From NCBI GenBank assembly GCA_016194635.1, contig JACQBC010000010.1:186001-250000 (forward strand): 64,000 nucleotides of DNA. The letters are read 5' to 3'. The position numbers and the translations under genes were made by a program. The notes beneath the pieces are model-generated. The model did not search any database. It was given only the letters and a program-made list of their open reading frames with translations, and was not told the origin of the DNA. Positions 1 to 64,000 of this stretch are shown here, in pieces. The DNA comes from Gammaproteobacteria bacterium. Its GTDB lineage: Bacteria > Pseudomonadota > Gammaproteobacteria > UBA6429 > Thiohalophilaceae. Positions within the stretch are counted from its first letter, which is position 1. Each line of letters starts with the position of its first letter.

Positions 1-1486
1 CAACGACGCATTGAGTCCCAATCTGGATATCGCCGCGGAAGACCCCGGCAATATTTGGGATCGGATCCGCGCGGGTTTCGCGATGCCGGATCTCGACAAC
101 ACGCGGATCGAACAACAGCTGCAATGGTATGTGCGCAATGAAGAGTATTTAGATCGGGTGGTGGAACGCGCCGGTCCCTACATGCGCTTCATCGTGGATA
201 AACTTGAAAAAGAAAAGATTCCATTGGAGATTGCCCTGCTACCGATCGTGGAAAGCGCCTACCAGCCGTTTGCCTATTCCCACGGCCGGGCCTCGGGGAT
301 CTGGCAATTCATTCCATCCACCGCCAAGCGTTACGGCCTGGAACAAAATTGGTGGTACGACGGCCGCCGTGATATTTATGCCTCTACCGACGCGGCGATT
401 CGGTTACTATCAGCGTTACGCGATGAATTTAATGGTGATTGGTTGTTAGCGCTAGCCGCTTATAATTCTGGCAGCCATAACGTGATTCGTGCGATTCGCC
501 TCAATCAACGCAAACATAAGCCCACGGATTTCTTTTCGTTGAAATTACCGCGTGAAACCCGCGCCTACGTGCCTAAACTGCTGGCGCTTAAAAAGATCGT
601 CGCCAACCCGGAGAAGTATAAGCTGGATCTTAATCCGATTGCCGATGAACCGTATTTTGAACGGGTGGAAGTGGATTCCCAAATTGATTTAGCGCTGGTT
701 GCAAAACTTTCCGAGATTGAACTGGATACCATTTATCATCTCAATCCGGGTTTCAACCGCTGGGCCACGGCGCCAGGTGGGCCGCATTTTCTGTTATTGC
801 CCATCGAAAATGCTGAAACCTTTCGCCTGAACCTGGCCCAGTACCCGGCAGAAAAACGCTTACAGTGGGTACGCCACCAAGTTAAAAAAGGCGATACCCT
901 TAAACTGATCGCCAGCCATTACCAAACCACACCCGAGTTGATCAAGACCATTAATAAACTGCCCAGCAACAAACTGCGTAACAATCAAAGCCTGATGGTG
1001 CCGGTCGCGAGCCAAGCCCTGGCGAGTTACAAACTCAGCGCCACCGAGCGGTTGAATGAATTACAGAACACCCCGCAAAACGACGGTGTAAAGGTAACCC
1101 AAACGGTGAAGCGCGGTGATACGTGGTGGAGTATCGCGCGCCGTCACAACGTCGGTGTTAAACAATTGGCACGCTGGAACGGTTTGGCCCCACGCGACAA
1201 ACTCGTGCCCGGACAAAGCCTGGTTATTTGGTCGCAGGCTCAGCGCCATAAAGCCGAGCCGGTGAGCCTTACCCAAATCGACAATATTTTAATCCCCGAT
1301 GAGCGCAACATGGTGCAACGCATCGGTTATCGTGTACGCCGTGGGGATTCGTTGGCACGGATCTCACGCAAGTTCAATGTCAGTGTTGATCAAGTACGCC
1401 GCTGGAATCGACTCGCCACCAAATCGCGTTTACGTATCGGCCAGAAAATTCTGTTATATGTCGATGTCACCCAAACATCGGGTTAA
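1..1486 (+). CDS. mltD: Membrane-bound lytic murein transglycosylase D, 5' end cut by window
   Basis: Cleaves the glycan strands of periplasmic peptidoglycan with formation of anhydromuramic ends. The visible part is about 494 codons and the frame runs open to base 2, so the true start and signal peptide lie outside the window. The transglycosylase domain holds the catalytic Glu in LLPIVESAY (about residue 81 of the visible part), followed by ASGIWQFIPSTA and AAYNSGS motifs of the SLT family. Three LysM repeats follow at about 289-332, 364-407 and 440-484; they bind the cell wall. It ends 14 bp before the convergent yejF stop, with no terminator between them. Confidence 0.93.
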   Translation, partial: NDALSPNLDIAAEDPGNIWDRIRAGFAMPDLDNTRIEQQLQWYVRNEEYLDRVVERAGPYMRFIVDKLEKEKIPLEIALLPIVESAYQPFAYSHGRASGIWQFIPSTAKRYGLEQNWWYDGRRDIYASTDAAIRLLSALRDEFNGDWLLALAAYNSGSHNVIRAIRLNQRKHKPTDFFSLKLPRETRAYVPKLLALKKIVANPEKYKLDLNPIADEPYFERVEVDSQIDLALVAKLSEIELDTIYHLNPGFNRWATAPGGPHFLLLPIENAETFRLNLAQYPAEKRLQWVRHQVKKGDTLKLIASHYQTTPELIKTINKLPSNKLRNNQSLMVPVASQALASYKLSATERLNELQNTPQNDGVKVTQTVKRGDTWWSIARRHNVGVKQLARWNGLAPRDKLVPGQSLVIWSQAQRHKAEPVSLTQIDNILIPDERNMVQRIGYRVRRGDSLARISRKFNVSVDQVRRWNRLATKSRLRIGQKILLYVDVTQTSG

Positions 1487-1500
1487 GGTATAAACTCGGA

Positions 1501-3102
1501 TTAGCGCCACAAGGAAGCCTGTAACAGTTTGCGGGTATAGGTTTGCTGTGGCGCTGTAAACAAGCCCAACGTCTCTCCCTGTTCCACCACGCGCCCGTCC
1601 TGCAGTACCACGATACGATGCGCCATGGCGCGTATCACATTGAGGTCATGGGAAATAAAGATATAACTGATATGGTACCGGTTCTGAATATCCACTAACA
1701 ATTCCAATACCTGCTTCTGCACTGAAACGTCCAAGGCGCTGGTGGGCTCATCCAGCAAAATTAATTTTGGCTCCAAAACCAGCGCACGCGCAATCGCGAT
1801 ACGCTGACGCTGCCCGCCAGAAAACTCGTGCGGGTAACGCCATAACATGTCCTGCTCGAGACCCACTTCGGTCAGTACCTTGAGGACACGCCGCCGGTGT
1901 TCTTGGGCCGACTGCCGTGAAAAATGTATTCCCAAGCCTTCACGGATGATCTGTTCTACCGTCATGCGGGGTGACAGCGAGGAAAAAGGATCTTGAAATA
2001 CGATTTGGAAGTTACGCCGTAAAGGACGGAGCTGACGCTGGGTTAATTGTTGTAGATCATTACCATCAAACTCGATACTCCCCGTGCAGTGTTGCAGCCG
2101 CAACAAACACATCCCCAAGGTGGTTTTACCCGAGCCAGACTCGCCCACGATACCCAGTGTTTCTCCGCGCTGAACGGCGAGTGTTACCTCATCCACGGCA
2201 CGCACTTCACCCACTTTGCGACGCAATAAACCGGCTTTGATAGGAAAGATACACTTCAACCGCTGCGTACTGAGCAGTGGTGTAGATTTCACCACGGGTT
2301 GTACCCGCCGCTGCGGCTGACTGTCGAGCAGATGACGGGTATAGGGATGTTGCGGAGCACTGAACAACGCTCCAACATCCGCCTGTTCGACCAAGTGCCC
2401 CTGCTGCATGACACAAATGCGATCGGCAAATCGCCTTACCATATTCAAATCATGCGTAATCATCAATACCGCCATACCAAATTCGCGTTGCAGTGCTTCG
2501 AGCAATTCGAGGATTTGAGCTTGAATCGTGACATCGAGCGCGGTCGTGGGCTCATCAGCGATGAGCAACTTAGGACTGCACGCCAGGGCCATGGCGATCA
2601 TCACGCGTTGGCGCTGCCCACCGGAAAGCATATGCGGAAAAGCGTCAAATCGCTTATGCGGCTCGACAATGCCGGTGCGATCCAACAATTCAAGCATGCG
2701 CAGCCGCGCGGCATTACGATCGAGACCTTGATGTAACATCAGGGGTTCGAGCAGCTGCATGCCAATGGGATACACGGGGTTCAATGATGTCATGGGCTCT
2801 TGGAAGATCATAGCAATCTCGCTACCGCGCACACGACGAATTTCAGCTTCCGCAAGCTGCAATAAATCACGCCCGGCAAAATAAACATGTCCTGAGGGAT
2901 AACGCGTCTGAGCCATGTCATGAAGATTTAGAATCGATAACGCCGTAACAGACTTTCCCGAACCGGACTCACCCACAAGCGCGAGCTTCTGGCCTGGATA
3001 TAGATCAAAACTCACCCTATGAACGACTTCGACGGGATTCTCACGGCCAAAGGAAATGCTTAGATCTTGAATTGACAGTAAAGGTGTGGTTGCTGTATTC
3101 AT
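1501..3102 (-). CDS. yejF: Peptide ABC transporter ATPase YejF, two fused ATP-binding domains
   Basis: Energises the YejABEF importer, which takes up oligopeptides and, in Escherichia coli, the peptide-nucleotide antibiotic microcin C. The 533-residue protein has two complete ABC cassettes: Walker A GESGSGKS at about 44-51 and GESGSGKT near 320, each followed by a SGGQRQR signature and a Walker B ending DEPTTALD or DEPTSALD. The short segment between the cassettes carries the oligopeptide-transporter C-terminal type sequence around QHPYTRHLL. It is the last gene of the operon yejA-yejB-yejE-yejF, 10 bp after yejE. Confidence 0.93.
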   Translation of the reverse strand: MNTATTPLLSIQDLSISFGRENPVEVVHRVSFDLYPGQKLALVGESGSGKSVTALSILNLHDMAQTRYPSGHVYFAGRDLLQLAEAEIRRVRGSEIAMIFQEPMTSLNPVYPIGMQLLEPLMLHQGLDRNAARLRMLELLDRTGIVEPHKRFDAFPHMLSGGQRQRVMIAMALACSPKLLIADEPTTALDVTIQAQILELLEALQREFGMAVLMITHDLNMVRRFADRICVMQQGHLVEQADVGALFSAPQHPYTRHLLDSQPQRRVQPVVKSTPLLSTQRLKCIFPIKAGLLRRKVGEVRAVDEVTLAVQRGETLGIVGESGSGKTTLGMCLLRLQHCTGSIEFDGNDLQQLTQRQLRPLRRNFQIVFQDPFSSLSPRMTVEQIIREGLGIHFSRQSAQEHRRRVLKVLTEVGLEQDMLWRYPHEFSGGQRQRIAIARALVLEPKLILLDEPTSALDVSVQKQVLELLVDIQNRYHISYIFISHDLNVIRAMAHRIVVLQDGRVVEQGETLGLFTAPQQTYTRKLLQASLWR

Positions 3103-3112
3103 TCGTTTAACT

Positions 3113-4153
3113 TCAACCCCGTCGTGTGTCTAAAGCTTCGCGCAAGGCTTCACCGATAAAAATTAACAATACCAGCGTTCCGACCAATACACTGAACGTG
3201 GTTAGTGACAACCACCATGCTTCGATATTGGCCTTGCCCTGTGCCAGCAGTTCACCGATGCTGGGCGTGGTCGGTGGCACCCCCAGACCAAGATAATCCA
3301 AGCTGGTAAGCGCTAGAATCGCACCGCTGATGCGAAACGGCAGGAAAGTAATCACCGGTGTCATACTGTTGGGTAATAAATGCCGCAGCATAATGTCCCG
3401 ATTCCTGACACCCATCGCCTTGGCGGCGATCACATAATCCATGCCGCGGCCACGTAAAAATTCCGCCCGCACATAATCCGCCAGCCCCATCCAACCAAAC
3501 AGCGACAGTAGAATAATCAGCAACACTACACTGGGTTGAAACAGCGAAGCGAAAATAATCAACAAATACAACTCCGGCATCGAACCCCATATTTCCATAA
3601 GCCGTTGCGCATACAGATCCAGGCGTCCGCCGAAATAGCCTTGTACAGCACCCGCCAGTATGCCTACAACAACACCAATCGCGGTTAACACTAAGGCAAA
3701 TACCACCGACAAGCGAAAACCGTAGATCAGCCGCGCCAACACGTCACGGCCACGATCATCGGTGCCCAGTAGATTGTCAACCGACGGCGGCGCCGGATTC
3801 GGATGAGCCGCATAATAATTTATGCTGTCATAACTATGCCGGTTGAGGGGAAATAACGCCCAGTTTTTCCCGGAGTTTATTAATGTACGTACATAAGGAT
3901 CGCTATAATCCGCTTCGGTCGCGAACTCTCCCCCGAAGGTCGTCTCGGGATAACGCTTGACTACCGGCCAATACAGGCTGCCTGAATAATAAACTACGAT
4001 TGGTTTGTCGTTGCTCAACACTTCAGCGAACAAACTCAAGATGAATATAACTCCGAATATCCATAAACTCACATAACCGCGACGGTTGGTTTTAAACCGC
4101 CGCCAGGCACGGCCGGTAACGGGAGGTGAGGGTAACGTTGCCGGTTCAGTCAT
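3113..4153 (-). CDS. yejE: Peptide ABC transporter permease YejE
   Basis: Inner-membrane permease of the Yej importer, 346 residues. A first membrane segment near residue 30 is followed by a periplasmic loop, then five hydrophobic segments of the BPD_transp_1 domain from about 135 to the end. The loop before the helix pair that contacts the ATPase reads EAWGSMPELYLL-like, and the EAA-type segment is around AAKAMGVRNRDIMLRHLLPNS. The start codon overlaps the yejB stop by 4 bp (ATGA), which implies coupled translation. The family usually has about 340 residues, so it looks complete. Confidence 0.93.
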   Translation of the reverse strand: MTEPATLPSPPVTGRAWRRFKTNRRGYVSLWIFGVIFILSLFAEVLSNDKPIVVYYSGSLYWPVVKRYPETTFGGEFATEADYSDPYVRTLINSGKNWALFPLNRHSYDSINYYAAHPNPAPPSVDNLLGTDDRGRDVLARLIYGFRLSVVFALVLTAIGVVVGILAGAVQGYFGGRLDLYAQRLMEIWGSMPELYLLIIFASLFQPSVVLLIILLSLFGWMGLADYVRAEFLRGRGMDYVIAAKAMGVRNRDIMLRHLLPNSMTPVITFLPFRISGAILALTSLDYLGLGVPPTTPSIGELLAQGKANIEAWWLSLTTFSVLVGTLVLLIFIGEALREALDTRRG

Positions 4154-5211
4154 CGTGGTTGTTGATCCAAGGAATCAAATTGAATACGCGGATCAACCAC
4201 TACGTAACAGATATCAGTGAGTAATTTTGCGAACAAGCTAATCAAGGTAAACAGATAAAGGGTTCCCAATACCACCGGGTAATCGCGATGCAGGATGGCT
4301 TCATACGAAAGCAGGCCCAACCCATCCAAGGAAAAAATTGACTCAATGAGAATACTACCGGTAAAAAACGCACCGATAAACGCACTGGGAAATCCGGTTA
4401 CCAACGGGATGATGGCGTTTCGGCTAATATGCTTGTAAAGCACGGTGCTCTCAGCCAATCCCTTGGCACGTGCGGTCAGCACGTATTGTTTGCGGATCTC
4501 TTCTATAAAACTATTTTTTGTAAGCAAGGTGACAATGGCAAAGCTACCGATAGTAAGCGAAATCACCGGCAAGGTGATATGCCAAAGATAATCGGATAGC
4601 TTACCAAACCAACTTAACTCGTTCCAATTATCACTGACTAGACCGCGCAAGGGGAACAGATCCCAAAAACTACCCCCGCCGAACAAGACCAGCAAGAAAA
4701 TGGCCAGCACAAACCCCGGAATAGCGTACCCAATTAAAATAATTGTACTGCTGGCGGTATCAAACGTGCTGCCGTCGCGCACCGCCTTGCTAATACCCAG
4801 GGGTATGCAGATAAGATAGGTCAAAAGAAAAGTCCAAACCCCCAAGCTAATGGATACCGGTAATTTTGAAATTATCAGATCCATCACCGATTGCTGGTAG
4901 AAATAACTCTCCCCCAAATTAAAACTTAGATAGTGCCTTAGCATGGTAAAAAACCGTTGGTAGGCCGGTTGATCAAACCCATATAACACTTTCAGTTGTT
5001 GTATCTTTTCCGGATCAAGATCTGTATTGCCGCGGTAAATTTTGCTTCCGCCCCCCGCAGACTCGCCTTGGACGGCTTGTCCTTGAATTTTATTGATCAA
5101 CTGTTCCACCGGTCCGCCAGGCACGAATTGTGTCACCAGGAACGTTACCAGCAACACCCCAAATAGCGTCGGGATCATCAACAACAAACGCTTAAGAATA
5201 TACCGGGCCAC
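4150..5211 (-). CDS. yejB: Peptide ABC transporter permease YejB, GTG start
   Basis: Second permease of the Yej importer, 353 residues. It begins with the DppB-type N-terminal helix MARYILKRLLLMIPTLFG and has the EAA-type contact segment TARAKGLAESTVLYKHISRNA near residue 247. The start is GTG; the yejA stop codon TAA is immediately adjacent with no spacer, so translation is probably coupled to yejA. A 4-bp overlap joins it to yejE. The insertion GQAVQGESAGGGSK near residue 45 lies in the first periplasmic loop, as in other YejB proteins. Confidence 0.93.
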   Translation of the reverse strand: MARYILKRLLLMIPTLFGVLLVTFLVTQFVPGGPVEQLINKIQGQAVQGESAGGGSKIYRGNTDLDPEKIQQLKVLYGFDQPAYQRFFTMLRHYLSFNLGESYFYQQSVMDLIISKLPVSISLGVWTFLLTYLICIPLGISKAVRDGSTFDTASSTIILIGYAIPGFVLAIFLLVLFGGGSFWDLFPLRGLVSDNWNELSWFGKLSDYLWHITLPVISLTIGSFAIVTLLTKNSFIEEIRKQYVLTARAKGLAESTVLYKHISRNAIIPLVTGFPSAFIGAFFTGSILIESIFSLDGLGLLSYEAILHRDYPVVLGTLYLFTLISLFAKLLTDICYVVVDPRIQFDSLDQQPR

Positions 5212-7023
5212 TTAAAGTTTTTCTCCCTTTAGAGGGGTAGGAAGCGCCCACCAGCTCATCAACGCCCAATCATCCGCTTCGTAATATAATGGCAAGGTCT
5301 GTGGACGGCCGAATTTATTCCAATAAGCGACCCGATGATTATTGATATACCAATTAGGCACCAAATATTCGCCGTGCAACAGTACACGATCCAGTGCGTG
5401 CGTGGCGGTGACTAACCTCTGCCGATCAGGGGCAAACACCACCGCGTCAATCAGGCTATCGATTACAGGATTTTTGATACCGATAAGGTTGCGTGAACCT
5501 TCTTGATCCGCAGCGTGTGAGCCCCAAAAATTATATTGTTCATTACCGGGGGACATGGACTGAGGATAACGCGCCACGGTCATATCGAAATCAAACTGCC
5601 GCAACCGGTCTGCGTACAAAGAAACATCCACACTACGGTACTGCATTTCAACACCAAGTTTCTTTAAATTATAGGCATAGGGCCCTATGATCCGTTCAAA
5701 GCCTTTTTGGTCCAATAAAAATTCAAATTCAAACACCTCCCCCTTAGCATTTTTGAGTCTACCGTTTTCAACGTGCCAACCCGCTTGCTCCAGCAATAAT
5801 TTGGCCTGGATAAGATTATGCCGCAACGCCCCCGGGTTATCGGTACTCGGCGGTTTCCATACGGTGGTAAAAATCTCCGGCTCTAATTGGTTTGCGAACT
5901 TTCGCAGTAATTGTAATTCAGCGCCTTGGGGTAAACCGCCGGATGCTAATTCACTGTTACTAAAATAACTGTCGCAGCGCACGTATTGTCCGTAGAATAA
6001 ATTCCGGTTTGACCAGGTAAAATCAAACGCCAAGGATAAGGCCTTACGTACCCGTTTATCCTTGAATAAGTCCCGTCGCAGATTGAATATAAATCCCTGC
6101 ATCCCCGCGTTATTTTTGTGGGGTAATTCCTCACGCCGGATCTGGCCCGAATCAAACTGCGGACCGGTATAATCGCGTGCCCACATCTTGGAATGATTCT
6201 CGAGCACAAAATCGTATTCACCCGCCTTGAAGGCTTCTAGACGCACCGTTTCGTCTTTGTAGTATTTGAAAATGATACGGTCAAAGTTAAACATGCCGCG
6301 GCGCACAGGCAGATCCCTTGCCCAGTAATGAGGATTGCGACGGTAGGTAATATCCTTGCCAAGGTGATAATCCTCCACCACATAAGGACCGCTGCCCAAC
6401 GGTTTTACCCGGCTAAGTTTATCAAACGACTCTTTACCCACCCAACGGGGTGAGAAAATCGGTATCTGGGCGGCAATCAGGTGTAATTCGGGATTCCGCT
6501 TTACAAAATTAAACCGTATGAGACGTGGACCCAGGATCGTTGCGGATTTAATGTCTGCCCAATAGAAACGGTATTGTGGATGGCTTTTGTCGCTTTTTAA
6601 CGTATCAAAGGAAAATTTCACATCTTCCGCCAGTACGGGGGAATCATCGGAAAAACGGGCTCGCGGATCGATCCGGAATGTGACCGACAACCCGTCCGCT
6701 GCCAAGGCGATGTCATCGGCCACATGCGCATATAAACTATACGGCTCATCCAGGCTTTGCACCATCAGGGATTCAAACACCAATTGCTGTAAACCCTGCG
6801 CCGATACACCTCGCAGGATAAAAGGATTAAGACTGTCGAAAGTACCAAAACCCGACAGGGTCAGCGTTCCACCTTTAGGGGCAGCGGGGTTCACATAATC
6901 AAAATGAGTATAATTAACCGGATACTTTGGTAAATACCCTAGCGCTGCTGAAGGTGTCGCTTGCGCCACCACGCTCAGGTTACTGCAAAAGAACAGCACG
7001 AGTGCACGGATAACCTGCCTCAT
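5212..7023 (-). CDS. yejA: Periplasmic peptide-binding protein YejA (SBP family 5)
   Basis: Solute-binding subunit that captures oligopeptides in the periplasm for YejBE. The 603-residue protein opens with a cleavable signal peptide (MRQVIRALVLFFCSNLSVVAQA). The SBP_bac_5 fold is shown by YVNPAAPKGGTLTLSGFGTFDSLNPF, the LAEDVKFSFDTLK block near 130 and the GSGPYVVEDY block near 215. It is the first gene of the operon. Its start faces fabI across 164 bp, which must contain two divergent promoters. Confidence 0.93.
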   Translation of the reverse strand: MRQVIRALVLFFCSNLSVVAQATPSAALGYLPKYPVNYTHFDYVNPAAPKGGTLTLSGFGTFDSLNPFILRGVSAQGLQQLVFESLMVQSLDEPYSLYAHVADDIALAADGLSVTFRIDPRARFSDDSPVLAEDVKFSFDTLKSDKSHPQYRFYWADIKSATILGPRLIRFNFVKRNPELHLIAAQIPIFSPRWVGKESFDKLSRVKPLGSGPYVVEDYHLGKDITYRRNPHYWARDLPVRRGMFNFDRIIFKYYKDETVRLEAFKAGEYDFVLENHSKMWARDYTGPQFDSGQIRREELPHKNNAGMQGFIFNLRRDLFKDKRVRKALSLAFDFTWSNRNLFYGQYVRCDSYFSNSELASGGLPQGAELQLLRKFANQLEPEIFTTVWKPPSTDNPGALRHNLIQAKLLLEQAGWHVENGRLKNAKGEVFEFEFLLDQKGFERIIGPYAYNLKKLGVEMQYRSVDVSLYADRLRQFDFDMTVARYPQSMSPGNEQYNFWGSHAADQEGSRNLIGIKNPVIDSLIDAVVFAPDRQRLVTATHALDRVLLHGEYLVPNWYINNHRVAYWNKFGRPQTLPLYYEADDWALMSWWALPTPLKGEKL

Positions 7024-7130
7024 GGGAGTCTCTCTAGCTCATTGCGAAATAAGAATAAAACCACGCGCTATCACCCTGTGATATAAGCACCCTAGTTAAA
7101 TAGTGAGTTTTGTTCTGTTACAGTGACGAA

Positions 7131-7136
7131 TATAAT
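7131..7136 (+). promoter_or_regulatory. Probable -10 box of the fabI promoter
   Basis: A perfect TATAAT lies 51 bp upstream of the fabI start codon in the yejA-fabI divergent region. The sequence 17 bp upstream of it is only a weak -35 (TTTTGT). The call rests on the -10 alone. Confidence 0.45.
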
Positions 7137-7187
7137 ACGAGCCGCCGCTCAATACCAACTGGGCAAAATTTCAACAAAGGAAACCGC

Positions 7188-7988
7188 ATGGGCTTTTTAG
7201 CAAACAAACGCGCTTTGATCGTCGGACTGGCCAGTAACCGTTCCATCGCCTGGGGTATCGCCCAAGCCATGAAACGCGAAGGTGTTGAACTGGCCTTTAC
7301 CTATCAAAATGAAAAACTGCAGGAGCGGGTGGAAAAGATGGCGTCCGAGCTGGGTTCGGAAATTATCGTACCCTGTGATGTCAGCAGTGACGAACAAATC
7401 GAACGGGTATTTGACCATTTGGACAACTATTGGGACGGGCTCGATATCATAGTACATTCGGTGGCCTTTGCGCCCCGTGAAGAGCTGGAAGGGGATTATC
7501 TGGATACCGTGACCCGCGAGGGTTTCCGCACCGCCCACGAGATCAGTTCCTACAGTTTTGCCGCCTTGGCCAAGGCGGGTAGAAATATGATGGAAGGCCG
7601 TAACGGTGCATTGCTTACCTTAAGTTATTTAGGGGCTGAACGCGCCATGCCCAATTACAACATCATGGGGCTGGCCAAGGCGTCATTAGAAGCCAATGTG
7701 CGCTACATGGCCTATTCCCTTGGTCCGGACAGTATCCGGGTTAATGCCATCTCGGCGGGGCCGATTAAAACCCTCGCCGCCGCCGGAATCAGTAACTTTC
7801 GCCGTATGCTCGATGAGGTAGAACAGGCGGCACCGCTGCGCCGCAACGTGACCATTGAGGATGTGGGTAATACAGCCGCATTTTTGTGTTCAGACCTGGC
7901 GGCGGGAATCACCGGCGAGATCGTTTATGTTGACTCCGGCTATAACATCGTCGGCATGCGGCCGTTAAATCCCGCGCCACAAGCGTAA
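7188..7988 (+). CDS. fabI: Enoyl-[acyl-carrier-protein] reductase (NADH)
   Basis: Reduces trans-2-enoyl-ACP with NADH in the last step of each round of fatty-acid elongation; it is the triclosan target. The start at 7188 gives [23 protein letters not shown], the normal FabI N-terminus, and is preceded by an AAGGA Shine-Dalgarno; an in-frame extension to 7110 is not needed. The short-chain dehydrogenase fold is intact: nucleotide-binding [11 protein letters not shown], then Tyr147, Tyr157 and Lys164 in [21 protein letters not shown], matching Escherichia coli Tyr146, Tyr156 and Lys163. Length 266 residues is usual. It is convergent with ppiD, 21 bp apart. Confidence 0.97.
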
Positions 7989-8009
7989 ACCCGCCATGGA
8001 TACCTGGCC

Positions 8010-9917
8010 TTATTCCGCGTTCTTGGGCAGGTTCAGTTCAATCTCGCTGTGTTTACGTTGGTAGCTCAATAATGCCTGTACATCCTCCTGCGCCTGTGTT
8101 TGGGCAAGCTGATGCAATTTCGCCTCGCGGGTCGCCGCAGGTATATCCCCAGTAGGATCACGCACACCGTACAACGCGACAATCACACTATCCCCATTCG
8201 GTAGCTGCTGCAAACTATAACCGGGTGTGGCGGTATTGACGGGTTTGGGCATGCGGAACCCCGTCTGACGAATGGCTTCGGCCACAACCGCCTTTGCGGC
8301 TGCCTTGTCCGCCGCGGTTTCGTGTCGACCAATATAACCCGGTCGTTGCCAGGTTAACCCGGGCGCCAATACCGGTGTCGCACCGCTGAGTAATTTTGCA
8401 TACAACGCCTTGGCTTGGGTTGATGCTTCGGCGGTGGATTTTTCATTGCGTAACTGTACTTCGATGCCGGCACTTACTTCTTTTAATGGCTTTTGTTGCG
8501 CCGGACGGTGATCCTTCAGCCGTAGCACCAAAACATGGTCGCTGCTGAGTTTGATCACCTCACTGTTTTGAGCTTGCTTGAGAACCGCATCACTAAACGC
8601 CGCGGTAATCACTTGCGGGTTATGCAGCAACTGCGGTCCACCCTGGCGGGTAAAAAACTCGGATTCTTGAACCTTCAAACCCAGTTGTTCCGCGGCAGGT
8701 TCCAGCGAATCTTGATTTTGATAGGTTAAATTATCGAGTTTATTCGCCAGCTCAAAAAAATTATGTTCGGCTTTTTGGGCCTGTAGATCCTGGCGCACCT
8801 TCTCTTTGATCTCATTAAACTCCGGTGTAACAGTACTGGCCTTAATCAAGATATGCCGCGCACGGCGTTGATCCCCTTTAATCTCTTCGAGCTTGATCAA
8901 GTGGATACCAAATTCGGTTTTCACCGGTTTACTTATTTCACCGGGTTTGAGTTTGTAGACCGCGTCTTCAAATGCTTTTACCATCGCGCCACGGCCAAAG
9001 AATCCTAAATCGCCGCCGTTTTTGGCCGAACCAGGGTCTTGCGAGAATTCCTCGGCGAGTTTGGCGAACGACTCGCCGTTACGCGCGCGCGCCTCGATTT
9101 CCTTAATTTTTTTCTCAGCAGCGGTGGTATCTTGCTTGCTGTACTGTTGTTTATTCTCGTCGTAGTATTGTTTTAATTCGGCGTCACTAACCTGCGCCTT
9201 TTGCGCCAGATCTTGCGCGGCAAGTTCGATGTACTGAATTTTAACCGCTTCCTCGGTCATGAATTGGCTGGTATGTGCGGCGTAATAATTTTGAACCTCA
9301 TCAACGCCAACCTTTACCGAGGGAAAATAACTAGCGTGGGGTATTGTGAGATAACCAATATCGCGCTCCTGGCCCTCTAAACGCATTTGTTCGGCAACTT
9401 CATAACCCAATACAAACGCGCTGCTTTCCACCGCTTGCCGTAACTGCTGATACGAAAAATCGTAGGCTATCTGTTGTTCAAATGCCTGCGGTGATAAACC
9501 GGCCCGTTGCAGTACCTGGTGATAAGTATCAACGGAGAATTTTCCAGTGGTATCGAGAAAATAGGGCGTTGTTTCGATTTGTTTATTTAACTGGGCGTTG
9601 CCCACGCGGAAACCGGCGGCATCGAGCTGTTGATGGATCAATTCACGGTCTACCAATCCATTTACGATATTGTGTTTAACGTAATCCAGAAATTGAGGAT
9701 CAGAAGAAAAATTCGCCCCCATATTCTGTTGAAACTGGCTGTAAGAACGTTGGTACTCGTTCTGGCTAATCGCCTCACCATTCACCTTGGCAACATAGTT
9801 CTTGGAAGATTCTGGTGAATAACCGTAGAGAATGAACGAGCCTAATGACAAGATCACCAAACCCAGAATGATCCAGACGATGATTCCTTGGGTATGTTCA
9901 CGGATGACTTGCAACAT
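8010..9917 (-). CDS. ppiD: Periplasmic folding chaperone / peptidyl-prolyl isomerase PpiD
   Basis: Membrane-anchored chaperone near the Sec translocon that assists outer-membrane protein folding. A short cytoplasmic N-terminus is followed by one transmembrane helix (about 11-32) and a SurA-type N domain with the repeated NEYQRSYSQF and LVDREL motifs. One parvulin-like PpiC domain spans about 225-355 (LAEEFSQDPGSAKNGGDLGFFGRG), then a C-terminal coiled and helical part. I place the start at the ATG at 9917, giving MLQVIREHTQG, rather than a GTG two codons earlier. 635 residues compares with 623 in Escherichia coli. It follows hupB and two tRNA genes, the usual order. Confidence 0.93.
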   Translation of the reverse strand: MLQVIREHTQGIIVWIILGLVILSLGSFILYGYSPESSKNYVAKVNGEAISQNEYQRSYSQFQQNMGANFSSDPQFLDYVKHNIVNGLVDRELIHQQLDAAGFRVGNAQLNKQIETTPYFLDTTGKFSVDTYHQVLQRAGLSPQAFEQQIAYDFSYQQLRQAVESSAFVLGYEVAEQMRLEGQERDIGYLTIPHASYFPSVKVGVDEVQNYYAAHTSQFMTEEAVKIQYIELAAQDLAQKAQVSDAELKQYYDENKQQYSKQDTTAAEKKIKEIEARARNGESFAKLAEEFSQDPGSAKNGGDLGFFGRGAMVKAFEDAVYKLKPGEISKPVKTEFGIHLIKLEEIKGDQRRARHILIKASTVTPEFNEIKEKVRQDLQAQKAEHNFFELANKLDNLTYQNQDSLEPAAEQLGLKVQESEFFTRQGGPQLLHNPQVITAAFSDAVLKQAQNSEVIKLSSDHVLVLRLKDHRPAQQKPLKEVSAGIEVQLRNEKSTAEASTQAKALYAKLLSGATPVLAPGLTWQRPGYIGRHETAADKAAAKAVVAEAIRQTGFRMPKPVNTATPGYSLQQLPNGDSVIVALYGVRDPTGDIPAATREAKLHQLAQTQAQEDVQALLSYQRKHSEIELNLPKNAE

Positions 9918-9994
9918 AAACACCGAACACCTGTTATTAGTTTACCCAAACAAAAAAGGCGCAGATTCTCACGAAGCCGCGCCCTGTCGTTATA

Positions 9995-10071
9995 TGGCGG
10001 AGCGGACGGGACTCGAACCCGCGACCCCCGGCGTGACAGGCCGGTATTCTAACCAACTGAACTACCGCTCC
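9995..10071 (-). tRNA. tRNA-Asp (GTC)
   Basis: A complete cloverleaf on the minus strand begins GGAGCGGTAGTTCAG, has anticodon GTC in the loop CTGTCAC, a T-arm GGTTCGAGTC, and an encoded CCA. It sits between hupB/tRNA-Val and ppiD in the same direction. Confidence 0.96.
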
Positions 10072-10160
10072 AAATACCTATCTCCACCCAGCATGAGTAC
10101 CTGAAATATATCCGTTGAGGTTTGGCGGATAGAGAATTTCAGACCGCCGCTGGCCGGAAT

Positions 10161-10236
10161 TGGTGGGTGCTGTAGGGATCGAACCTACGACCCTCGCCTT
10201 GTAAGGGCGATGCTCTCCCAGCTGAGCTAAGCACCC
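10161..10236 (-). tRNA. tRNA-Val (TAC)
   Basis: Cloverleaf on the minus strand starting GGGTGCTTAGCTCAG. The anticodon stem TCGCC/GGCGA closes the loop CTTACAA, anticodon TAC. CCA is encoded. It starts 10 bp after the hupB stop codon, so it is probably cut from the hupB transcript. Confidence 0.96.
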
Positions 10237-10246
10237 GAAAGGCGCG

Positions 10247-10519
10247 CTAGTTTACGGCATCCTTAAGCGCTTTGCCAGCCTTAAAGCCCGGGATATTTGA
10301 GGCTGGGATATCGATAGTTGCGCCTGTTTGCGGGTTACGGCCCTTACGCGCGGCACGCTGCTTCACCGCAAAAGTACCAAATCCTACAATAATCACTTGT
10401 TCACCTGCTTTGAGCGCATGAGTAATTTTTTCAATTACGGTATCCACCGCGCGGGTAGCGGCGGCTTTAGAAATATCTGCACCTTCGGCAACGGCATCAA
10501 TTAACTCGGTTTTATTCAC
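10247..10519 (-). CDS. hupB: DNA-binding protein HU-beta
   Basis: Small histone-like nucleoid protein of 90 residues that bends and compacts DNA as a dimer. The sequence [26 protein letters not shown] and the DNA-binding arm around [15 protein letters not shown], ending [12 protein letters not shown], are diagnostic. It lies downstream of lon, as in most Gammaproteobacteria, with its own promoter in the 145-bp gap and with tRNA-Val and tRNA-Asp following. The start is preceded by an AAGGGGAA ribosome-binding site. Confidence 0.97.
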
Positions 10520-10597
10520 GGAAATTCCCCTTTATCTGATTCGGTATTTTCAGGAAGATGTCGCTCAACGCGCAACACTGGAAGATTGAAGGGCCAA

Positions 10598-10626
10598 CTT
10601 ATACCAATGACCCCTTACGGGGTCAA
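10598..10626 (-). promoter_or_regulatory. Sigma-70 promoter of hupB with embedded palindrome
   Basis: On the minus strand TTGACC and TATAAG are separated by exactly 17 bp, upstream of hupB. The -35 end and spacer contain the perfect inverted repeat TGACCCC-GTAA-GGGGTCA (10608-10625). The palindrome could be an operator, or a weak hairpin just after the lon stop; it has no T-run. Confidence 0.6.
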
Positions 10627-10664
10627 GCACAGTGTTTGGCAATTATTTTCATAAAGGTTCTTGA

Positions 10665-13091
10665 CTAATGTGGACGGATCGGGCTAGTCGTCGCAGTTGC
10701 ATCGGTTTTTTCCGCCGTCGGCAGATTTTTTACTTCCGGCTTGTCAGGTAAGGGTTGCGGTGGATGTAATAAAGCCACTTCTAATACCTGATCGATCCAT
10801 TTTACCGGGCGAATATCCAAATCCGCTTTCACATTGTCCGGCATTTCAGTAAGGTCACGTTTATTTTCCTCAGGAATCAACACGATCTTAATCCCACCAC
10901 GGCGCGCCGCCAACAACTTTTCTTTGAGCCCGCCTATAGGTAATACTTCCCCTCGCAAAGTGATCTCACCGGTCATGGCCACATCCGAGCGTACTGGTAT
11001 ACGTGTTAAAACCGAGACCAAGGCGGTACACATACCAATGCCAGCACTGGGGCCATCTTTGGGAATCGCACCTTCTGGGACATGCACGTGGATATCATTT
11101 TTTTCAAATACATCCGGTTCAATCCCCAACATTTTGGAGCGACTACGTACCACCGTTAATGCCGCCTGGATCGATTCCTTCATCACATCGCCCAGTTGAC
11201 CGGTGATATTGTGTTTACCTTTGCCCGGCATTACCGCAGTTTCGATAGTCAGTAAATCCCCACCGACCTCGGTCCAGGCCAGCCCGGTAACCTGACCAAC
11301 TTGGTCTTTTTCATCGGCGCGTCCAAAGCGAAACCGTTGCACGCCGAGATATTTTTCGAGATCGGCGGCCTTGATAATCATCTTCTCATGATCCGGGTTT
11401 AAGCTTATCGCCTTGACCACCTTACGGGAAATTTTGGCAATTTCACGCTCCAGATTACGTACGCCCGCCTCGCGGGTGTAATAGCGGATAATATCGCGCA
11501 CCGCCTCGTCGCTAATTTCAATCTCGCTTTCCTTGAGCCCATTGTTCTTCATCTGCTTTTTGATGAGATAACGCATAGCGATATTTATTTTCTCATCTTC
11601 GGTATAACCGGACAGACGAATGACTTCCATCCGGTCCAACAAGGCCGCGGGAATATTCATCGTATTGGAGGTGGCGACAAACATCACCTCCGACAGGTCA
11701 TAATCTACTTCCAGATAGTGATCATTAAAGGTGTGATTTTGCTCCGGATCCAATACCTCCAATAACGCCGCGGCGGGATCACCACGGAAATCCATGGCCA
11801 TCTTATCGATTTCATCCAACAAGAATAACGGATTACGCGTGCCTATCTTGGCGAGATTCTGCACGATCTTACCCGGCATCGACCCAATATAAGTACGACG
11901 ATGTCCACGAATTTCAGCCTCGTCGCGCACTCCGCCTAAGGCCATGCGGATAAACTTACGATTGGTGGCGCGCGCGATCGATTGCCCCAAGGAAGTCTTA
12001 CCCACGCCCGGTGGACCCACCAGGCATAAAATCGGGCCTTTGAGTTTTTTCATGCGTTGTTGCACGGCAAGGTATTCCAAGATACGTTCTTTTACCTTGT
12101 CCAAACCATAGTGGTCCTCATCCAATACCGTCTCGGCGATAGCGAGATCGTGATGCACCTTGGTACGTTTGCGCCAGGGCACATTGACTAACCAGTCCAG
12201 GTAATTACGCACCACGGTGGCTTCCGCCGACATCGGCGACATCATCTTGAGTTTATGCAGCTCGGCCTTGGCCTTGGTCTTGGCCTCTTTTGACATGCCG
12301 GCTTTTTCAATTTTCTTTTCCAACTCCTCGATCTCGTTCGGCACGTCATCCATTTCACCGAGTTCTTTCTGGATCGCTTTCATTTGTTCGTTTAGATAAT
12401 ATTCGCGCTGGCTTTTTTCCATCTGGCGTTTGACGCGGCCACGAATGCGCTTTTCAACTTGCAATAAATCGATCTCGGATTCGAGCACGCCCATCATATG
12501 TTCAAAACGTTCGCGTAAATCGGCGATTTCCAATACCTTCTGTTTTTCTTCGATTTTGAGCGACATATGCGCCGCGATGGTATCCACCAAGCGGCTGGGC
12601 TCGTCGATATTGGACAACGAGGTCAAAATTTCCGGGGGTATCTTACGATTGAGCTTGACGTATTGATCGAATTGCGAGGTCAACGATCGAATTAACACCT
12701 CAGCCTCACGATCGACAATGTTCTTCTCGGCAATAGCGACGATTTGTGCCGTGAAATAATGCTCGCCATTAATAAAGTTCACTATTCGTGCACGGCGATT
12801 ACCCTCGACTAATACCTTGACCGTGCCATCGGGTAACTTGAGCAATTGGAGGATATTGGAAACCGTGCCGATATCGTAGATATCTTGTGGCTTGGGATCA
12901 TCTTCCGAGGCGCTGCGTTGCGCCACCAGTAATATTTGCTTATCCCCTTCCATCGCCGCTTCGAGGGCCTTGATCGATTTCTCACGGCCAACAAACAACG
13001 GGATCACCATGTGCGGGTAAACGACGACATCGCGCAACGGTAAGATAGGAATGCTGCTGACGGGTTCAGTGACCATTTCCGATTCGGACAT
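10665..13091 (-). CDS. lon: ATP-dependent protease La
   Basis: Homo-hexameric AAA+ serine protease of the cytoplasm that degrades misfolded and regulatory proteins. Domains in order: N-terminal substrate domain (about 12-205), coiled segment, AAA+ module with Walker A GPPGVGKT at 359-366 and Walker [10 protein letters not shown] at 423-430, and the proteolytic domain with catalytic Ser682 (PKDGPSAG) and Lys725. The 43-residue spacing between Ser and Lys equals that of Escherichia coli Lon. 808 residues is slightly longer than usual because of a Pro- and Thr-rich tail. Upstream is a heat-shock-type promoter. Confidence 0.97.
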
Positions 13092-13125
13092 GTTAGATTC
13101 CTATGGTTAGCGAACGACTCACCCG

Positions 13126-13155
13126 ACATAGGGTCAGGCACCGGGCATTTCAATC
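13126..13155 (-). promoter_or_regulatory. Probable sigma-32 heat-shock promoter of lon
   Basis: The minus strand reads ATTGAAA, 14 bp, CCCTATGT, against the sigma-32 consensus CTTGAAA, 11-16 bp, CCCCATNT. The -10 ends 34 bp before the lon start codon, and the start has an AGGA ribosome-binding site. lon is a classic sigma-32 target, which supports the assignment. Confidence 0.6.
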
Positions 13156-13206
13156 AGCCAGTCACGCCGTGTGAAGATCACCACCGTTTAACAGGGGTAT
13201 CTACAC

Positions 13207-14487
13207 TCAGCGATCATCCGCCGAGGCCTTGAGCTGATCAGTACCTTCGTAGATAAATAAAGGTTTGTTATTACCCAAGATCACCGATTCATCAATAACG
13301 ACTTTCTCCAAACCCTCAGCCGAGGGCAATTCGTACATGGTATCCAATAATACACGTTCTAAGATAGAACGCAGGCCGCGAGCACCGGTATTGCGCTCCT
13401 TGGCCTTGGTCGCGACCGCCCGCAGGGCCTCGGTGCGAAACTCCAGATCAACACCTTCCATTTCAAACAACTTATGGTATTGCTTGGTGATAGCGTTGCG
13501 CGGCTCGGTGAGAATTTGGACCAAGGCTAGTTCGTCCAATTCCTCCAGAGTTGCCAGCACCGGCAAACGACCAACAAATTCTGGAATCAAACCGAATTTA
13601 ATTAAATCTTCCGGTTCGACGGTATGGAGTAATTCATTGATGTGTTTATCGCTTTTGCTGCGTACTTCGGCCGAGAACCCGATACCGCCTTTTTCAGAGC
13701 GATTACGGATGATCTTTTCTAAGCCAGAGAACGCCCCGCCGCATATAAATAAGATATTGGTGGTGTCAACCTGCAAAAATTCTTGTTGCGGATGTTTGCG
13801 GCCGCCTTGCGGTGGAACCGAGGCAATCGTCCCTTCGATTAATTTAAGCAGCGCCTGCTGCACACCCTCGCCCGATACGTCGCGGGTGATCGAAGGATTT
13901 TCGGATTTGCGTGAAATCTTGTCGATTTCATCGATATACACAATACCGGTTTGGGCCTTTTCGACGTCGTATTCGCATTTTTGCAACAGCTTCTGGATAA
14001 TATTTTCAACGTCTTCACCGACATAACCGGCCTCGGTTAAAGTGGTGGCATCGGCAATGGTAAAGGGCACATTGAGTAAACGCGCCAGGGTTTCCGCCAG
14101 CAATGTTTTACCGCTGCCGGTGGGCCCGATTAACAGTATATTGCTCTTGGATAACTCGACTTCATCTTTGCGTTGGGTGGTTTCCAAGCGCTTGTAGTGG
14201 TTGTAAACCGCTACCGACAGAACTTTCTTGGCTTCGGTCTGGCCTATTACGTATTCGTCGAGGATCGCGTTGATTTCGCGCGGTGTCGGTAACTTTTTAC
14301 CGGACGATGACGACGACTGCTCTTGCACCTCTTCGCGAATAATGTCATTACATAACTCCACACATTCGTCGCAAATAAACACCGAGGGGCCAGCGATCAG
14401 TTTGCGTACTTCATGTTGGCTCTTACCGCAAAACGAACAATACAGCAGCTTGCCGCTTTCACCTGAACCCTGTTTATTCTCAGCCAT
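13207..14487 (-). CDS. clpX: ATP-dependent Clp protease ATP-binding subunit ClpX
   Basis: AAA+ unfoldase that selects substrates (including SsrA-tagged proteins) and feeds them to ClpP. The N-terminal zinc-binding domain has Cys17, Cys20, Cys39 and Cys42 (CSFC, CDEC). Walker A GPTGSGKT is near 120, Walker [10 protein letters not shown] near 182, and the ClpP-contacting IGF loop appears as [10 protein letters not shown] near 266. Pore-loop GYVGED is present. 426 residues is standard. It is 128 bp downstream of clpP, a gap that may hold its own promoter. Confidence 0.97.
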
Positions 14488-14615
14488 TCTCGCACCTCGT
14501 CTGACCGATTATGCATTTGAGCACCATGCAGTTAACCGGCCGGTTTTTCAAGTCATCTAGAGCACGATTCGCCAACTATCATAATAAGCATAGTCGAAAT
14601 GGAACCTGCTACCCA

Positions 14616-15266
14616 TCACGCTTTGAGCTTATCGGTAGGCAACCGCTTAACCAGTACCTGGTCGACCAACCCGTATTTAACGGATTCCTCCGCGCTCATA
14701 AAAAAGTCCCGGTCGGTGTCCTGTGCTATACGCTCTAAGGGCTGGCCCGTATGTTTGGACAGTACATCGTTCAATCGTTCACGGATCTGGAGAATTTCAC
14801 GAGCATGGATCTCAATATCCGAAGCCTGGCCTTGGAAGCCGCCTAAGGGCTGATGAATCATGGTGCGCGAATGCGGTAATGCGTAACGTTTACCCTTGGC
14901 GCCGGCGGTCAGCAACAGGGCACCCATGCTCGCCGCTTGGCCGATACACATGGTGCTGACGTCCGGTTTAATAAACTGCATGGTGTCGTATATCGACATC
15001 CCCGATGTAACCGAACCCCCGGGGGAATTTATATAAAGGTTGATGTCTTTATCCGGATTTTCCGATTCTAAAAACAATAATTGGGCAACGACCAAGTTGG
15101 CCATGTGGTCTTCAATCGCACCGACGATAAAAATCACCCGCTCTTTTAATAGCCGGGAATAGATATCATAGGCTCGCTCACCACGGGCAGTTTGTTCTAC
15201 CACCATGGGAACAAGTTGGTTATGGATTGTACTGGGCCAGTTACTCATAGTGCTTCTATCGGTCAC
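14616..15266 (-). CDS. clpP: ATP-dependent Clp protease proteolytic subunit
   Basis: Serine peptidase that forms the tetradecameric chamber of ClpXP. The catalytic triad is Ser113 (GQAASMGA), His138 (HSRTMIHQP) and Asp187. I keep the GTG start at 15266 because AGGAAG lies 7 bp upstream; a later ATG at 15248 has a weaker site. The N-terminal residues before LVPMVVEQ would be the processed propeptide. 216 residues compares with 207 in Escherichia coli. It lies between tig and clpX, as expected. Confidence 0.96.
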
Positions 15267-15311
15267 GCTAATGCTTCCTTTAAACGTCGTTGGTAGGGTT
15301 CCAATTCCAGC

Positions 15312-16613
15312 TTATTTCTGTGGATTCATTACCTCATTGAAACTCAAGGTTTTTTCAGTGATTTTGGCCTGGGTCAGGATCCAGTCGACCACCTGTTCTT
15401 CCAACACCACAGACTCAATTTCTGCCAACCGTTGTGCATCGGCATAGTACCATGAGATAACTTCTTGAGGGCGTTCGTAAGGCGCTGCTAACGACTCGAC
15501 TTTCTGCCGCACCTTGGCCTTATCCGCCTGCAGTTTTTGTTGCCGGATCACCTCGGCGAGCAGCAAGCCTAAACTCACACGGCGCTTGGCCTGTTCGGTA
15601 AAAAAGCTTGGTTGCAGCTTGATTTGCTCTTTGGGCATGCCCTGGCGTTGTAAATTTTCAGCCATTTGTTCCGCTAGGTGTTGCGCCTCGTTTTCCACCA
15701 GACTCTTAGGCACTTCCAGAGGATTGACCGCCAGCAGGCCGTCCATGACATTTTGTTTGAGTTTGGATAACAAAGCGGCGTCCAATTCGCGCTGCATATT
15801 TTGGCGGATCTCGCTGCGCATGGTGGTGACATTAGCGTCGTCCACACCCAGGCGCTTGGCTAATACGCTGTCATCGGCCGGGGGAATCGAGGCTTCAACC
15901 CGCAATACCTTGACTGCAAAGCTGACCGGCTTACCGGCCAATTCCTTGGCGTGATACTGCGCCGGAAAATTTAAGTCCAAGTGCCGCTCCTGATTCGCGG
16001 ACACCCCCACCAAACCGGTTTCAAACCCGTCAATCATCCGCCCCTTGCCCAGCTCAACGGGATAGGACTTGCCCTGGCCACCGGCAATCGGCTTGCCTTC
16101 TGAACTTCCATTGAAATCCATGACCACCCGATCGCCCAATGCGGCGGGGCGCGCGACCTCCTCCCAGGTATGGTGTTGTGCACGGATCGTGGTGATCATC
16201 GCGTCCACATCGCTATCGGTAATAGTCGCCAGCGGCCTCTCAACATTGATCCCGCTATTAATATGCTGAAGCTCCGGATAGATTTCAAAGGTGGCGACAT
16301 ATTTAAAACCTTCACCGGTGGTGGTATTTGCGGCTTCAAAGCTCGGGTATCCTGCAGGGCGTAGCTGTTGTTGTTGGATCGCTTCGTAAAAACTCGATTG
16401 CATCACATCCCCCAACACCTCCTTACGTACCTGGGATCCATAGTATTGCTGGACCATCTGTAGAGGGACTTTCCCGGCACGGAAACCTTTCAATTTGACG
16501 GTGCGGGACAGGTTTTTTAAACGTTGTTCGATCGCCGAATCAATTTTCTCATTTTCCACGGTAATGGTTAAGCGACGTTCTAATTGACCGGTCGTTTCGA
16601 TGGAAACCTGCAT
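15312..16613 (-). CDS. tig: Trigger factor, ribosome-bound chaperone
   Basis: Binds the ribosome exit tunnel and shields nascent chains; it also has a peptidyl-prolyl isomerase domain. The ribosome-docking signature FRAGKVP is near residue 46. The FKBP-type domain spans about 150-235 (GDRVVMDFNGSSEGKP), followed by the helical chaperone domain to the end. The second ATG at 16613 is chosen because AGGA is 6 bp upstream of it, while the first ATG directly abuts that site. 433 residues, as in Escherichia coli (432). It starts the tig-clpP-clpX-lon block downstream of tRNA-Leu. Confidence 0.96.
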   Translation of the reverse strand: MQVSIETTGQLERRLTITVENEKIDSAIEQRLKNLSRTVKLKGFRAGKVPLQMVQQYYGSQVRKEVLGDVMQSSFYEAIQQQQLRPAGYPSFEAANTTTGEGFKYVATFEIYPELQHINSGINVERPLATITDSDVDAMITTIRAQHHTWEEVARPAALGDRVVMDFNGSSEGKPIAGGQGKSYPVELGKGRMIDGFETGLVGVSANQERHLDLNFPAQYHAKELAGKPVSFAVKVLRVEASIPPADDSVLAKRLGVDDANVTTMRSEIRQNMQRELDAALLSKLKQNVMDGLLAVNPLEVPKSLVENEAQHLAEQMAENLQRQGMPKEQIKLQPSFFTEQAKRRVSLGLLLAEVIRQQKLQADKAKVRQKVESLAAPYERPQEVISWYYADAQRLAEIESVVLEEQVVDWILTQAKITEKTLSFNEVMNPQK

Positions 16614-16673
16614 ATCCATTCCTCACTGTCTTGTTGATGGAGCGTAACACTACCCAGTTGCAATTAAAAAAAC

Positions 16674-16758
16674 TGGTGCGAAAGGAGAGACTCGAACTCT
16701 CACGGGTTGCCCCACAGGAACCTAAATCCTGGGCGTCTACCAATTCCGCCACTTTCGC
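16674..16758 (-). tRNA. tRNA-Leu (TAG)
   Basis: Class II tRNA with a long variable arm, beginning GCGAAAGTGGCGGAATTGG on the minus strand. The anticodon loop ATTTAGG gives TAG. CCA is encoded. It lies directly upstream of tig, as in many Gammaproteobacteria. Confidence 0.96.
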
Positions 16759-16775
16759 GGAGCGACAAGCGGCGG

Positions 16776-16781
16776 ATTATA
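16776..16781 (-). promoter_or_regulatory. -10 box of the tRNA-Leu promoter
   Basis: A perfect TATAAT on the minus strand, 18 nt before the mature tRNA 5' end, is followed by the GC-rich stretch CCGCCGC. A GC-rich discriminator is typical of stringently controlled tRNA promoters. I see no good -35. Confidence 0.5.
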
Positions 16782-16900
16782 AAATACCCCGCAGCAATAG
16801 GGCAGACTTTTAGCCATTGGATGAATCAATACCTGCAGCGGATAGATTTATCTCTGATTGTGGATTATATCTTCTTAAACAATGAGTTAACTATTTTTGG

Positions 16901-18157
16901 TTAATTTTTATGATACCGCTGGGCATGAAATGCCTTGGCTTGAGAATAAATTTCTTCAACCTCGTGTATCTCATTGGGTGCTTGCTGAAGATAATCCGAA
17001 CGCGCCATGCGAATCTGACGAAGCTGAGAATCGAGGGCAGCGGCGGTTAACTTTATCCCAAATCCCGGTATGCGCGATCGCGCGCGGCTCTGGTAGGCAT
17101 ACAGCGTATCGATTAAATAATACCCCAATGCTTCGGTATAGTGTGAATCCTCCCAATACCACCGCATCTGCTGTTCAACATCACCCAACGCGGGGATCTT
17201 CTCCATCGTCACGGGGTTATAACCGCTAAAATCCCACAGCGGAAATTCACCACGGTGCAATGCCTTGGCCTCGTCGCTGATCACCTGCACAAGTTCACGT
17301 TTCCACGCTTCGATGGTTTGCTCATCGCCGGTTAATCGCCACAGTTCCCACAAACGCGCATGCGAGGGTGAAATAAAAAACTTGGCTTCGATGTTATGTG
17401 TATAGCAGTAACGCACGATCGCCCGCAGGGTCTTCATACCAGGCCCCTGCCCTGCGGATAAATTTATGGTTCGGCGCGGCTCAAACGATTCGTTCGCCAT
17501 GACCAGATTTTCAAAATCACGAAACATCGCGCGGTTACCACCGCGATCGCGCACTCGCTGGTAATGGCGCTGTGCGGCCCATGCCGCGAGATCAGCGTTA
17601 CCCGCTTGCGCCTTCCAGGTACCTACACTGGCATTGAGCGCTTCGAAGGACCATAAACTGGGCACCACATCGCTTAGGTATTGTTTAATATTGAATGCCC
17701 GCGGTGAACCGTCGGCGGCCACCCGCAGGCGTGCGTCAACGAATTCCGGGCTGGTAATATTGTCCGCGAATTCAAACCAATCCAAACCCCAGATCAGCTG
17801 TTTCACCGTATGCTGGGCATCGGCGTGTTGCAGGTAACGGTACAATTCAAATAACGAGGTTCCGGCCAGGGCCAGGTTGTAGACTTTTTTTCCTTCCCAG
17901 ACCGGATGGTGCGGGGCGATGGCTAAACCGCGCGAGGTGCCTAGGATCAACACTTCAGGGTCATAGCGGCTCACTCCGTAGGCCTTACTTAGGCGTTGCC
18001 GGACGTCGGCCTCGGGTTTGTTAGCATTGACCCCTTGGATTTTAGGACTGGGAAACATGTCATAGGGATCAATCCACCCATTAAACGCGGCAATCAGCAC
18101 TAACATTCCCAGCCAGAGTCCGAAAAATATTCTTAAATAACGGAGCGCCATCCGCAT
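16901..18157 (-). CDS. SGNH-like protein partnered with an MBOAT acyltransferase
   Basis: 418-residue membrane-anchored protein with one N-terminal helix (about 8-26) and an extracytoplasmic domain. It carries GTSR at 73-76, like the nucleophile block of SGNH/AlgJ-AlgX-type enzymes, and DSHYT near 338-342, like the Asp-x-His block. These are the only catalytic hints; overall it resembles none of the named alginate proteins closely enough for a symbol. Its ATG overlaps the stop codon of the upstream MBOAT gene by one base, so the two are co-translated. The likely job is the periplasmic acetyl-transfer or acceptor side of a polysaccharide O-acetylation system. Function is inferred. Confidence 0.7.
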   Translation of the reverse strand: MRMALRYLRIFFGLWLGMLVLIAAFNGWIDPYDMFPSPKIQGVNANKPEADVRQRLSKAYGVSRYDPEVLILGTSRGLAIAPHHPVWEGKKVYNLALAGTSLFELYRYLQHADAQHTVKQLIWGLDWFEFADNITSPEFVDARLRVAADGSPRAFNIKQYLSDVVPSLWSFEALNASVGTWKAQAGNADLAAWAAQRHYQRVRDRGGNRAMFRDFENLVMANESFEPRRTINLSAGQGPGMKTLRAIVRYCYTHNIEAKFFISPSHARLWELWRLTGDEQTIEAWKRELVQVISDEAKALHRGEFPLWDFSGYNPVTMEKIPALGDVEQQMRWYWEDSHYTEALGYYLIDTLYAYQSRARSRIPGFGIKLTAAALDSQLRQIRMARSDYLQQAPNEIHEVEEIYSQAKAFHAQRYHKN

Positions 18158-19692
18158 TAAAACCGGAAATATAAAAATTCGCTAACGTGCGATAACCGCA
18201 ATACGGCCACCAGACCACCGATGGCGATGACTACCGCCCAGGCGGTCGACATCCGCCAGCGTGGCCAGCATTGGATCTTTTTCACGGGCTGTACCGCGGG
18301 CCGATAGGCCGCCATAATTTGTTGCGTATTGGGCAGCCACCATACCAACAACACCATCAGTATCATCATGATTAAATTGCCGCTACCGTCGAAATAACGC
18401 AGCGGCTGAAATTGCCATCCCCAGGCGCTGACCAGATCCGCCAGTGGACCAAGCGCGGCCCGATCCGCCTGCGGCCAGATCACCCCGTTGATACCTGCCA
18501 TGCCTGCGAGCATCCGCCGAGCACTGCTAAAATCCTCGGCACGGAAAAACACCCAGCCGACCGTGACGGCGCTAAAGGTGATACATCGCCCTACGAAGCG
18601 CCCCAGACGCGAGGAGGTATCCGCTGACCTCCCCCACCGTTGCTGTAACCCCTGCCAGGCATGATTGATAACTAAATAGATACCGTGCAGGCCACCCCAG
18701 GCCACAAAAGTCCAGCCCGCTCCGTGCCATAACCCACCCAACAACATAGTGGCCATTAAATTGAGATAACGGCGCGGCTTACCGCGGCGATTTCCCCCCA
18801 GTGGCAGGTACACATACTCCCGTAAAAACCGCGACAGCGTCATGTGCCAGCGCCGCCAAAAATCAATGATATTCACCGCCTTGTAGGGCGAATTGAAATT
18901 CAGCGGTAACCGTACCCCCACCATCAAGGCCAGGCCCAGGGCCATATCGGAATATCCGGAAAAGTCAAAATACAGTTGCAGGCTATAGGCTAATGCACCG
19001 CGCCAGGCTTCAAAGAATGATAAGGCGATGCCCTGGGTGACCGCATCGAAGGCCATTGTACTAAACCGCGCCAGCCCATCTGCGATCAGCACTTTCTTGA
19101 GCAACCCAATCACAAAGATTGAAACCCCGGTGGCCAGCCGCGCAGGACGCAGGTGATACACTCCACGGCGGCGAAATTGCGGAATGATTTCTTTGTGGTG
19201 CACGATTGGCCCGGCGATCAATTGCGGAAAAAAAGTCACAAATAAACAAAAACGTAAAAAATCATACTCCCGGGTTTCACCACGATAGGCATCGACTAAA
19301 TAGGCGATTTTTTGGAACGTAATGAACGAAATACCCAGGGGCAAGACAATACTGCCGATCACCCACTGCGAACCTGTCGCGAGACTAAGGGTGGTGATAA
19401 AAAAATTGGCGTATTTAAAATAACCCAGTACCGCCAGATTTGCCGCCAGCCCGCCCACTAAGACCCAGCGGCGTGGCTGCACCGAAAGCGAAACACCCAA
19501 GATATAATTCACTACGATCGAAGGTACAATCAACGCTAAATAGAGTGGATTCCACCAACCATAAAAAAACAGCGATGCCAACACCAGCCACGCCAGCGCG
19601 ACCTTCTGCTGTCCACGCGCACCTAGGATGTAAAACACCCCCAGGGTGATCGGTAGAAACAGAAATATAAATTCGTAGGAATTAAATAACAT
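18157..19692 (-). CDS. MBOAT family O-acyltransferase (AlgI type)
   Basis: Polytopic inner-membrane protein of 511 residues that carries acetyl groups across the membrane for O-acetylation of an extracytoplasmic glycan. The AlgI/DltB signatures are clear: SGYSDMALG, FWRRWHMTLSRFLREYVYLPLGGNRRG, and WHGAGWTFVAWGGLHG with the conserved His near 323. The start at 19692 (MLFNSYEFIFLFLPI) is the usual AlgI N-terminus; ten upstream codons are not needed. No alginate or capsule genes are nearby, so the acceptor polymer is unknown. Confidence 0.88.
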   Translation of the reverse strand: MLFNSYEFIFLFLPITLGVFYILGARGQQKVALAWLVLASLFFYGWWNPLYLALIVPSIVVNYILGVSLSVQPRRWVLVGGLAANLAVLGYFKYANFFITTLSLATGSQWVIGSIVLPLGISFITFQKIAYLVDAYRGETREYDFLRFCLFVTFFPQLIAGPIVHHKEIIPQFRRRGVYHLRPARLATGVSIFVIGLLKKVLIADGLARFSTMAFDAVTQGIALSFFEAWRGALAYSLQLYFDFSGYSDMALGLALMVGVRLPLNFNSPYKAVNIIDFWRRWHMTLSRFLREYVYLPLGGNRRGKPRRYLNLMATMLLGGLWHGAGWTFVAWGGLHGIYLVINHAWQGLQQRWGRSADTSSRLGRFVGRCITFSAVTVGWVFFRAEDFSSARRMLAGMAGINGVIWPQADRAALGPLADLVSAWGWQFQPLRYFDGSGNLIMMILMVLLVWWLPNTQQIMAAYRPAVQPVKKIQCWPRWRMSTAWAVVIAIGGLVAVLRLSHVSEFLYFRF

Positions 19693-19797
19693 GCACGATT
19701 GGGAAATGGAATGACGAATCAACCGTCAGTGAGATCCAGCGCATGATTTCGCAGCAAGGTGAGCCTATTTTGATGGTGGCGCAAATAACATAGTATA

Positions 19798-19873
19798 TGG
19801 TGGGTCGTGTAGGGGTCGAACCTACGACCAAGAGATTAAGAGTCTCCTGCTCTACCAGCTGAGCTAACGACCC
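19798..19873 (-). tRNA. tRNA-Lys (CTT)
   Basis: Minus-strand cloverleaf beginning GGGTCGTTAGCTCAG. The anticodon loop CTCTTAA gives CTT. CCA is encoded. It is the last gene of the Pro-Arg-His-Lys cluster. Confidence 0.95.
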
Positions 19874-19935
19874 ACGTATTCCGGTGGGAAAGGGCGGTTA
19901 TTCTACCCCAATGGCAACCGAATTAAATCAAAAAT

Positions 19936-20013
19936 TGGGGTGGCTGATGGGATTCGAACCCACGACAACCGGAATCACAATCCGGGACTCTAACCAGCTG
20001 AGCTACAGCCACC
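19936..20013 (-). tRNA. tRNA-His (GTG)
   Basis: Minus-strand cloverleaf beginning GGTGGCTGTAGCTCAG, with the extra 5' G typical of tRNA-His, anticodon loop TTGTGAT (GTG), T-arm GGTTCGAATC, and an encoded CCA. Confidence 0.95.
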
Positions 20014-20117
20014 ATCAAACCCGTTCTAGTCCACGCGTAGCGTGTTATTAGGTATCTCAGCAACAGATTCTACTGTTGTCTTCCCCTGGCGACTAGACAC
20101 AAACCAGTGGAATTAAT

Positions 20118-20172
20118 CGCCAACCTAAGGTTTACCGTGTCTGCATTCGCAATGAGCGTCCCGGGAGGGGAT
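20118..20172. repeat. 55-bp direct repeat, copy 1, contains tRNA-Arg 3' end
   Basis: This 55-bp block is identical to 20295-20349, 177 bp away. Its last 16 bases are the 3' end of tRNA-Arg plus the discriminator base; the rest of the tRNA is missing here. Beyond base 20172 the two copies diverge at once. Confidence 0.9.
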
Positions 20173-20294
20173 ACTCACGCTCCGCGTTCGCCCTTGCGGG
20201 CCAGCACCTTCGGTGCTGTTCGACTCGCTTTCGCGAGTCGTCGAACCCACCTTGTTGATTACGTCGGGGGTTCGATCGCAGCCCCCGCGCTTTC
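20173..20294. repeat. Hairpin-rich spacer with inverted tRNA T-arm fragment
   Basis: Between the two 55-bp repeats lie stem-loops in a row: GCCC-TTGC-GGGC, CAGCACC-TTC-GGTGCTG, and GACTCGC-TTTC-GCGAGTC. At 20263-20277 GTCGGGGGTTCGATC is an exact 15-bp copy of the tRNA-Arg T-arm in the opposite orientation. An open frame runs across the area but only as a by-product of the repeat. There is no protein gene in 20014-20333. Confidence 0.8.
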
Positions 20295-20349
20295 CGCCAA
20301 CCTAAGGTTTACCGTGTCTGCATTCGCAATGAGCGTCCCGGGAGGGGAT
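20295..20349. repeat. 55-bp direct repeat, copy 2, overlapping tRNA-Arg
   Basis: Second copy of the 55-bp repeat. It covers the last 16 nt of the tRNA-Arg gene and 39 bp of downstream flank. Confidence 0.9.
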
Positions 20350-20407
20350 CGAACCCCCGACCTAGAGCTTAGAAGGCTCTTGCTCTATCCAACTGAGCTA
20401 CCGGGAC
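20334..20407 (-). tRNA. tRNA-Arg (TCT), CCA not encoded
   Basis: Minus-strand cloverleaf beginning GTCCCGGTAGCTCAGTTGG. The anticodon loop CTTCTAA gives TCT, and the T-arm is GGTCGGGGGTTCGATCCCC. The acceptor stem closes perfectly, but the discriminator G is followed by CTC instead of CCA, unlike the other tRNA genes here. The mature CCA would have to be added by nucleotidyltransferase. Confidence 0.93.
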
Positions 20408-20485
20408 CCAAAACGTAGGTTCACTCCAGACCCAGTTTAGTTCAAGCCCCTACAACATCCGCCGCCGAGTCTGCATTACAAAATT

Positions 20486-20562
20486 TGGTCGGGGTAGAGG
20501 GATTTGAACCCCCGACCACCTGCGCCCAAGGCAGGTGCGCTACCAGGCTGCGCTATACCCCG
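20486..20562 (-). tRNA. tRNA-Pro (TGG)
   Basis: Minus-strand cloverleaf beginning CGGGGTATAGCGCAGCC. The anticodon stem CCTGC/GCAGG encloses CTTGGGC, anticodon TGG. CCA is encoded. It is the first gene of the tRNA operon. Confidence 0.96.
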
Positions 20563-20574
20563 TAAAGGTCGGCG

Positions 20575-20603
20575 ATGATACCCGTCTACCCCTATCGGGT
20601 CAA
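20575..20603 (-). promoter_or_regulatory. Promoter of the Pro-Arg-His-Lys tRNA operon
   Basis: On the minus strand TTGACC and TATCAT are 17 bp apart, followed by the GC-rich discriminator CGCCGACC. The -10 ends 12 bp before mature tRNA-Pro. Placement and spacing are those of a strong stable-RNA promoter. Confidence 0.75.
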
Positions 20604-20680
20604 TTCACTCAGCGTGACTTGGCGCGCCAGATGACACATGCGATCATAGCTACTGGATAACAGCATAAGCCCGCCTTTGC

Positions 20681-21520
20681 ATGACCGCCCAACTTCTCGA
20701 TGGTAAAGCCCTCGCCGCGCAATTACGCGCCACTATCAAACAACGCACGGCGATACTGGGGCGTGCACCGGGACTGGCGGTGGTATTGGTCGGTCATGAC
20801 CCCGCCTCCCAGGTATACGTGCGCAACAAGCGCCGCGCCTGTGACGAAGTGGGTTTCCGCTCCTTGGATTACGATTTACCGCTCACGACTACCCAGCATG
20901 AATTACTAGCACTCATCCAACGTCTTAATGCCGATGACAGTGTCGATGGTATTTTGGTGCAACTGCCTTTACCTGTCCATATTCATGCCCAAACCATCAT
21001 CGAAGCTATCCACCCCAACAAAGATGTCGATGGTTTCCACCCGTATAACATGGGTCGCCTCGCTACCCGGCTACCGGTGTTGCGTCCCTGTACTCCCTAC
21101 GGCGTTATGTGCTTGCTGGCGCATACGGGTGTTGCCTTGAGCGGGAAAAATGCGGTGGTGATTGGCGCATCGAATCATGTTGGCCGGCCCATGGCCTTAG
21201 AGTTGTTATTGGCGAGTTGTACGGTCACGGTTTGCCATAGCGAAACCCGCGATCTGCGCGGCCACGTCAATCGCAGCGATATCGTCATCGTGGCGGTGGG
21301 TAAACCCGGGATCATTCCGGGGAACTGGATTAAACCAGGAACTATTGTGATTGATATCGGTATCAACCGTTTAGCGGATGGCAAGTTATCCGGCGATGTG
21401 GAGTTTAGCCGCGCGCGCGAACTCGCCAGTTGGATTACACCGGTTCCCGGCGGGGTAGGACCGATGACGGTCGCGACCTTGTTACAAAATACCTTGTTAG
21501 CCTATGACCTGCAGCGCTGA
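20681..21520 (+). CDS. folD: Methylenetetrahydrofolate dehydrogenase / cyclohydrolase
   Basis: Bifunctional cytoplasmic enzyme that interconverts 5,10-methylene-THF, 5,10-methenyl-THF and 10-formyl-THF with NADP. Family signatures are [23 protein letters not shown] with the catalytic Lys in the YxxxK region, [10 protein letters not shown] near 88, and the C-terminal [13 protein letters not shown]. The Rossmann motif is [12 protein letters not shown] near 158. 279 residues, close to the usual 285. It is transcribed divergently from the tRNA operon. Confidence 0.96.
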
Positions 21521-21576
21521 AACGGTGTTAGCGATGCTAAATTAAATTAAGCTGCTTGCCATATTAGAATGGTTAT

Positions 21577-22206
21577 TCAATTAGGTATTAAGTATTTATC
21601 CGCCGCTACTTCAAGATGTTTAAAGCAAGTGAGGTACGGCTCGGAATCGAGTTGTTGGCTGTGATTCTTGATGGCATCGTGGATTTCATCTTCATCCAGT
21701 TGCAGTACAATCTCGCTGCCTTTTTCACAACGTTCATAGGTGCGCACACCAAACGCATCAAAGGTACGAAACGCGTGATAGTCACCGTTGTACACATGCA
21801 GGCTAATGAGATTTTGCACCGGAGCATGACGGGCATTGGGTAAATACGAGGTTAAATAATCGCGGATCACCCGCCCCTGGGCATCGTACAGATACACCTC
21901 CAGCGAATGTAAATTCGTGGGTTGTTGTTTTTCCCACTGCACCACGCTGATCAGTTTCCCGGTATTCGCGTCGTAGTTGGAGTCCTCCAGGTAAAACTCC
22001 GGATAATTGGCATATCCCCCGACGCGGGTTTGTTTGCGGATCTTATGCTGTGCCAGCAGCTCTGCATTTAATTTCAACAAATTTTGCGCAAAGGTATTTT
22101 TAATCATCACCCGTTTGGAATCGACCCGCAACGGCTCGGCCTGTGCAACCATTACAAGTAGCAGGAGTAAACTCACCACGCCATAACCCCGCAAATGCTT
22201 GCGCAT
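21577..22206 (-). CDS. Exported protein of unknown function, coupled to cysS
   Basis: 209 residues with a clear signal peptide (YGVVSLLLLLVMVAQA). The mature part has no motif I recognise; it is rich in Tyr and Asp, with two Cys (about 171 and 201) that could form a disulphide. It starts only 3 bp after the cysS stop codon, so it is co-transcribed and perhaps translationally coupled, which is unusual for a tRNA synthetase neighbour. Family unknown. Confidence 0.75.
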   Translation of the reverse strand: MRKHLRGYGVVSLLLLLVMVAQAEPLRVDSKRVMIKNTFAQNLLKLNAELLAQHKIRKQTRVGGYANYPEFYLEDSNYDANTGKLISVVQWEKQQPTNLHSLEVYLYDAQGRVIRDYLTSYLPNARHAPVQNLISLHVYNGDYHAFRTFDAFGVRTYERCEKGSEIVLQLDEDEIHDAIKNHSQQLDSEPYLTCFKHLEVAADKYLIPN

Positions 22207-22209
22207 ATT

Positions 22210-23598
22210 CTATTTCCTCCTCCAGGTGGTGCCGGTGGGGCCGTCTTCTAAAACAATCCCCGCGGCCAACAGTTGATCACGCAGTTGGTCGGCGTGTTTG
22301 AAATTTTTAGCGTTGCGCGCCGCGATGCGTTGCTCGATCAGCGCTTGAATCATCGCATCGTCCAAGCGGTTGTCCCCGCCGGCTTGCAAAAACCGTGTGG
22401 GGTCGGCGTGCAACAGCCCCAATAACCCGGCCAAGGAACGCAGTTCATGGGCATACCCGGCCGCTTCTTGCGGGGTGCTGTGGCGGCATCGATTGATGGC
22501 ATGCGCCAGGTCGAATAATACCGCCAATGCCTCGGGGGTTGCGAAATCATCGTCCAGTGCGGCGAAAAATCGCTGCCGGAAACTCGTATCAAGGTGCGTG
22601 CTTACCCGGGGATTAATATCGCGTAGCGCGGTATACAAGGTGGTTAAGGCCGCGCGCGCCGCATCCAATTGCTGGTCGGAATAATTCAACGGGCTGCGGT
22701 AATGGCTGGTTAAAATAAAGTAACGTAATACTTCCGGGGGGTATTTTGCCAAGACCTCGCGAATGGTAAAAAAATTGCCCAACGACTTGGACATTTTTTC
22801 TTTATCGATTTCCACAAAACCGTTGTGCATCCATACGTTGACAAACGCCGCGCCGGTGGCCGCGCAGGATTGAGCAATTTCATTTTCATGGTGGGGGAAT
22901 TGCAGATCGCGTCCGCCCCCATGAATATCAAAATGCTCGCCCAGGCACTGCACCGACATGGCCGAGCATTCAATATGCCAACCGGGTCGCCCCGCTCCCC
23001 AGGGAGAATCCCAAGCGGGTTCACCGGCTTTGGCGGCCTTCCACAACACAAAGTCGAACGGGTTCTTCTTGGCCGGGCCCACTTCCACCCTGGCCCCGGC
23101 TTGCATGTCGTCGAGCTGTCGACCGGCTAATTTGCCATAAGGGCCGAACCGCGTTACGTCGTAATACAGATCTCCATTGGCTGCGCGGTAGGCGAAGCCT
23201 TTGCGTTCGAGCACCGCAATCATATCGATGATCTGCGGCATAAATTCCGTGGCGCGCGGCTCTTGGCTCGGGGTTAATACCCCAAGGGCTCGCAGATCTT
23301 GATCCATCGCAGCGATAAAACGCGTGGCTGTGGCGTGGTAGTCTTCTTGGTTTTCGTGGGCACGCTTGATGATTTTGTCGTCAATGTCGGTAATATTACG
23401 CACGTAAATAACCTGGGCCGAACCGAATAAATGTACCAAGTAGCGGTAGACCACGTCGAACACCACCATCATACGGGCATGACCCACATGACAGAAATCA
23501 TAGACGGTGATACCGCAGACATACATTCGCACCCGCGTGGGGTCCAAGGGAACAAACACGGCCTTGTGGCGAGTTAAGGTATTAAAAATTTGCAACAT
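22210..23598 (-). CDS. cysS: Cysteinyl-tRNA synthetase
   Basis: Class I aminoacyl-tRNA synthetase that charges tRNA-Cys. The HIGH-type motif is HVGH at 37-40. Cys28 is the first zinc ligand, with later ligands in CSAM and HHENE. The KMSKS motif occurs as [10 protein letters not shown] near 268. The C-terminal DALR and anticodon-binding helices are complete. 462 residues versus 461 in Escherichia coli. It is divergent from ppiA. Confidence 0.97.
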
Positions 23599-23720
23599 GG
23601 GATGACATCATTACGAAAGTGTTGTTATAACCCCTAGCCTAACGGAAATTCCCGTCTTGCACAAAGCGGTTGTCTCCCGCAAAATACCCCGCCCTATTCC
23701 CCCAACCGCAAGGAATTCGT

Positions 23721-24332
23721 ATGAATTTGAGCAAATCCTTCTTGAGCACGGTGGTATTTTGTTTGGCGACCATGACCTTGGCCCAGGCCGAACCCAACCC
23801 CCAAGTGAAAATCCAAACTACCCTTGGGGAAATTGTCGTGGAACTCTACCCCGCCAAAGCCCCAAAAACCGTAGCTAATTTCCTGCAGTACGTCGATGAG
23901 GGATTCTACAACAACACCATTTTTCATCGCGTGATTGATAATTTTATGATTCAAGGCGGCGGCTTTACTCCCGATTACACTCAAAAACAAACCCGCGCGC
24001 CCGTCCTGAACGAAGCCAATAACGGTTTAAAGAATGATCGGGGTACGATCGCGATGGCGCGCACCGCCGATCCCCAATCGGCCACCGCCCAGTTTTATAT
24101 CAACGTCGCGAATAACACGCCCTTAAATTTCACCGCCGAGACGCCGCGCGGCTGGGGTTATTGTGTCTTTGGTAAAGTTACCAAGGGCATGGAAGTGGTG
24201 GACGCCATTCGTAAACTCCCCACCGCTCAGGGAGGGCCGTTTATGTCCGACCTGCCCCAAACCCCAGTGATCATAACCAATGTTAGCCGCATCGCTACCG
24301 CACTGCCACCCACCAAAAAACCAGGGAAATAA
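23721..24332 (+). CDS. ppiA: Periplasmic cyclophilin-type peptidyl-prolyl isomerase
   Basis: Catalyses cis-trans isomerisation of prolyl bonds in exported proteins. The start at 23721 is set by an AAGGA site and a proper signal peptide (SFLSTVVFCLATMTLAQA). The cyclophilin core has FHRVIDNFMIQGGGF with the catalytic Arg, and TADPQSATAQFYINVANN. It shares about the same fold and motifs as the next gene, which lacks a signal peptide, so the pair serves periplasm and cytoplasm. A tail rich in Pro and Lys follows the domain. Confidence 0.92.
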   Translation: MNLSKSFLSTVVFCLATMTLAQAEPNPQVKIQTTLGEIVVELYPAKAPKTVANFLQYVDEGFYNNTIFHRVIDNFMIQGGGFTPDYTQKQTRAPVLNEANNGLKNDRGTIAMARTADPQSATAQFYINVANNTPLNFTAETPRGWGYCVFGKVTKGMEVVDAIRKLPTAQGGPFMSDLPQTPVIITNVSRIATALPPTKKPGK

Positions 24333-24335
24333 TTT

Positions 24336-24833
24336 ATGGTCCGCATCACAACTAATCATGGTGTTATCGAATTGAGTCTTGACGCGGTCAAAGCCCCCGT
24401 TACTGTCAAAAATTTTCTGGACTATGTACAAGCGGGCTTTTATAACGGCACCATTTTTCACCGCGTCATCAACGGTTTTATGATCCAAGGCGGCGGTATG
24501 GAACCGGGGATGAAAAATAAACCGACGCGTGCTGCAATTAAAAACGAGGCGGACAATGGCCTGAAAAATCAACGCGGCACGATTGCCATGGCGCGCACCA
24601 ACGAACCCCATTCCGCCACCGCGCAGTTTTTTATTAACCTGGTCGACAATGCGTTTTTGGATTATCGTTCGGCCAGTTCCGACGGCTGGGGCTATTGCGT
24701 GTTCGGAAAAGTGACCAAGGGCATTGAAACGGTCGATGCGATTCGTAAATTACCCACCACCACCCAAGGTCATCATCAAAACGTGCCGCGCGAGGATGTA
24801 ATTATTGAAAAAATGGAGATCGTCGACGCTTAG
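24336..24833 (+). CDS. ppiB: Cytoplasmic cyclophilin-type peptidyl-prolyl isomerase
   Basis: 165-residue cytoplasmic prolyl isomerase with no signal peptide. [15 protein letters not shown] supplies the catalytic Arg; [17 protein letters not shown] and [10 protein letters not shown] are the standard substrate-pocket motifs. It starts 3 bp after the ppiA stop, and lpxH follows 14 bp later. ppiB next to lpxH (and near cysS) is a common gammaproteobacterial arrangement. Confidence 0.95.
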
Positions 24834-24847
24834 GTCCATGCGCAGGT

Positions 24848-25570
24848 ATGACCACGTATTTTATTTCTGATCTGCATTTACGCGGTGAACAACCGCAATT
24901 ACAGCGACGTTTTGACTATTTTGTCGACCATATCGCCCACACCGCCGAGGCAGTGTATATCCTGGGCGATTTATTTGAAGTGTGGTTGGGTGACGATATG
25001 GTGTTGCCCGACTACCAACCCGCCTTGGCGGCGATCCGCCGTTTAACCGCGCAAACCATCCCCGTCTTTGTCATGTATGGCAATCGGGATTTTTTGATGC
25101 GTGCGCAGTTTTGCGCGGATACCGGTGCGCAACTCCTCCTCGAACCCAGCCTTCTATCGCTGTACGGCACCCAGACCCTCTTGATGCACGGCGATGTGTT
25201 GTGTAGCGACGATACCCGATACCAGCAATTTCGCGCGATGGTACGTAACCCGCAATTTCAAAGCCAGTTTCTCGCCAAAACACCCCAACAACGGCTGGCC
25301 ATGGTGCAGGAATACCGTCAGCTGAGCAAAACCGAAACCCAATACAAATCCGCCGACATCATGGATGTCAATCAAACCACCGTCGAAAACACCTTACGTC
25401 AGCACCACGTGAATCACCTCATCCACGGCCACACCCACCGTCCGGCAATACACACCTTCACGCTGGATTCAAAACCGGCAAAACGTATTGTGCTCGGCGA
25501 TTGGGAAAACCGGGGGTATTACCTACGTTGCAGCCCGGCAGGTTGTGAATTAATAACATTCAATCATTAG
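24848..25570 (+). CDS. lpxH: UDP-2,3-diacylglucosamine diphosphatase
   Basis: Hydrolyses UDP-2,3-diacylglucosamine to lipid X in lipid A synthesis, at the inner face of the inner membrane. The calcineurin-type metal site is complete: Asp8 and His10 (SDLHL), Asp41 (GDLFEVWLGDD), Asn79 (GNRD), His114 (HGD) and the GHTH block near 195. 240 residues is the normal length. It ends the ppiA-ppiB-lpxH run. Confidence 0.96.
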   Translation: MTTYFISDLHLRGEQPQLQRRFDYFVDHIAHTAEAVYILGDLFEVWLGDDMVLPDYQPALAAIRRLTAQTIPVFVMYGNRDFLMRAQFCADTGAQLLLEPSLLSLYGTQTLLMHGDVLCSDDTRYQQFRAMVRNPQFQSQFLAKTPQQRLAMVQEYRQLSKTETQYKSADIMDVNQTTVENTLRQHHVNHLIHGHTHRPAIHTFTLDSKPAKRIVLGDWENRGYYLRCSPAGCELITFNH

Positions 25571-25645
25571 AGGACGTTGCTATTCAAACAAACTATCCAA
25601 GGGCGAGCTGTGGAACGCATTGAATATTAAATTTCCAGAGCGGAT

Positions 25646-25734
25646 GTGAACCCGGCGTGGTGACCGTCGACGACAGGGATGTCGCCGTCGAGACTATAGG
25701 GACGTATACACGGCGAGTCACCACACCGGTTCAC
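25646..25734. repeat. Imperfect palindromic element, relative of 60089-60208
   Basis: Outer arms GTGAACC...GTGGTGAC and GTCACCAC...GGTTCAC flank a core with CGACA-GGGA-TGTCG and TATAGGGACGTATA. The core and the inner GTGAC/GTCAC ends align with the palindrome at 60089-60208, while the distal arms differ. It lies in the 203-bp gap between lpxH and the next gene. Confidence 0.75.
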
Positions 25735-25773
25735 ACATGCGTTCATTACACCCCGTAGCCAGGCTGCCAACCA

Positions 25774-26550
25774 CTATTTGGTAGTTGCCTGTACTTGTGG
25801 CGGCGTCAATATTTTACGCTGCTGCAAATCCACTTGGCCATCACGAAACTGTTGCACGGTATAGGCGAAATACTCCTTGGGAATAACAAACATGTCGGCG
25901 ACCGGCGGTACCGATTCGGTATAATCATCCAAGGTGCGCGCGTAACCGTCCGGACGCCATTCGCGTATCGGAAAACCGTGCGAATATTGCCGCACCGGTG
26001 AAAACGTGCTATTGGAAATGTCACAGGGTGTTTGCATATCGGCAGGCAGCTGGTAAAACGTACTGGCGCTGTCAGCGGCCAAGGCCAACTGATAGTCGCT
26101 GAGGGCCTTCACCACATCGGGTAACAAACCGTCCACGCTAATCACGTCCATACAGACTTCTTTATTGGTGAGATACTGACGATGTTGGGGGCTGGTGTTG
26201 TTGATCTTGGGTGAATCTTTTAACGGAGGCTGCTCCACTTCGGTATGTTGCAGCGCGAAAGGGGGTTGCAGTTGATTAACCCGCGGCTCAATCAACATGA
26301 CGGTACGCGAGGTGTGATTAACACTGTACACCCGATTCTTGACGCGATCGTATAACACATACCCCGTAGCATCGCCCACGTCATCGATGCGCAAGAAATC
26401 TTTATTGACGCTCATCCTCACCCGATAAGGATCAATACCGGTTTCTTGTTGGATAAAATACACCTGTTGCATGGCGGCGCTATGTTGTTGACACGCGCCC
26501 AAGGAAAGAATTAATACTATTCCCAACAATTTATTCCTAGCAGTGCGCAT
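25774..26550 (-). CDS. Putative lipoprotein of unknown function
   Basis: 258 residues with a lipoprotein signal peptide: hydrophobic LLGIVLILSLG followed by the lipobox LGAC at about 17-20. The mature part is soluble and contains RMSVNKDFLRIDDVGDATGYVLYDR and two further Cys; the repeated valine- and tyrosine-rich strands suggest a beta fold. I recognise no family. It starts 6 bp after the DUF455 gene, so the two form an operon. Confidence 0.75.
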   Translation of the reverse strand: MRTARNKLLGIVLILSLGACQQHSAAMQQVYFIQQETGIDPYRVRMSVNKDFLRIDDVGDATGYVLYDRVKNRVYSVNHTSRTVMLIEPRVNQLQPPFALQHTEVEQPPLKDSPKINNTSPQHRQYLTNKEVCMDVISVDGLLPDVVKALSDYQLALAADSASTFYQLPADMQTPCDISNSTFSPVRQYSHGFPIREWRPDGYARTLDDYTESVPPVADMFVIPKEYFAYTVQQFRDGQVDLQQRKILTPPQVQATTK

Positions 26551-26556
26551 AAATCA

Positions 26557-27360
26557 TTATCCTACTTGTTTAAAATAATCCAATTCCGCGTCACTAAACC
26601 CCGCCTGCTTGCGCAGCGCCAGCTCAAACGGTCCGCGTAATGTACCTCGATAATACCGCTGTAATACGTGTTGGAATGTCTGCAATGGATTTAATCCTCT
26701 GCCATCACACAAGAAATTAAACCAGCGATTACCCACCGCGACATGCCCGACTTCGTCGTGCAGAATGCGCTCAAGGATCCTTACCGCCTGGGTTGCGCCG
26801 ATTTTGGTAAACTTCTCGATCAAAGCGGGGGTGACATCCAGGCCGTGCGCTTCTTGTACCCGTGGGACTAATGCCATGCGTAACAAGGGATCGCTATCGG
26901 TTATCAGCGCCAATTCCCACAGGCTATTATGCGCGGGAAAACTCCCGTAGTTATAACCTAAACCCTCCAGGTGATCGCGTAACAGTGAAAAATGATAGGC
27001 CTCTTCGGCCGCCACTTGCAACCAGTCGGTATAAAACTCCGCTGGAAAATCCCGGAACCGGTACAACACGTCCAATGCCAAATTTATAGCATTAAATTCG
27101 ATATGACACAGGGAATGCATTAACGCTGCGTAGCCTTGAGGTGTATGCAGACTACGTCGCTGCAGTTCACGCGGCGCCACCAAGGCAAGTTGCCGCGGTT
27201 GTCCGGGGACTGTTATGCGGTGCGCGGGTGTTTGGGTTTCGCGCGACAGCTCCCCGCGGGTCCAGCGTTGCCGTAAATGGGTTGTTAAGGCATATTTTAA
27301 TGCCGGGTCGCATTCGAGTAATGCGCCCTGGGCTTGGGAATGCAGCGCTAGTAACGTCAT
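26557..27360 (-). CDS. DUF455 ferritin-like protein
   Basis: 267 residues. The ferritin-like four-helix bundle of the DUF455 family is visible from its metal-ligand motifs: HIEFNAINLALD near 87, EEAYHFSLLRDHL near 119, and ERILHDEVGHVAVG near 196, each with Glu/His pairs. The family's physiological role is not settled; a di-iron centre is inferred from the motifs. It lies upstream of a lipoprotein gene and downstream of a glycerate kinase remnant. Confidence 0.85.
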   Translation of the reverse strand: MTLLALHSQAQGALLECDPALKYALTTHLRQRWTRGELSRETQTPAHRITVPGQPRQLALVAPRELQRRSLHTPQGYAALMHSLCHIEFNAINLALDVLYRFRDFPAEFYTDWLQVAAEEAYHFSLLRDHLEGLGYNYGSFPAHNSLWELALITDSDPLLRMALVPRVQEAHGLDVTPALIEKFTKIGATQAVRILERILHDEVGHVAVGNRWFNFLCDGRGLNPLQTFQHVLQRYYRGTLRGPFELALRKQAGFSDAELDYFKQVG

Positions 27361-27362
27361 CG

Positions 27363-28452
27363 CAGTAGTGTAACAAATTCAAGCGGTGATACCACCGTCC
27401 CGTATAGCAATGGCGACTGCCGCGCATTTTTAGGAATAGAACTAAATTTAAGCGCGATGATCACATCCATCACATTGGTCCTGGTTGGGCCGGTATCGAT
27501 CAAATCACCCGTGGCCTGTAATAAGATCCCGCATCGGCCTGCCGCAACGCCCGTGCCGCATCAAATCCCGCGATTCAACCGCGCTATCGTGCCGCGCCAC
27601 AACAGCACCGGCGACAGTTGTCGGCCCGTCGGTACCGTCAGTGCTACCCGCAAGAAGGGCGACATCCTCACGGCCTTTAATCACTCGGGCTGCGGCCAGC
27701 CCGGTTGAGAGGGTAAGGTCAGTGTCGTTTCACCACCCAAAATATATAACCCTGTCGACCCGTCCAGCACGCATTGTGCAATCCTTTCTCCTGCTCGATG
27801 CGCATCCCCCTGCAGGGCCCCACAACAACACACGGCTATCGATTGTGCACGGGCCTGTTGGGCGATGCGCACGCAAGCCTGTTGGTTAGTGCGAGAAGGG
27901 TTGAAGGTGGAAGTACGTTCATGCTGTGCCGTGGGTTGACCGGAGTCCGGGCGATGGATTGGACGTGACGGATCCAATCCAGTAACACCATGTCTTCTGT
28001 CTGAAAAATCGATCCCGGCAGCAACAACCCCGAGCCGATCGCTTCAATTTGATCACCTGGAACGTCCGAGATCAAAAATAAAAACGCTGTATCTTTGGGC
28101 GCCTGGCCGATGAAAGTTAACAGCGCCGCGCCCGCGTCTAAACTCGTCTGATCAGGAATGGGGTGTGCTGACTCCAGGACCGTAAAAATGTCGGGTAAAT
28201 CCACTGTGCTGAATGGCCGGGCTTAGTAATAATCGGCCCCCGCGCGATCTGCGCCGCCGCCCACACCCGTGCCACCGCCGCCAAGACCTTACCGATCGCA
28301 ACTACCCGGCACGTTGCAAACATCAAGGGATGATTTTGTCGATAGTCCCTTACAACACTCTGGCCATTCACGGATTGTAAACAATCTGAATAAAAATTTA
28401 ACAATTGATATCGCAGGGATTGGATATGGTGGGAATTCATTGAGTTAGACAC
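27363..28452 (-). pseudogene. Decayed glycerate 2-kinase (GckA/TtuD, MOFRL type)
   Basis: Pieces of one glycerate kinase occur in order but in different frames on the minus strand. They are an N-terminal piece with VVAIGKVLAAVARVWAA and GPIITKPGHS, a middle piece with ESAHPIPDQTSLDAGAALL, then LISDVPGDQIEAIGSG, a piece with YILGGETTLTL, then ALLAGSTDGTDGPTTVAGA, and a last piece DTGPTRTNVMDVIIAL. The region between LIS(GGGSALL) and LISDVPGD, about 80-90 residues in intact relatives, is deleted. At least three frameshifts separate the pieces. It cannot make a working enzyme. Confidence 0.85.
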
Positions 28453-28606
28453 TGAAGCTAATCATCGCTTCAAGTGTACCAAACATTTCATACTGTGATG
28501 AATTTGACATTTCTACAACTGCGTGCAAGAGTTTAGCATCTTCCTTTGTCTGCCAAAGTTCTCCTGGGCAGCCTCTTCTTAAACCCGCAATTTAAGGAGG
28601 TGTGCG

Positions 28607-28801
28607 ATGCGTGTACCCAAAGTCATTTACGAAAGTTATCCGTGGTTATATGTCAGTGGTGGCGCGGCTGCGGTTAGCATCGGCACGGACAGTTTAGCGT
28701 TATTGTCCGGATTATTGTTACTTGTCAGCGGCGTGGCAATATTATTACTGCGACGCAATTATCGAATCTCGCAACAGGTGGTTCATCAGCTACAAACTTG
28801 A
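28607..28801 (+). CDS. Small membrane protein, unknown function
   Basis: 64 residues, preceded by a strong AAGGAGGT ribosome-binding site. Most of the protein is hydrophobic: SGGAAAVSIGTDSLALLSGLLLLVSGVAILLL forms one long or two short membrane helices, followed by a basic tail RRNYRISQQV. A good intrinsic terminator follows, so it is a single-gene unit. No known family recognised. Confidence 0.7.
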   Translation: MRVPKVIYESYPWLYVSGGAAAVSIGTDSLALLSGLLLLVSGVAILLLRRNYRISQQVVHQLQT

Positions 28802-28817
28802 TTCATCCCCCCACTAC

Positions 28818-28858
28818 AACCCGGGTAACGTTATACTAACGCCCCGGGTTCTTTTTTT
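28818..28858 (+). terminator. Intrinsic terminator after the small membrane protein gene
   Basis: AACCCGGG (28818-28825) pairs perfectly with CCCGGGTT (28843-28850), followed by a run of seven T. Confidence 0.85.
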
Positions 28859-28867
28859 AATTAGTGC

Positions 28868-29287
28868 ATGACCATCACCACACAACCGACCTTGGCCGTG
28901 GGTGCCATCGTGTTGCACCACGATGCCGTATTATTAGTAAAACGCGCGACCCCCCCCTGTGTTAACGAATGGGCGATCCCGGGTGGTAAGGTACACCTGG
29001 GTGAGACCTTGCAACAGGCCGCAGAGCGAGAAATCCTCGAAGAAACCGGGATCCGCATACGCGCCAAAGAAGTGGTGTATCACTTTGAAATCATCGCGCC
29101 CGATGCACAACAAAATATTCGTTGGCATTACATTATCTTGGATTTAGAGGCCGAATATCTCAGCGGCACGCCCAGTGCCAATAGCGATGCCAGTGCAGCC
29201 CGCTGGGTCACCCGCCAAGAGTTTTCACACCTGCCGATCAATAACGCAACACGCCAATTGCTCAAAGAAAAATATCGGTTTCCATAA
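28868..29287 (+). CDS. Nudix hydrolase
   Basis: 139-residue enzyme that hydrolyses a nucleoside diphosphate linked to another group. The Nudix box GX5EX7REUXEEXGU is complete in GGKVHLGETLQQAAEREILEETGI, starting near residue 38. The N-terminal LAVGAIVLHHDAVLLVKRATPP is typical of the ADP-ribose pyrophosphatase-like or MutT-like group; substrate cannot be told. It starts just after the terminator of the small membrane gene. Confidence 0.9.
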   Translation: MTITTQPTLAVGAIVLHHDAVLLVKRATPPCVNEWAIPGGKVHLGETLQQAAEREILEETGIRIRAKEVVYHFEIIAPDAQQNIRWHYIILDLEAEYLSGTPSANSDASAARWVTRQEFSHLPINNATRQLLKEKYRFP

Positions 29288-29527
29288 CTAGCCGCGTGAT
29301 TTACACTGAAACAATCCGTTACTGCTATCAAAATTGAAGCATGTGACCTAAAATTTAGCAGGTTTGTCAGGAGCTTTGCGCGGATAAATTGTATTATTAT
29401 TTACATGTAGTAATTGTATGTGATTTTTCATATATCGATGCCATCAAAAACACACACAAATTTTCTACCTATCTCTGAAATTGCATCCTGATACTGATGA
29501 GTCGCCCGGTGCGACAAGGGAACTTTC

Positions 29528-32500
29528 GTGGCAACCAAGAAGGCCCAGGGAAAATCCGGCTCCAAGTCGCCGAAGATCGCCGCAGCGCTTAACTCCCCTT
29601 CTGATCGGACTACGCAAATACCACCTGCTCAGAATCCCAGTCCGCCGATCGTAGGGATCGGCGCATCCGCGGGTGGTCTGGAGGCCTTCGAACAATTCTT
29701 CCGCCAGGTCCCCGCGCAAAGTGGCCTGGCCTTTGTGCTGGTGCAGCACCTCGACCCGGAGCACGTCAGTCTGCTTGGTGAGATCTTACAACGCGCCAGC
29801 TCGATACCGGTGGTCGAGGCCACGGATCAAATGCAGGTCGACGCCGACCGCGTGTATATCATTCCACCCAATCGCGATATGGCCATCTTTCACGGCAAAT
29901 TGCAGTTGAGCCTGCCGGAAAAGCCGCGCGGGTTACGCATGCCCATCGATGCTTTTTTACGCTCACTGGCAGAGGATCAGGGCGCGAATGCTATTGGCAT
30001 CATCCTGTCCGGCACGGGAACCGATGGCACCTTGGGTCTGCGAGCCATCCTTGGCGCCGGTGGAATCACACTGGCGCAGGAACCGACCAGTGCCAAGTAC
30101 GATGGCATGCCCAGCAGCGCCATTCGTGCGGGTTATGTCACCCAAGTGCTGGTGGTGGAAGACATGCCCCGAGCACTGCTGGATAATTTAAACCACACCA
30201 CCAAATTCCAACTAACACTACCGACGGAGTCTCGGAATATGAGCGGTATGAACCGCATCTTGATGTTGTTGCGCACCACCACCGGCCACGATTTCTCGCA
30301 ATATAAAAAAAGCACCATCGGCCGCCGCATCGAGCGGCGAATGATGCAACACGGTATTGAGGACACGGAGCACTACGCCCGCTATCTTAAAGACAACCCA
30401 CTGGAGATCCAATTTCTGTTTAAAGAATTGCTGATTAATGTCACGAATTTTTTTCGGGATCCAGAAGCCTTCAAAATCTTGAAACAAGATATCTTGCTAA
30501 AAATGATCCAAGACAAACCCGACGACTATGTTTTTCGTATTTGGGTGGCGGGCTGCGCCAGTGGCGAAGAAGCCTATTCGATTGCTATCTTGCTCCGCGA
30601 AATCATCGACGAGAATAATCGGATGCTTAAATTTCAAATCTATGCCACCGACCTGGACGACGAGGCGATTGCGGTGGCGCGCGCCGGTCTTTATCCGCTC
30701 AATATTGCCCAAGATGTCGAACCGGAGCGCCTGCGGCGTTTTTTCCTCAACGACGAGGCCGGTTATCGGATCAAAAACGAGATCCGTGAAATGATGGTGT
30801 TTGCCATCCAAAACGTGATTAAAGACCCGCCTTTCACTAGACTCGATTTATTAAGCTGCCGCAATCTGATGATCTACCTTGAGCCCGAAGTGCAAAATCG
30901 CTTGTTACCGTCGTTTCATTATGCCCTCAAGCCTGACGGAATTTTGTTTCTGTCGCCGTCTGAGAGCATCGGCGATTACGTCGAATTATTCACCGTGGAG
31001 AATCGCAAATGGAAATTTTACCGGGCTACCCATTCCGTCGCATCGACGCGCAGTGTCATGACCAGCGGCATGCCTTGGGCCATGGATGGCGGTAGCAAGG
31101 TAAATACCGAAAGTGTCAAAAAAACCAAGATCCCCAACTTCGCCGAACTGACCCGACACATGTTGTTGCAATATTACGCCCCAGCCTCGGTCGTTACCGA
31201 CCTCAAAGCCAATATCCTCTACGTCTACGGTGATACCGGAAAATATTTACGCCCGTCCCCTGGTCAGGCCTCGCTCAACGTGATCGACATGGCGCGTGAG
31301 GGCCTGCAAATCGAGCTGCGTGCCGCCATGCAAGCGGCGCAGGCAGGATTACCGACCTTAGGCCAACACGTCGCAATCAAGTTCAACGGCGAAATTCTGT
31401 CCGTGAACTTCAGCGTGCGGCATGTTCCCAATCCAGACTCCGGTGAGACCATGTTGATCCTGAGTTTTCAAGATCAATTAAACACCGACGTTCTCAAACC
31501 AAAACGCGATAAACGCAAACCCAATACCCAACAACCAGAACCAAATGAATCGCTCGAACGTGAGTTGGCCTATACCCGAGTGAGCCTGCAGGCTACCATC
31601 GAGGCGCAACAGGCCTCGAACGAGGAATTGCGCTGTGCCAACGAAGAGATGCAGTCCACCAACGAAGAATTACAATCCACCAATGAAGAACTTGAAACCT
31701 CCAAGGAGGAATTGCAATCGATCAATGAAGAACTAGTCACGGTAAATTCCGAATTACAGATCAAGATCGAACAACTCGCGGGCATGCAGAACGACATGAA
31801 AAACCTGCTCGATAATATCAACGTCGGGACCATCTTTCTCGATGAGCGGTTGGTTATTCGGCGTTATTCACGTGATGCCGTGAAGATCTATCATTTGATC
31901 GCCACGGATATCGGACGCCCGTTGGTGGACATTAAGTCGACACTCGAACATGATGAACTGATTGCCAAAGCACAGGCTGTCCTGGATAACCTCGTCCCCT
32001 ACGAGTGCGAGATCCGCAGCGAAAACGGCACCTGGTATCAGGCCCACATCCAGCCGTATCGAACCCTGGATAATATTATCAAAGGTGTGGTACTGATCTT
32101 CACCGACATCAGCGCGCGGGTTGCCGCCGATATCGCGGGGCAGCGTGCCCGCGAGCTGGCCGAGGGTATCGTCAACACGATTCGCGAATCCCTGCTGGTG
32201 CTGGACGGTGACTTGACGATTGTCAGTGCCAGTCGGTGGTTCTACCGGGAATTCAAGGTAACGCCGGAAGATACCTTGGGTCGCCCTATCTATGAACTGG
32301 GAAATCGTCAGTGGAACATCCCGCAGCTACGCGAGTTACTGGAAACCATATTACCGCGCGATCAATCGTTTAACGCCTATCGGGTCGAACACGAATTCCC
32401 CGGCATCGGGCGCCGCCGGATGCTGCTCAATGCACGTCGCATCGAATCCGATAACGGTCAAGCCGATTTTATCCTGCTGGCGATTCAAGACCTCGACAAG

Positions 32501-32530
32501 GTTGTTCACTCGGACAGCGTCGATGCGTAA
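29528..32530 (+). CDS. CheB-CheR-PAS fusion signalling protein
   Basis: 1000-residue cytoplasmic protein. A CheB methylesterase domain (about 40-225) has the triad Ser47 (GASAGG), His74 (QHLDPEH) and Asp166 (GTGTDGT) but no receiver domain. A CheR methyltransferase domain (about 235-500) has the SAM-binding motif GCASGEEAYS near 342. A heptad-repeat coiled coil with NEELQSTNEEL repeats covers about 690-755, and two PAS-type domains follow (about 757-864 and 878-990). The GTG start has AAGGGA upstream. It overlaps the next gene, a GGDEF-EAL protein, by 8 bp, so both belong to one sensory pathway. No chemoreceptor or CheA is nearby. Confidence 0.9.
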   Translation: MATKKAQGKSGSKSPKIAAALNSPSDRTTQIPPAQNPSPPIVGIGASAGGLEAFEQFFRQVPAQSGLAFVLVQHLDPEHVSLLGEILQRASSIPVVEATDQMQVDADRVYIIPPNRDMAIFHGKLQLSLPEKPRGLRMPIDAFLRSLAEDQGANAIGIILSGTGTDGTLGLRAILGAGGITLAQEPTSAKYDGMPSSAIRAGYVTQVLVVEDMPRALLDNLNHTTKFQLTLPTESRNMSGMNRILMLLRTTTGHDFSQYKKSTIGRRIERRMMQHGIEDTEHYARYLKDNPLEIQFLFKELLINVTNFFRDPEAFKILKQDILLKMIQDKPDDYVFRIWVAGCASGEEAYSIAILLREIIDENNRMLKFQIYATDLDDEAIAVARAGLYPLNIAQDVEPERLRRFFLNDEAGYRIKNEIREMMVFAIQNVIKDPPFTRLDLLSCRNLMIYLEPEVQNRLLPSFHYALKPDGILFLSPSESIGDYVELFTVENRKWKFYRATHSVASTRSVMTSGMPWAMDGGSKVNTESVKKTKIPNFAELTRHMLLQYYAPASVVTDLKANILYVYGDTGKYLRPSPGQASLNVIDMAREGLQIELRAAMQAAQAGLPTLGQHVAIKFNGEILSVNFSVRHVPNPDSGETMLILSFQDQLNTDVLKPKRDKRKPNTQQPEPNESLERELAYTRVSLQATIEAQQASNEELRCANEEMQSTNEELQSTNEELETSKEELQSINEELVTVNSELQIKIEQLAGMQNDMKNLLDNINVGTIFLDERLVIRRYSRDAVKIYHLIATDIGRPLVDIKSTLEHDELIAKAQAVLDNLVPYECEIRSENGTWYQAHIQPYRTLDNIIKGVVLIFTDISARVAADIAGQRARELAEGIVNTIRESLLVLDGDLTIVSASRWFYREFKVTPEDTLGRPIYELGNRQWNIPQLRELLETILPRDQSFNAYRVEHEFPGIGRRRMLLNARRIESDNGQADFILLAIQDLDKVVHSDSVDA

Positions 32531-34742
32531 ACACTCGAGCAAGAAACTTACACTTCGTAAAGCCGCCATGGCCCGGCTGGGCAAGACACCGATCCCGCCA
32601 CCGCATGACAACGACGACCTCCTACATGAACTGCGCGTCCATCAAATTGAATTGGAAATGCAAAATGAATTGCTCCGCCAGACCCATATTACGCTGGAGG
32701 AATCGCGTGATCGTTACGTGAATCTGTATGATTTCGCCCCGGTGGGTTATATCACGCTCTCGACCGAGGGCCTGGTCATCGAGGCCAATCTGGCGGTGGC
32801 GTCGTTACTGAATGTAGAGCGATCAAAGTTGGCACGCCACCGCTTCGTCAGTTTCATCGACCCGTCCCAGCAAGAACGCTGGAATCTGGGTTTTAGCCTG
32901 CTCTGGCAAAATCGTGTCGAGCAGAAACACCATTACGAACTGCTATTAAAACGCGCTGACGGTTCGGTGTTTGATGCGCAGTTGCAATGCGTTGTGATTA
33001 ACACCGCGTACAATCCCTCGGTGGTGAGGATCGCCATCTCCGACATCACCCAACGCAAACGCGCTGAGGAGGAACGGCGCATCGCCGCCATCGCCTTTGA
33101 GTCCCAGGAGGGCATGATGGTGACCAATGCCGAAGGTGTTATCATCAGCGTCAATCAAGCCTTCACTATCTTGACCGGTTATAGCGCGATCGAAGCGGTG
33201 TCGAAAACACCGGCCTTGTTGCGATCCCACCGCCATGACAAGGCCTTCTATCAAACCATGTGGCAGTCACTTAAGCTTACCCATTACTGGCAGGGCGAGG
33301 TGTGGAACCGGCGTAAAAACGGTGAAGACTATGCCGCCTGGTTGACCATCACCGCCGTCACCACGCCGGAGGGTTGCGTTACCCATTATGTGGGAGCATT
33401 TTCCGATACCACCCAACAGAGCGAGGCCGCCGCAGAAATCCACCGCCTTGCCTATTACGATCCACTCACCCATCTCCCCAACCGGCGTTTACTGCAAGAC
33501 CGATTAAGCCAAGCGCTGACCGCCAGCCACCGCAGTGGTATCTACGGCGCGATTCTGTTTCTAGATTTGGATAACTTTAAAATACTCAATGATACCCGTG
33601 GCCATCACATCGGTGATGTGCTGCTACAACAGGTGTCGCAGCGCCTGCGTTTGAGTTTACGTGAGGGCGATACGGTGGCACGCCTAGGGGGTGACGAATT
33701 CGTTATGATCGTGGAGCATTTAAATACGGATGCCGCAAAAGCCGCGCTGCTCGCAAAACGTATTGGAGAGAAACTAATTATCAGTATCGCGCATCCTTTT
33801 GTCCTGGCCGGTATTGAGTTTCATTGCACCACCAGTATCGGTATCTGCATGTTTTGCACCCAGGATACCGTCGAAACTCTACTACAACACGCCGACTTGG
33901 CGCTTTATAAGGGCAAATCCGAAGGCCGCAATGTGGTGCGCTTTTATGATCCCTCCATGCAAGCCACTATCGACGCACGTAGCAAGTTAGAAAATGAACT
34001 CTACCATGCGCTCGAACGCGAACAATTTCGACTTTATTTCCAGCCACAACTCGACCGCAGGCAACGCGTCATCGGCGCCGAGGCCTTGTTGCGCTGGCAG
34101 CACCCGCAGCGCGGCTTGGTCAATGCCGATGATTTTATTTCGCTGGCGGAGCAAACCGGACTCATTCTGCCCATCGGCCGCTGGGTACTGGAGTCCGCCT
34201 GCGCCCAATTGAATAGCTGGTCGCACCATGAGCACACCCGTGATCTGCTGTTGTCGGTGAATATTAGCGCCCGACAATTTTCACAGACCGACTTTGTGGA
34301 TCAAGTTCAATGTCTGTTGGCGCGTAGCGCCGCCGATCCGGGACATTTGATCTTCGAATTGACAGAAAGCTTGTTAATGGAAAATGTCAATGACACGATT
34401 CAGAAAATGCAAGCACTCAAAAATTTAGGCATCCATTTCTCGATTGATGATTTTGGCACCGGCTTTTCTTCCTTTTCCTACTTGACACGTTTATTACTTG
34501 ATCAACTCAAGGTTGATAAATCGTTTGTCACCAACCTGCCCGATCACAATGCCGCGGCCATTGTGGTCACCGCCATCACCACCATGGCGAAGAGTCTGGG
34601 CTTGAGCGTTCTCGCCGAAGGGGTCGAAACCCAGGCGCAGCATAAGTTTCTGGAGAATCTAGGCTGCCATGCGTATCAAGGATACCTGTTCAGCCGCCCG
34701 CTACCGCAACACGAGTTCATCCAGTTTGTACAGACCTTGTAA
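32523..34742 (+). CDS. PAS-PAS-GGDEF-EAL cyclic-di-GMP signalling protein
   Basis: 739-residue protein with two PAS domains (about 64-185 and 186-310), a GGDEF diguanylate cyclase domain with intact RLGGDEF near 388, and an EAL phosphodiesterase domain with EALLRW near 519 and DDFGTGFSS later. Both catalytic motifs look intact, so it could make or break cyclic-di-GMP. The ATG at 32523 overlaps the stop of the CheB-CheR-PAS gene (ATGCGTAA), so translation is coupled; a longer in-frame reading upstream lies inside that gene and is not likely. The N-terminal HELRVHQIELEMQNELL is a coiled segment. Confidence 0.92.
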   Translation: MRKHSSKKLTLRKAAMARLGKTPIPPPHDNDDLLHELRVHQIELEMQNELLRQTHITLEESRDRYVNLYDFAPVGYITLSTEGLVIEANLAVASLLNVERSKLARHRFVSFIDPSQQERWNLGFSLLWQNRVEQKHHYELLLKRADGSVFDAQLQCVVINTAYNPSVVRIAISDITQRKRAEEERRIAAIAFESQEGMMVTNAEGVIISVNQAFTILTGYSAIEAVSKTPALLRSHRHDKAFYQTMWQSLKLTHYWQGEVWNRRKNGEDYAAWLTITAVTTPEGCVTHYVGAFSDTTQQSEAAAEIHRLAYYDPLTHLPNRRLLQDRLSQALTASHRSGIYGAILFLDLDNFKILNDTRGHHIGDVLLQQVSQRLRLSLREGDTVARLGGDEFVMIVEHLNTDAAKAALLAKRIGEKLIISIAHPFVLAGIEFHCTTSIGICMFCTQDTVETLLQHADLALYKGKSEGRNVVRFYDPSMQATIDARSKLENELYHALEREQFRLYFQPQLDRRQRVIGAEALLRWQHPQRGLVNADDFISLAEQTGLILPIGRWVLESACAQLNSWSHHEHTRDLLLSVNISARQFSQTDFVDQVQCLLARSAADPGHLIFELTESLLMENVNDTIQKMQALKNLGIHFSIDDFGTGFSSFSYLTRLLLDQLKVDKSFVTNLPDHNAAAIVVTAITTMAKSLGLSVLAEGVETQAQHKFLENLGCHAYQGYLFSRPLPQHEFIQFVQTL

Positions 34743-34785
34743 CGATGATCTAACCTGCGCCCATCTACCTTGATCGTCCGTTTGA

Positions 34786-35970
34786 TTAATTTATTTTTAA
34801 AAGTCCATGGTCCAAATCGGCTTTAAGATCACGGATATCCTCCAACCCTACCGCCACGCGAATTAAATTTTCACGCACCCCCGCCTCGGCGCGTTCGGCA
34901 TCACTCAGCCGGCCATGGGTGGTACTGGCGGGATGGGTAATAGTGCTCTTGGCATCGCCCAGATTAGCGGTGATGGAGATCAGCCGCGTGTTATCGATCA
35001 CCTGCCAGGCTTCACGCCTGGCCCCTCTCACTTCAAAGGCCAGCACCCCGCCGAAGGCCGCTTGTTGTTTACGTGCCAGCAAGTGTTGTGGGTGTTGCGG
35101 TAATCCGGGGTAGTAGACTTTTTCCACCGCGGGGTGCGATTGCAAATACACCGCCAGTTCTAAAGCGCGCGCGCTATGCGCTTGCATCCGCAGCGACAAG
35201 GTTTCTAGTCCTTTTAAAAACACCCAGGCATTAAACGGGCTCATACTCGGACCCGCGGTACGAATCACCCCAAACACCTCTTCACCGACGCGCTGTTTAT
35301 CCCCAATCACCGCCCCTCCCAGGCAGCGGCCCTGGCCATCAATGTATTTGGTGGCGGAATGAATCACAATGTCCGCGCCTAACCTCAGTGGCTGTTGCAA
35401 CGCCGGGGTGCAAAAACAATTGTCCACCGCTAGCAAACACCCGTGCGCATGGGCGATAGTCGCGATAGCCTGAATATCCGCTACTGTGATTAGGGGGTTG
35501 GACGGGGTTTCTAAAAACAGCAGCTTGGTATTTTTTTGGATTGCCTGCTGCCACTGGGTCGTATCGGTCTGCGACACGTAGGTCACGCTGATTCCGAACC
35601 GCGCCAGGTATTTGTTAAATAAAATCACCGTCGACCCGAAGATACTGCGCGAGGAGACGATGTGATCGCCCGCCTTAAGTAACCCTAAACAGGTACTCAA
35701 AATCGCCGCCATCCCCGAGGCCGTGGCGACGCAGGACTCGCCGCCTTCTAATACCGCCAAGCGTTCTTCAAAACTGCGCACGGTAGGATTGGTAAATCGA
35801 GAATAAATATTGCCGGGGCGGGTGCCTTTAAAACGCGCCTCGGCCTCGGCGGCGGTGTGAAACACATAGCTGGAGGTTAAGAAGATAGGTTCACTGTGTT
35901 CTCCTTCTTCGGTCCGTACTTGACCGGCGCGCACCGCCAGCGTCTCAAATTGGTAATCATGGTTGTCCAT
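34786..35970 (-). CDS. metZ: O-succinylhomoserine sulfhydrylase
   Basis: PLP enzyme that makes homocysteine directly from O-succinylhomoserine and sulfide in methionine synthesis. The Cys/Met metabolism fold is evident: SRFTNPTVRSFEERLAVLEGG near 57, ETPSNP near 154, and the PLP Lys208 in HSATKYIDGQGR. 394 residues is normal. It follows purF at the end of the long minus-strand run, but its own leader of about 130 bp carries a SAM-II-like aptamer and a terminator, so it is controlled by S-adenosylmethionine. Confidence 0.94.
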   Translation of the reverse strand: MDNHDYQFETLAVRAGQVRTEEGEHSEPIFLTSSYVFHTAAEAEARFKGTRPGNIYSRFTNPTVRSFEERLAVLEGGESCVATASGMAAILSTCLGLLKAGDHIVSSRSIFGSTVILFNKYLARFGISVTYVSQTDTTQWQQAIQKNTKLLFLETPSNPLITVADIQAIATIAHAHGCLLAVDNCFCTPALQQPLRLGADIVIHSATKYIDGQGRCLGGAVIGDKQRVGEEVFGVIRTAGPSMSPFNAWVFLKGLETLSLRMQAHSARALELAVYLQSHPAVEKVYYPGLPQHPQHLLARKQQAAFGGVLAFEVRGARREAWQVIDNTRLISITANLGDAKSTITHPASTTHGRLSDAERAEAGVRENLIRVAVGLEDIRDLKADLDHGLLKIN

Positions 35971-36008
35971 AGTGCCTCGCTTTAGCGGTTGACTGATTCG
36001 ACGGGCAC

Positions 36009-36040
36009 AAAAAAACCCGCTTCGCTTACGCTAAAGCAGG
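36009..36040 (-). terminator. Intrinsic terminator (attenuator) in the metZ leader
   Basis: CCTGCTT pairs with AAGCGGG (one G-U pair) around a GC-GTAA-GC top, followed by seven T on the minus strand. It lies between the aptamer and metZ, so it must be passed for metZ expression. Confidence 0.8.
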
Positions 36041-36049
36041 CTCCAGGGC

Positions 36050-36104
36050 ACGCTTTAGCGGTATTTATTAAGCGCCCGCAAGCTGATATCAAATCGGCGC
36101 ATGG
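36050..36104 (-). promoter_or_regulatory. SAM-II riboswitch aptamer upstream of metZ
   Basis: The minus-strand leader has the SAM-II layout: P1 GCGCC (36096-36100) paired with GGCGC (36072-36076), loop beginning GATTTGA (36089-36095), then AATAAAT (36063-36069) and GCTAAA (36054-36059) for the pseudoknot. This matches the published consensus order GAUUU, GCGC, GAUAAAU and GCUAAA. SAM-II is known to control metA, metZ and metX. Recognition is by eye, without a covariance model. Confidence 0.8.
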
Positions 36105-36142
36105 AAGAATCCTAGAAGAACCCCGCGGGTAAGTCAATGGGT

Positions 36143-37666
36143 TTAGGCGCTGTTATACAATTCCATCACCTCGGCGTCACCCGCTTGGATATCGTTAGCG
36201 CGGGTGGCATCGTTGCGTTGTATTTCGAGTTGTTGCAAATAATGCGGGGTAATATCGCCTGTTACGTAATCACCATCAAACACCGAGGCGTCGAACCGGG
36301 TGATCAATTTCTTGGCCTTTTTACGCACCGCTTCTATCAGGTCAGCCAGTTCCTGGTAAACCAACCAATCCGCACCGATAAATTTGGCGATCTGCTCTTC
36401 ATCCCGGCCATAACCAATCAATTCGCTGGCGACCGGCATGTCGATACCATACACATTGGGGAAACGCACCGGCGGCGCGGCCGAGGCGAAATACACTTTG
36501 CGTGCTCCGGCGTCGCGGGCCATTTGGATAATTTGTTGCGAGGTCGTGCCGCGCACGATCGAATCATCCACCAGCAAGACGTTTTTGCCCTTGAATTCTA
36601 AATTGATGGGGTTAAGTTTCTGGCGCACGGATTTCTTACGTTGGGTCTGCCCTGGCATGATAAAGGTGCGGCCGATATAGCGATTTTTAATAAACCCTTC
36701 GCTGTATTTCAACCCCAGGGTATACGACAGTTGTAACGCCGAGGTGCGGCTGGTATCGGGAATCGGCAGCACCACGTCGATATCATGCTGCGGGTACAAA
36801 CGCTGAATCTTACGAGCGAGATGTTCGCCCATCCGCATGCGGGCCTTATGCACCGAGATACCGTCCATCATCGAGTCCGGCCGCGCAAAATAGACGTGCT
36901 CGAAGATACACGGCGATAACATAGGATGATCGGCGCACTGCTGGGTGTACATCTTCTCATTGGTATCAAAATACACCGCTTCACCCGGGTCGACGTCGCG
37001 CACCAGTTGATAACCTAACACGTCAATCGCGACACTTTCCGAGGCCACCATGTAGTCCGTACCGGTTTCGGTGATCCGTTTACCGATCACTAACGGCCGT
37101 ATGCCAAAGGGATCGCGAAACGCGAGGATGCCGCGCCCGACGATCATCGCCACCACCGCGTAAGCGCCCTTGCAACGCTGGTGAACTCGGCTGACCGCGG
37201 CGAACAGATCGTTCGGGTCCACATTGAGTTTATTCATCACCAGCAGCTGCAACTCGTGCGCGAGGACATTGAGTAATACCTCGGAATCGGAGCTGGTATT
37301 GATATGCCGCTTATCGGTGGCGAATAACTCGCGCTTGATTTGCTCGGCATTGGTCAGATTACCGTTGTGCGCCAGCGCAATACCAAACGGCGAATTGACA
37401 TAAAACGGTTGTGATTCCGCCGATGAAAAACACCCGGCGGTGGGATAACGCGTATGGGCTATCCCCATATTGCCCTTGAGGCGCAACATATGCCGGGTAT
37501 GGAATACGTCGCGTACCAGCCCATTGCTTTTACGCAGGTACATGACGTCACCGTCACCGGTCATCATACCGGCGGCGTCTTGGCCACGGTGTTGTAATAC
37601 GGTTAAGCCGTCATACAGGGATTGATTAACCGGACCATTACTCAGTATGCCGATAATACCGCACAT
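36143..37666 (-). CDS. purF: Amidophosphoribosyltransferase
   Basis: First committed step of purine synthesis: PRPP plus glutamine to phosphoribosylamine. The start at 37666 gives [11 protein letters not shown] with the nucleophile Cys2 exposed after Met removal; six upstream codons would bury it and are rejected. The N-terminal glutaminase domain is followed by the phosphoribosyltransferase domain with [14 protein letters not shown] near 360. 507 residues (505 in Escherichia coli). cvpA lies immediately upstream, as usual. Confidence 0.97.
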
Positions 37667-37687
37667 AACAACCTCGCCTAACACTCA

Positions 37688-38179
37688 TCATCTATATATA
37701 AAATTCTTCGCTATCGACGCCGGTAAATACCCGCTTAGCCACACCGTTAATGTCTGAAACCGATTTACGGTCAACGATCCGCGCCAGCCATCACTCTGAG
37801 GTAAGGTTGTCAATCCCGCCACCCCCACCAGTAGCAGCACGACGAATACACCACGCAGCACGCCAAACACTATTCCAATAGTGCGATCCGCGGCGGTTAA
37901 TCCGGTACGTTGAATAAGTTTGGTGGCGAAAAAAATGATCAAGGCAAAGATCAGCATTGACAACAGAAACAGGGTAACAAACCCCACTAAGAATTGTAGA
38001 TTAGGTGTTTTAATCCAGTTTGAGAGTAGATTGGCAAGTCCATCGGTAAACTGCCAGGCGATCAGCAATGAGGCGATCCAACCCACGATGGACAGCGCTT
38101 CTTTAACAAACCCGCGCACCAGCCCAATCACCGCGGATACCAGCACTACCCCGATGATAAGAAAATCAACCCACGTCAT
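37688..38179 (-). CDS. cvpA: CvpA family membrane protein
   Basis: 163-residue inner-membrane protein with four hydrophobic segments (about 4-21, 28-45, 64-86 and 103-125). Named for its requirement in colicin V production in Escherichia coli; later work links the family to envelope stress and to purF expression. The N-terminus WVDFLIIGVVLVSAVIGLVRGFVKEAL is the family signature. It is directly upstream of purF. Confidence 0.92.
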   Translation of the reverse strand: MTWVDFLIIGVVLVSAVIGLVRGFVKEALSIVGWIASLLIAWQFTDGLANLLSNWIKTPNLQFLVGFVTLFLLSMLIFALIIFFATKLIQRTGLTAADRTIGIVFGVLRGVFVVLLLVGVAGLTTLPQSDGWRGSLTVNRFQTLTVWLSGYLPASIAKNFIYR

Positions 38180-38241
38180 GTGTTCACCAACGCTGCGGTA
38201 AAAGTGAATTCTAACAGAATGTAGCGCGCGACTACACCCGG

Positions 38242-38838
38242 TTATGGATGGGGCAGTACCACGGTTCGGATTTTGATTAATTTCTCGATGGCGGCTGCCT
38301 CGGTTTCGGCCTCGCTGCGGCGTAGATAGGGCCCCACCCGTACCCGGTACGTGGTGCTAGTCCCCGCCCTGATAGATTCAACAAAAGCGGTGTATTTCTT
38401 TTTACGTAACTTATCACGCAGGCTAAGCGCGTTAGCCTGTCGGTTAAAGCTCCCCGCCTGCACGGCCCAAGCGCGTTCGTACGCGGGGGTGGGTGTTACG
38501 CTGGGAGACGGCGTGGTGGTGGCGATAATCGGTGCGGCGGGCGAGGCTGTGATCGCCGGGTTTTCACTAATAGGCGCCGCCGCCGTACCGGCCGGGGGGA
38601 CACTTGAAGCCGAGTCGACAAGATTGCGCGTGGCCTCGGGGGTGGGTGGAGGGGTGGGCATGCTCGGCATAGGCCGCTCCGCCAAGGTTTGCAGGGGTTT
38701 AGGTTTTTCAGGAATATTCGTGCCCCACAGCCGGGTATTGTCGTTATCTCCCGACAATAACATTGGGATAAAAATTACCCCTAAGGCCACCAACACGATC
38801 GCGCCCACGATGCGTTTTTTTATCTGATCTTTGTCCAT
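38242..38838 (-). CDS. SPOR-domain cell-division protein (DedD-like)
   Basis: 198-residue bitopic protein: short cytoplasmic N-terminus, one transmembrane helix (about 8-26), a Pro/Ala-rich linker (about 45-120) and a C-terminal SPOR domain (about 124-198, WAVQAGSFNRQANALSLRDKL) that binds denuded peptidoglycan at the septum. It lies between folC and cvpA, the position of dedD in Escherichia coli, and is probably the same protein. Confidence 0.88.
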   Translation of the reverse strand: MDKDQIKKRIVGAIVLVALGVIFIPMLLSGDNDNTRLWGTNIPEKPKPLQTLAERPMPSMPTPPPTPEATRNLVDSASSVPPAGTAAAPISENPAITASPAAPIIATTTPSPSVTPTPAYERAWAVQAGSFNRQANALSLRDKLRKKKYTAFVESIRAGTSTTYRVRVGPYLRRSEAETEAAAIEKLIKIRTVVLPHP

Positions 38839-38875
38839 TAAATACTAATCCGGCAGTGGAGAACGGCGGGCGGAA

Positions 38876-40138
38876 TTATACGCGCGGGGCGGAGGCTTCC
38901 GCTACGGCATAAAACGAGCCGCATACCACGATGCAATCACCGGGACAAGCATCGCGATGGGCATGTTGGTAGGCGGCCAATATCGTTGCATCGACCACAA
39001 CCCGGCCCTTAACCGGATGCCGCAAGACCGCCTGCTGCAATTCAGCGGCGCTGCGACTACGCGGTGTCATGGCAGGGGCGATATACCAGGCATCAATCAA
39101 GGGCAGGAGCGTTAAGATCATGTTGTCGATATCTTTGTCCGCCAAGGCGGTAAACACCGCGAAGGTTTTACCCGGACGTGGAAATTCCCGCAAACTCGCC
39201 GCCAAGCTGCGTACCCCGGCGGGATTATGCGCCACATCCAATACCGTGGTGACCGTCCCGGGCAGGATTTCAAATCGACCCGCTACCCGCGCCGACAATA
39301 ATCCTTCGCGTAACTGGGCTTGGCTGACCGGAAATCGGGTTTGCAATAATTCAACCGCCATCAAGACACCGGCGGCATTTTGCAATTGGTGCGGGCCTGA
39401 TAACGCAGGCCGGGGTAAACCAGGACGTTGCTGTTGTGTGGACCACCAACGCCAATGCGCACCGCTGCCAACATAATGGAACTCATGATTTAAACGAAAT
39501 AAGGGCGCTTGAATTTGTTGCGCATAGGCCTCAACAGTGGCGGGCAGTTGCGGATCACTGCACACGGCAGGGCGCGCGCTACGCAGGATACCGGCCTTCT
39601 CGCGGCCAATCGCGGCGCGATCCGCGCCTAACCAGGCTTGGTGATCCAAATCAATCGCGGTGATCACCGCCACATCGGCGTCGAGGATATTCACAGCATC
39701 CAGCCGCCCTCCCAAACCCACTTCCAGAATCACAATATCAAGCGTGGCTTGGCTAAACAACCACAAGGCGGCAAGGGTACCGAATTCAAAATAGGTCAGG
39801 CTAGTATCCGCCCGCGCTTGATCAACGGTTTCAAACGCGCGGCACAAGGACGCATCGTCTAGCTCGGCGGCGTTGATGACGATACGTTCGTTATACCGAT
39901 ATAAATGGGGTGAAGTATAGGTCGCGACCCGGTAACCCGCGGCCCGGTATACTCCCGCTAGCATCGCCACCGTGGAACCTTTGCCATTGGTGCCGGCAAC
40001 GGTAATAACAGTAGCGGGAAAAGGTCGCGGGTACAGGCGCCGCCATACCGCCGCGACACGTTCTAAACCCAGGTCGATCGCCGCGGGGTGGAGGGTTTCT
40101 TGCCACTGTAGCCAGTCAGAAAGGGTGGTAAAACGCAC
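38876..40138 (-). CDS. folC: Dihydrofolate synthase / folylpolyglutamate synthase
   Basis: Adds glutamate to dihydropteroate and to tetrahydrofolates. The Mur-ligase ATP site is VAGTNGKGST near 46, followed by GLGGRLDAVN near 141 and the C-terminal LDVAHNPAGV. 420 residues compares with 422 in Escherichia coli. It is 9 bp downstream of accD, the typical accD-folC pairing. Confidence 0.95.
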   Translation of the reverse strand: MRFTTLSDWLQWQETLHPAAIDLGLERVAAVWRRLYPRPFPATVITVAGTNGKGSTVAMLAGVYRAAGYRVATYTSPHLYRYNERIVINAAELDDASLCRAFETVDQARADTSLTYFEFGTLAALWLFSQATLDIVILEVGLGGRLDAVNILDADVAVITAIDLDHQAWLGADRAAIGREKAGILRSARPAVCSDPQLPATVEAYAQQIQAPLFRLNHEFHYVGSGAHWRWWSTQQQRPGLPRPALSGPHQLQNAAGVLMAVELLQTRFPVSQAQLREGLLSARVAGRFEILPGTVTTVLDVAHNPAGVRSLAASLREFPRPGKTFAVFTALADKDIDNMILTLLPLIDAWYIAPAMTPRSRSAAELQQAVLRHPVKGRVVVDATILAAYQHAHRDACPGDCIVVCGSFYAVAEASAPRV

Positions 40139-40147
40139 CAGTGAAAA

Positions 40148-41008
40148 TTATGCCGCCGGCCGACGTGTCAACATAGTGAGGATCTTCGCGGTACGATCGC
40201 GTAGATCACGCCGGTCGACCACCATATCGATAGCGCCATGATCCAACAAAAATTCGCTGCGTTGAAAACCTTCTGGCAAGGTCTCACGCACCGTCTGCTC
40301 GATGACCCGTGGCCCGGCAAAACCGATCAAGGCGTTGGGCTCGGCGATGTGGACATCCCCTAACATGGCCAGACTCGCCGACACCCCGCCCATGGTAGGA
40401 TCGGTCAAGATCGAGATAAAGGGAATACCGCGTTTATGTAACCGGGTCAGGGCCGCGGCGGTTTTGGCCATTTGCATCAGCGAGAACAGGGCTTCTTGCA
40501 TCCGTGCCCCGCCACTGGAGGAGAAACAGATCAAGGGAAGGTTGTGCTCCAAACAGCTATTGACCGCCCGTATAAAGCGCTCGCCAACCACCGATCCCAT
40601 CGATCCACCCATGAACTTAAACTCGAAGGCCGCGGCCACCAGGGGCACACCCTTGACCTGGCCTTTAATCACGATGAGGGCATCGCTTTCACCGGTGGAT
40701 TTTTGGGCTTGTTGGAGGCGATCCTTGTATTTCTTGATGTCCTTGAATTTCAACGCATCCACCGGTTTGAGGGTGTCGCCGATTTCCAGACGCGGGGCCG
40801 GATCTAAAAAACTGTCCAGCCGACGGCGTGCATCGATTCGCAGATGGTGGTTACATTTTGGGCATACGTCAAAATTACGTTCTAAATCAGCACGGTATAA
40901 CACTGCACTGCAGGCATCACACTTGGTCCAGAGGCCTTCGGGGACGCTGGTGCGCTTGGCGCCTTCGGTATTGATCTTGGTGGGTAATAATTTGGTAAAC
41001 CAGTTCAT
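40148..41008 (-). CDS. accD: Acetyl-CoA carboxylase carboxyltransferase beta subunit
   Basis: With AccA it transfers the carboxyl group from biotin to acetyl-CoA, the first step of fatty-acid synthesis. An N-terminal zinc ribbon with CDAC and CPKC (about 29-54) is followed by the crotonase-like carboxyltransferase fold ([20 protein letters not shown] near 164 and [16 protein letters not shown] near 203). 286 residues, slightly shorter than the Escherichia coli 304 because it lacks the C-terminal tail. Confidence 0.96.
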
Positions 41009-41038
41009 AGGGCCTAAGTCTATTACATTCTCGGCGGG

Positions 41039-41872
41039 TTATATACCCGCGACCGAGGGTTGTTGGGTGAGCCCGTCCATGGCATTACGCATTTCTTGCA
41101 GCAATTTTGTCACTGCCTTGTGCATGGCGGGTATGTCGTGTTGGTGGGCCTCGATGTGTTTCACCAGGGCACTGCCAACCACCACGGCATCGGCCACCTG
41201 GGCAATCGCCCGTGCGGCGTTAGCATCGGTGATACCAAATCCTACGCCAACCGGTAACGAGGTTTGGGTTTTAATCCGCAGCACCCGTTGTTGCACGGCG
41301 CCGCTCTCCAGATGCCCTGCCCCGGTCACCCCTTTGAGTGAAACATAGTAAATAAACCCGCTACTGGCGGCGACGATGTGGGCGATACGTTGATCAGTGG
41401 TGGTAGGCGCCACCAGAAAGATCATATCCAATTGTTGCCCACGGGTCTGAATTAATAATGCCTCGGCCTCTTCAGGCGGCATATCCACGAGTAATATTCC
41501 GTCCACCCCAGCTTGAGCCGCAGCGCTGGCGAAAGCCGTGTAACCCATTACCTCCACCGGATTGAGATAACCCATCAATATTACCGGTGTGGTCGTATCC
41601 GTATGCCGAAATTCGTACACCATCGCCAGCACCCGGGCTAACGAGACCTGATTCACTAAGGCGCGCTCCATGGCGCGTTGGATCACCGGCCCTTCGGCCA
41701 TGGGATCTGAAAACGGCACACCGATCTCTACGATATCAGCCCCCGCGGCGACCATCGCGTGGAGCAGCGGCACCGTCACGGCAATCGCGGGATCACCGGC
41801 GGTGATATAGGGGATCAATGCTTTGCGCCCGGTTTTTCGCAGCGCGGCAAAACGCGACGCGATCCGGCTCAT
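41039..41872 (-). CDS. trpA: Tryptophan synthase alpha subunit
   Basis: Cleaves indole-3-glycerol phosphate to indole and glyceraldehyde 3-phosphate; indole is channelled to TrpB. The catalytic Glu is in [15 protein letters not shown], and the TIM-barrel phosphate-binding end [10 protein letters not shown] is present. 277 residues. Its ATG overlaps the trpB stop by 4 bp, giving coupled translation for equal subunit amounts. Confidence 0.96.
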
Positions 41873-43092
41873 AGGGTAATGCCCTCGCGCTGCGCCACGG
41901 TATGAATGTCTTTATCCCCGCGCCCCGATAGATTGACCACGATGAGCTGATCCGCGCGCAAGGTGGGGGCCAGTTGGGTGGCATAGGCTAGGGCATGGCT
42001 GGATTCCAGAGCAGGCATAATCCCTTCGGTACGGGTTAAATCGTGAAACGCGCTCAAGGCCTCATCATCGGTAATCGCGACGTACTGCGCTCGCGAGGTG
42101 TCTTTCAACCAGGCGTGCTCTGGACCCACTCCGGGGTAATCCAAACCGGCGGATATTGAATGGGTGGGAATAATCTGACCGTCCCGGTCTTCCATAAGAT
42201 AGGTACGATTGCCGTGCAACACCCCCGGTCTGCCGGCGCCCAGTGCGGCGGCATGTTGCCCGGTCGCGATACCGTAACCCGCGGCTTCAACCCCGTAAAA
42301 GGCAACCGCAGTATTGTCTATAAACGGGTAAAACAAGCCGATGGCATTGGAGCCCCCTCCAACACAGGCAATCAAGGCATCGGGTAAACGGCCTTCCCGC
42401 TGCATCATTTGTTCGCGAACCTCACGCCCAATCACCGCTTGGAAATCCCGCACCATCCTTGGATAGGGGTGCGGACCTGCAACCGTACCAATGATATAAA
42501 ACGTCGAATCCACATGGGTTACCCAATCCCGCATCGCCTCGTTCATGGCATCTTTAAGCGTCTTCGACCCTGCGCTGACTGGAACTACCGAGGCGCCGAG
42601 TAATTTCATGCGAAACACGTTCATGGCTTGACGCTGGATATCTTCCTCCCCCATGTACACCACACATTCCATGCCATAGCGCGCGGCGACGGTGGCCGTG
42701 GCCACCCCGTGTTGACCGGCCCCGGTTTCGGCGATCACGCGTTTTTTCCCCATCCGCCGCGCCAAGAGGGCTTGGCCGACGGTGTTATTCACCTTATGGG
42801 CACCGGTATGGTTTAAATCTTCGCGTTTGAGGTAAATCTTGGCGCCGCCCAGCCGTTCACTCCAGCGTTTGGCGTAATACAGGGGGGAGGGCCGACCGAC
42901 ATAGTGGCGCAATTCCGCATCTAATTCGGCTAAAAACGCCGGGTCGGTTTGGCTTAGGGTGTAGGCCTGGGTCAATTCCTCAATGGGACCCATCAGGGTT
43001 TCGGCCACGAAACGGCCGCCGTAGGGACCAAAATGCCCACGGGCGTCAGGAAGTTGATAGGGCTGGGATAACTGGGGCTTAACTGCCGTCAA
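41869..43092 (-). CDS. trpB: Tryptophan synthase beta subunit
   Basis: Condenses indole with serine, using PLP bound to the Lys in [27 protein letters not shown] and the phosphate loop GGGSNAIG are present. I place the start at TTG 43092 because GAGGTG lies 7 bp upstream; an in-frame ATG at 43107 has no ribosome-binding site. Either choice overlaps the end of trpF. 407 residues. No trpC, trpD or trpE is in this window. Confidence 0.94.
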
Positions 43093-43705
43093 GACTACGC
43101 ACCTCATGGATGAAAGCGCGTATTCTAGCGTGATCCTTAATCCCTTTGCTTGCTTCTACCCCCCCGCTGACATCCACCGCGTAGGGATGTACCTGACGTA
43201 TGGCAGCCGCGACATTATCCGGAGTTAATCCCCCAGCCAGGATTACGGGCTTGGGCAGATCAGGAGGTATCAACGACCAATCAAAACTATGCCCGGTACC
43301 GCCATACAAACTGGGATCATAGGTATCCAGCAACACCCCGCATGCCGTGGCATAACGCGGCACTTCGGCGTGTAGATTGATACCCGGTAACATTCGTATG
43401 CCCTTTATGTAGGGGCGGGAAAATTGTTGGCAAAACGCGGGGGTTTCATCGCCGTGAAATTGCAAACAATCCAAGCTTAGTTCGGCTAATACCGGGTTAA
43501 TTTCGTCTAATGTCGCGTTAACGAATAAACCCACCTTACTAATAAACGGCGGTAATGCCGCGACAATGGTTTTGGCTACTGGCAAGGTCACGACGCGGGG
43601 ACTGCGCGGGTAAAACACCAAACCGATGGCATGCGCACCGGCCTCGGCCGCGACCAGGGCGTCTTCTACGCGGGTGATACCGCAGATCTTAATTCGGGTT
43701 GGCAT
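43079..43705 (-). CDS. trpF: Phosphoribosylanthranilate isomerase
   Basis: Amadori rearrangement in tryptophan synthesis. The TIM-barrel start [34 protein letters not shown] contains the catalytic Cys7-type residue (KICGIT), and the catalytic Asp lies in GVLLDTYD. It ends [17 protein letters not shown]. 208 residues. A free-standing trpF beside trpBA, not fused to trpC, is the Pseudomonas-type arrangement. Confidence 0.96.
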
Positions 43706-43723
43706 GTTTAAACGGCGAACTCA

Positions 43724-44500
43724 CTACAATAATTTTAATATTCCCACAGCGGGAAGATCAAATTCAACTGGATAATAGGCAGTTATAAAATATAATCCCT
43801 GCGGCGCGGCGGTAATGCCGCCTTGGGTGCGATCGCGACGTTCCAATACCTGTTTCGCCCACAACGGCGGTTGTTCACCCGCACCGATCGTCATTAATAC
43901 CCCAGCGATATTACGCACCATATGGTGTAAAAAGGCATTGGCCTCAATGTCGATGATCACGACATCGTGTTGCCGCTGTACTTCTAGACGCGACACCGTT
44001 CTCACGGGGTTTTTGGCTTGACAGGTCTGGGCGCGATACGAGGAAAAATCATGTTCCCCCACAAGAAACGCGCCGGCTTGCTGCATCCGTGATACATCTA
44101 GGGACCGGTAATCCCAAGCTACTCGCTGTTGCAATAAACCTGGACGTACCGAACGATTTAAAATGACATAGCGGTAGCCACGCCGCAATGCGGAATAACG
44201 GGCATGAAATGTATCAGCCACCGGTTTGGCCCACAGCACACTGATATCGGCGGGTAAATTAGCATTGGCCCCGAATACCCAGGCGCGGGTGTCGCGTTCT
44301 ACGGCCGTTTCAAAATGGATAACCTGGCCCAGGGCATGGACACCGGCGTCGGTACGGCCGGCACAAATGATTTGCAGGGGATGATCCGCGATCTGGCTTA
44401 AAGCCTTTTCGACAGTCGCCTGGACTGAAACGCAATGCGTTTGACGTTGCCAACCGCAGTAATTTGCACCGTTGTATTCGATACCCAGGGCAATGCGCAT
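43724..44500 (-). CDS. truA: tRNA pseudouridine(38-40) synthase
   Basis: Makes pseudouridine at positions 38-40 of tRNA anticodon arms. The catalytic Asp lies in AGRTDAGVHALGQ near 52. The N-terminal MRIALGIEYNGANYCGWQRQ and the C-terminal AFLHHMVRNIAGVLM are characteristic. 258 residues. It lies between fimV and trpF, its usual neighbours. Confidence 0.96.
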   Translation of the reverse strand: MRIALGIEYNGANYCGWQRQTHCVSVQATVEKALSQIADHPLQIICAGRTDAGVHALGQVIHFETAVERDTRAWVFGANANLPADISVLWAKPVADTFHARYSALRRGYRYVILNRSVRPGLLQQRVAWDYRSLDVSRMQQAGAFLVGEHDFSSYRAQTCQAKNPVRTVSRLEVQRQHDVVIIDIEANAFLHHMVRNIAGVLMTIGAGEQPPLWAKQVLERRDRTQGGITAAPQGLYFITAYYPVEFDLPAVGILKLL

Positions 44501-44546
44501 GCTAACCTGACAGGTTTCATCCCAGTGGCGGTCCTGCCCGGGGACA

Positions 44547-47500
44547 TCAACCGATCTGCGAGATCAATTGACGCGCCTCTTGTTTCTGACCTTCGCTGCC
44601 TTCCGCCATGACTTCATCAAGAATGCTGCGCGCACCGTCTGGATCTCCCATGTCGATGTAGGCGCGGGCCAAATCGAGTTTAGTACCCACTTCATCCCCA
44701 CCCGCGGGCATGTCCAAATTGATTGAATCCGCCGCGTCGAGATTCATCTCCAGTGTAGGACGGTTACCGCCACCTGGGCCGGGAGATTCCAAATCAAAAT
44801 CCAGTTCGTCATTATTATCCGCATTGGCGAATTTAAGATCGGTGGCTGTGGGTTCCTCGTCTTTGGCTAAGTCAAGGTTAAAATCCATGTCCTGGGTAAC
44901 CCCGCTGGGTTTACTTGCGGGAGAAGCGCTTGCGTTACCGAAGTCCAAATTAAATTCCAGGCTACTGTCTTCGGTGCTTGCACCCACCGCAGACTTGGCA
45001 GGAGGAATCCTGGTTCTATCTTCGGCGTTGAGATTAAAATCTAAACCATCGCTATAGGGAGGTCCGGCGGGCTTGCTGGTGACCGCCGCGGCGAAATCAC
45101 TCTTGCTAAAGGCACCGGTATCTAAACCGATATCCATCACCTTGCTGTCATTGAGATTTGAGGTATTGGTGAAGTTCATGGCCGCGCCACCGCCACCCAC
45201 CGCCCCTTTAAATAACGGATTATGGGGGGCGATGTCAGAACCCATAGAAACCACTTTCTGCCAGAGAGGATTGCCTGCGGCCTGATTGCCCAGAGTGGCA
45301 TAAAAATCCTCAGCCGCATTTTCAAAGGCTTTTTTGTTCTTGGTGGTGGCGAACAATTCCAGAATTTTTACGCGTAATTCACCCCGTTTTGGATCGTGTT
45401 TAATAGCCTCGTTGAGCCGTTCCTCGGCCGCCTCATAACGGCCATAGGCCATGAATACATCGGCTTCGGTCAACGGATCAACTTCAGAGTCTTCCGCCTG
45501 GATCGCACTGACCCCGCTAATCGCAAAATCACTTAAGAACGATGATTCTCCCCCGGTCATTAAACTGGATTGGGTTGAAACCGGCGCCGAGGTCAATGAG
45601 CTGTTTAATTGCGAATCCGCGCCAGTCCCACCCTTCAGGATACTTTCTTGGAAATGCACTTTGTTGCGACCGCGTATCCACAGGAACAACAGTACCAGGA
45701 CCGCCACGATAACAACGCCGCCAATGATGAGGTACAAACCAATACCCGCCAGCGTCGATTTAATGATGGCTAAGATCCCAGTATCTTTTTGCGGTTTAAC
45801 AGCTTCAACACCGGTGTGTGCGGTGGCAGGTTCCACCGCAGGAGGTTGTGGTGCCATCACCGGCGGAACGGTGGTTACCGGTGCTACCTCGGTGGGCGCG
45901 GGTTGGCTTTGGGCCGGGGTAACAGGTGGTTCTGCGGGTTTAGCCTGCTCAATAACCGGCGTGGGGGTGGCTACCGGCTCGGCTTTAACTTCAGGTTTAA
46001 CCTCGGGTTTTACTTCATTTTTGGCGGTTTCGGTTTCAATTACCGCGGGTTTTTCGGGCGCGGCTTTACTAAGTGCAGCACGCTGTTTTTGCACTTCGTC
46101 TAGCTTATGCTGCAAATTGGCCAAGTCACTGTCTTTAACGGTGACCAAATTTTCCAAACGCTTGAGTTCTTTCTCTAAATCCTCGACCCGGCTCGCAAGT
46201 TCGGAATTCTTGCGCCGCTCGGTGTCGACTTCGGCCACGGCTTTTTGCACTTGCTTGCGCAATTGTTCGGTGTTTTGTTTTTTGGCTAATTTATCGCTCT
46301 GCCCACTGCCCACGCCTTCACCTTCGCCATTAGGAGGGGTTAGGGTCAGCTCCCCAGCCGGGGTAGTCGCGGTGGCGGATTTTGTGCCTGTGTCACCGGC
46401 GACAATAGCCTGGCGCGGTATCTGGGCTCCAACCCGGGTAAGGAATTCCTTCCATTCACTCGTCTGCTCTTCGTAACGTTTAATCGCCTGTTCTTTAGTC
46501 ATCGCTGTGAGCAGACGCGGGTCCTCAATACGCATGACTTGATTGGGTTTAAGTCGGTGTACGTTACCCTTTACAAAGGCTTCCGGATTGCTTTGCTGCA
46601 AAGCCATCATAACTTGATAAATAGTCACTTCGTCACTGGGTTTGAGCTTAGTCGCAATACTCCACAGGTTATCCCCTTTACGGGTAATCCCATAATCCAA
46701 TGAGCCGGCCGGTGCCGTGCTGGAGACTGACTTAGGTTCAGGGGTGCTTGGTTCAGGCGGAGTCGCCGTAGGTTCTGGCGTCTTACTCTCCACCGGCGCT
46801 TCGGACGGTGCCGGCGCTGATGCCGTAGGGGCTGATTCCACGGCGGGAGTGGGGGTAGGGGTCGTAGGTTGAGTGGGTTCGGTACTAACAACCTCATCTT
46901 TGTGGGTTGCCTGCGATTGCTTGATAGAATCTTCTAAGGCTTTGGTATCCACCTCATTATTGCTATTCAAGGGTAGCCGTGGAAAAAGATCAGGCTGAGT
47001 TTGTGCTGTTTCAGTGCCGCCATTGGCGGGAGCTGCAGCTGCAGGCTCAGGAGTGGTTTCGACCGCCTTTGCTGGTTCAGCGGGGGTGGTTGGAGTCTCG
47101 GCGGGTTTATTCTCGTCGGTGCTCGTAGTTGCTTTCTTGCCTTTCTTGTTACCCTTTTTAGCTTTTTTGCCAGCCTTGGGTTCAGGTTTTACAGGTTCTG
47201 CGGCAACAACGGGCTCAGGCGCAGAGGCGGCAGGTGCGGCTTCTGGTTCGGGTTTGACTACCACGGGTTCAGGCGCGGAGGCAGGGGTAGCAGGTTGTGC
47301 AGGTTCGGTCTTAGCCACTTCTGTCGTCGCGGGCGGCAGGGCGGTCACCACGGGTTCAGGCGCCGCAGCAGGCGCAATCGCAACCGGTTCAGGCGCTGTC
47401 ACGGTCGGAGGAGCGGGTTCAGGAGTTTCAGCCACTTGGGACGCACGCCGATCCGGTGGATCTAACAACACCGTGTATTCGCGCAGCATTCGGCCGTTTT

Positions 47501-47861
47501 TCCAATTCATTTCCAACAAGAAATTTAAAAACGGTTCACGAACCGGTTGTCCCGTTTTTAGACTGATAATGTATTTACCGCTGTGTTTAACGATATTAAA
47601 TTTGATTTGAGTGAGTTGATTGGATCGATCCACACCGGCGCGCAAAAACGCCTCGCGCGAGGCAAGTTTTACTTCCAGATCTTTGATATCGTCATCGTTC
47701 GCCGAGAGCAATTCGATTTCCGCGTCTAAGGGCTCGTTGAGCGCGGACTTCACCTTGATATTTCCGAACCCCAGGGCATTCAGATAACCAGGCGACAACA
47801 GCACGGCAGCGGCTATCACTCCGAGAAGAATCTTACTGCTTTTTTTTGCCCACGCTTGCAT
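44547..47861 (-). CDS. fimV: Motility and polarity protein FimV
   Basis: Inner-membrane, peptidoglycan-binding scaffold needed in Pseudomonas for type IV pilus assembly and polar organisation. The start at 47861 gives MQAWAKKSSK with GGGAGA upstream; 17 upstream codons are rejected. Order: signal segment, the FimV N-terminal domain (GFGNIKVKSALNEPLDAEIELL), a long Pro/Ala/Glu-rich linker, a LysM-like domain near 390-430, a coiled coil near 527-594, one transmembrane helix near 703-727, and an acidic cytoplasmic tail ending in the FimV TPR-like motif (ARAYIDMGDPDGARSILDEV). 1104 residues. Confidence 0.93.
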   Translation of the reverse strand: MQAWAKKSSKILLGVIAAAVLLSPGYLNALGFGNIKVKSALNEPLDAEIELLSANDDDIKDLEVKLASREAFLRAGVDRSNQLTQIKFNIVKHSGKYIISLKTGQPVREPFLNFLLEMNWKNGRMLREYTVLLDPPDRRASQVAETPEPAPPTVTAPEPVAIAPAAAPEPVVTALPPATTEVAKTEPAQPATPASAPEPVVVKPEPEAAPAASAPEPVVAAEPVKPEPKAGKKAKKGNKKGKKATTSTDENKPAETPTTPAEPAKAVETTPEPAAAAPANGGTETAQTQPDLFPRLPLNSNNEVDTKALEDSIKQSQATHKDEVVSTEPTQPTTPTPTPAVESAPTASAPAPSEAPVESKTPEPTATPPEPSTPEPKSVSSTAPAGSLDYGITRKGDNLWSIATKLKPSDEVTIYQVMMALQQSNPEAFVKGNVHRLKPNQVMRIEDPRLLTAMTKEQAIKRYEEQTSEWKEFLTRVGAQIPRQAIVAGDTGTKSATATTPAGELTLTPPNGEGEGVGSGQSDKLAKKQNTEQLRKQVQKAVAEVDTERRKNSELASRVEDLEKELKRLENLVTVKDSDLANLQHKLDEVQKQRAALSKAAPEKPAVIETETAKNEVKPEVKPEVKAEPVATPTPVIEQAKPAEPPVTPAQSQPAPTEVAPVTTVPPVMAPQPPAVEPATAHTGVEAVKPQKDTGILAIIKSTLAGIGLYLIIGGVVIVAVLVLLFLWIRGRNKVHFQESILKGGTGADSQLNSSLTSAPVSTQSSLMTGGESSFLSDFAISGVSAIQAEDSEVDPLTEADVFMAYGRYEAAEERLNEAIKHDPKRGELRVKILELFATTKNKKAFENAAEDFYATLGNQAAGNPLWQKVVSMGSDIAPHNPLFKGAVGGGGAAMNFTNTSNLNDSKVMDIGLDTGAFSKSDFAAAVTSKPAGPPYSDGLDFNLNAEDRTRIPPAKSAVGASTEDSSLEFNLDFGNASASPASKPSGVTQDMDFNLDLAKDEEPTATDLKFANADNNDELDFDLESPGPGGGNRPTLEMNLDAADSINLDMPAGGDEVGTKLDLARAYIDMGDPDGARSILDEVMAEGSEGQKQEARQLISQIG

Positions 47862-47965
47862 GTATATCTCCCGCTTCCAAAGCAAAACGGCCAAAATCAG
47901 CTTTTGGCTCATGGAGTTGGTCCTAAAACCTCGAATACCCTTTATAAAATTTGTGTAACTATAGC

Positions 47966-48979
47966 TTATAAATGACCTTTTACCAAAATTTCAGCGATTT
48001 GAACACTCCCCAAGGCGGCGCCGCGGCGAATATTATCGGCCACAGACCACATTCCCACACCTTGCAGAGGTAAGGGGAGTGCATGCACCCGACCAAGATA
48101 AAGCCCATCTTGTTGGGCGGCATGCGTTACGGCCGAAGGGCTAAGCTCGTCACTGCGACTAACCTCACTGTAGGCCTTATCCTGGTACCAGCCATACACT
48201 TCATTTACAGGAGATTTTCCTCTGGTTTCAATACTTAAAACCTGAGAAGTTCCAAAAAATACCGGCGCTTGGAGTTGCCAGGAAACAAGGGTAAAGGTCG
48301 TATCATGGAGTATTTTTTGGGTCTGTTCGAGCATACCGTCCTCACTCAACGCAGCCCTGTTTGGCGACTGCGGACTTTGTAAAATCAGGTTGAAAGCGAC
48401 AGGTTGATGGAAATACGTGGTCTTGAGTTCTTTTAAGTTTAGCAAGCTTATGGCTTGATTCGAGAGTTCTTCAACCCCTGCTCGACCAATATGTGACACC
48501 GGTAAACAAGTCGTCACATCCACCCGTTTAATACCAACTGCTTGATATATTGGATAAATCGCTAAAATCAGTTGGGTACAGGCGGCCTCTGGACAGGCAA
48601 TCAACATCCCGGGTGTCTGTGTTTCCAAAAGATCGGCGTTGATCTCGGGGATTATCAGGGGTACGGATGGGTCGAGCCGAAACTCGGAAGAATGATCAAT
48701 CACCGTACAGCCCGCTCGCCGTGCGAGGGGCACGTAGTGTGCGGCGACCTGGGCAGGAACACAAAAAATCGCGAGTTGTACCTGCGCAAAATCGAACTTA
48801 GCAAGATCGATCACCCGCTGATGCTTACCACCATATTGCACGGTGGAGCCCACCGATTCACTACTGGCGACTAAAAATAGTTTACTCAGTGGAAATTGCC
48901 GTGTGGCCAGGAGATCGACTACCGCGGCCCCGACCAGTCCTGTGGCACCCACCACAGCTAGCGACATTGAATCATTCAT
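47966..48979 (-). CDS. Aspartate-semialdehyde dehydrogenase paralogue lacking catalytic Cys (Usg-like)
   Basis: About 337 residues with a Rossmann start MSLAVVGATGLVGAAVVDLLA and the overall ASADH fold. In true ASADH the nucleophile is in a PNCST-type motif; here the aligned stretch reads IACPEAACTQL, with Ala at the nucleophile position. The protein is therefore probably inactive as a dehydrogenase. It sits between asd and fimV, where Escherichia coli-type usg genes lie. ATGs at 48979 and 48967 are both possible starts. A TATAAT on the minus strand at 49009-49014 could be its -10. Confidence 0.82.
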   Translation of the reverse strand: MNDSMSLAVVGATGLVGAAVVDLLATRQFPLSKLFLVASSESVGSTVQYGGKHQRVIDLAKFDFAQVQLAIFCVPAQVAAHYVPLARRAGCTVIDHSSEFRLDPSVPLIIPEINADLLETQTPGMLIACPEAACTQLILAIYPIYQAVGIKRVDVTTCLPVSHIGRAGVEELSNQAISLLNLKELKTTYFHQPVAFNLILQSPQSPNRAALSEDGMLEQTQKILHDTTFTLVSWQLQAPVFFGTSQVLSIETRGKSPVNEVYGWYQDKAYSEVSRSDELSPSAVTHAAQQDGLYLGRVHALPLPLQGVGMWSVADNIRRGAALGSVQIAEILVKGHL

Positions 48980-49052
48980 ACACGCAAACACAACACCATC
49001 GTGCGCCTATTATAACGCGCACCCTGGCCGAAAATATTAAGGTTTAAAGAAA

Positions 49053-50162
49053 TTAGCGATTGATGAGGATACGCAAGGTCCGGCGTAAGGGCTCGGCGGC
49101 GCCCCACAACAGCTGATCACCCACGGTAAACGCGGATAGGTACTCCTGACCCAGGGTGAGTTTACGCAACCGACCTACCGGGACGGTTAAGGTGCCAGTG
49201 ACCGCGGCCGGGGTAAGCGCTTTCATGGTGATTTCACGATCATTGGGGATGACTTTTACCCACGCGTTGGCTTGCGCCAGGATGGCATGGATTTCATCCA
49301 ACGGTACGTCCTGTTTCAGTTTGATGGTCAGTGCCTGGCTATGACAGCGCATCGCCCCCACCCGCACACACAAACCGTCAATGGGGATCACCTGGCGGGT
49401 TCCGAGAATTTTATTGGCTTCTACTTGGGCCTTCCATTCTTCGCGCGATTGTCCCGTTTCTAATTGCGAATCGATCCAGGGGATTAAACTGGCCGCCAAG
49501 GGGACCGGCCAGGCTGAAATTGGATACCGATCGCTGCGCAGGAAATCAGTGATGGTGCGATCAATTTCTAAAATAGCCGAAGCGGGATCATCGAGCAGGA
49601 CTTTTACTTCATGATTGATCGCGCCCATTTGTTGGATCAGTTCACGCATATTTTGCGCACCCGCACCCGAAGCAGCTTGATAGGTCATCGGTGTGATCCA
49701 TTCAATTAGATTTTTCTGGAATAACCCCCCCAGCGCCATCAGCATCAAGCTCACAGTGCAATTACCACCAACATAGGTTTTAATCCCGGTTTTAATCCCG
49801 TCCTGTATAACTCCCAGGTTAACCGGGTCAAGCACGATAATCGCCTCTTTTTCCATGCGGAGTGTCGAGGCGGCGTCGATCCAATACCCCTTCCAGCCAG
49901 CAGTGCGTAATTGCGGATAAATTTCCTTGGTATAGTCACCGCCTTGGCAGGTGAGGATGATGTCCATCTTCTTCAGCCCGGCGATATTCTTGGCATCTTT
50001 AAGCGCCGCCACCGCTTTGCCAATCGCCGGACCGGCTTGGCCGGGTTGGGAGGTGGTAAAAAATACCGGTTCAATCACATCAAAATCTTTTTCCTCGCGC
50101 ATGCGTTGCATCAGCACCGAGCCCACCATACCGCGCCAACCGATCAGTCCTACTTTCAGCAT
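49053..50162 (-). CDS. asd: Aspartate-semialdehyde dehydrogenase
   Basis: Reduces aspartyl phosphate with NADPH, on the way to lysine, threonine, methionine and diaminopimelate. The NADP site [14 protein letters not shown] opens the protein. The catalytic Cys is in [10 protein letters not shown] near 134, and the active-site His in [16 protein letters not shown] near 275. 369 residues, equal to the proteobacterial type (Escherichia coli 367). The intact motif contrasts with the neighbouring paralogue. Confidence 0.96.
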
Positions 50163-50215
50163 AACCTTTCCTCTTCAAAAATAATTTAGGAATTTGTTCA
50201 AACCTGCTCAGTTAA

Positions 50216-50280
50216 CCCCCTCACCCCAACCCTCTCTCAGGGGAAGAGGAAGCCGCTGCTCTTTAGCGCGGGTGAGGGGG
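50216..50280. repeat. Intergenic palindrome, CCCTCACCC family
   Basis: CCCCCTCACCC (50216-50226) pairs perfectly with GGGTGAGGGGG (50270-50280). Inside, CCCTCTC and GGGGAAGAGG form a second partial stem. A short related copy is at 58952-59000. This type of element is common in proteobacterial intergenic regions. Confidence 0.75.
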
Positions 50281-50293
50281 AAATAGAGCAGAT

Positions 50294-51367
50294 CTACAAC
50301 GCGGCCACGATCGCATCTCCAATCGCGCAGGTGCCGACTTGCTTCATACCCGGTGTATAAATATCCGCGCTACGATAACCTTGGTCCAAGACGCTACGCA
50401 CCGCGCCTTCAATGCGATCCGCCAGCGGTGCCTGGGACAAGGAGTAACGCAACATCATGGCCACCGACAGAATGGTGGCAAGCGGATTGGCGATGCCCTT
50501 GCCGGCAATGTCGGGCGCCGAACCGTGGATCGGTTCGTACATCCCCTGACCCCGTTCATTGAGCGAGGCCGAGGGCAACATCCCGATGGAACCCGTCAAC
50601 ATCGAGGCTTCGTCCGACAGAATGTCGCCGAACATATTACCCGTCACGATCACATCGAATTGTTTGGGGGCACGCACCAATTGCATCGCGGCATTGTCGA
50701 CGTACATATGCGAGAGTTGTACCTCGGGATAATCTTTCGCAACCCGGGTAACCACCTCGCGCCATAGTTCAGTTGATTCCAATACGTTGGCCTTATCGAC
50801 GGAGCACACTTTTTTATTGCGTTGCCGCGCACTGTCAAACGCCACGCGGGCGATACGCTCGATCTCGCTCTCGCGGTACACCATGGTATTAAACCCTTCG
50901 CGCTCGCCACTGGGCAAGCGGCGGATGCCACGCGGTTGGCCAAAATAAATGTCGCCGGTGAGTTCGCGCACGATAAGAATATCCAAGCCCGCGACCACTT
51001 CGGGTTTTAATGTCGAGGCCGAGGCCAATTGCGGGTATAACAACGCCGGGCGCAGATTAGCGAACAATCCCAAGCCGGAACGTAACCCTAACAGACCTTT
51101 TTCCGGGCGCAGCGCAATCGGTAAACTCTCCCACTGCGGCCCGCCCACCGCGCCTAATAACACCGCGTCCGCCGCCTTGGCTTTAGCCAATACGGTTTCC
51201 GGCAAGGGCGATCCTTTTTGATCATAGGCCGTGCCGCCCACCACATCGTGTTGCAGGCTGACATCCAAACCGAACTTCCGCTGAAGGATCGTAATGACCT
51301 TAACCGCTTCAGCTACGATCTCTTGTCCAATGCCATCACCAGGAAGTACTAGAATTTTTTTTGTCAT
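50294..51367 (-). CDS. leuB: 3-isopropylmalate dehydrogenase
   Basis: Oxidative decarboxylation of 3-isopropylmalate in leucine synthesis. The isocitrate/isopropylmalate fold begins [15 protein letters not shown]. The substrate Args are in [14 protein letters not shown], the Tyr in [11 protein letters not shown], and the metal site in [16 protein letters not shown]. 357 residues. The start is preceded by AACGAGAAACGAAAAGTGAC with weak Shine-Dalgarno content. leuD is 95 bp upstream. Confidence 0.96.
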
Positions 51368-51462
51368 GTCACTTTTCGTTCTCGTTTATTTTGCAAACCT
51401 CAGGCGTCGGGCTGCAGTAGCCCTAACGGCTATAAACCCGACCTACAAATTCCCTTTTCTCC

Positions 51463-52101
51463 CTAACTGAATAACCACGGTGCTTCCTGTTTACGCTTAC
51501 TCTCATAGGCACGAATGGCCTCGACATGCTGCAAGGTTAAGCCAATATCATCCAAGCCGTTCAATAAACACTGCTTGCGAAACGCATCCAGCTCAAAACT
51601 GATTTTCTGTCCCGAGGGTGTCACCACGGTTTGCGCGGCCAGATCGATATTTAACGGATATCCTGGCGTTACCTGAACCTCTCGAAACAACTGCTCCAGC
51701 GTTTTAGTATCGACGACAATCGGCAATATCCCATTCTTAAAACAGTTATTATAAAAAATATCGGCATAACTGGGCGCAAGCATCGCGCGGATCCCATAAT
51801 CCAAGAGGGCCCAGGGGGCGTGTTCGCGTGAGGAACCACAGCCGAAATTCTCACGCGCCAACAAGATCTGTGCGCCTTTGTAACGGGCTTGATTTAACAC
51901 AAAATCGGGGTTGATCGGGCGTTTGCTGTTGTCCATGCCAGGTTCACCGTGATCAAGATAACGCCATTCGTCGAACAGGTTGGGGCCAAACCCCGTGCGT
52001 TTGATCGATTTTAGGAATTGTTTGGGGATGATCGCATCGGTATCAACGTTGGCGCGATCCAAAGGTACGACGAGACCGGTTAATGTTGTGAATTTTTGCA
52101 T
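51463..52101 (-). CDS. leuD: 3-isopropylmalate dehydratase small subunit
   Basis: Swivel domain of isopropylmalate isomerase, pairs with LeuC. The start at 52101 ([30 protein letters not shown]) is the family N-terminus; an open extension to 52239 overlaps leuC in another frame and is rejected. [16 protein letters not shown] near 79 is the active-site loop. 212 residues. It is 16 bp after leuC. Confidence 0.95.
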
Positions 52102-52117
52102 GTGCGTTGTCTCTGGT

Positions 52118-53533
52118 TCATGGGAGAGGGGACGTGGCAAGTTCACGTACATCGACAAAGCGACCAAACACCGCCGCCGCAGCGGCCATGGCGGGGCTGA
52201 CGAGATGGGTACGACCACCCTGGCCTTGGCGGCCTTCAAAATTGCGGTTCGAGGTGGAGGCGCAGCGTTCGCCGGGCTCTAATCGATCCGCATTCATCGC
52301 CAGACACATCGAGCAGCCCGGTTCACGCCATTCAAACCCGGCGGCGCGAAAAATTTTATCCAAGCCTTCGCGTTCGGCCTGTTGTTTGACGAGACCGGAC
52401 CCCGGCACTACCATCGCCAGCTTAATGTTCTTGGCGACCTTACGACCCTGTACAATCACCGCGGCGGCGCGCAAATCTTCAATCCGCGCATTGGTGCAGG
52501 AACCAATAAATATTTTATCCAAGGCAACTGACGTAATAGGGATATTGGGTGCTAATCCCATGTACCGTAATGCCGCCTTAGCCCCCTCGCGTTTAACCTG
52601 ATCGCTGAATGTGGCCGGATCGGGAATGTTGGCATCGATGTCGATCACCATCTCCGGCGAGGTGCCCCAGGTAACTTGCGGTTTAAGATCAGCGGCGTTT
52701 AAGCTCACCACGTTATCAAACGTGGCCTGCGCATCGCTCGTCAACCCGTGCCAGGAGTGCAGCGCGCGATCCCATAACTCACCACGGGGTGCAAACGGAC
52801 GTCCCCTAATATAGTCGATGGTTTTAGCGTCCACCGCCACCATGCCCGCGCGCGCACCGGCTTCGATCGCCATGTTGCACAACGTCATGCGGCCTTCCAT
52901 CGACAGGGCGCGAATCGCCTCGCCGCCAAATTCAATCGCATACCCGCTGCCGCCCGCGGTTCCAATTTTGCCAATGATGGCGAGGATGATGTCCTTGGCC
53001 GTAACACCGTTGCCCGCCTTGCCATCAACCTGTACCAACATCGATTTGGCTTTCTTCAGAATTAAACATTGCGTGGCCAGCGCATGTTCAACTTCCGAGG
53101 TACCGATGCCAAACGCTAAAGCCCCAAATGCGCCGTGGGTGGAGGTGTGCGAGTCGCCACACACCACGGTCATACCCGGCAAGGTAGCCCCCTGCTCCGG
53201 GCCAATGACATGCACGATACCTTGGCGAACATCCAGCATCTTGAATTCCGTAATGCCGAATTCCGCGCAATTTTGATCAAGGGTGTCCACTTGCAAGCGT
53301 GAAATTGGATCCACAATGCCCTGAGTGCGTTGTGTGGTGGGGACATTGTGGTCGGGCGTAGCCAGGTTGGCGCTCACGCGCCAGGGCTTACGCCCTGCCA
53401 GGCGCAAACCGTCAAACGCCTGCGGGGAAGTCACTTCATGGACTAAATGCCGATCGATATAAATGAGGGAGGTGCCATCGCCGTTATCGCGCACCACATG
53501 GCTGTTCCAAAGTTTATCGTAGAGTGTCTGCAT
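52118..53533 (-). CDS. leuC: 3-isopropylmalate dehydratase large subunit
   Basis: Aconitase-family enzyme that isomerises 2- to 3-isopropylmalate with a [4Fe-4S] cluster. Cluster Cys residues are in [13 protein letters not shown] and [23 protein letters not shown] and [27 protein letters not shown] are signature blocks. The start at 53533 ([14 protein letters not shown]) is preferred over an upstream ATG. 471 residues. It is divergent from a LysR gene, with 74 bp between starts. leuA is not in the window. Confidence 0.96.
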
Positions 53534-53590
53534 AAGGTAAAAATATCGCATTTTTTCGGATAAAACAAATTCATATTTTTCATGATCTGC

Positions 53591-53605
53591 ATTACTATAA
53601 GTAAT
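53591..53605. promoter_or_regulatory. LysR-type operator candidate in the leuC / regulator gap
   Basis: ATTACT-ATA-AGTAAT is a perfect inverted repeat with the T-N11-A pattern of LysR-type sites. It ends 2 bp before the regulator's ATG and lies 58 bp from the leuC start, so it could serve autorepression and leuC control. Confidence 0.5.
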
Positions 53606-53607
53606 AC

Positions 53608-54486
53608 ATGGATATCGCCAGTTTACACGCCTTTATCACCGTTGCCGATACCGGCTCGTTTTCGCTTGCTTCGACTAAGTTATACCTCACCCAACCCGCC
53701 ATCAGCAAACGTATCGCCTTGTTGGAATCCGAATTGGACACACGCCTGTTCGACCGCATCGGCCGGCAAATTTCCTTAACCGAGGCGGGGCAGGCGCTGC
53801 TGCCGCGTGCCCGACGCATCTTGCAAGAGATCGAAGACAGCCGCCGTGCCTTGCAAAACCTGTCGGGCAAAACCGCAGGATTATTGCGTATCGGTACCAG
53901 CCATCACATCGGATTACATCGCCTGCCACCGGTATTACGCAACTACAGCAAACACTTCCCCGATGTCGAACTCGATATTCAGTTCATGGATTCCGAACAA
54001 GCCTGTCGCGCGGTTGAACGCGGTGATCTGGAAACAGGCATTGTAACCTTGCCCTTAAAACACAACCCCAGCTTGCGCGCACAGATCATCTGGCCCGATC
54101 CCTTGTCTATTGTGATTGGCAAAACCCATCCTTTAATCCACCAACCTAAAATTGGATTTCCCCAACTCGTGGAGCACAAAGCCATTCTGCCCGCCCACGG
54201 TACTTTCACCCGTGAGGTGATTGAACAAACCTTTAATAAACATCAATTGCAGGTAAAAATTGGTTTAGTGACGAATTATTTGGAAACGATCAAAATGATG
54301 GTCAGCGTGGGGCTGGGATGGAGTGTGCTACCGAATTCGATGCTGAGTAAAGATATTAAGGCCGTGCAGTTACGCGGCTTGCACATGCAGCGTGATTTGG
54401 GCATTGTCTGGCACGGCGGGCGAACGCTGTCGAATGCAGCGCTGCAGATGCAGGCGTTATTGCGCAATGAAATACATCGAGGTTAG
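53608..54486 (+). CDS. LysR-family transcriptional regulator, divergent from leuC
   Basis: 292 residues. The winged helix-turn-helix is at about 1-60 ([37 protein letters not shown]), followed by a linker helix and a two-lobe effector domain (about 90-292). It is transcribed away from leuCDB across 74 bp, so it is the likely regulator of the leucine genes, with a pathway intermediate as possible ligand. Its stop codon overlaps the convergent toxin stop by 3 bp. Confidence 0.92.
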
Positions 54487-54761
54487 CGCGATTCGCGGTT
54501 ATGCCACAGCCGCAGCGCATAAATAACGGAATCTTGTATCTGGTAGCGGAGTTCGTACTGCCCAACGAGAATCCGACGCACCTCGCGCGGTTCAAATTCT
54601 TCAAGCTTCTCGCCGATGCGAGGATTCGTCCGTAGTTTGGTTGGTGCCGCAGCGAGTGATTGCACGGTGTGTGCGGCGGCCGATCGATTCACTGCAGCCA
54701 AAAATTCATACAGACGCGCCAGATCGGATAGCGCCTTGCTTGTCCATTGCAGTGTTATCAA
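54483..54761 (-). CDS. ParE/RelE-type toxin with TTG start
   Basis: 92 residues from a TTG that overlaps the antitoxin stop codon (TTGA). LITLQWTSKALSDLARLYEFLA is the ParE N-terminal helix pair, and the C-terminal [34 protein letters not shown] is the typical beta-sheet end with Arg and Tyr residues. ParE toxins act on DNA gyrase and RelE toxins on mRNA; which applies here is unclear. An open extension upstream lies inside the antitoxin and is not part of the protein. Confidence 0.83.
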   Translation of the reverse strand: MITLQWTSKALSDLARLYEFLAAVNRSAAAHTVQSLAAAPTKLRTNPRIGEKLEEFEPREVRRILVGQYELRYQIQDSVIYALRLWHNRESR

Positions 54762-55018
54762 CGCGGCGTAGGCAACGGCTGGTCGGTGCTTAAGCTGTCT
54801 GCCCATGCTTGTACCGCTTGATGGTCGATGACCTGGCCAGCATCCACCTCGGCCAACGCCTCGCGTGTCATGCGACTGCGTTCTTCTTCTTGATCGATCC
54901 AGGCGGATAAGGCCTGTTTCATGATCCAACCACGTGAGCGTTCTAATCGTGTAGCCATTTGATCGACTTTCTGCGCGAGCAACAACGGAACGTGTACCGT
55001 CAGGACTTTAGTGCTCAT
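54758..55018 (-). CDS. Ribbon-helix-helix antitoxin
   Basis: 86 residues. STKVLTVHVPLLLAQKVDQMATRLERSRGWIMKQALSAWI is a ribbon-helix-helix DNA-binding domain, followed by an acidic tail that would bind the toxin. The start at 55018 has GAGGTGGG directly upstream. It precedes and overlaps the ParE-type toxin gene by 4 bp. The palindrome upstream is a likely autorepression site. Confidence 0.85.
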   Translation of the reverse strand: MSTKVLTVHVPLLLAQKVDQMATRLERSRGWIMKQALSAWIDQEEERSRMTREALAEVDAGQVIDHQAVQAWADSLSTDQPLPTPR

Positions 55019-55049
55019 CACCCACCTCTGCATTTTAAAAATCAATCTG

Positions 55050-55062
55050 AATCATAGTGATT
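55050..55062. promoter_or_regulatory. Palindromic operator candidate of the toxin-antitoxin pair
   Basis: AATCA-TAG-TGATT is a perfect inverted repeat 32 bp before the antitoxin start. A further ATGATT half-site follows within 11 bp. Antitoxins of this class usually bind such repeats to repress their own operon. Confidence 0.5.
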
Positions 55063-55240
55063 AATAATGATTAAATCAACCCCGCAGATCAATCGGACAG
55101 TGTAAAACATGGAACTCTACGCACGTAAAAATACACTAGAAAAATTTCCCACGGGTGTAGAATGCTGCAGGTCTACGGCTAAGCCAAACAGCATTGCCTC
55201 GCATCCGTCGTCACATAGAATTCATACACAAAAACTTCAC

Positions 55241-57385
55241 ATGCAAAAATTTTTCGCCACCTGTCCTAAGGGTCTAGAAGAACTGCTCGCGCAAGAACTC
55301 GCCACCCTGGGCGCGGGCAACATCAAACTCACCCGCGCCGGTGTGAATTTTGAGGGTCTGTTGGTCATGGCCTATCGGGTGTGTTTATGGTCACGCCTGG
55401 CCAGTCGTGTATTGCTGCCTTTACACAACTTTGAGGTTCTCAGCGCCAAAGACCTCTACGACCAAACCCGCAGCCTGCCGTGGGATCAACACCTAACCGC
55501 GTATGGCACCTTGGCGGTGGATTTTGCTGGGACCAATAGCGCCATCACGCACAGTAATTTTGGTGGGTTAAAAGTGAAGGACGCGATCGTTGATCAACTG
55601 CGCGAACGTCATGCCGAACGCCCCAGTATCGACACCGTGCGACCCGATCTGCGTATCAATGTGTATCTGCACCACGATATCGCTACGCTCAGCCTCGACT
55701 TATCCGGCGAGAGTCTGCATCGTCGCGGCTACCGGATGGACCCCGTGGCCGCGCCCTTAAAAGAAAATCTCGCCAGCGCCCTGTTGGTTCGCGCCGACTG
55801 GCCCAACATCGCCGCCCACGGTGGCAGCTTTGTTGATCTGATGTGTGGCTCGGGCACCATCACGCTTGAAGCCGCGTTGATCGCCGCGGATATTGCGCCC
55901 GGCTTGGAACGCGAACATTTTGGTTTTTTACGCTGGCTGCAGCATGATCGCGATAGCTGGCAAGCGCTGGTCATAGAGGCGCAACAACGCCGCGCTGCTG
56001 GACTCGAACGTCTGCCACGGATTGTCGGTTACGACCAGGATAAAACCGCGGTACGCAGTGCGCATAATAATGCCAAGCGCCTAGGTCTGGAAAACCACCT
56101 CCAGTTTATCCACCGTGACCTTGTCGATACACGTGGCGAAGACTCGCCCGCCGGGCTGGTAATGGTCAACCCACCCTATGGTCAACGCATGGGAGAGCAA
56201 GAAACTTTACCCGAGTTGTATCGGACCCTCGGCCAGCAATTCAAACAGCATTTTCCCAATTGGCGCGCGGCGATTTTTACCGGTAATCCCGATATGGGAC
56301 GGCATGTCGGCCTGCGGCCACAGCGCAAACACGCCCTGTATAACGGCACGATCGAATGCAAATTATTCCATTACATCGTCAGTGAAGCCCACTACGCAAT
56401 CGACAACCCCAAGCCGCGCGCGCCCAAGACCTTTAGCGCCAGTGCAGAGATGTTTGCCAATCGCCTGCGCAAAGATATTAAAAAATATAGCGCCTGGGCG
56501 CAACGTAACAACATCTATTGTTACCGTCTCTACGACGCCGACATGCCGGAATATAATCTGGCCATCGATCTTTATCACAGCGATCGCCTCTATGTACATT
56601 TGCAGGAATATGAAGCCCCTAAAACCATCGACCCTGAAAAAGCCCATCAACGCTTGGCCGAGGCGGTGGCGATGACGGCGGAGGTGTTGCAAGTCCCCAC
56701 CGCGCAACTCTTCCTAAAACAACGCCGTCAACAAAAAGCCGGCGCGCAATACGAAAAACTGGCACAGCGCGCTGAGTTTCACCAAGTGGCCGAGGGCCCC
56801 GGAAAATTCCTGGTGAATTTTATGGACTACTTGGATACCGGCTTGTTTCTCGATCACCGCTTAACCCGGCAACTGATTTTTGATCGCGCTAACGCTAAAC
56901 ATTTCCTGAATTTATTTGCTTACACCGGCAGCGCCAGTGTCTACGCCGCCCTAGCGGGGGCGAAATCGACCACCACGGTGGATATGTCCAACACCTATTT
57001 AGAATGGGCACAACGCAATATGACACTCAATGGGTTTCAAGGCAGGCCGCACGAGTTTATCCAGACCGACGTCACCCGTTGGTTGGGTGACAATACCTTC
57101 CGCCGTTATGATGTGATCTTTATCGATCCGCCGACCTTTTCGCGTTCCAAGCGAATGCAAACCACGCTCGACATCCAACGCGATCATGTGGCCCTGTTAA
57201 CGGATGTCATAAAAATGCTCGCGCCTGACGGCATAGTAATCTTCTCGACGAATTTACGTAAATTTAAACTCGATGCCGAGGGCCTGCCCGGGGTTACAAT
57301 AAAAGATATCAGCGCCGAGACCCTCCCCGAGGATTTTGAACGTAATCCTAAGATTCATCAGTGTTTTATACTCAAACGCGATTGA
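55241..57385 (+). CDS. rlmL: 23S rRNA m2G2445 / m7G2069 methyltransferase RlmKL
   Basis: Fused enzyme that methylates two guanines of 23S rRNA. The start at 55241 (MQKFFATCPKGLEELL) is the family N-terminus; an open extension of 44 codons is rejected. A THUMP domain (about 45-155) is followed by the RlmL methyltransferase with FVDLMCGSGTITLEAA near 197 and NPPYGQRMG near 308, then the RlmK domain with NLFAYTGSASVYAALAGA near 553 and DPPTFSRSKRM near 628. 714 residues (702 in Escherichia coli). Confidence 0.95.
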   Translation: MQKFFATCPKGLEELLAQELATLGAGNIKLTRAGVNFEGLLVMAYRVCLWSRLASRVLLPLHNFEVLSAKDLYDQTRSLPWDQHLTAYGTLAVDFAGTNSAITHSNFGGLKVKDAIVDQLRERHAERPSIDTVRPDLRINVYLHHDIATLSLDLSGESLHRRGYRMDPVAAPLKENLASALLVRADWPNIAAHGGSFVDLMCGSGTITLEAALIAADIAPGLEREHFGFLRWLQHDRDSWQALVIEAQQRRAAGLERLPRIVGYDQDKTAVRSAHNNAKRLGLENHLQFIHRDLVDTRGEDSPAGLVMVNPPYGQRMGEQETLPELYRTLGQQFKQHFPNWRAAIFTGNPDMGRHVGLRPQRKHALYNGTIECKLFHYIVSEAHYAIDNPKPRAPKTFSASAEMFANRLRKDIKKYSAWAQRNNIYCYRLYDADMPEYNLAIDLYHSDRLYVHLQEYEAPKTIDPEKAHQRLAEAVAMTAEVLQVPTAQLFLKQRRQQKAGAQYEKLAQRAEFHQVAEGPGKFLVNFMDYLDTGLFLDHRLTRQLIFDRANAKHFLNLFAYTGSASVYAALAGAKSTTTVDMSNTYLEWAQRNMTLNGFQGRPHEFIQTDVTRWLGDNTFRRYDVIFIDPPTFSRSKRMQTTLDIQRDHVALLTDVIKMLAPDGIVIFSTNLRKFKLDAEGLPGVTIKDISAETLPEDFERNPKIHQCFILKRD

Positions 57386-57442
57386 AGTAATTAAACACTG
57401 CAAACATTGCCACTGCAACGCCGCGGTGGTAGGATTGTTTGA

Positions 57443-58081
57443 ATGAACCTACACACCCAACAAAAATTAGGCGCAATCGCGCTTATTCTCGGCTCGGTAT
57501 TACTGACCGCCTATGCCATCGCCATCCCCCTGTTACTTCCGATCCAAAACAACCCGCATGATTTTATACTACGTATCACCAGTGCCCACTGGATCTGGAT
57601 ATCCAGCCTAGCCTTGCTGGGTATTTTGTTTACGATCTTTGGTTATACCGCCGTCTATTCACGGATGCGCCGCCAGGCAGGACTGCTGGGATTCATGGGC
57701 TATATCTTCGTCATGCTCGCCTATATATTACAAGCGAGTAAAGTCACGTGGGAGATTTTCTTATTCCCGATCATTGCCAATAATCCCGCGTCGGTGTTTT
57801 TATTTAGTGATAGCGTGATAAGGAACAATCCCTTGTTCATGACGTTTAGAACCCTGGCAGAAATAAGTATATTTCTAGGAATTATTTTGTTTTGCGCGGC
57901 CTTGTATCGCGCAGCGGAATTCCCAAAAAGCGCCGCGTTGTTGATCTTTATCGGGGCCTTGGTCTATGCGATCGGACCGTTCTTCTCCATTATTATTGGA
58001 ATCGCTGGCATTATCACCCTCTCACTAGGATCTACCCTCTTAGGTCGCAGCTTATGGCAATCCCAAACAGATGCGGGTTGA
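57443..58081 (+). CDS. Polytopic membrane protein, unknown function
   Basis: 212 residues with five to six hydrophobic segments (about 8-33, 50-70, 82-102, 138-160, 166-182 and 184-205). There is one short basic loop (YSRMRRQAG). I recognise no motif. It stands alone downstream of rlmL and is convergent with the alpha/beta hydrolase gene 32 bp away. Confidence 0.75.
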   Translation: MNLHTQQKLGAIALILGSVLLTAYAIAIPLLLPIQNNPHDFILRITSAHWIWISSLALLGILFTIFGYTAVYSRMRRQAGLLGFMGYIFVMLAYILQASKVTWEIFLFPIIANNPASVFLFSDSVIRNNPLFMTFRTLAEISIFLGIILFCAALYRAAEFPKSAALLIFIGALVYAIGPFFSIIIGIAGIITLSLGSTLLGRSLWQSQTDAG

Positions 58082-58113
58082 AATCGAATCAACCCATCGT
58101 GGGCAATATGCAG

Positions 58114-58920
58114 TTATTCGCCCATGCCGATAAAGTTATTGATAATGCTGTAAGTGGCGGTCTTTTCAAGAATTGACTGATGATTAGCCTGGGGAATAAT
58201 TTCTAATCTAATCTTCTGGTTACTTCTCTCAATGAGATGCTTAGTGCGCGCCAACGGAATAACTTCGTCATCCGATGCGGCGATAATTAATATCGGATTG
58301 TTCACCTGACGAATAAACTTGATATTGTCAAAGGTATTACGTAGCAGTAACTTTATTGGAAAAAAATAACGCAGCAGCTTCGGGACAAGACAATAAATGC
58401 GGTCGAAAGGCGTGATCGCGACAAGTGCCTTGGCCTTGCGTTGTGAATTGGCATAAATAGCCACTGCCGCACCTAAACTACGCCCCATGAGAATTAAATT
58501 GTCCGGGTTTATTTCAAAATGCGAAGTGATATAATCGTACACGGCCAGACAGTCGGAATAAAACCCCTGCTGGGATGGGCTTCCAGAGCTCTCACCATAC
58601 CCACGCAGGTTAATGAAAAAAACGTTTTTAACCGCATAATCCTGCCCCATTTCCAGACTATAAACCGCATCCTCCGCGTTACCGCCAAAATACAGAATCG
58701 AATCATCCTTCTTACTGGTAACGTTGGTAATCCTCCACGCTTGTAATTTTACATTATTATTGTGAATGAAAAACTCACTGTGTTTCCAATGATAGTATAG
58801 CAAGGTGTTGCGTGGCGGCGGGAAAAAGATTAATCGTTTTTGAACCAAAAATATCCCGACGCCTAGACTTAGGTACACAATCCAAAAAAAATACAGCACA
58901 ATTAACACTCCCAAAGTCAA
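58114..58920 (-). CDS. Membrane-anchored alpha/beta hydrolase
   Basis: 268 residues with an N-terminal membrane helix (about 4-25) followed by a serine-hydrolase domain. The nucleophile elbow is GRSLG with Ser148. The acid is probably in AASDDEVIPL near 215 and the His in ANHQSIL near 247. RGYGESSGSPSQQG near 107 is the oxyanion region of the BEM46/FrsA-like group. Substrate unknown. Lower GC than its neighbours is visible, especially at the N-terminus. Confidence 0.85.
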   Translation of the reverse strand: MTLGVLIVLYFFWIVYLSLGVGIFLVQKRLIFFPPPRNTLLYYHWKHSEFFIHNNNVKLQAWRITNVTSKKDDSILYFGGNAEDAVYSLEMGQDYAVKNVFFINLRGYGESSGSPSQQGFYSDCLAVYDYITSHFEINPDNLILMGRSLGAAVAIYANSQRKAKALVAITPFDRIYCLVPKLLRYFFPIKLLLRNTFDNIKFIRQVNNPILIIAASDDEVIPLARTKHLIERSNQKIRLEIIPQANHQSILEKTATYSIINNFIGMGE

Positions 58921-58951
58921 TTCTAATTAACTATCTTGAAGAAGTAACCGC

Positions 58952-59000
58952 GCCCTCTCATCCCTACCTTCTGCCTCGGGGAGAAGGCGCTGCAGGGTGT
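58952..59000. repeat. Short intergenic hairpin, relative of 50216-50280
   Basis: CCTTCT (58967-58972) pairs with AGAAGG (58982-58987), with outer CCCT/AGGG. The order CCCTCTCATCCCTACCTTCT and then GGGGAGAAGG resembles the element at 50216-50280. There is no T-run. Confidence 0.5.
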
Positions 59001-59016
59001 TCGCAAAGGGGCAACA

Positions 59017-60048
59017 TTATTCACTATGGATATACACCGTGATCTCATCACGGTCGTGGTATAGCTGTTTCGCAATGCGTCGCGTCTGAGTCTTTTTGGC
59101 TTGCAGTTGTTTATCGATTAACGCAAAGCATTTTTGTACCTCGGCAAAGCGTTGTTTCATCGGTAATTTAAGATTAAAAATACAATGCTGACACCAACCA
59201 TTGGCAAACCAGCGTGCCACCAACTCCGCAATCCGGATCGGTTGGCCGATGATATCGCACACCATCCAATCCACTGGCCGTTGCGGTTTATAGGTAAACC
59301 CGTCGGCGCGCACATGCTGCACCATCTCGGTGGCCATCAGCACTGGGTCCATCTTGCCGTTGTCCACCGCGATCACCAACAAGCCACGCTTAACCAATTG
59401 ATAGGTCCAGCCGCCGGGGGCCGCGCCTAGATCAATCGCGCGTCGGCCAGGATCAAACACCTTCAAATGCGATTTTGGATCGATCAGACTGACAATAGCC
59501 TCTTCGAGTTTTAAGGTAGAACGGCTCGGCGCGTCTTGTGGAAACTTCAAACGCGGAATCCCCTGTGGCCAGGGCGAGCTGTTGCGCCGATCCGCGACAC
59601 CAATATATACTTCGTTGGTTGCGGTAAAACACAGGTGCAAACGCCAAGGTGAATTAGCTTGCAGCTTACCTGCCGCCTGCAACGCCTTCAACAGGGGCTT
59701 ATTTATTCCTCGGCACAGCGGCGACAACACCTTGGCCAGATCCGTATCCGGTGTTTCAATAAACACCTCGTCCACGCGCACCTTTAGCGCATCACAGGCA
59801 CCAACGATCGCACTCACCCGATCCTTGGTATTCAAGTCGGTCAAATGCGCCAGGACCTCGAACCATTGGCGTGCAAAAATAAACTGTTCAAAATCCTGTT
59901 GCATCCCATCGATCAGCATCTCGGATTGGCAGATCACATAACCAGGATAACTGGTGGTGGACACGCCCGCATCCGCACAGTGCTGCTGGCATTCCAACGC
60001 AACTTCGGTTTCAAATCCGGGGCGGCAATACAGGAAAAGTTGGGTCAT
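59017..60048 (-). CDS. rlmM: 23S rRNA 2'-O-ribose C2498 methyltransferase
   Basis: SAM-dependent enzyme that methylates C2498 of 23S rRNA. A THUMP-like N-terminal part (TQLFLYCRPGFETEVALECQQH) is followed by the RrmJ-type domain with the SAM motif DLGAAPGGWTYQLVKRG near 210 and catalytic MVCDII near 261. 343 residues, slightly shorter than the Escherichia coli 366. It shares the window with rlmKL, about 1.6 kb away on the opposite strand. Confidence 0.94.
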   Translation of the reverse strand: MTQLFLYCRPGFETEVALECQQHCADAGVSTTSYPGYVICQSEMLIDGMQQDFEQFIFARQWFEVLAHLTDLNTKDRVSAIVGACDALKVRVDEVFIETPDTDLAKVLSPLCRGINKPLLKALQAAGKLQANSPWRLHLCFTATNEVYIGVADRRNSSPWPQGIPRLKFPQDAPSRSTLKLEEAIVSLIDPKSHLKVFDPGRRAIDLGAAPGGWTYQLVKRGLLVIAVDNGKMDPVLMATEMVQHVRADGFTYKPQRPVDWMVCDIIGQPIRIAELVARWFANGWCQHCIFNLKLPMKQRFAEVQKCFALIDKQLQAKKTQTRRIAKQLYHDRDEITVYIHSE

Positions 60049-60088
60049 ATGAATATATTAGAGGGCTCAGGTGCACACGCATCTTTCT

Positions 60089-60208
60089 TCGCAGTGCGTG
60101 CCTGTATCCTCCCGCGTTGTGACCGTTGGCCGCAGGGATGCGGCCACCGAGCTACAGGGATGTATTCACGCGTGTCACAACGCGGGAGGATACAGGCACG
60201 CACTGCGA
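60089..60208. repeat. 120-bp palindrome with perfect 35-bp arms
   Basis: The arms 60089-60123 and 60174-60208 are exact reverse complements. The 50-bp centre contains TGGCCGCA-GGGA-TGCGGCCA (60126-60145), a perfect 8-bp stem with a GGGA loop, and TACA-GGGA-TGTA. The core matches the element at 25646-25734. It fills most of the 277-bp rlmM-mqo gap, which holds no other gene. Confidence 0.92.
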
Positions 60209-60325
60209 TTCACAATGATATAAAATTAGAAATTACTTGTAGAAATCGTGCAGCCTACCATTCCTGTCTTCTACACTTCAAGCACAAATTCCTAGGGAGA
60301 AGGAGTTATGGAACAGCAGACAGTC

Positions 60326-61648
60326 CTAATCAGTTTTCAGTTCATTGGCTAACATCGTCTCATTAATCTGACAGCCTAGATACGCCGCAATACTGCGCAT
60401 ATCCTGTTCGCCATTTTGTAAACAACTGGTGGCGCCGGGTGACGGCGTCATATTGAAAATAATCCCGGCACCCGGATTGATCTTGGCCTCGCCCAGGTGC
60501 AACTTGCGATTGAGCTTGTCGATCATTACCGGCCGCACGCCGCCTACGCGCTGCGCGAACCTCAGATCACTGGCCTTGATCGACGGCACAATCTTTTGTA
60601 CGTCGCTGACAAATAATCGCTCCCGCACGATTGGAACTTCAAACAGGATATTACGCAACATATAGGCGCGAATCTCACTGTCTTTAAATAAATCCCACAT
60701 CACCCCACGGACCCCCTTACCCAAACTAAAGGTTTCAAAAAACTCCAGCACCGTTCCCCAATTGTAACGCTCCAGCATCGGCAAAATCAACGCAGTGGGC
60801 CCAAAGCGGGTCTTGCCCGGTACCAGGATATCCGGATCACCGTGCACCGCCGCGAACGGCAGTTTTTCTTTTTGAATGGTATACACCTTGCCATTAAGCA
60901 CCGGCGGGGAAAAATAAAAACTCCCCGCCACCGGCAAACAAGCATACTCCTTGCCGTAGCCCATGCGTTGTGCGAACAATAAACTGTGCCCGCCGCTCGA
61001 CACCACCACGAAGCGTGCCTGTAAGGGACCGTGATCGGTTTCCACCCAAAATAATTTATCGTGCTGCTCAATACGTGTCACACGGGTATTCAAATAAGTC
61101 GAAATCGTTTTACCCGGCACCGCGGTGGCATCCCGGATAAAACTGTCCGCTACCGCTTGGAAGTTGACCGTGTCGTAGTGATCCTCGGTAACCAACCCAA
61201 CAATACGCTCGGTGCGCGCCTTAACCAAATTCGGTTCGACACGCGCCAAACCGTCTTTTTCCATGCACAGCATCTGCGGAAAATGCGGTTTAAATGCCTC
61301 AAAGCGCTTTTGTAGAAATTCACATTCCTGCTCCCCTACCCCCAAGACCATTTTGGGATACTTATAGATTAACTGATCCCGCCGTGGCGATTTCAAGGCA
61401 TAATTCGCCGTCATCGCCGCCCCCGCCTTGACCTTAATCGCTTTATCTAAGCTGTAGTTGGTCTCGATATCACCGCAGTGCAGGGTTTGGCTATTATTGC
61501 GTCCGTGGGAATTGAGTGCCGCCACATGCGAGCATTTCTCCACTAACCCTATCGATTTTAGATCGGTATAGCGTGCCAACAAAAATAACAAGGCACTGCC
61601 GGAAATACCGCCGCCTATGATCAACACATCGTGGGGTTGGGGTTGCAT
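60326..61648 (-). CDS. FAD-dependent malate:quinone oxidoreductase-like protein
   Basis: 440 residues with FAD-binding GGGISG at 12-17 and SHGRNNSQTLHCGDIETNYS near 48, the Mqo-type loop. VGGVRPVMIDK and GAGIIFNMTPSPGATSCLQNGE near the C-terminus are typical of malate:quinone oxidoreductases (membrane-associated oxidation of malate to oxaloacetate, electrons to quinone). The protein is shorter than standard Mqo (about 490-550), so another 2-hydroxyacid is possible. Its first 18 bp plus flank are duplicated at 62536-62553. Confidence 0.78.
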   Translation of the reverse strand: MQPQPHDVLIIGGGISGSALLFLLARYTDLKSIGLVEKCSHVAALNSHGRNNSQTLHCGDIETNYSLDKAIKVKAGAAMTANYALKSPRRDQLIYKYPKMVLGVGEQECEFLQKRFEAFKPHFPQMLCMEKDGLARVEPNLVKARTERIVGLVTEDHYDTVNFQAVADSFIRDATAVPGKTISTYLNTRVTRIEQHDKLFWVETDHGPLQARFVVVSSGGHSLLFAQRMGYGKEYACLPVAGSFYFSPPVLNGKVYTIQKEKLPFAAVHGDPDILVPGKTRFGPTALILPMLERYNWGTVLEFFETFSLGKGVRGVMWDLFKDSEIRAYMLRNILFEVPIVRERLFVSDVQKIVPSIKASDLRFAQRVGGVRPVMIDKLNRKLHLGEAKINPGAGIIFNMTPSPGATSCLQNGEQDMRSIAAYLGCQINETMLANELKTD

Positions 61649-61672
61649 GGGTTATTTAGCCTGTTGTTGCCA
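61631..61672. repeat. Duplication scar, copy at the mqo start
   Basis: GTGGGGTTGGGGTTGCAT (61631-61648) and GCCTGTTGTTGCCA (61659-61672), joined by GGGTTATTTA, recur at 62536-62568 and 62705-62718. In the second place they are separated by the 3' third of the PIN gene, which is missing here. Confidence 0.7.
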
Positions 61673-61804
61673 CATCAGTGTAGCATGGATAGCGGCACAG
61701 TCCAGATAGAAATATAAGTGTGTTGGGTACTACGCGTTCTACCGCACGTTCACGCCATACGCATGGCCCATCCCTAAAAAATGTCGCAGCCTTGGCAGGT
61801 AAGC

Positions 61805-62008
61805 TTACTTAAATTTGTCTCTTTTTATTGAACTCGTGCCAATATTTGTAACCTTAAATGCGCCGGGTTTACCTATATTCTCTATCAAAATTGGAGACGC
61901 TTTCTCAACAGTTTGATTTGCAAGTGCGGAACACCCAACTATACACAGGATTAGAATCGTTGAGGTTCCATAAATATTGTAGAGTAAAAATCTGAATGCA
62001 ATCCGCAT
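61805..62008 (-). CDS. Possible small exported protein
   Basis: 67 residues from ATG 62008, with a hydrophobic segment GTSTILILCIVGCSALA that could be a signal peptide or a lipobox-like end (VGCS). The mature part VEKASPILIENIGKPGAFKVTNIG is short and unlike any family I know. No strong ribosome-binding site. It lies in an AT-richer accessory stretch and may not be a real gene. Confidence 0.4.
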   Translation of the reverse strand: MRIAFRFLLYNIYGTSTILILCIVGCSALANQTVEKASPILIENIGKPGAFKVTNIGTSSIKRDKFK

Positions 62009-62148
62009 AATTATGTCACATTGAAATTTGACCATATGCTACTTTCGTGTCGATTTGGATTAGCCACCGCTTGGTGAAAAATCTGATTGCAGTTTTTAGT
62101 AACGGAGGGCAGTTAACACGCCGGTAAATCGAGGGTCGTTGCAGGTGG

Positions 62149-62439
62149 TCATGCTCTTTGCAGAAATACACTTCCATCATTATTACTCCGTCCATGATAA
62201 TAAACCCAGCTTGTTTCAACATATTGAGCTTGAATGAATCCCCATGTATAACCAGTTGCACTATCGCCTGGGTTTCCCGTTACACTTACAGAACCATTTG
62301 CTGATATATGTTGTGACCCAAAATTTACGGTTGAGGTCACCGGATTAGCCACACCACCCCTATTAAAAGTAGGAGCGGTTACACTGGGCGCGTGAGTAAT
62401 TATGATATTCGCGGTGCCAGGAATTACTGTTATTGCCAT
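62149..62439 (-). CDS. Orphan 96-residue protein, possibly a truncated gene
   Basis: Begins MAITVIPGTANIIITHAPSV after an AAGGATAAT site. The sequence is rich in Thr, Val and Gly, with WGFIQAQYVETSWVYYHG near 66. After its TGA stop the same frame continues PPATTLDLPAC to a second stop, so the gene may have been cut by a nonsense mutation. I do not recognise the family with confidence. It lies between the mqo scar and the VapBC-like pair. Confidence 0.5.
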   Translation of the reverse strand: MAITVIPGTANIIITHAPSVTAPTFNRGGVANPVTSTVNFGSQHISANGSVSVTGNPGDSATGYTWGFIQAQYVETSWVYYHGRSNNDGSVFLQRA

Positions 62440-62535
62440 TTTATTATCCTTGGGGAGACATTAATCCATTTAAACTTTAATTATCGATTCTAAATATGGT
62501 ACAAACTACATGTCAACCACTAACGTTAGAACCTA

Positions 62536-62568
62536 GTGGGGTTGGGGTTGCATTGAGGTTATTTACCC
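62536..62568. repeat. Duplication scar, copy downstream of the PIN gene
   Basis: GTGGGGTTGGGGTTGCAT (62536-62553), identical to the mqo start region, is followed by GGTTATTTACCC, which matches 61650-61661 with one mismatch. It directly follows the PIN gene stop. Confidence 0.7.
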
Positions 62569-62571
62569 TAA

Positions 62572-62987
62572 TTACTCGATAAAGGGGTTTATGATAGTTA
62601 AATCATCTATCGTTTGTTGACGTTGCATATCCTCTGAATACAGCGTGGTCGCGCCTACGGATAACACGGACTGAACGATTGACACATCCCAAAAGGAAAG
62701 TTTGGCCTGTTGTTGCCATTGAATAGCCCTGAGGATTAAGCCCACATCGATATTTACTATCAAAATTGCGCAAGGTCACGAACGACTTGTTCCGCTTCGC
62801 TGAGGCTTAGCGGTACAGCGCGCTTACGGGTTGAAACAACATAAAATTCCTGCAACACCTGAGTACTAATGACAAACTCATTACGTTGCGCAGCTGCAGT
62901 AAACAGGGATTGCGCCCGGCGTTTTTTATCAGACGCAACAGTATCAAATAAATATACTAAAATATTCGTATCAAAAAATGACTGCAT
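62572..62987 (-). pseudogene. PIN-domain (VapC-like) toxin with a frameshift
   Basis: The N-terminal half (FFDTNILVYLFDTVASDKK, with the first PIN Asp at residue 6) ends RDLAQF and a TGA. The second half continues in another frame as IVNIDVGLILRAIQWQQQAKLSFWDVSIVQSVL, with the later conserved Asp residues in FWDVSI and SEDMQ. The break is in TTTT at 62762-62765 on the plus-strand AAAA; one extra T would restore AQFLIVNI. All PIN acidic motifs are present on either side. PIN toxins are Mg-dependent RNases. Confidence 0.83.
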
Positions 62988-62995
62988 GTAGTGTA

Positions 62996-63229
62996 TTACT
63001 TACGTTCATGCAATTCTTCGCGTGTCCAGGTTTGGTTACCGCGGCTTGCCTGGGCTGCATTCAATAGAGATAAAATTCGTTGTAAAGCTGAATCCTTATC
63101 CTGCTTCATACCAGCATAGGCCACCAGATAGTCGCGTAATACCGCGTTGACTGAAGTACCTTCCGCTAAGGCACACATTCTGGCCTGTTTTAAGACTTCA
63201 TCGTCGGTTGTGATGGTTAGATTACTCAT
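62996..63229 (-). CDS. VapB-like antitoxin
   Basis: 77 residues. SNLTITTDDEVLKQARMCALAEGTSVNAVLRDYLVAYAG is a short ribbon-helix-helix type DNA-binding region; the tail ending TWTREELHERK would bind the toxin. It starts a two-gene unit with the PIN gene 8 bp downstream. The antitoxin frame is intact while the toxin is not. Confidence 0.75.
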   Translation of the reverse strand: MSNLTITTDDEVLKQARMCALAEGTSVNAVLRDYLVAYAGMKQDKDSALQRILSLLNAAQASRGNQTWTREELHERK

Positions 63230-63415
63230 GTGACAGCCTCGTGATACACCGCATCAGCGTAGCACAGATTATATTTCGATCAATATATAACCACCCGATT
63301 TATAGACGATGTTATGAATAACATCATCATAGTTAGCTTCTGCAGTAAGCTTGCTCTAAAAGCGACATTCTTTTTCATACATGTCCCAGATAATCCATAC
63401 ATTATAAGTTTCTAT

Positions 63416-64000
63416 CTAACTTAGAATATAACTAATAATCACCGGTAGATAATCATACTTTATTACTGGTAGGCAACTCTGCAACGCGCTATTAACATTA
63501 AGTCTGCCACCTGTCATAGTTATACCTGATAATGCTGAAATGGATACTGTATTATTTAAAATAGCGTTTCTAATACCACTCGTATTCAGTTGGCATTTTG
63601 ATAGTAAAAGTGCGGCAGCACCCGTTACATGAGGAGTTGCCATAGATGTCCCACTCAAATACCCGTATGTATTACCCAGCATCGTAGAATATATGTCCAC
63701 ACCGGGCGCACCTAAATGAACCGTGTTACGCCCATAGTTAGAAAAAGAAGCGAACTGATCTTGATTGTCAATCGCCGCGACAGAAATGATGTTTGGAGAG
63801 GCATAGTTAGCAGGATAAAAAGGTTTAAGATCATTATTATTACCATTATTACCCGCCGCAGCCACAAATAAAATATCGTATGAATTGGCACGAATTATTT
63901 CTGATTCCATCGATGCTGAATAACAAGCATTTCCAAGACACCCCCAACTATTATTTAATACACGGATATTTGCATTTACACCAAGTATTGTTTTAGCTTG
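63416..64000 (-). CDS. Subtilisin-like serine protease (S8), cut by window edge
   Basis: The last 194 residues or so of a subtilase; the frame runs open to the window end. ANIRVLNNSWG, VAAAGNNG with the oxyanion-hole Asn, NIISVAAIDNQDQFASFSNYG, and the catalytic Ser in GTSMATPHVTGAAALLL are all visible. The catalytic Asp and His lie outside the window. The C-terminus LNVNSALQSCLP ends soon after the domain with no extra anchor. A secreted protease is likely, but the signal peptide is not visible. Confidence 0.9.
   Translation of the reverse strand, partial: QAKTILGVNANIRVLNNSWGCLGNACYSASMESEIIRANSYDILFVAAAGNNGNNNDLKPFYPANYASPNIISVAAIDNQDQFASFSNYGRNTVHLGAPGVDIYSTMLGNTYGYLSGTSMATPHVTGAAALLLSKCQLNTSGIRNAILNNTVSISALSGITMTGGRLNVNSALQSCLPVIKYDYLPVIISYILS

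Follow-up and report, generated by a model that had tools for sequence, protein, structure and literature searches.

What is the long palindrome at positions 60089–60208 of the window (the whole stretch of DNA analyzed, 64,000 nucleotides), and how did its arms come to be perfect? A repeat search recovered arms of 35 nt (60089–60123 and 60174–60208, + strand) that are 100% complementary and 50 nt apart, the right arm being the exact reverse complement of the left, and the predicted fold places GGGA in both inner hairpin loops of the 50-nt center; a sequence-only reading had described both features correctly. The + strand of the palindrome folds at −98.7 kcal/mol, compared with −45.4 ± 4.1 kcal/mol for dinucleotide shuffles (z = −13). 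Within the center, hairpin 1 (GGCCGC-AGGGAT-GCGGCC, 60128–60145, +; loop motif CAGGGATG at 60133–60140) and hairpin 2 (UAC-AGGGAU-GUA, 60153–60164, +; loop motif CAGGGATG at 60155–60162) are predicted on either side of a short linker. The palindrome is placed between co-directional genes, both on the minus strand: rlmM (59017–60048), whose start is 41 bp away, and a gene for an FAD-dependent oxidoreductase related to L-2-hydroxyglutarate oxidase/malate:quinone oxidoreductase (60326–61648), whose end is 118 bp away. Adjoining it at 60308–60352 (+), a 14-codon frame lies right behind a strong GGGAGAAGGAGTT ribosome-binding-like sequence and was annotated by no tool used. Elsewhere in the window, judged by eye, two overlapping small frames at 54483–55045 (−) resemble a ribbon-helix-helix antitoxin and a RelE/ParE toxin, and a partial subtilase-like serine protease frame at 63416–64000 (−) runs off the window end.

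The palindrome belongs to a repeat family. A 181-base query matched its own genome at 44 places, nearly all of them through the core alone (query 57–122; 60116–60181 of the window, +), and when these places were aligned with their flanks, every full copy had long arms of differing sequence. The arms of the window copy are likewise locus-specific, apart from the inner GTGAC of the left arm and the inner GTCAC of the right arm, which are part of the conserved core. A covariance (structure) model built from 29 copies found at least 144 copies of the center in the 3.7-Mb source genome, a lower bound from the best 150 candidates scored. The 29 copies were the cleaner ones of 47, which makes pairing statistics from the model flattering; arm pairing was also measured on 114 copies taken without that selection. 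Subfamily 1 (69 of the 114, window copy included) has a median arm of 34 bp that differs in sequence at each locus, with 2308 Watson-Crick pairs, 30 G-T pairs, 36 mismatches, and 9 gaps (97% Watson-Crick) and 32 perfect arms; the 45 measured copies of subfamily 2 have 1375 Watson-Crick pairs, 38 G-T pairs, 58 mismatches, and 19 gaps. Sliding the arms by one to three columns as a control lowered pairing from 99.6% to 23–49%. With G-T wobbles so scarce, RNA selection alone would hardly account for the pairing, which seems to be imposed at the DNA level.

Copies are scattered between genes. By gene calls from our own simple codon model, 102 of 103 classifiable copies are intergenic, 38 of them convergent and 9 divergent, and those between co-directional genes (25 sense, 30 antisense) have no strand bias toward their neighbors. 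Close pairs in the source genome are mostly in (−,+) orientation (11/14; e.g., L032:1578–2044), and (−,+) neighboring copies 80 to 340 bp apart have unrelated DNA between them. The window holds a second copy between convergent genes (25646–25735, +; C13:211646–211735 in the source-genome scan), with imperfect, mismatched arms, an intact CAGGGATG loop in hairpin 1, and a degenerate hairpin 2 loop. An Rfam search gave no family match, its sole returns being microRNA-type models and Ysr224, none of which reached its gathering score and which a long hairpin of any kind would give, and a literature search with core words returned just unrelated primer matches and no paper describing the family. The family is apparently an undescribed intergenic DNA repeat.

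It is also widespread among gammaproteobacteria. The element is carried by 14 of 40 relatives, some with many copies, and at least 30 gammaproteobacterial genomes besides the source genome contain the family. When 84,980 species genomes were scanned for the exact pattern, 86 stretches matched, every one with a title that names gammaproteobacteria or a group inside that class (Tenderia, Thiohalobacter, Thiogranum, Sedimenticola, Chromatiales, Acidiferrobacterales, Lysobacteraceae, Haliea, and Exilibacterium). Carriage by phage, plasmid, or viral contig was rejected, as searches of those sequence sets gave no match to the element.

Both loops of the conserved head are constrained to CANGGANG across 120 source-genome copies and 106 copies from 30 other genomes. 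Outside the source genome, the 106 copies give C103 A102 N G101 G102 A102 N G101 for loop 1 and C102 A101 N G102 G102 A102 N G102 for loop 2, with variation almost confined to the N positions; the loops are intact in 99 and 100 of these 106 copies, part of which were fetched with a pattern fixing most loop letters, and in 36 and 36 of 40 copies (two genomes) found without that pattern. In the source genome, there is little variation at the N positions of loop 1, and the loop 1 variation seen outside it comes largely from one subfamily. The hairpin 1 stem covaries and its loop does not; more generally, stems show covariation or lineage differences around unchanged loops, as in the GGCTTCAGGGATGAAGCC and GTCCAGGGATGGAC heads of G040. 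The motif coincides with the CsrA/RsmA site and is present on one strand only, on which basis the element may be the structured RNA that the sequence-only reading also proposed. CsrA/RsmA sites are ANGGAN hexaloops with a free N, and a dimer bridges two sites 10 to 63 nt apart (PMC7652899, PMC3791407). The CsrA SELEX consensus is RUACARGGAUGU with ACA and GGA invariant, ACAGGGATGT in the hairpin 2 loop motif is the SELEX core, and CAGGA(U/A/C)G is the repeat of CsrB (PMC7652899); Rsm proteins also bind the motif in ssDNA hairpins (PMC9928087). Like CsrA/RsmA-binding RNAs, the element has at least two hairpins with A(N)GGA loops within bridging distance, 19 nt separating the two GGAs in the window copy. 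By motif comparison, the CANGGANG constraint is that of a CsrA/RsmA hexaloop site, and the two sites are suitably spaced for a single CsrA dimer.

A(N)GGA loops persist in variants that have one hairpin or several. In longer forms, additional hairpins (loops CAAGGATG and CAGGATG, for example) lie on the motif strand, with none or one on the other, and shorter forms (L378, L379) have one hairpin and one GGA loop. In other genomes, an insertion of about 42 nt (L336, L342) interrupts loop 2 and has no GGA hairpin of its own, so the GGA-loop rule is not absolute. This structured insertion (CAAGGTGAGACCGC..GCGGTCGAGAAGGTGCCCTGGGG; L336:1501–1631, L342:1501–1631) lies inside hairpin 2 in several heads, which come from more than one genome, and is apparently another small repeat targeting the present element. 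The source genome has one csrA gene. Because csrA is present in almost all gammaproteobacteria, this serves as a consistency check only.

Comparison of orthologous sites was informative on how the arms and head change. The two species HyVt-519 and HyVt-581 (84% identical) have one common orthologous copy. Most of its arm differences are compensated, and only 2 of the 59 core positions have changed, both freely variable in the family and one being a loop N. Were the core diverging like its surroundings, two or fewer changes would have a probability of 0.0025, and we count this conservation as probable selection on the head. The perfect arms had been taken to imply recent formation; retention of the palindrome through compensated changes at 84% identity speaks against this, and arm perfection is therefore maintained, not merely recent. 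Between MAG27 and N1D-Bin_12 (93–96% identical), one copy (L324/L341) is unchanged, two sites (L100/L139 and L348/L360) have the head inverted and both arms changed, and three more gaps (L332/L322, L334/L364, and L344/L354) hold different elements. Judged from these products, an inverted center with jointly changed arms points to recombination or template switching between arms, the latter having been documented as a source of compensatory changes in several bases (PMC8794818). Gene conversion, also proposed in the sequence-only reading, fits in a wider sense, as probable arm-to-arm correction together with inversion of the center at L100/L139 and L348/L360.

Mobility of the family is best seen in subfamily 2. 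Its 47 copies end alike (TACTAATGAG...CTCAGTAATA) amid unrelated flanking sequence, and define a sharply bounded element of about 150 bp with arms common to the copies (ends TACTAATGAGTCACATGGAAAGG...CCTTTCCATGTGACTCAGTAATA). Sharp ends were mapped for this subfamily, the window copy belonging to the other. Such bounds, shared arms, and unrelated flanks argue that the family has been mobile, and, together with high copy number and intergenic scatter, they support the earlier suggestion of a nonautonomous mobile palindrome. Most subfamily 2 copies have TA at both ends, which would fit a TA target, although without an empty site the TA may be the element's own. Genome G001 has an orthologous gap without the element, but its intergenic DNA is too diverged to align and provides no exact empty site. 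In isolate SZUA-186 (G040), heads occur as inverted pairs inside a composite of about 340 bp with its own ends, present in about 30 copies. Within this composite, variation is greatest in the arm segments, which nonetheless remain complementary; head and spacer are conserved. The idea that arms are copies of flanking DNA was rejected for these composites, as conserved element sequence lies outside the variable arm segments; arm turnover is thus internal to the element in the G040 composites, and the arms of singletons such as L016 may still be copies of their flanks. The transposase with matching ends that the sequence-only reading suggested looking for was not found among the candidates sought. 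A RAYT/Y1 transposase was rejected as mobilizer because the source genome, with its at least 144 copies, has no match to PF01797; an IS630-type transposase, suggested by the TA ends, was rejected because DDE_3 is absent from that genome; and a search for an autonomous element by end pattern found no end pair that encloses a gene.

Placement and strand argue against a simple RNA role. In copies antisense to both neighbors, the two loops are intact in 24 and 26 of 30 cases, on a par with the sense copies (22 and 21 of 25), and with the lack of strand bias toward neighboring genes, this means that read-through transcription cannot explain the constraint; a function in mRNA read-through was rejected. 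Promoter-like sites upstream in the sense direction are in no excess over background (28 versus 21–27 of 120 copies), and T-runs behind the arms occur in just 2 to 3 of 120 copies, with no conserved terminator beside them. A promoter or terminator next to the copies was accordingly rejected, and the element has no sign in these data of the own promoter that is typical of CsrA/RsmA-binding RNAs. Head flipping is, moreover, what a strand-specific RNA function should resist, and both loops could be held to one motif by a transposase that binds hairpins in ssDNA. Either RNA arises from transcription not tied to the neighbors, or the constraint acts on a DNA element, e.g., through a hairpin-reading transposase active until recently.

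The window palindrome is best read as a copy of a new REP/MITE-like family, that is, of a dispersed, high-copy, nonautonomous REP/BIME- and MITE-like repeat with a double CsrA-type site, and we give this explanation as a whole about an even chance. The element has a conserved head of roughly 60 nt that tops a long stem and usually holds two small hairpins, rarely one or several. Template switching or recombination between the arms would carry a mutation from one arm into the other, so that the arms stay complementary, and the same process would flip the head. On the GGGATG strand, each loop would be a CsrA/RsmA site and the pair could hold one CsrA dimer, for which the head would be conserved; if that strand is transcribed, the element would act as a small CsrA decoy. 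The head probably binds CsrA in vitro, to judge from its motif, and a decoy role in the cell is possible but rather doubtful.

The most serious competitor, which we hold to be somewhat improbable, is a mobile palindrome acting purely at the DNA level, its two-hairpin head being recognized, as single-stranded or cruciform DNA, by a transposase or recombinase that is perhaps lost, as REP hairpins are by RAYTs, and its CsrA likeness being coincidental. Strand-symmetric placement with loops equally intact in both orientations, head inversion at orthologous sites, and inverted pairs like those of REPINs (the (−,+) pairs of the source genome and the composites elsewhere) all speak for such an element. 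It has to accommodate, however, the lack of Y1 and IS630 DDE_3 transposases in the source genome and of an autonomous copy recognizable by its ends, a loop constraint equal to a known six-letter RNA-binding motif with the two free positions in place, and retention of that motif in variants with one to several hairpins. A bidirectional transcription terminator or mRNA 3′-end stabilizer, i.e., a very stable hairpin between genes, would account for the excess of copies at convergent gene ends and for the extreme fold stability, but the rarity of T-runs, the co-directional neighbors of the window copy, which lies 41 bp upstream of a start codon, and a conserved 60-nt head with loops that a terminator does not need make it quite unlikely. 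An assembly artifact or one-off recent inverted duplication draws on nothing beyond arm perfection and is refuted by the same architecture at at least 144 places and in independent genomes, and by the existence of orthologous copies; its probability is negligible.

If the head binds CsrA, genomes with 50 to 150 copies would hold hundreds of high-affinity sites, any account of Csr circuits in those genomes would have to include a repeat count, and this would be a case of mobile DNA caught rewiring a global RNA regulator. More tentatively still, and on balance unlikely, the repeat family may have spread optimal double CsrA/RsmA sites to more than 100 intergenic places per genome, a scattered reservoir of decoys that mends itself and taps or buffers the global Csr regulator, in effect a transposable CsrA sponge. 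Independent of the CsrA question, the arms are a natural experiment on the survival of long palindromes: with sequences that are unrelated between loci yet pair almost perfectly, and with heads inverted between close relatives, arm-to-arm correction is directly testable.

Among known systems, the element is reminiscent of REP/BIME/REPIN sequences mobilized by RAYT (PMC3116915, PMC3733652, PMC2817692), which are also high-copy, intergenic, and palindromic, occur in inverted pairs, are enriched at convergent and co-directional gene ends, and undergo compensatory stem changes. REPs, however, are 20 to 40 bp with GTAG/CGTC tags, the tagged hairpin having an 8- to 9-bp stem, a 4- to 5-nt loop, and a CCA tail (PMC3733652), whereas the element has arms of about 34 bp and a multi-hairpin head of about 60 nt (unit of about 130 nt including arms), loops of fixed CANGGANG motif, and a genome without Y1 transposase. 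Tests for the RAYT and tag features came out negative, and the element is therefore not classed as a REP; the unit is not short with an unpaired GTAG or CGTC tag, the CGTC before hairpin 1 being paired in the predicted fold. From the MITE pattern, it has sharp terminal inverted repeats and unrelated flanks (subfamily 2) and lacks a related autonomous element or transposase among those sought. QMITE2 of Coxiella, a gammaproteobacterial MITE (PMC5896051), is similarly palindromic (150–190 bp), near gene 3′ ends, and very stable in fold, with one inversion noted between strains; it differs in its GTAG REP and 7- to 11-nt direct repeats, no CsrA motif is mentioned in PMC5896051, and Coxiella was not matched by the core pattern in the scan of 84,980 species genomes. 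TwoAYGGAY RNA (RF01731; PMC4333381) shares two GGA-loop hairpins, proposed CsrA binding, and a poorly conserved outer stem, but is described for Clostridia and is not a high-copy repeat, and the element has no Rfam match to RF01731. Whereas the decoy RNAs CsrB, CsrC, and RsmX/Y/Z come from one to few dedicated sRNA genes with promoters, and the element is a dispersed repeat with a long palindromic stem and no promoter detected, both have several A(N)GGA-loop hairpins per molecule, paired for a CsrA dimer.
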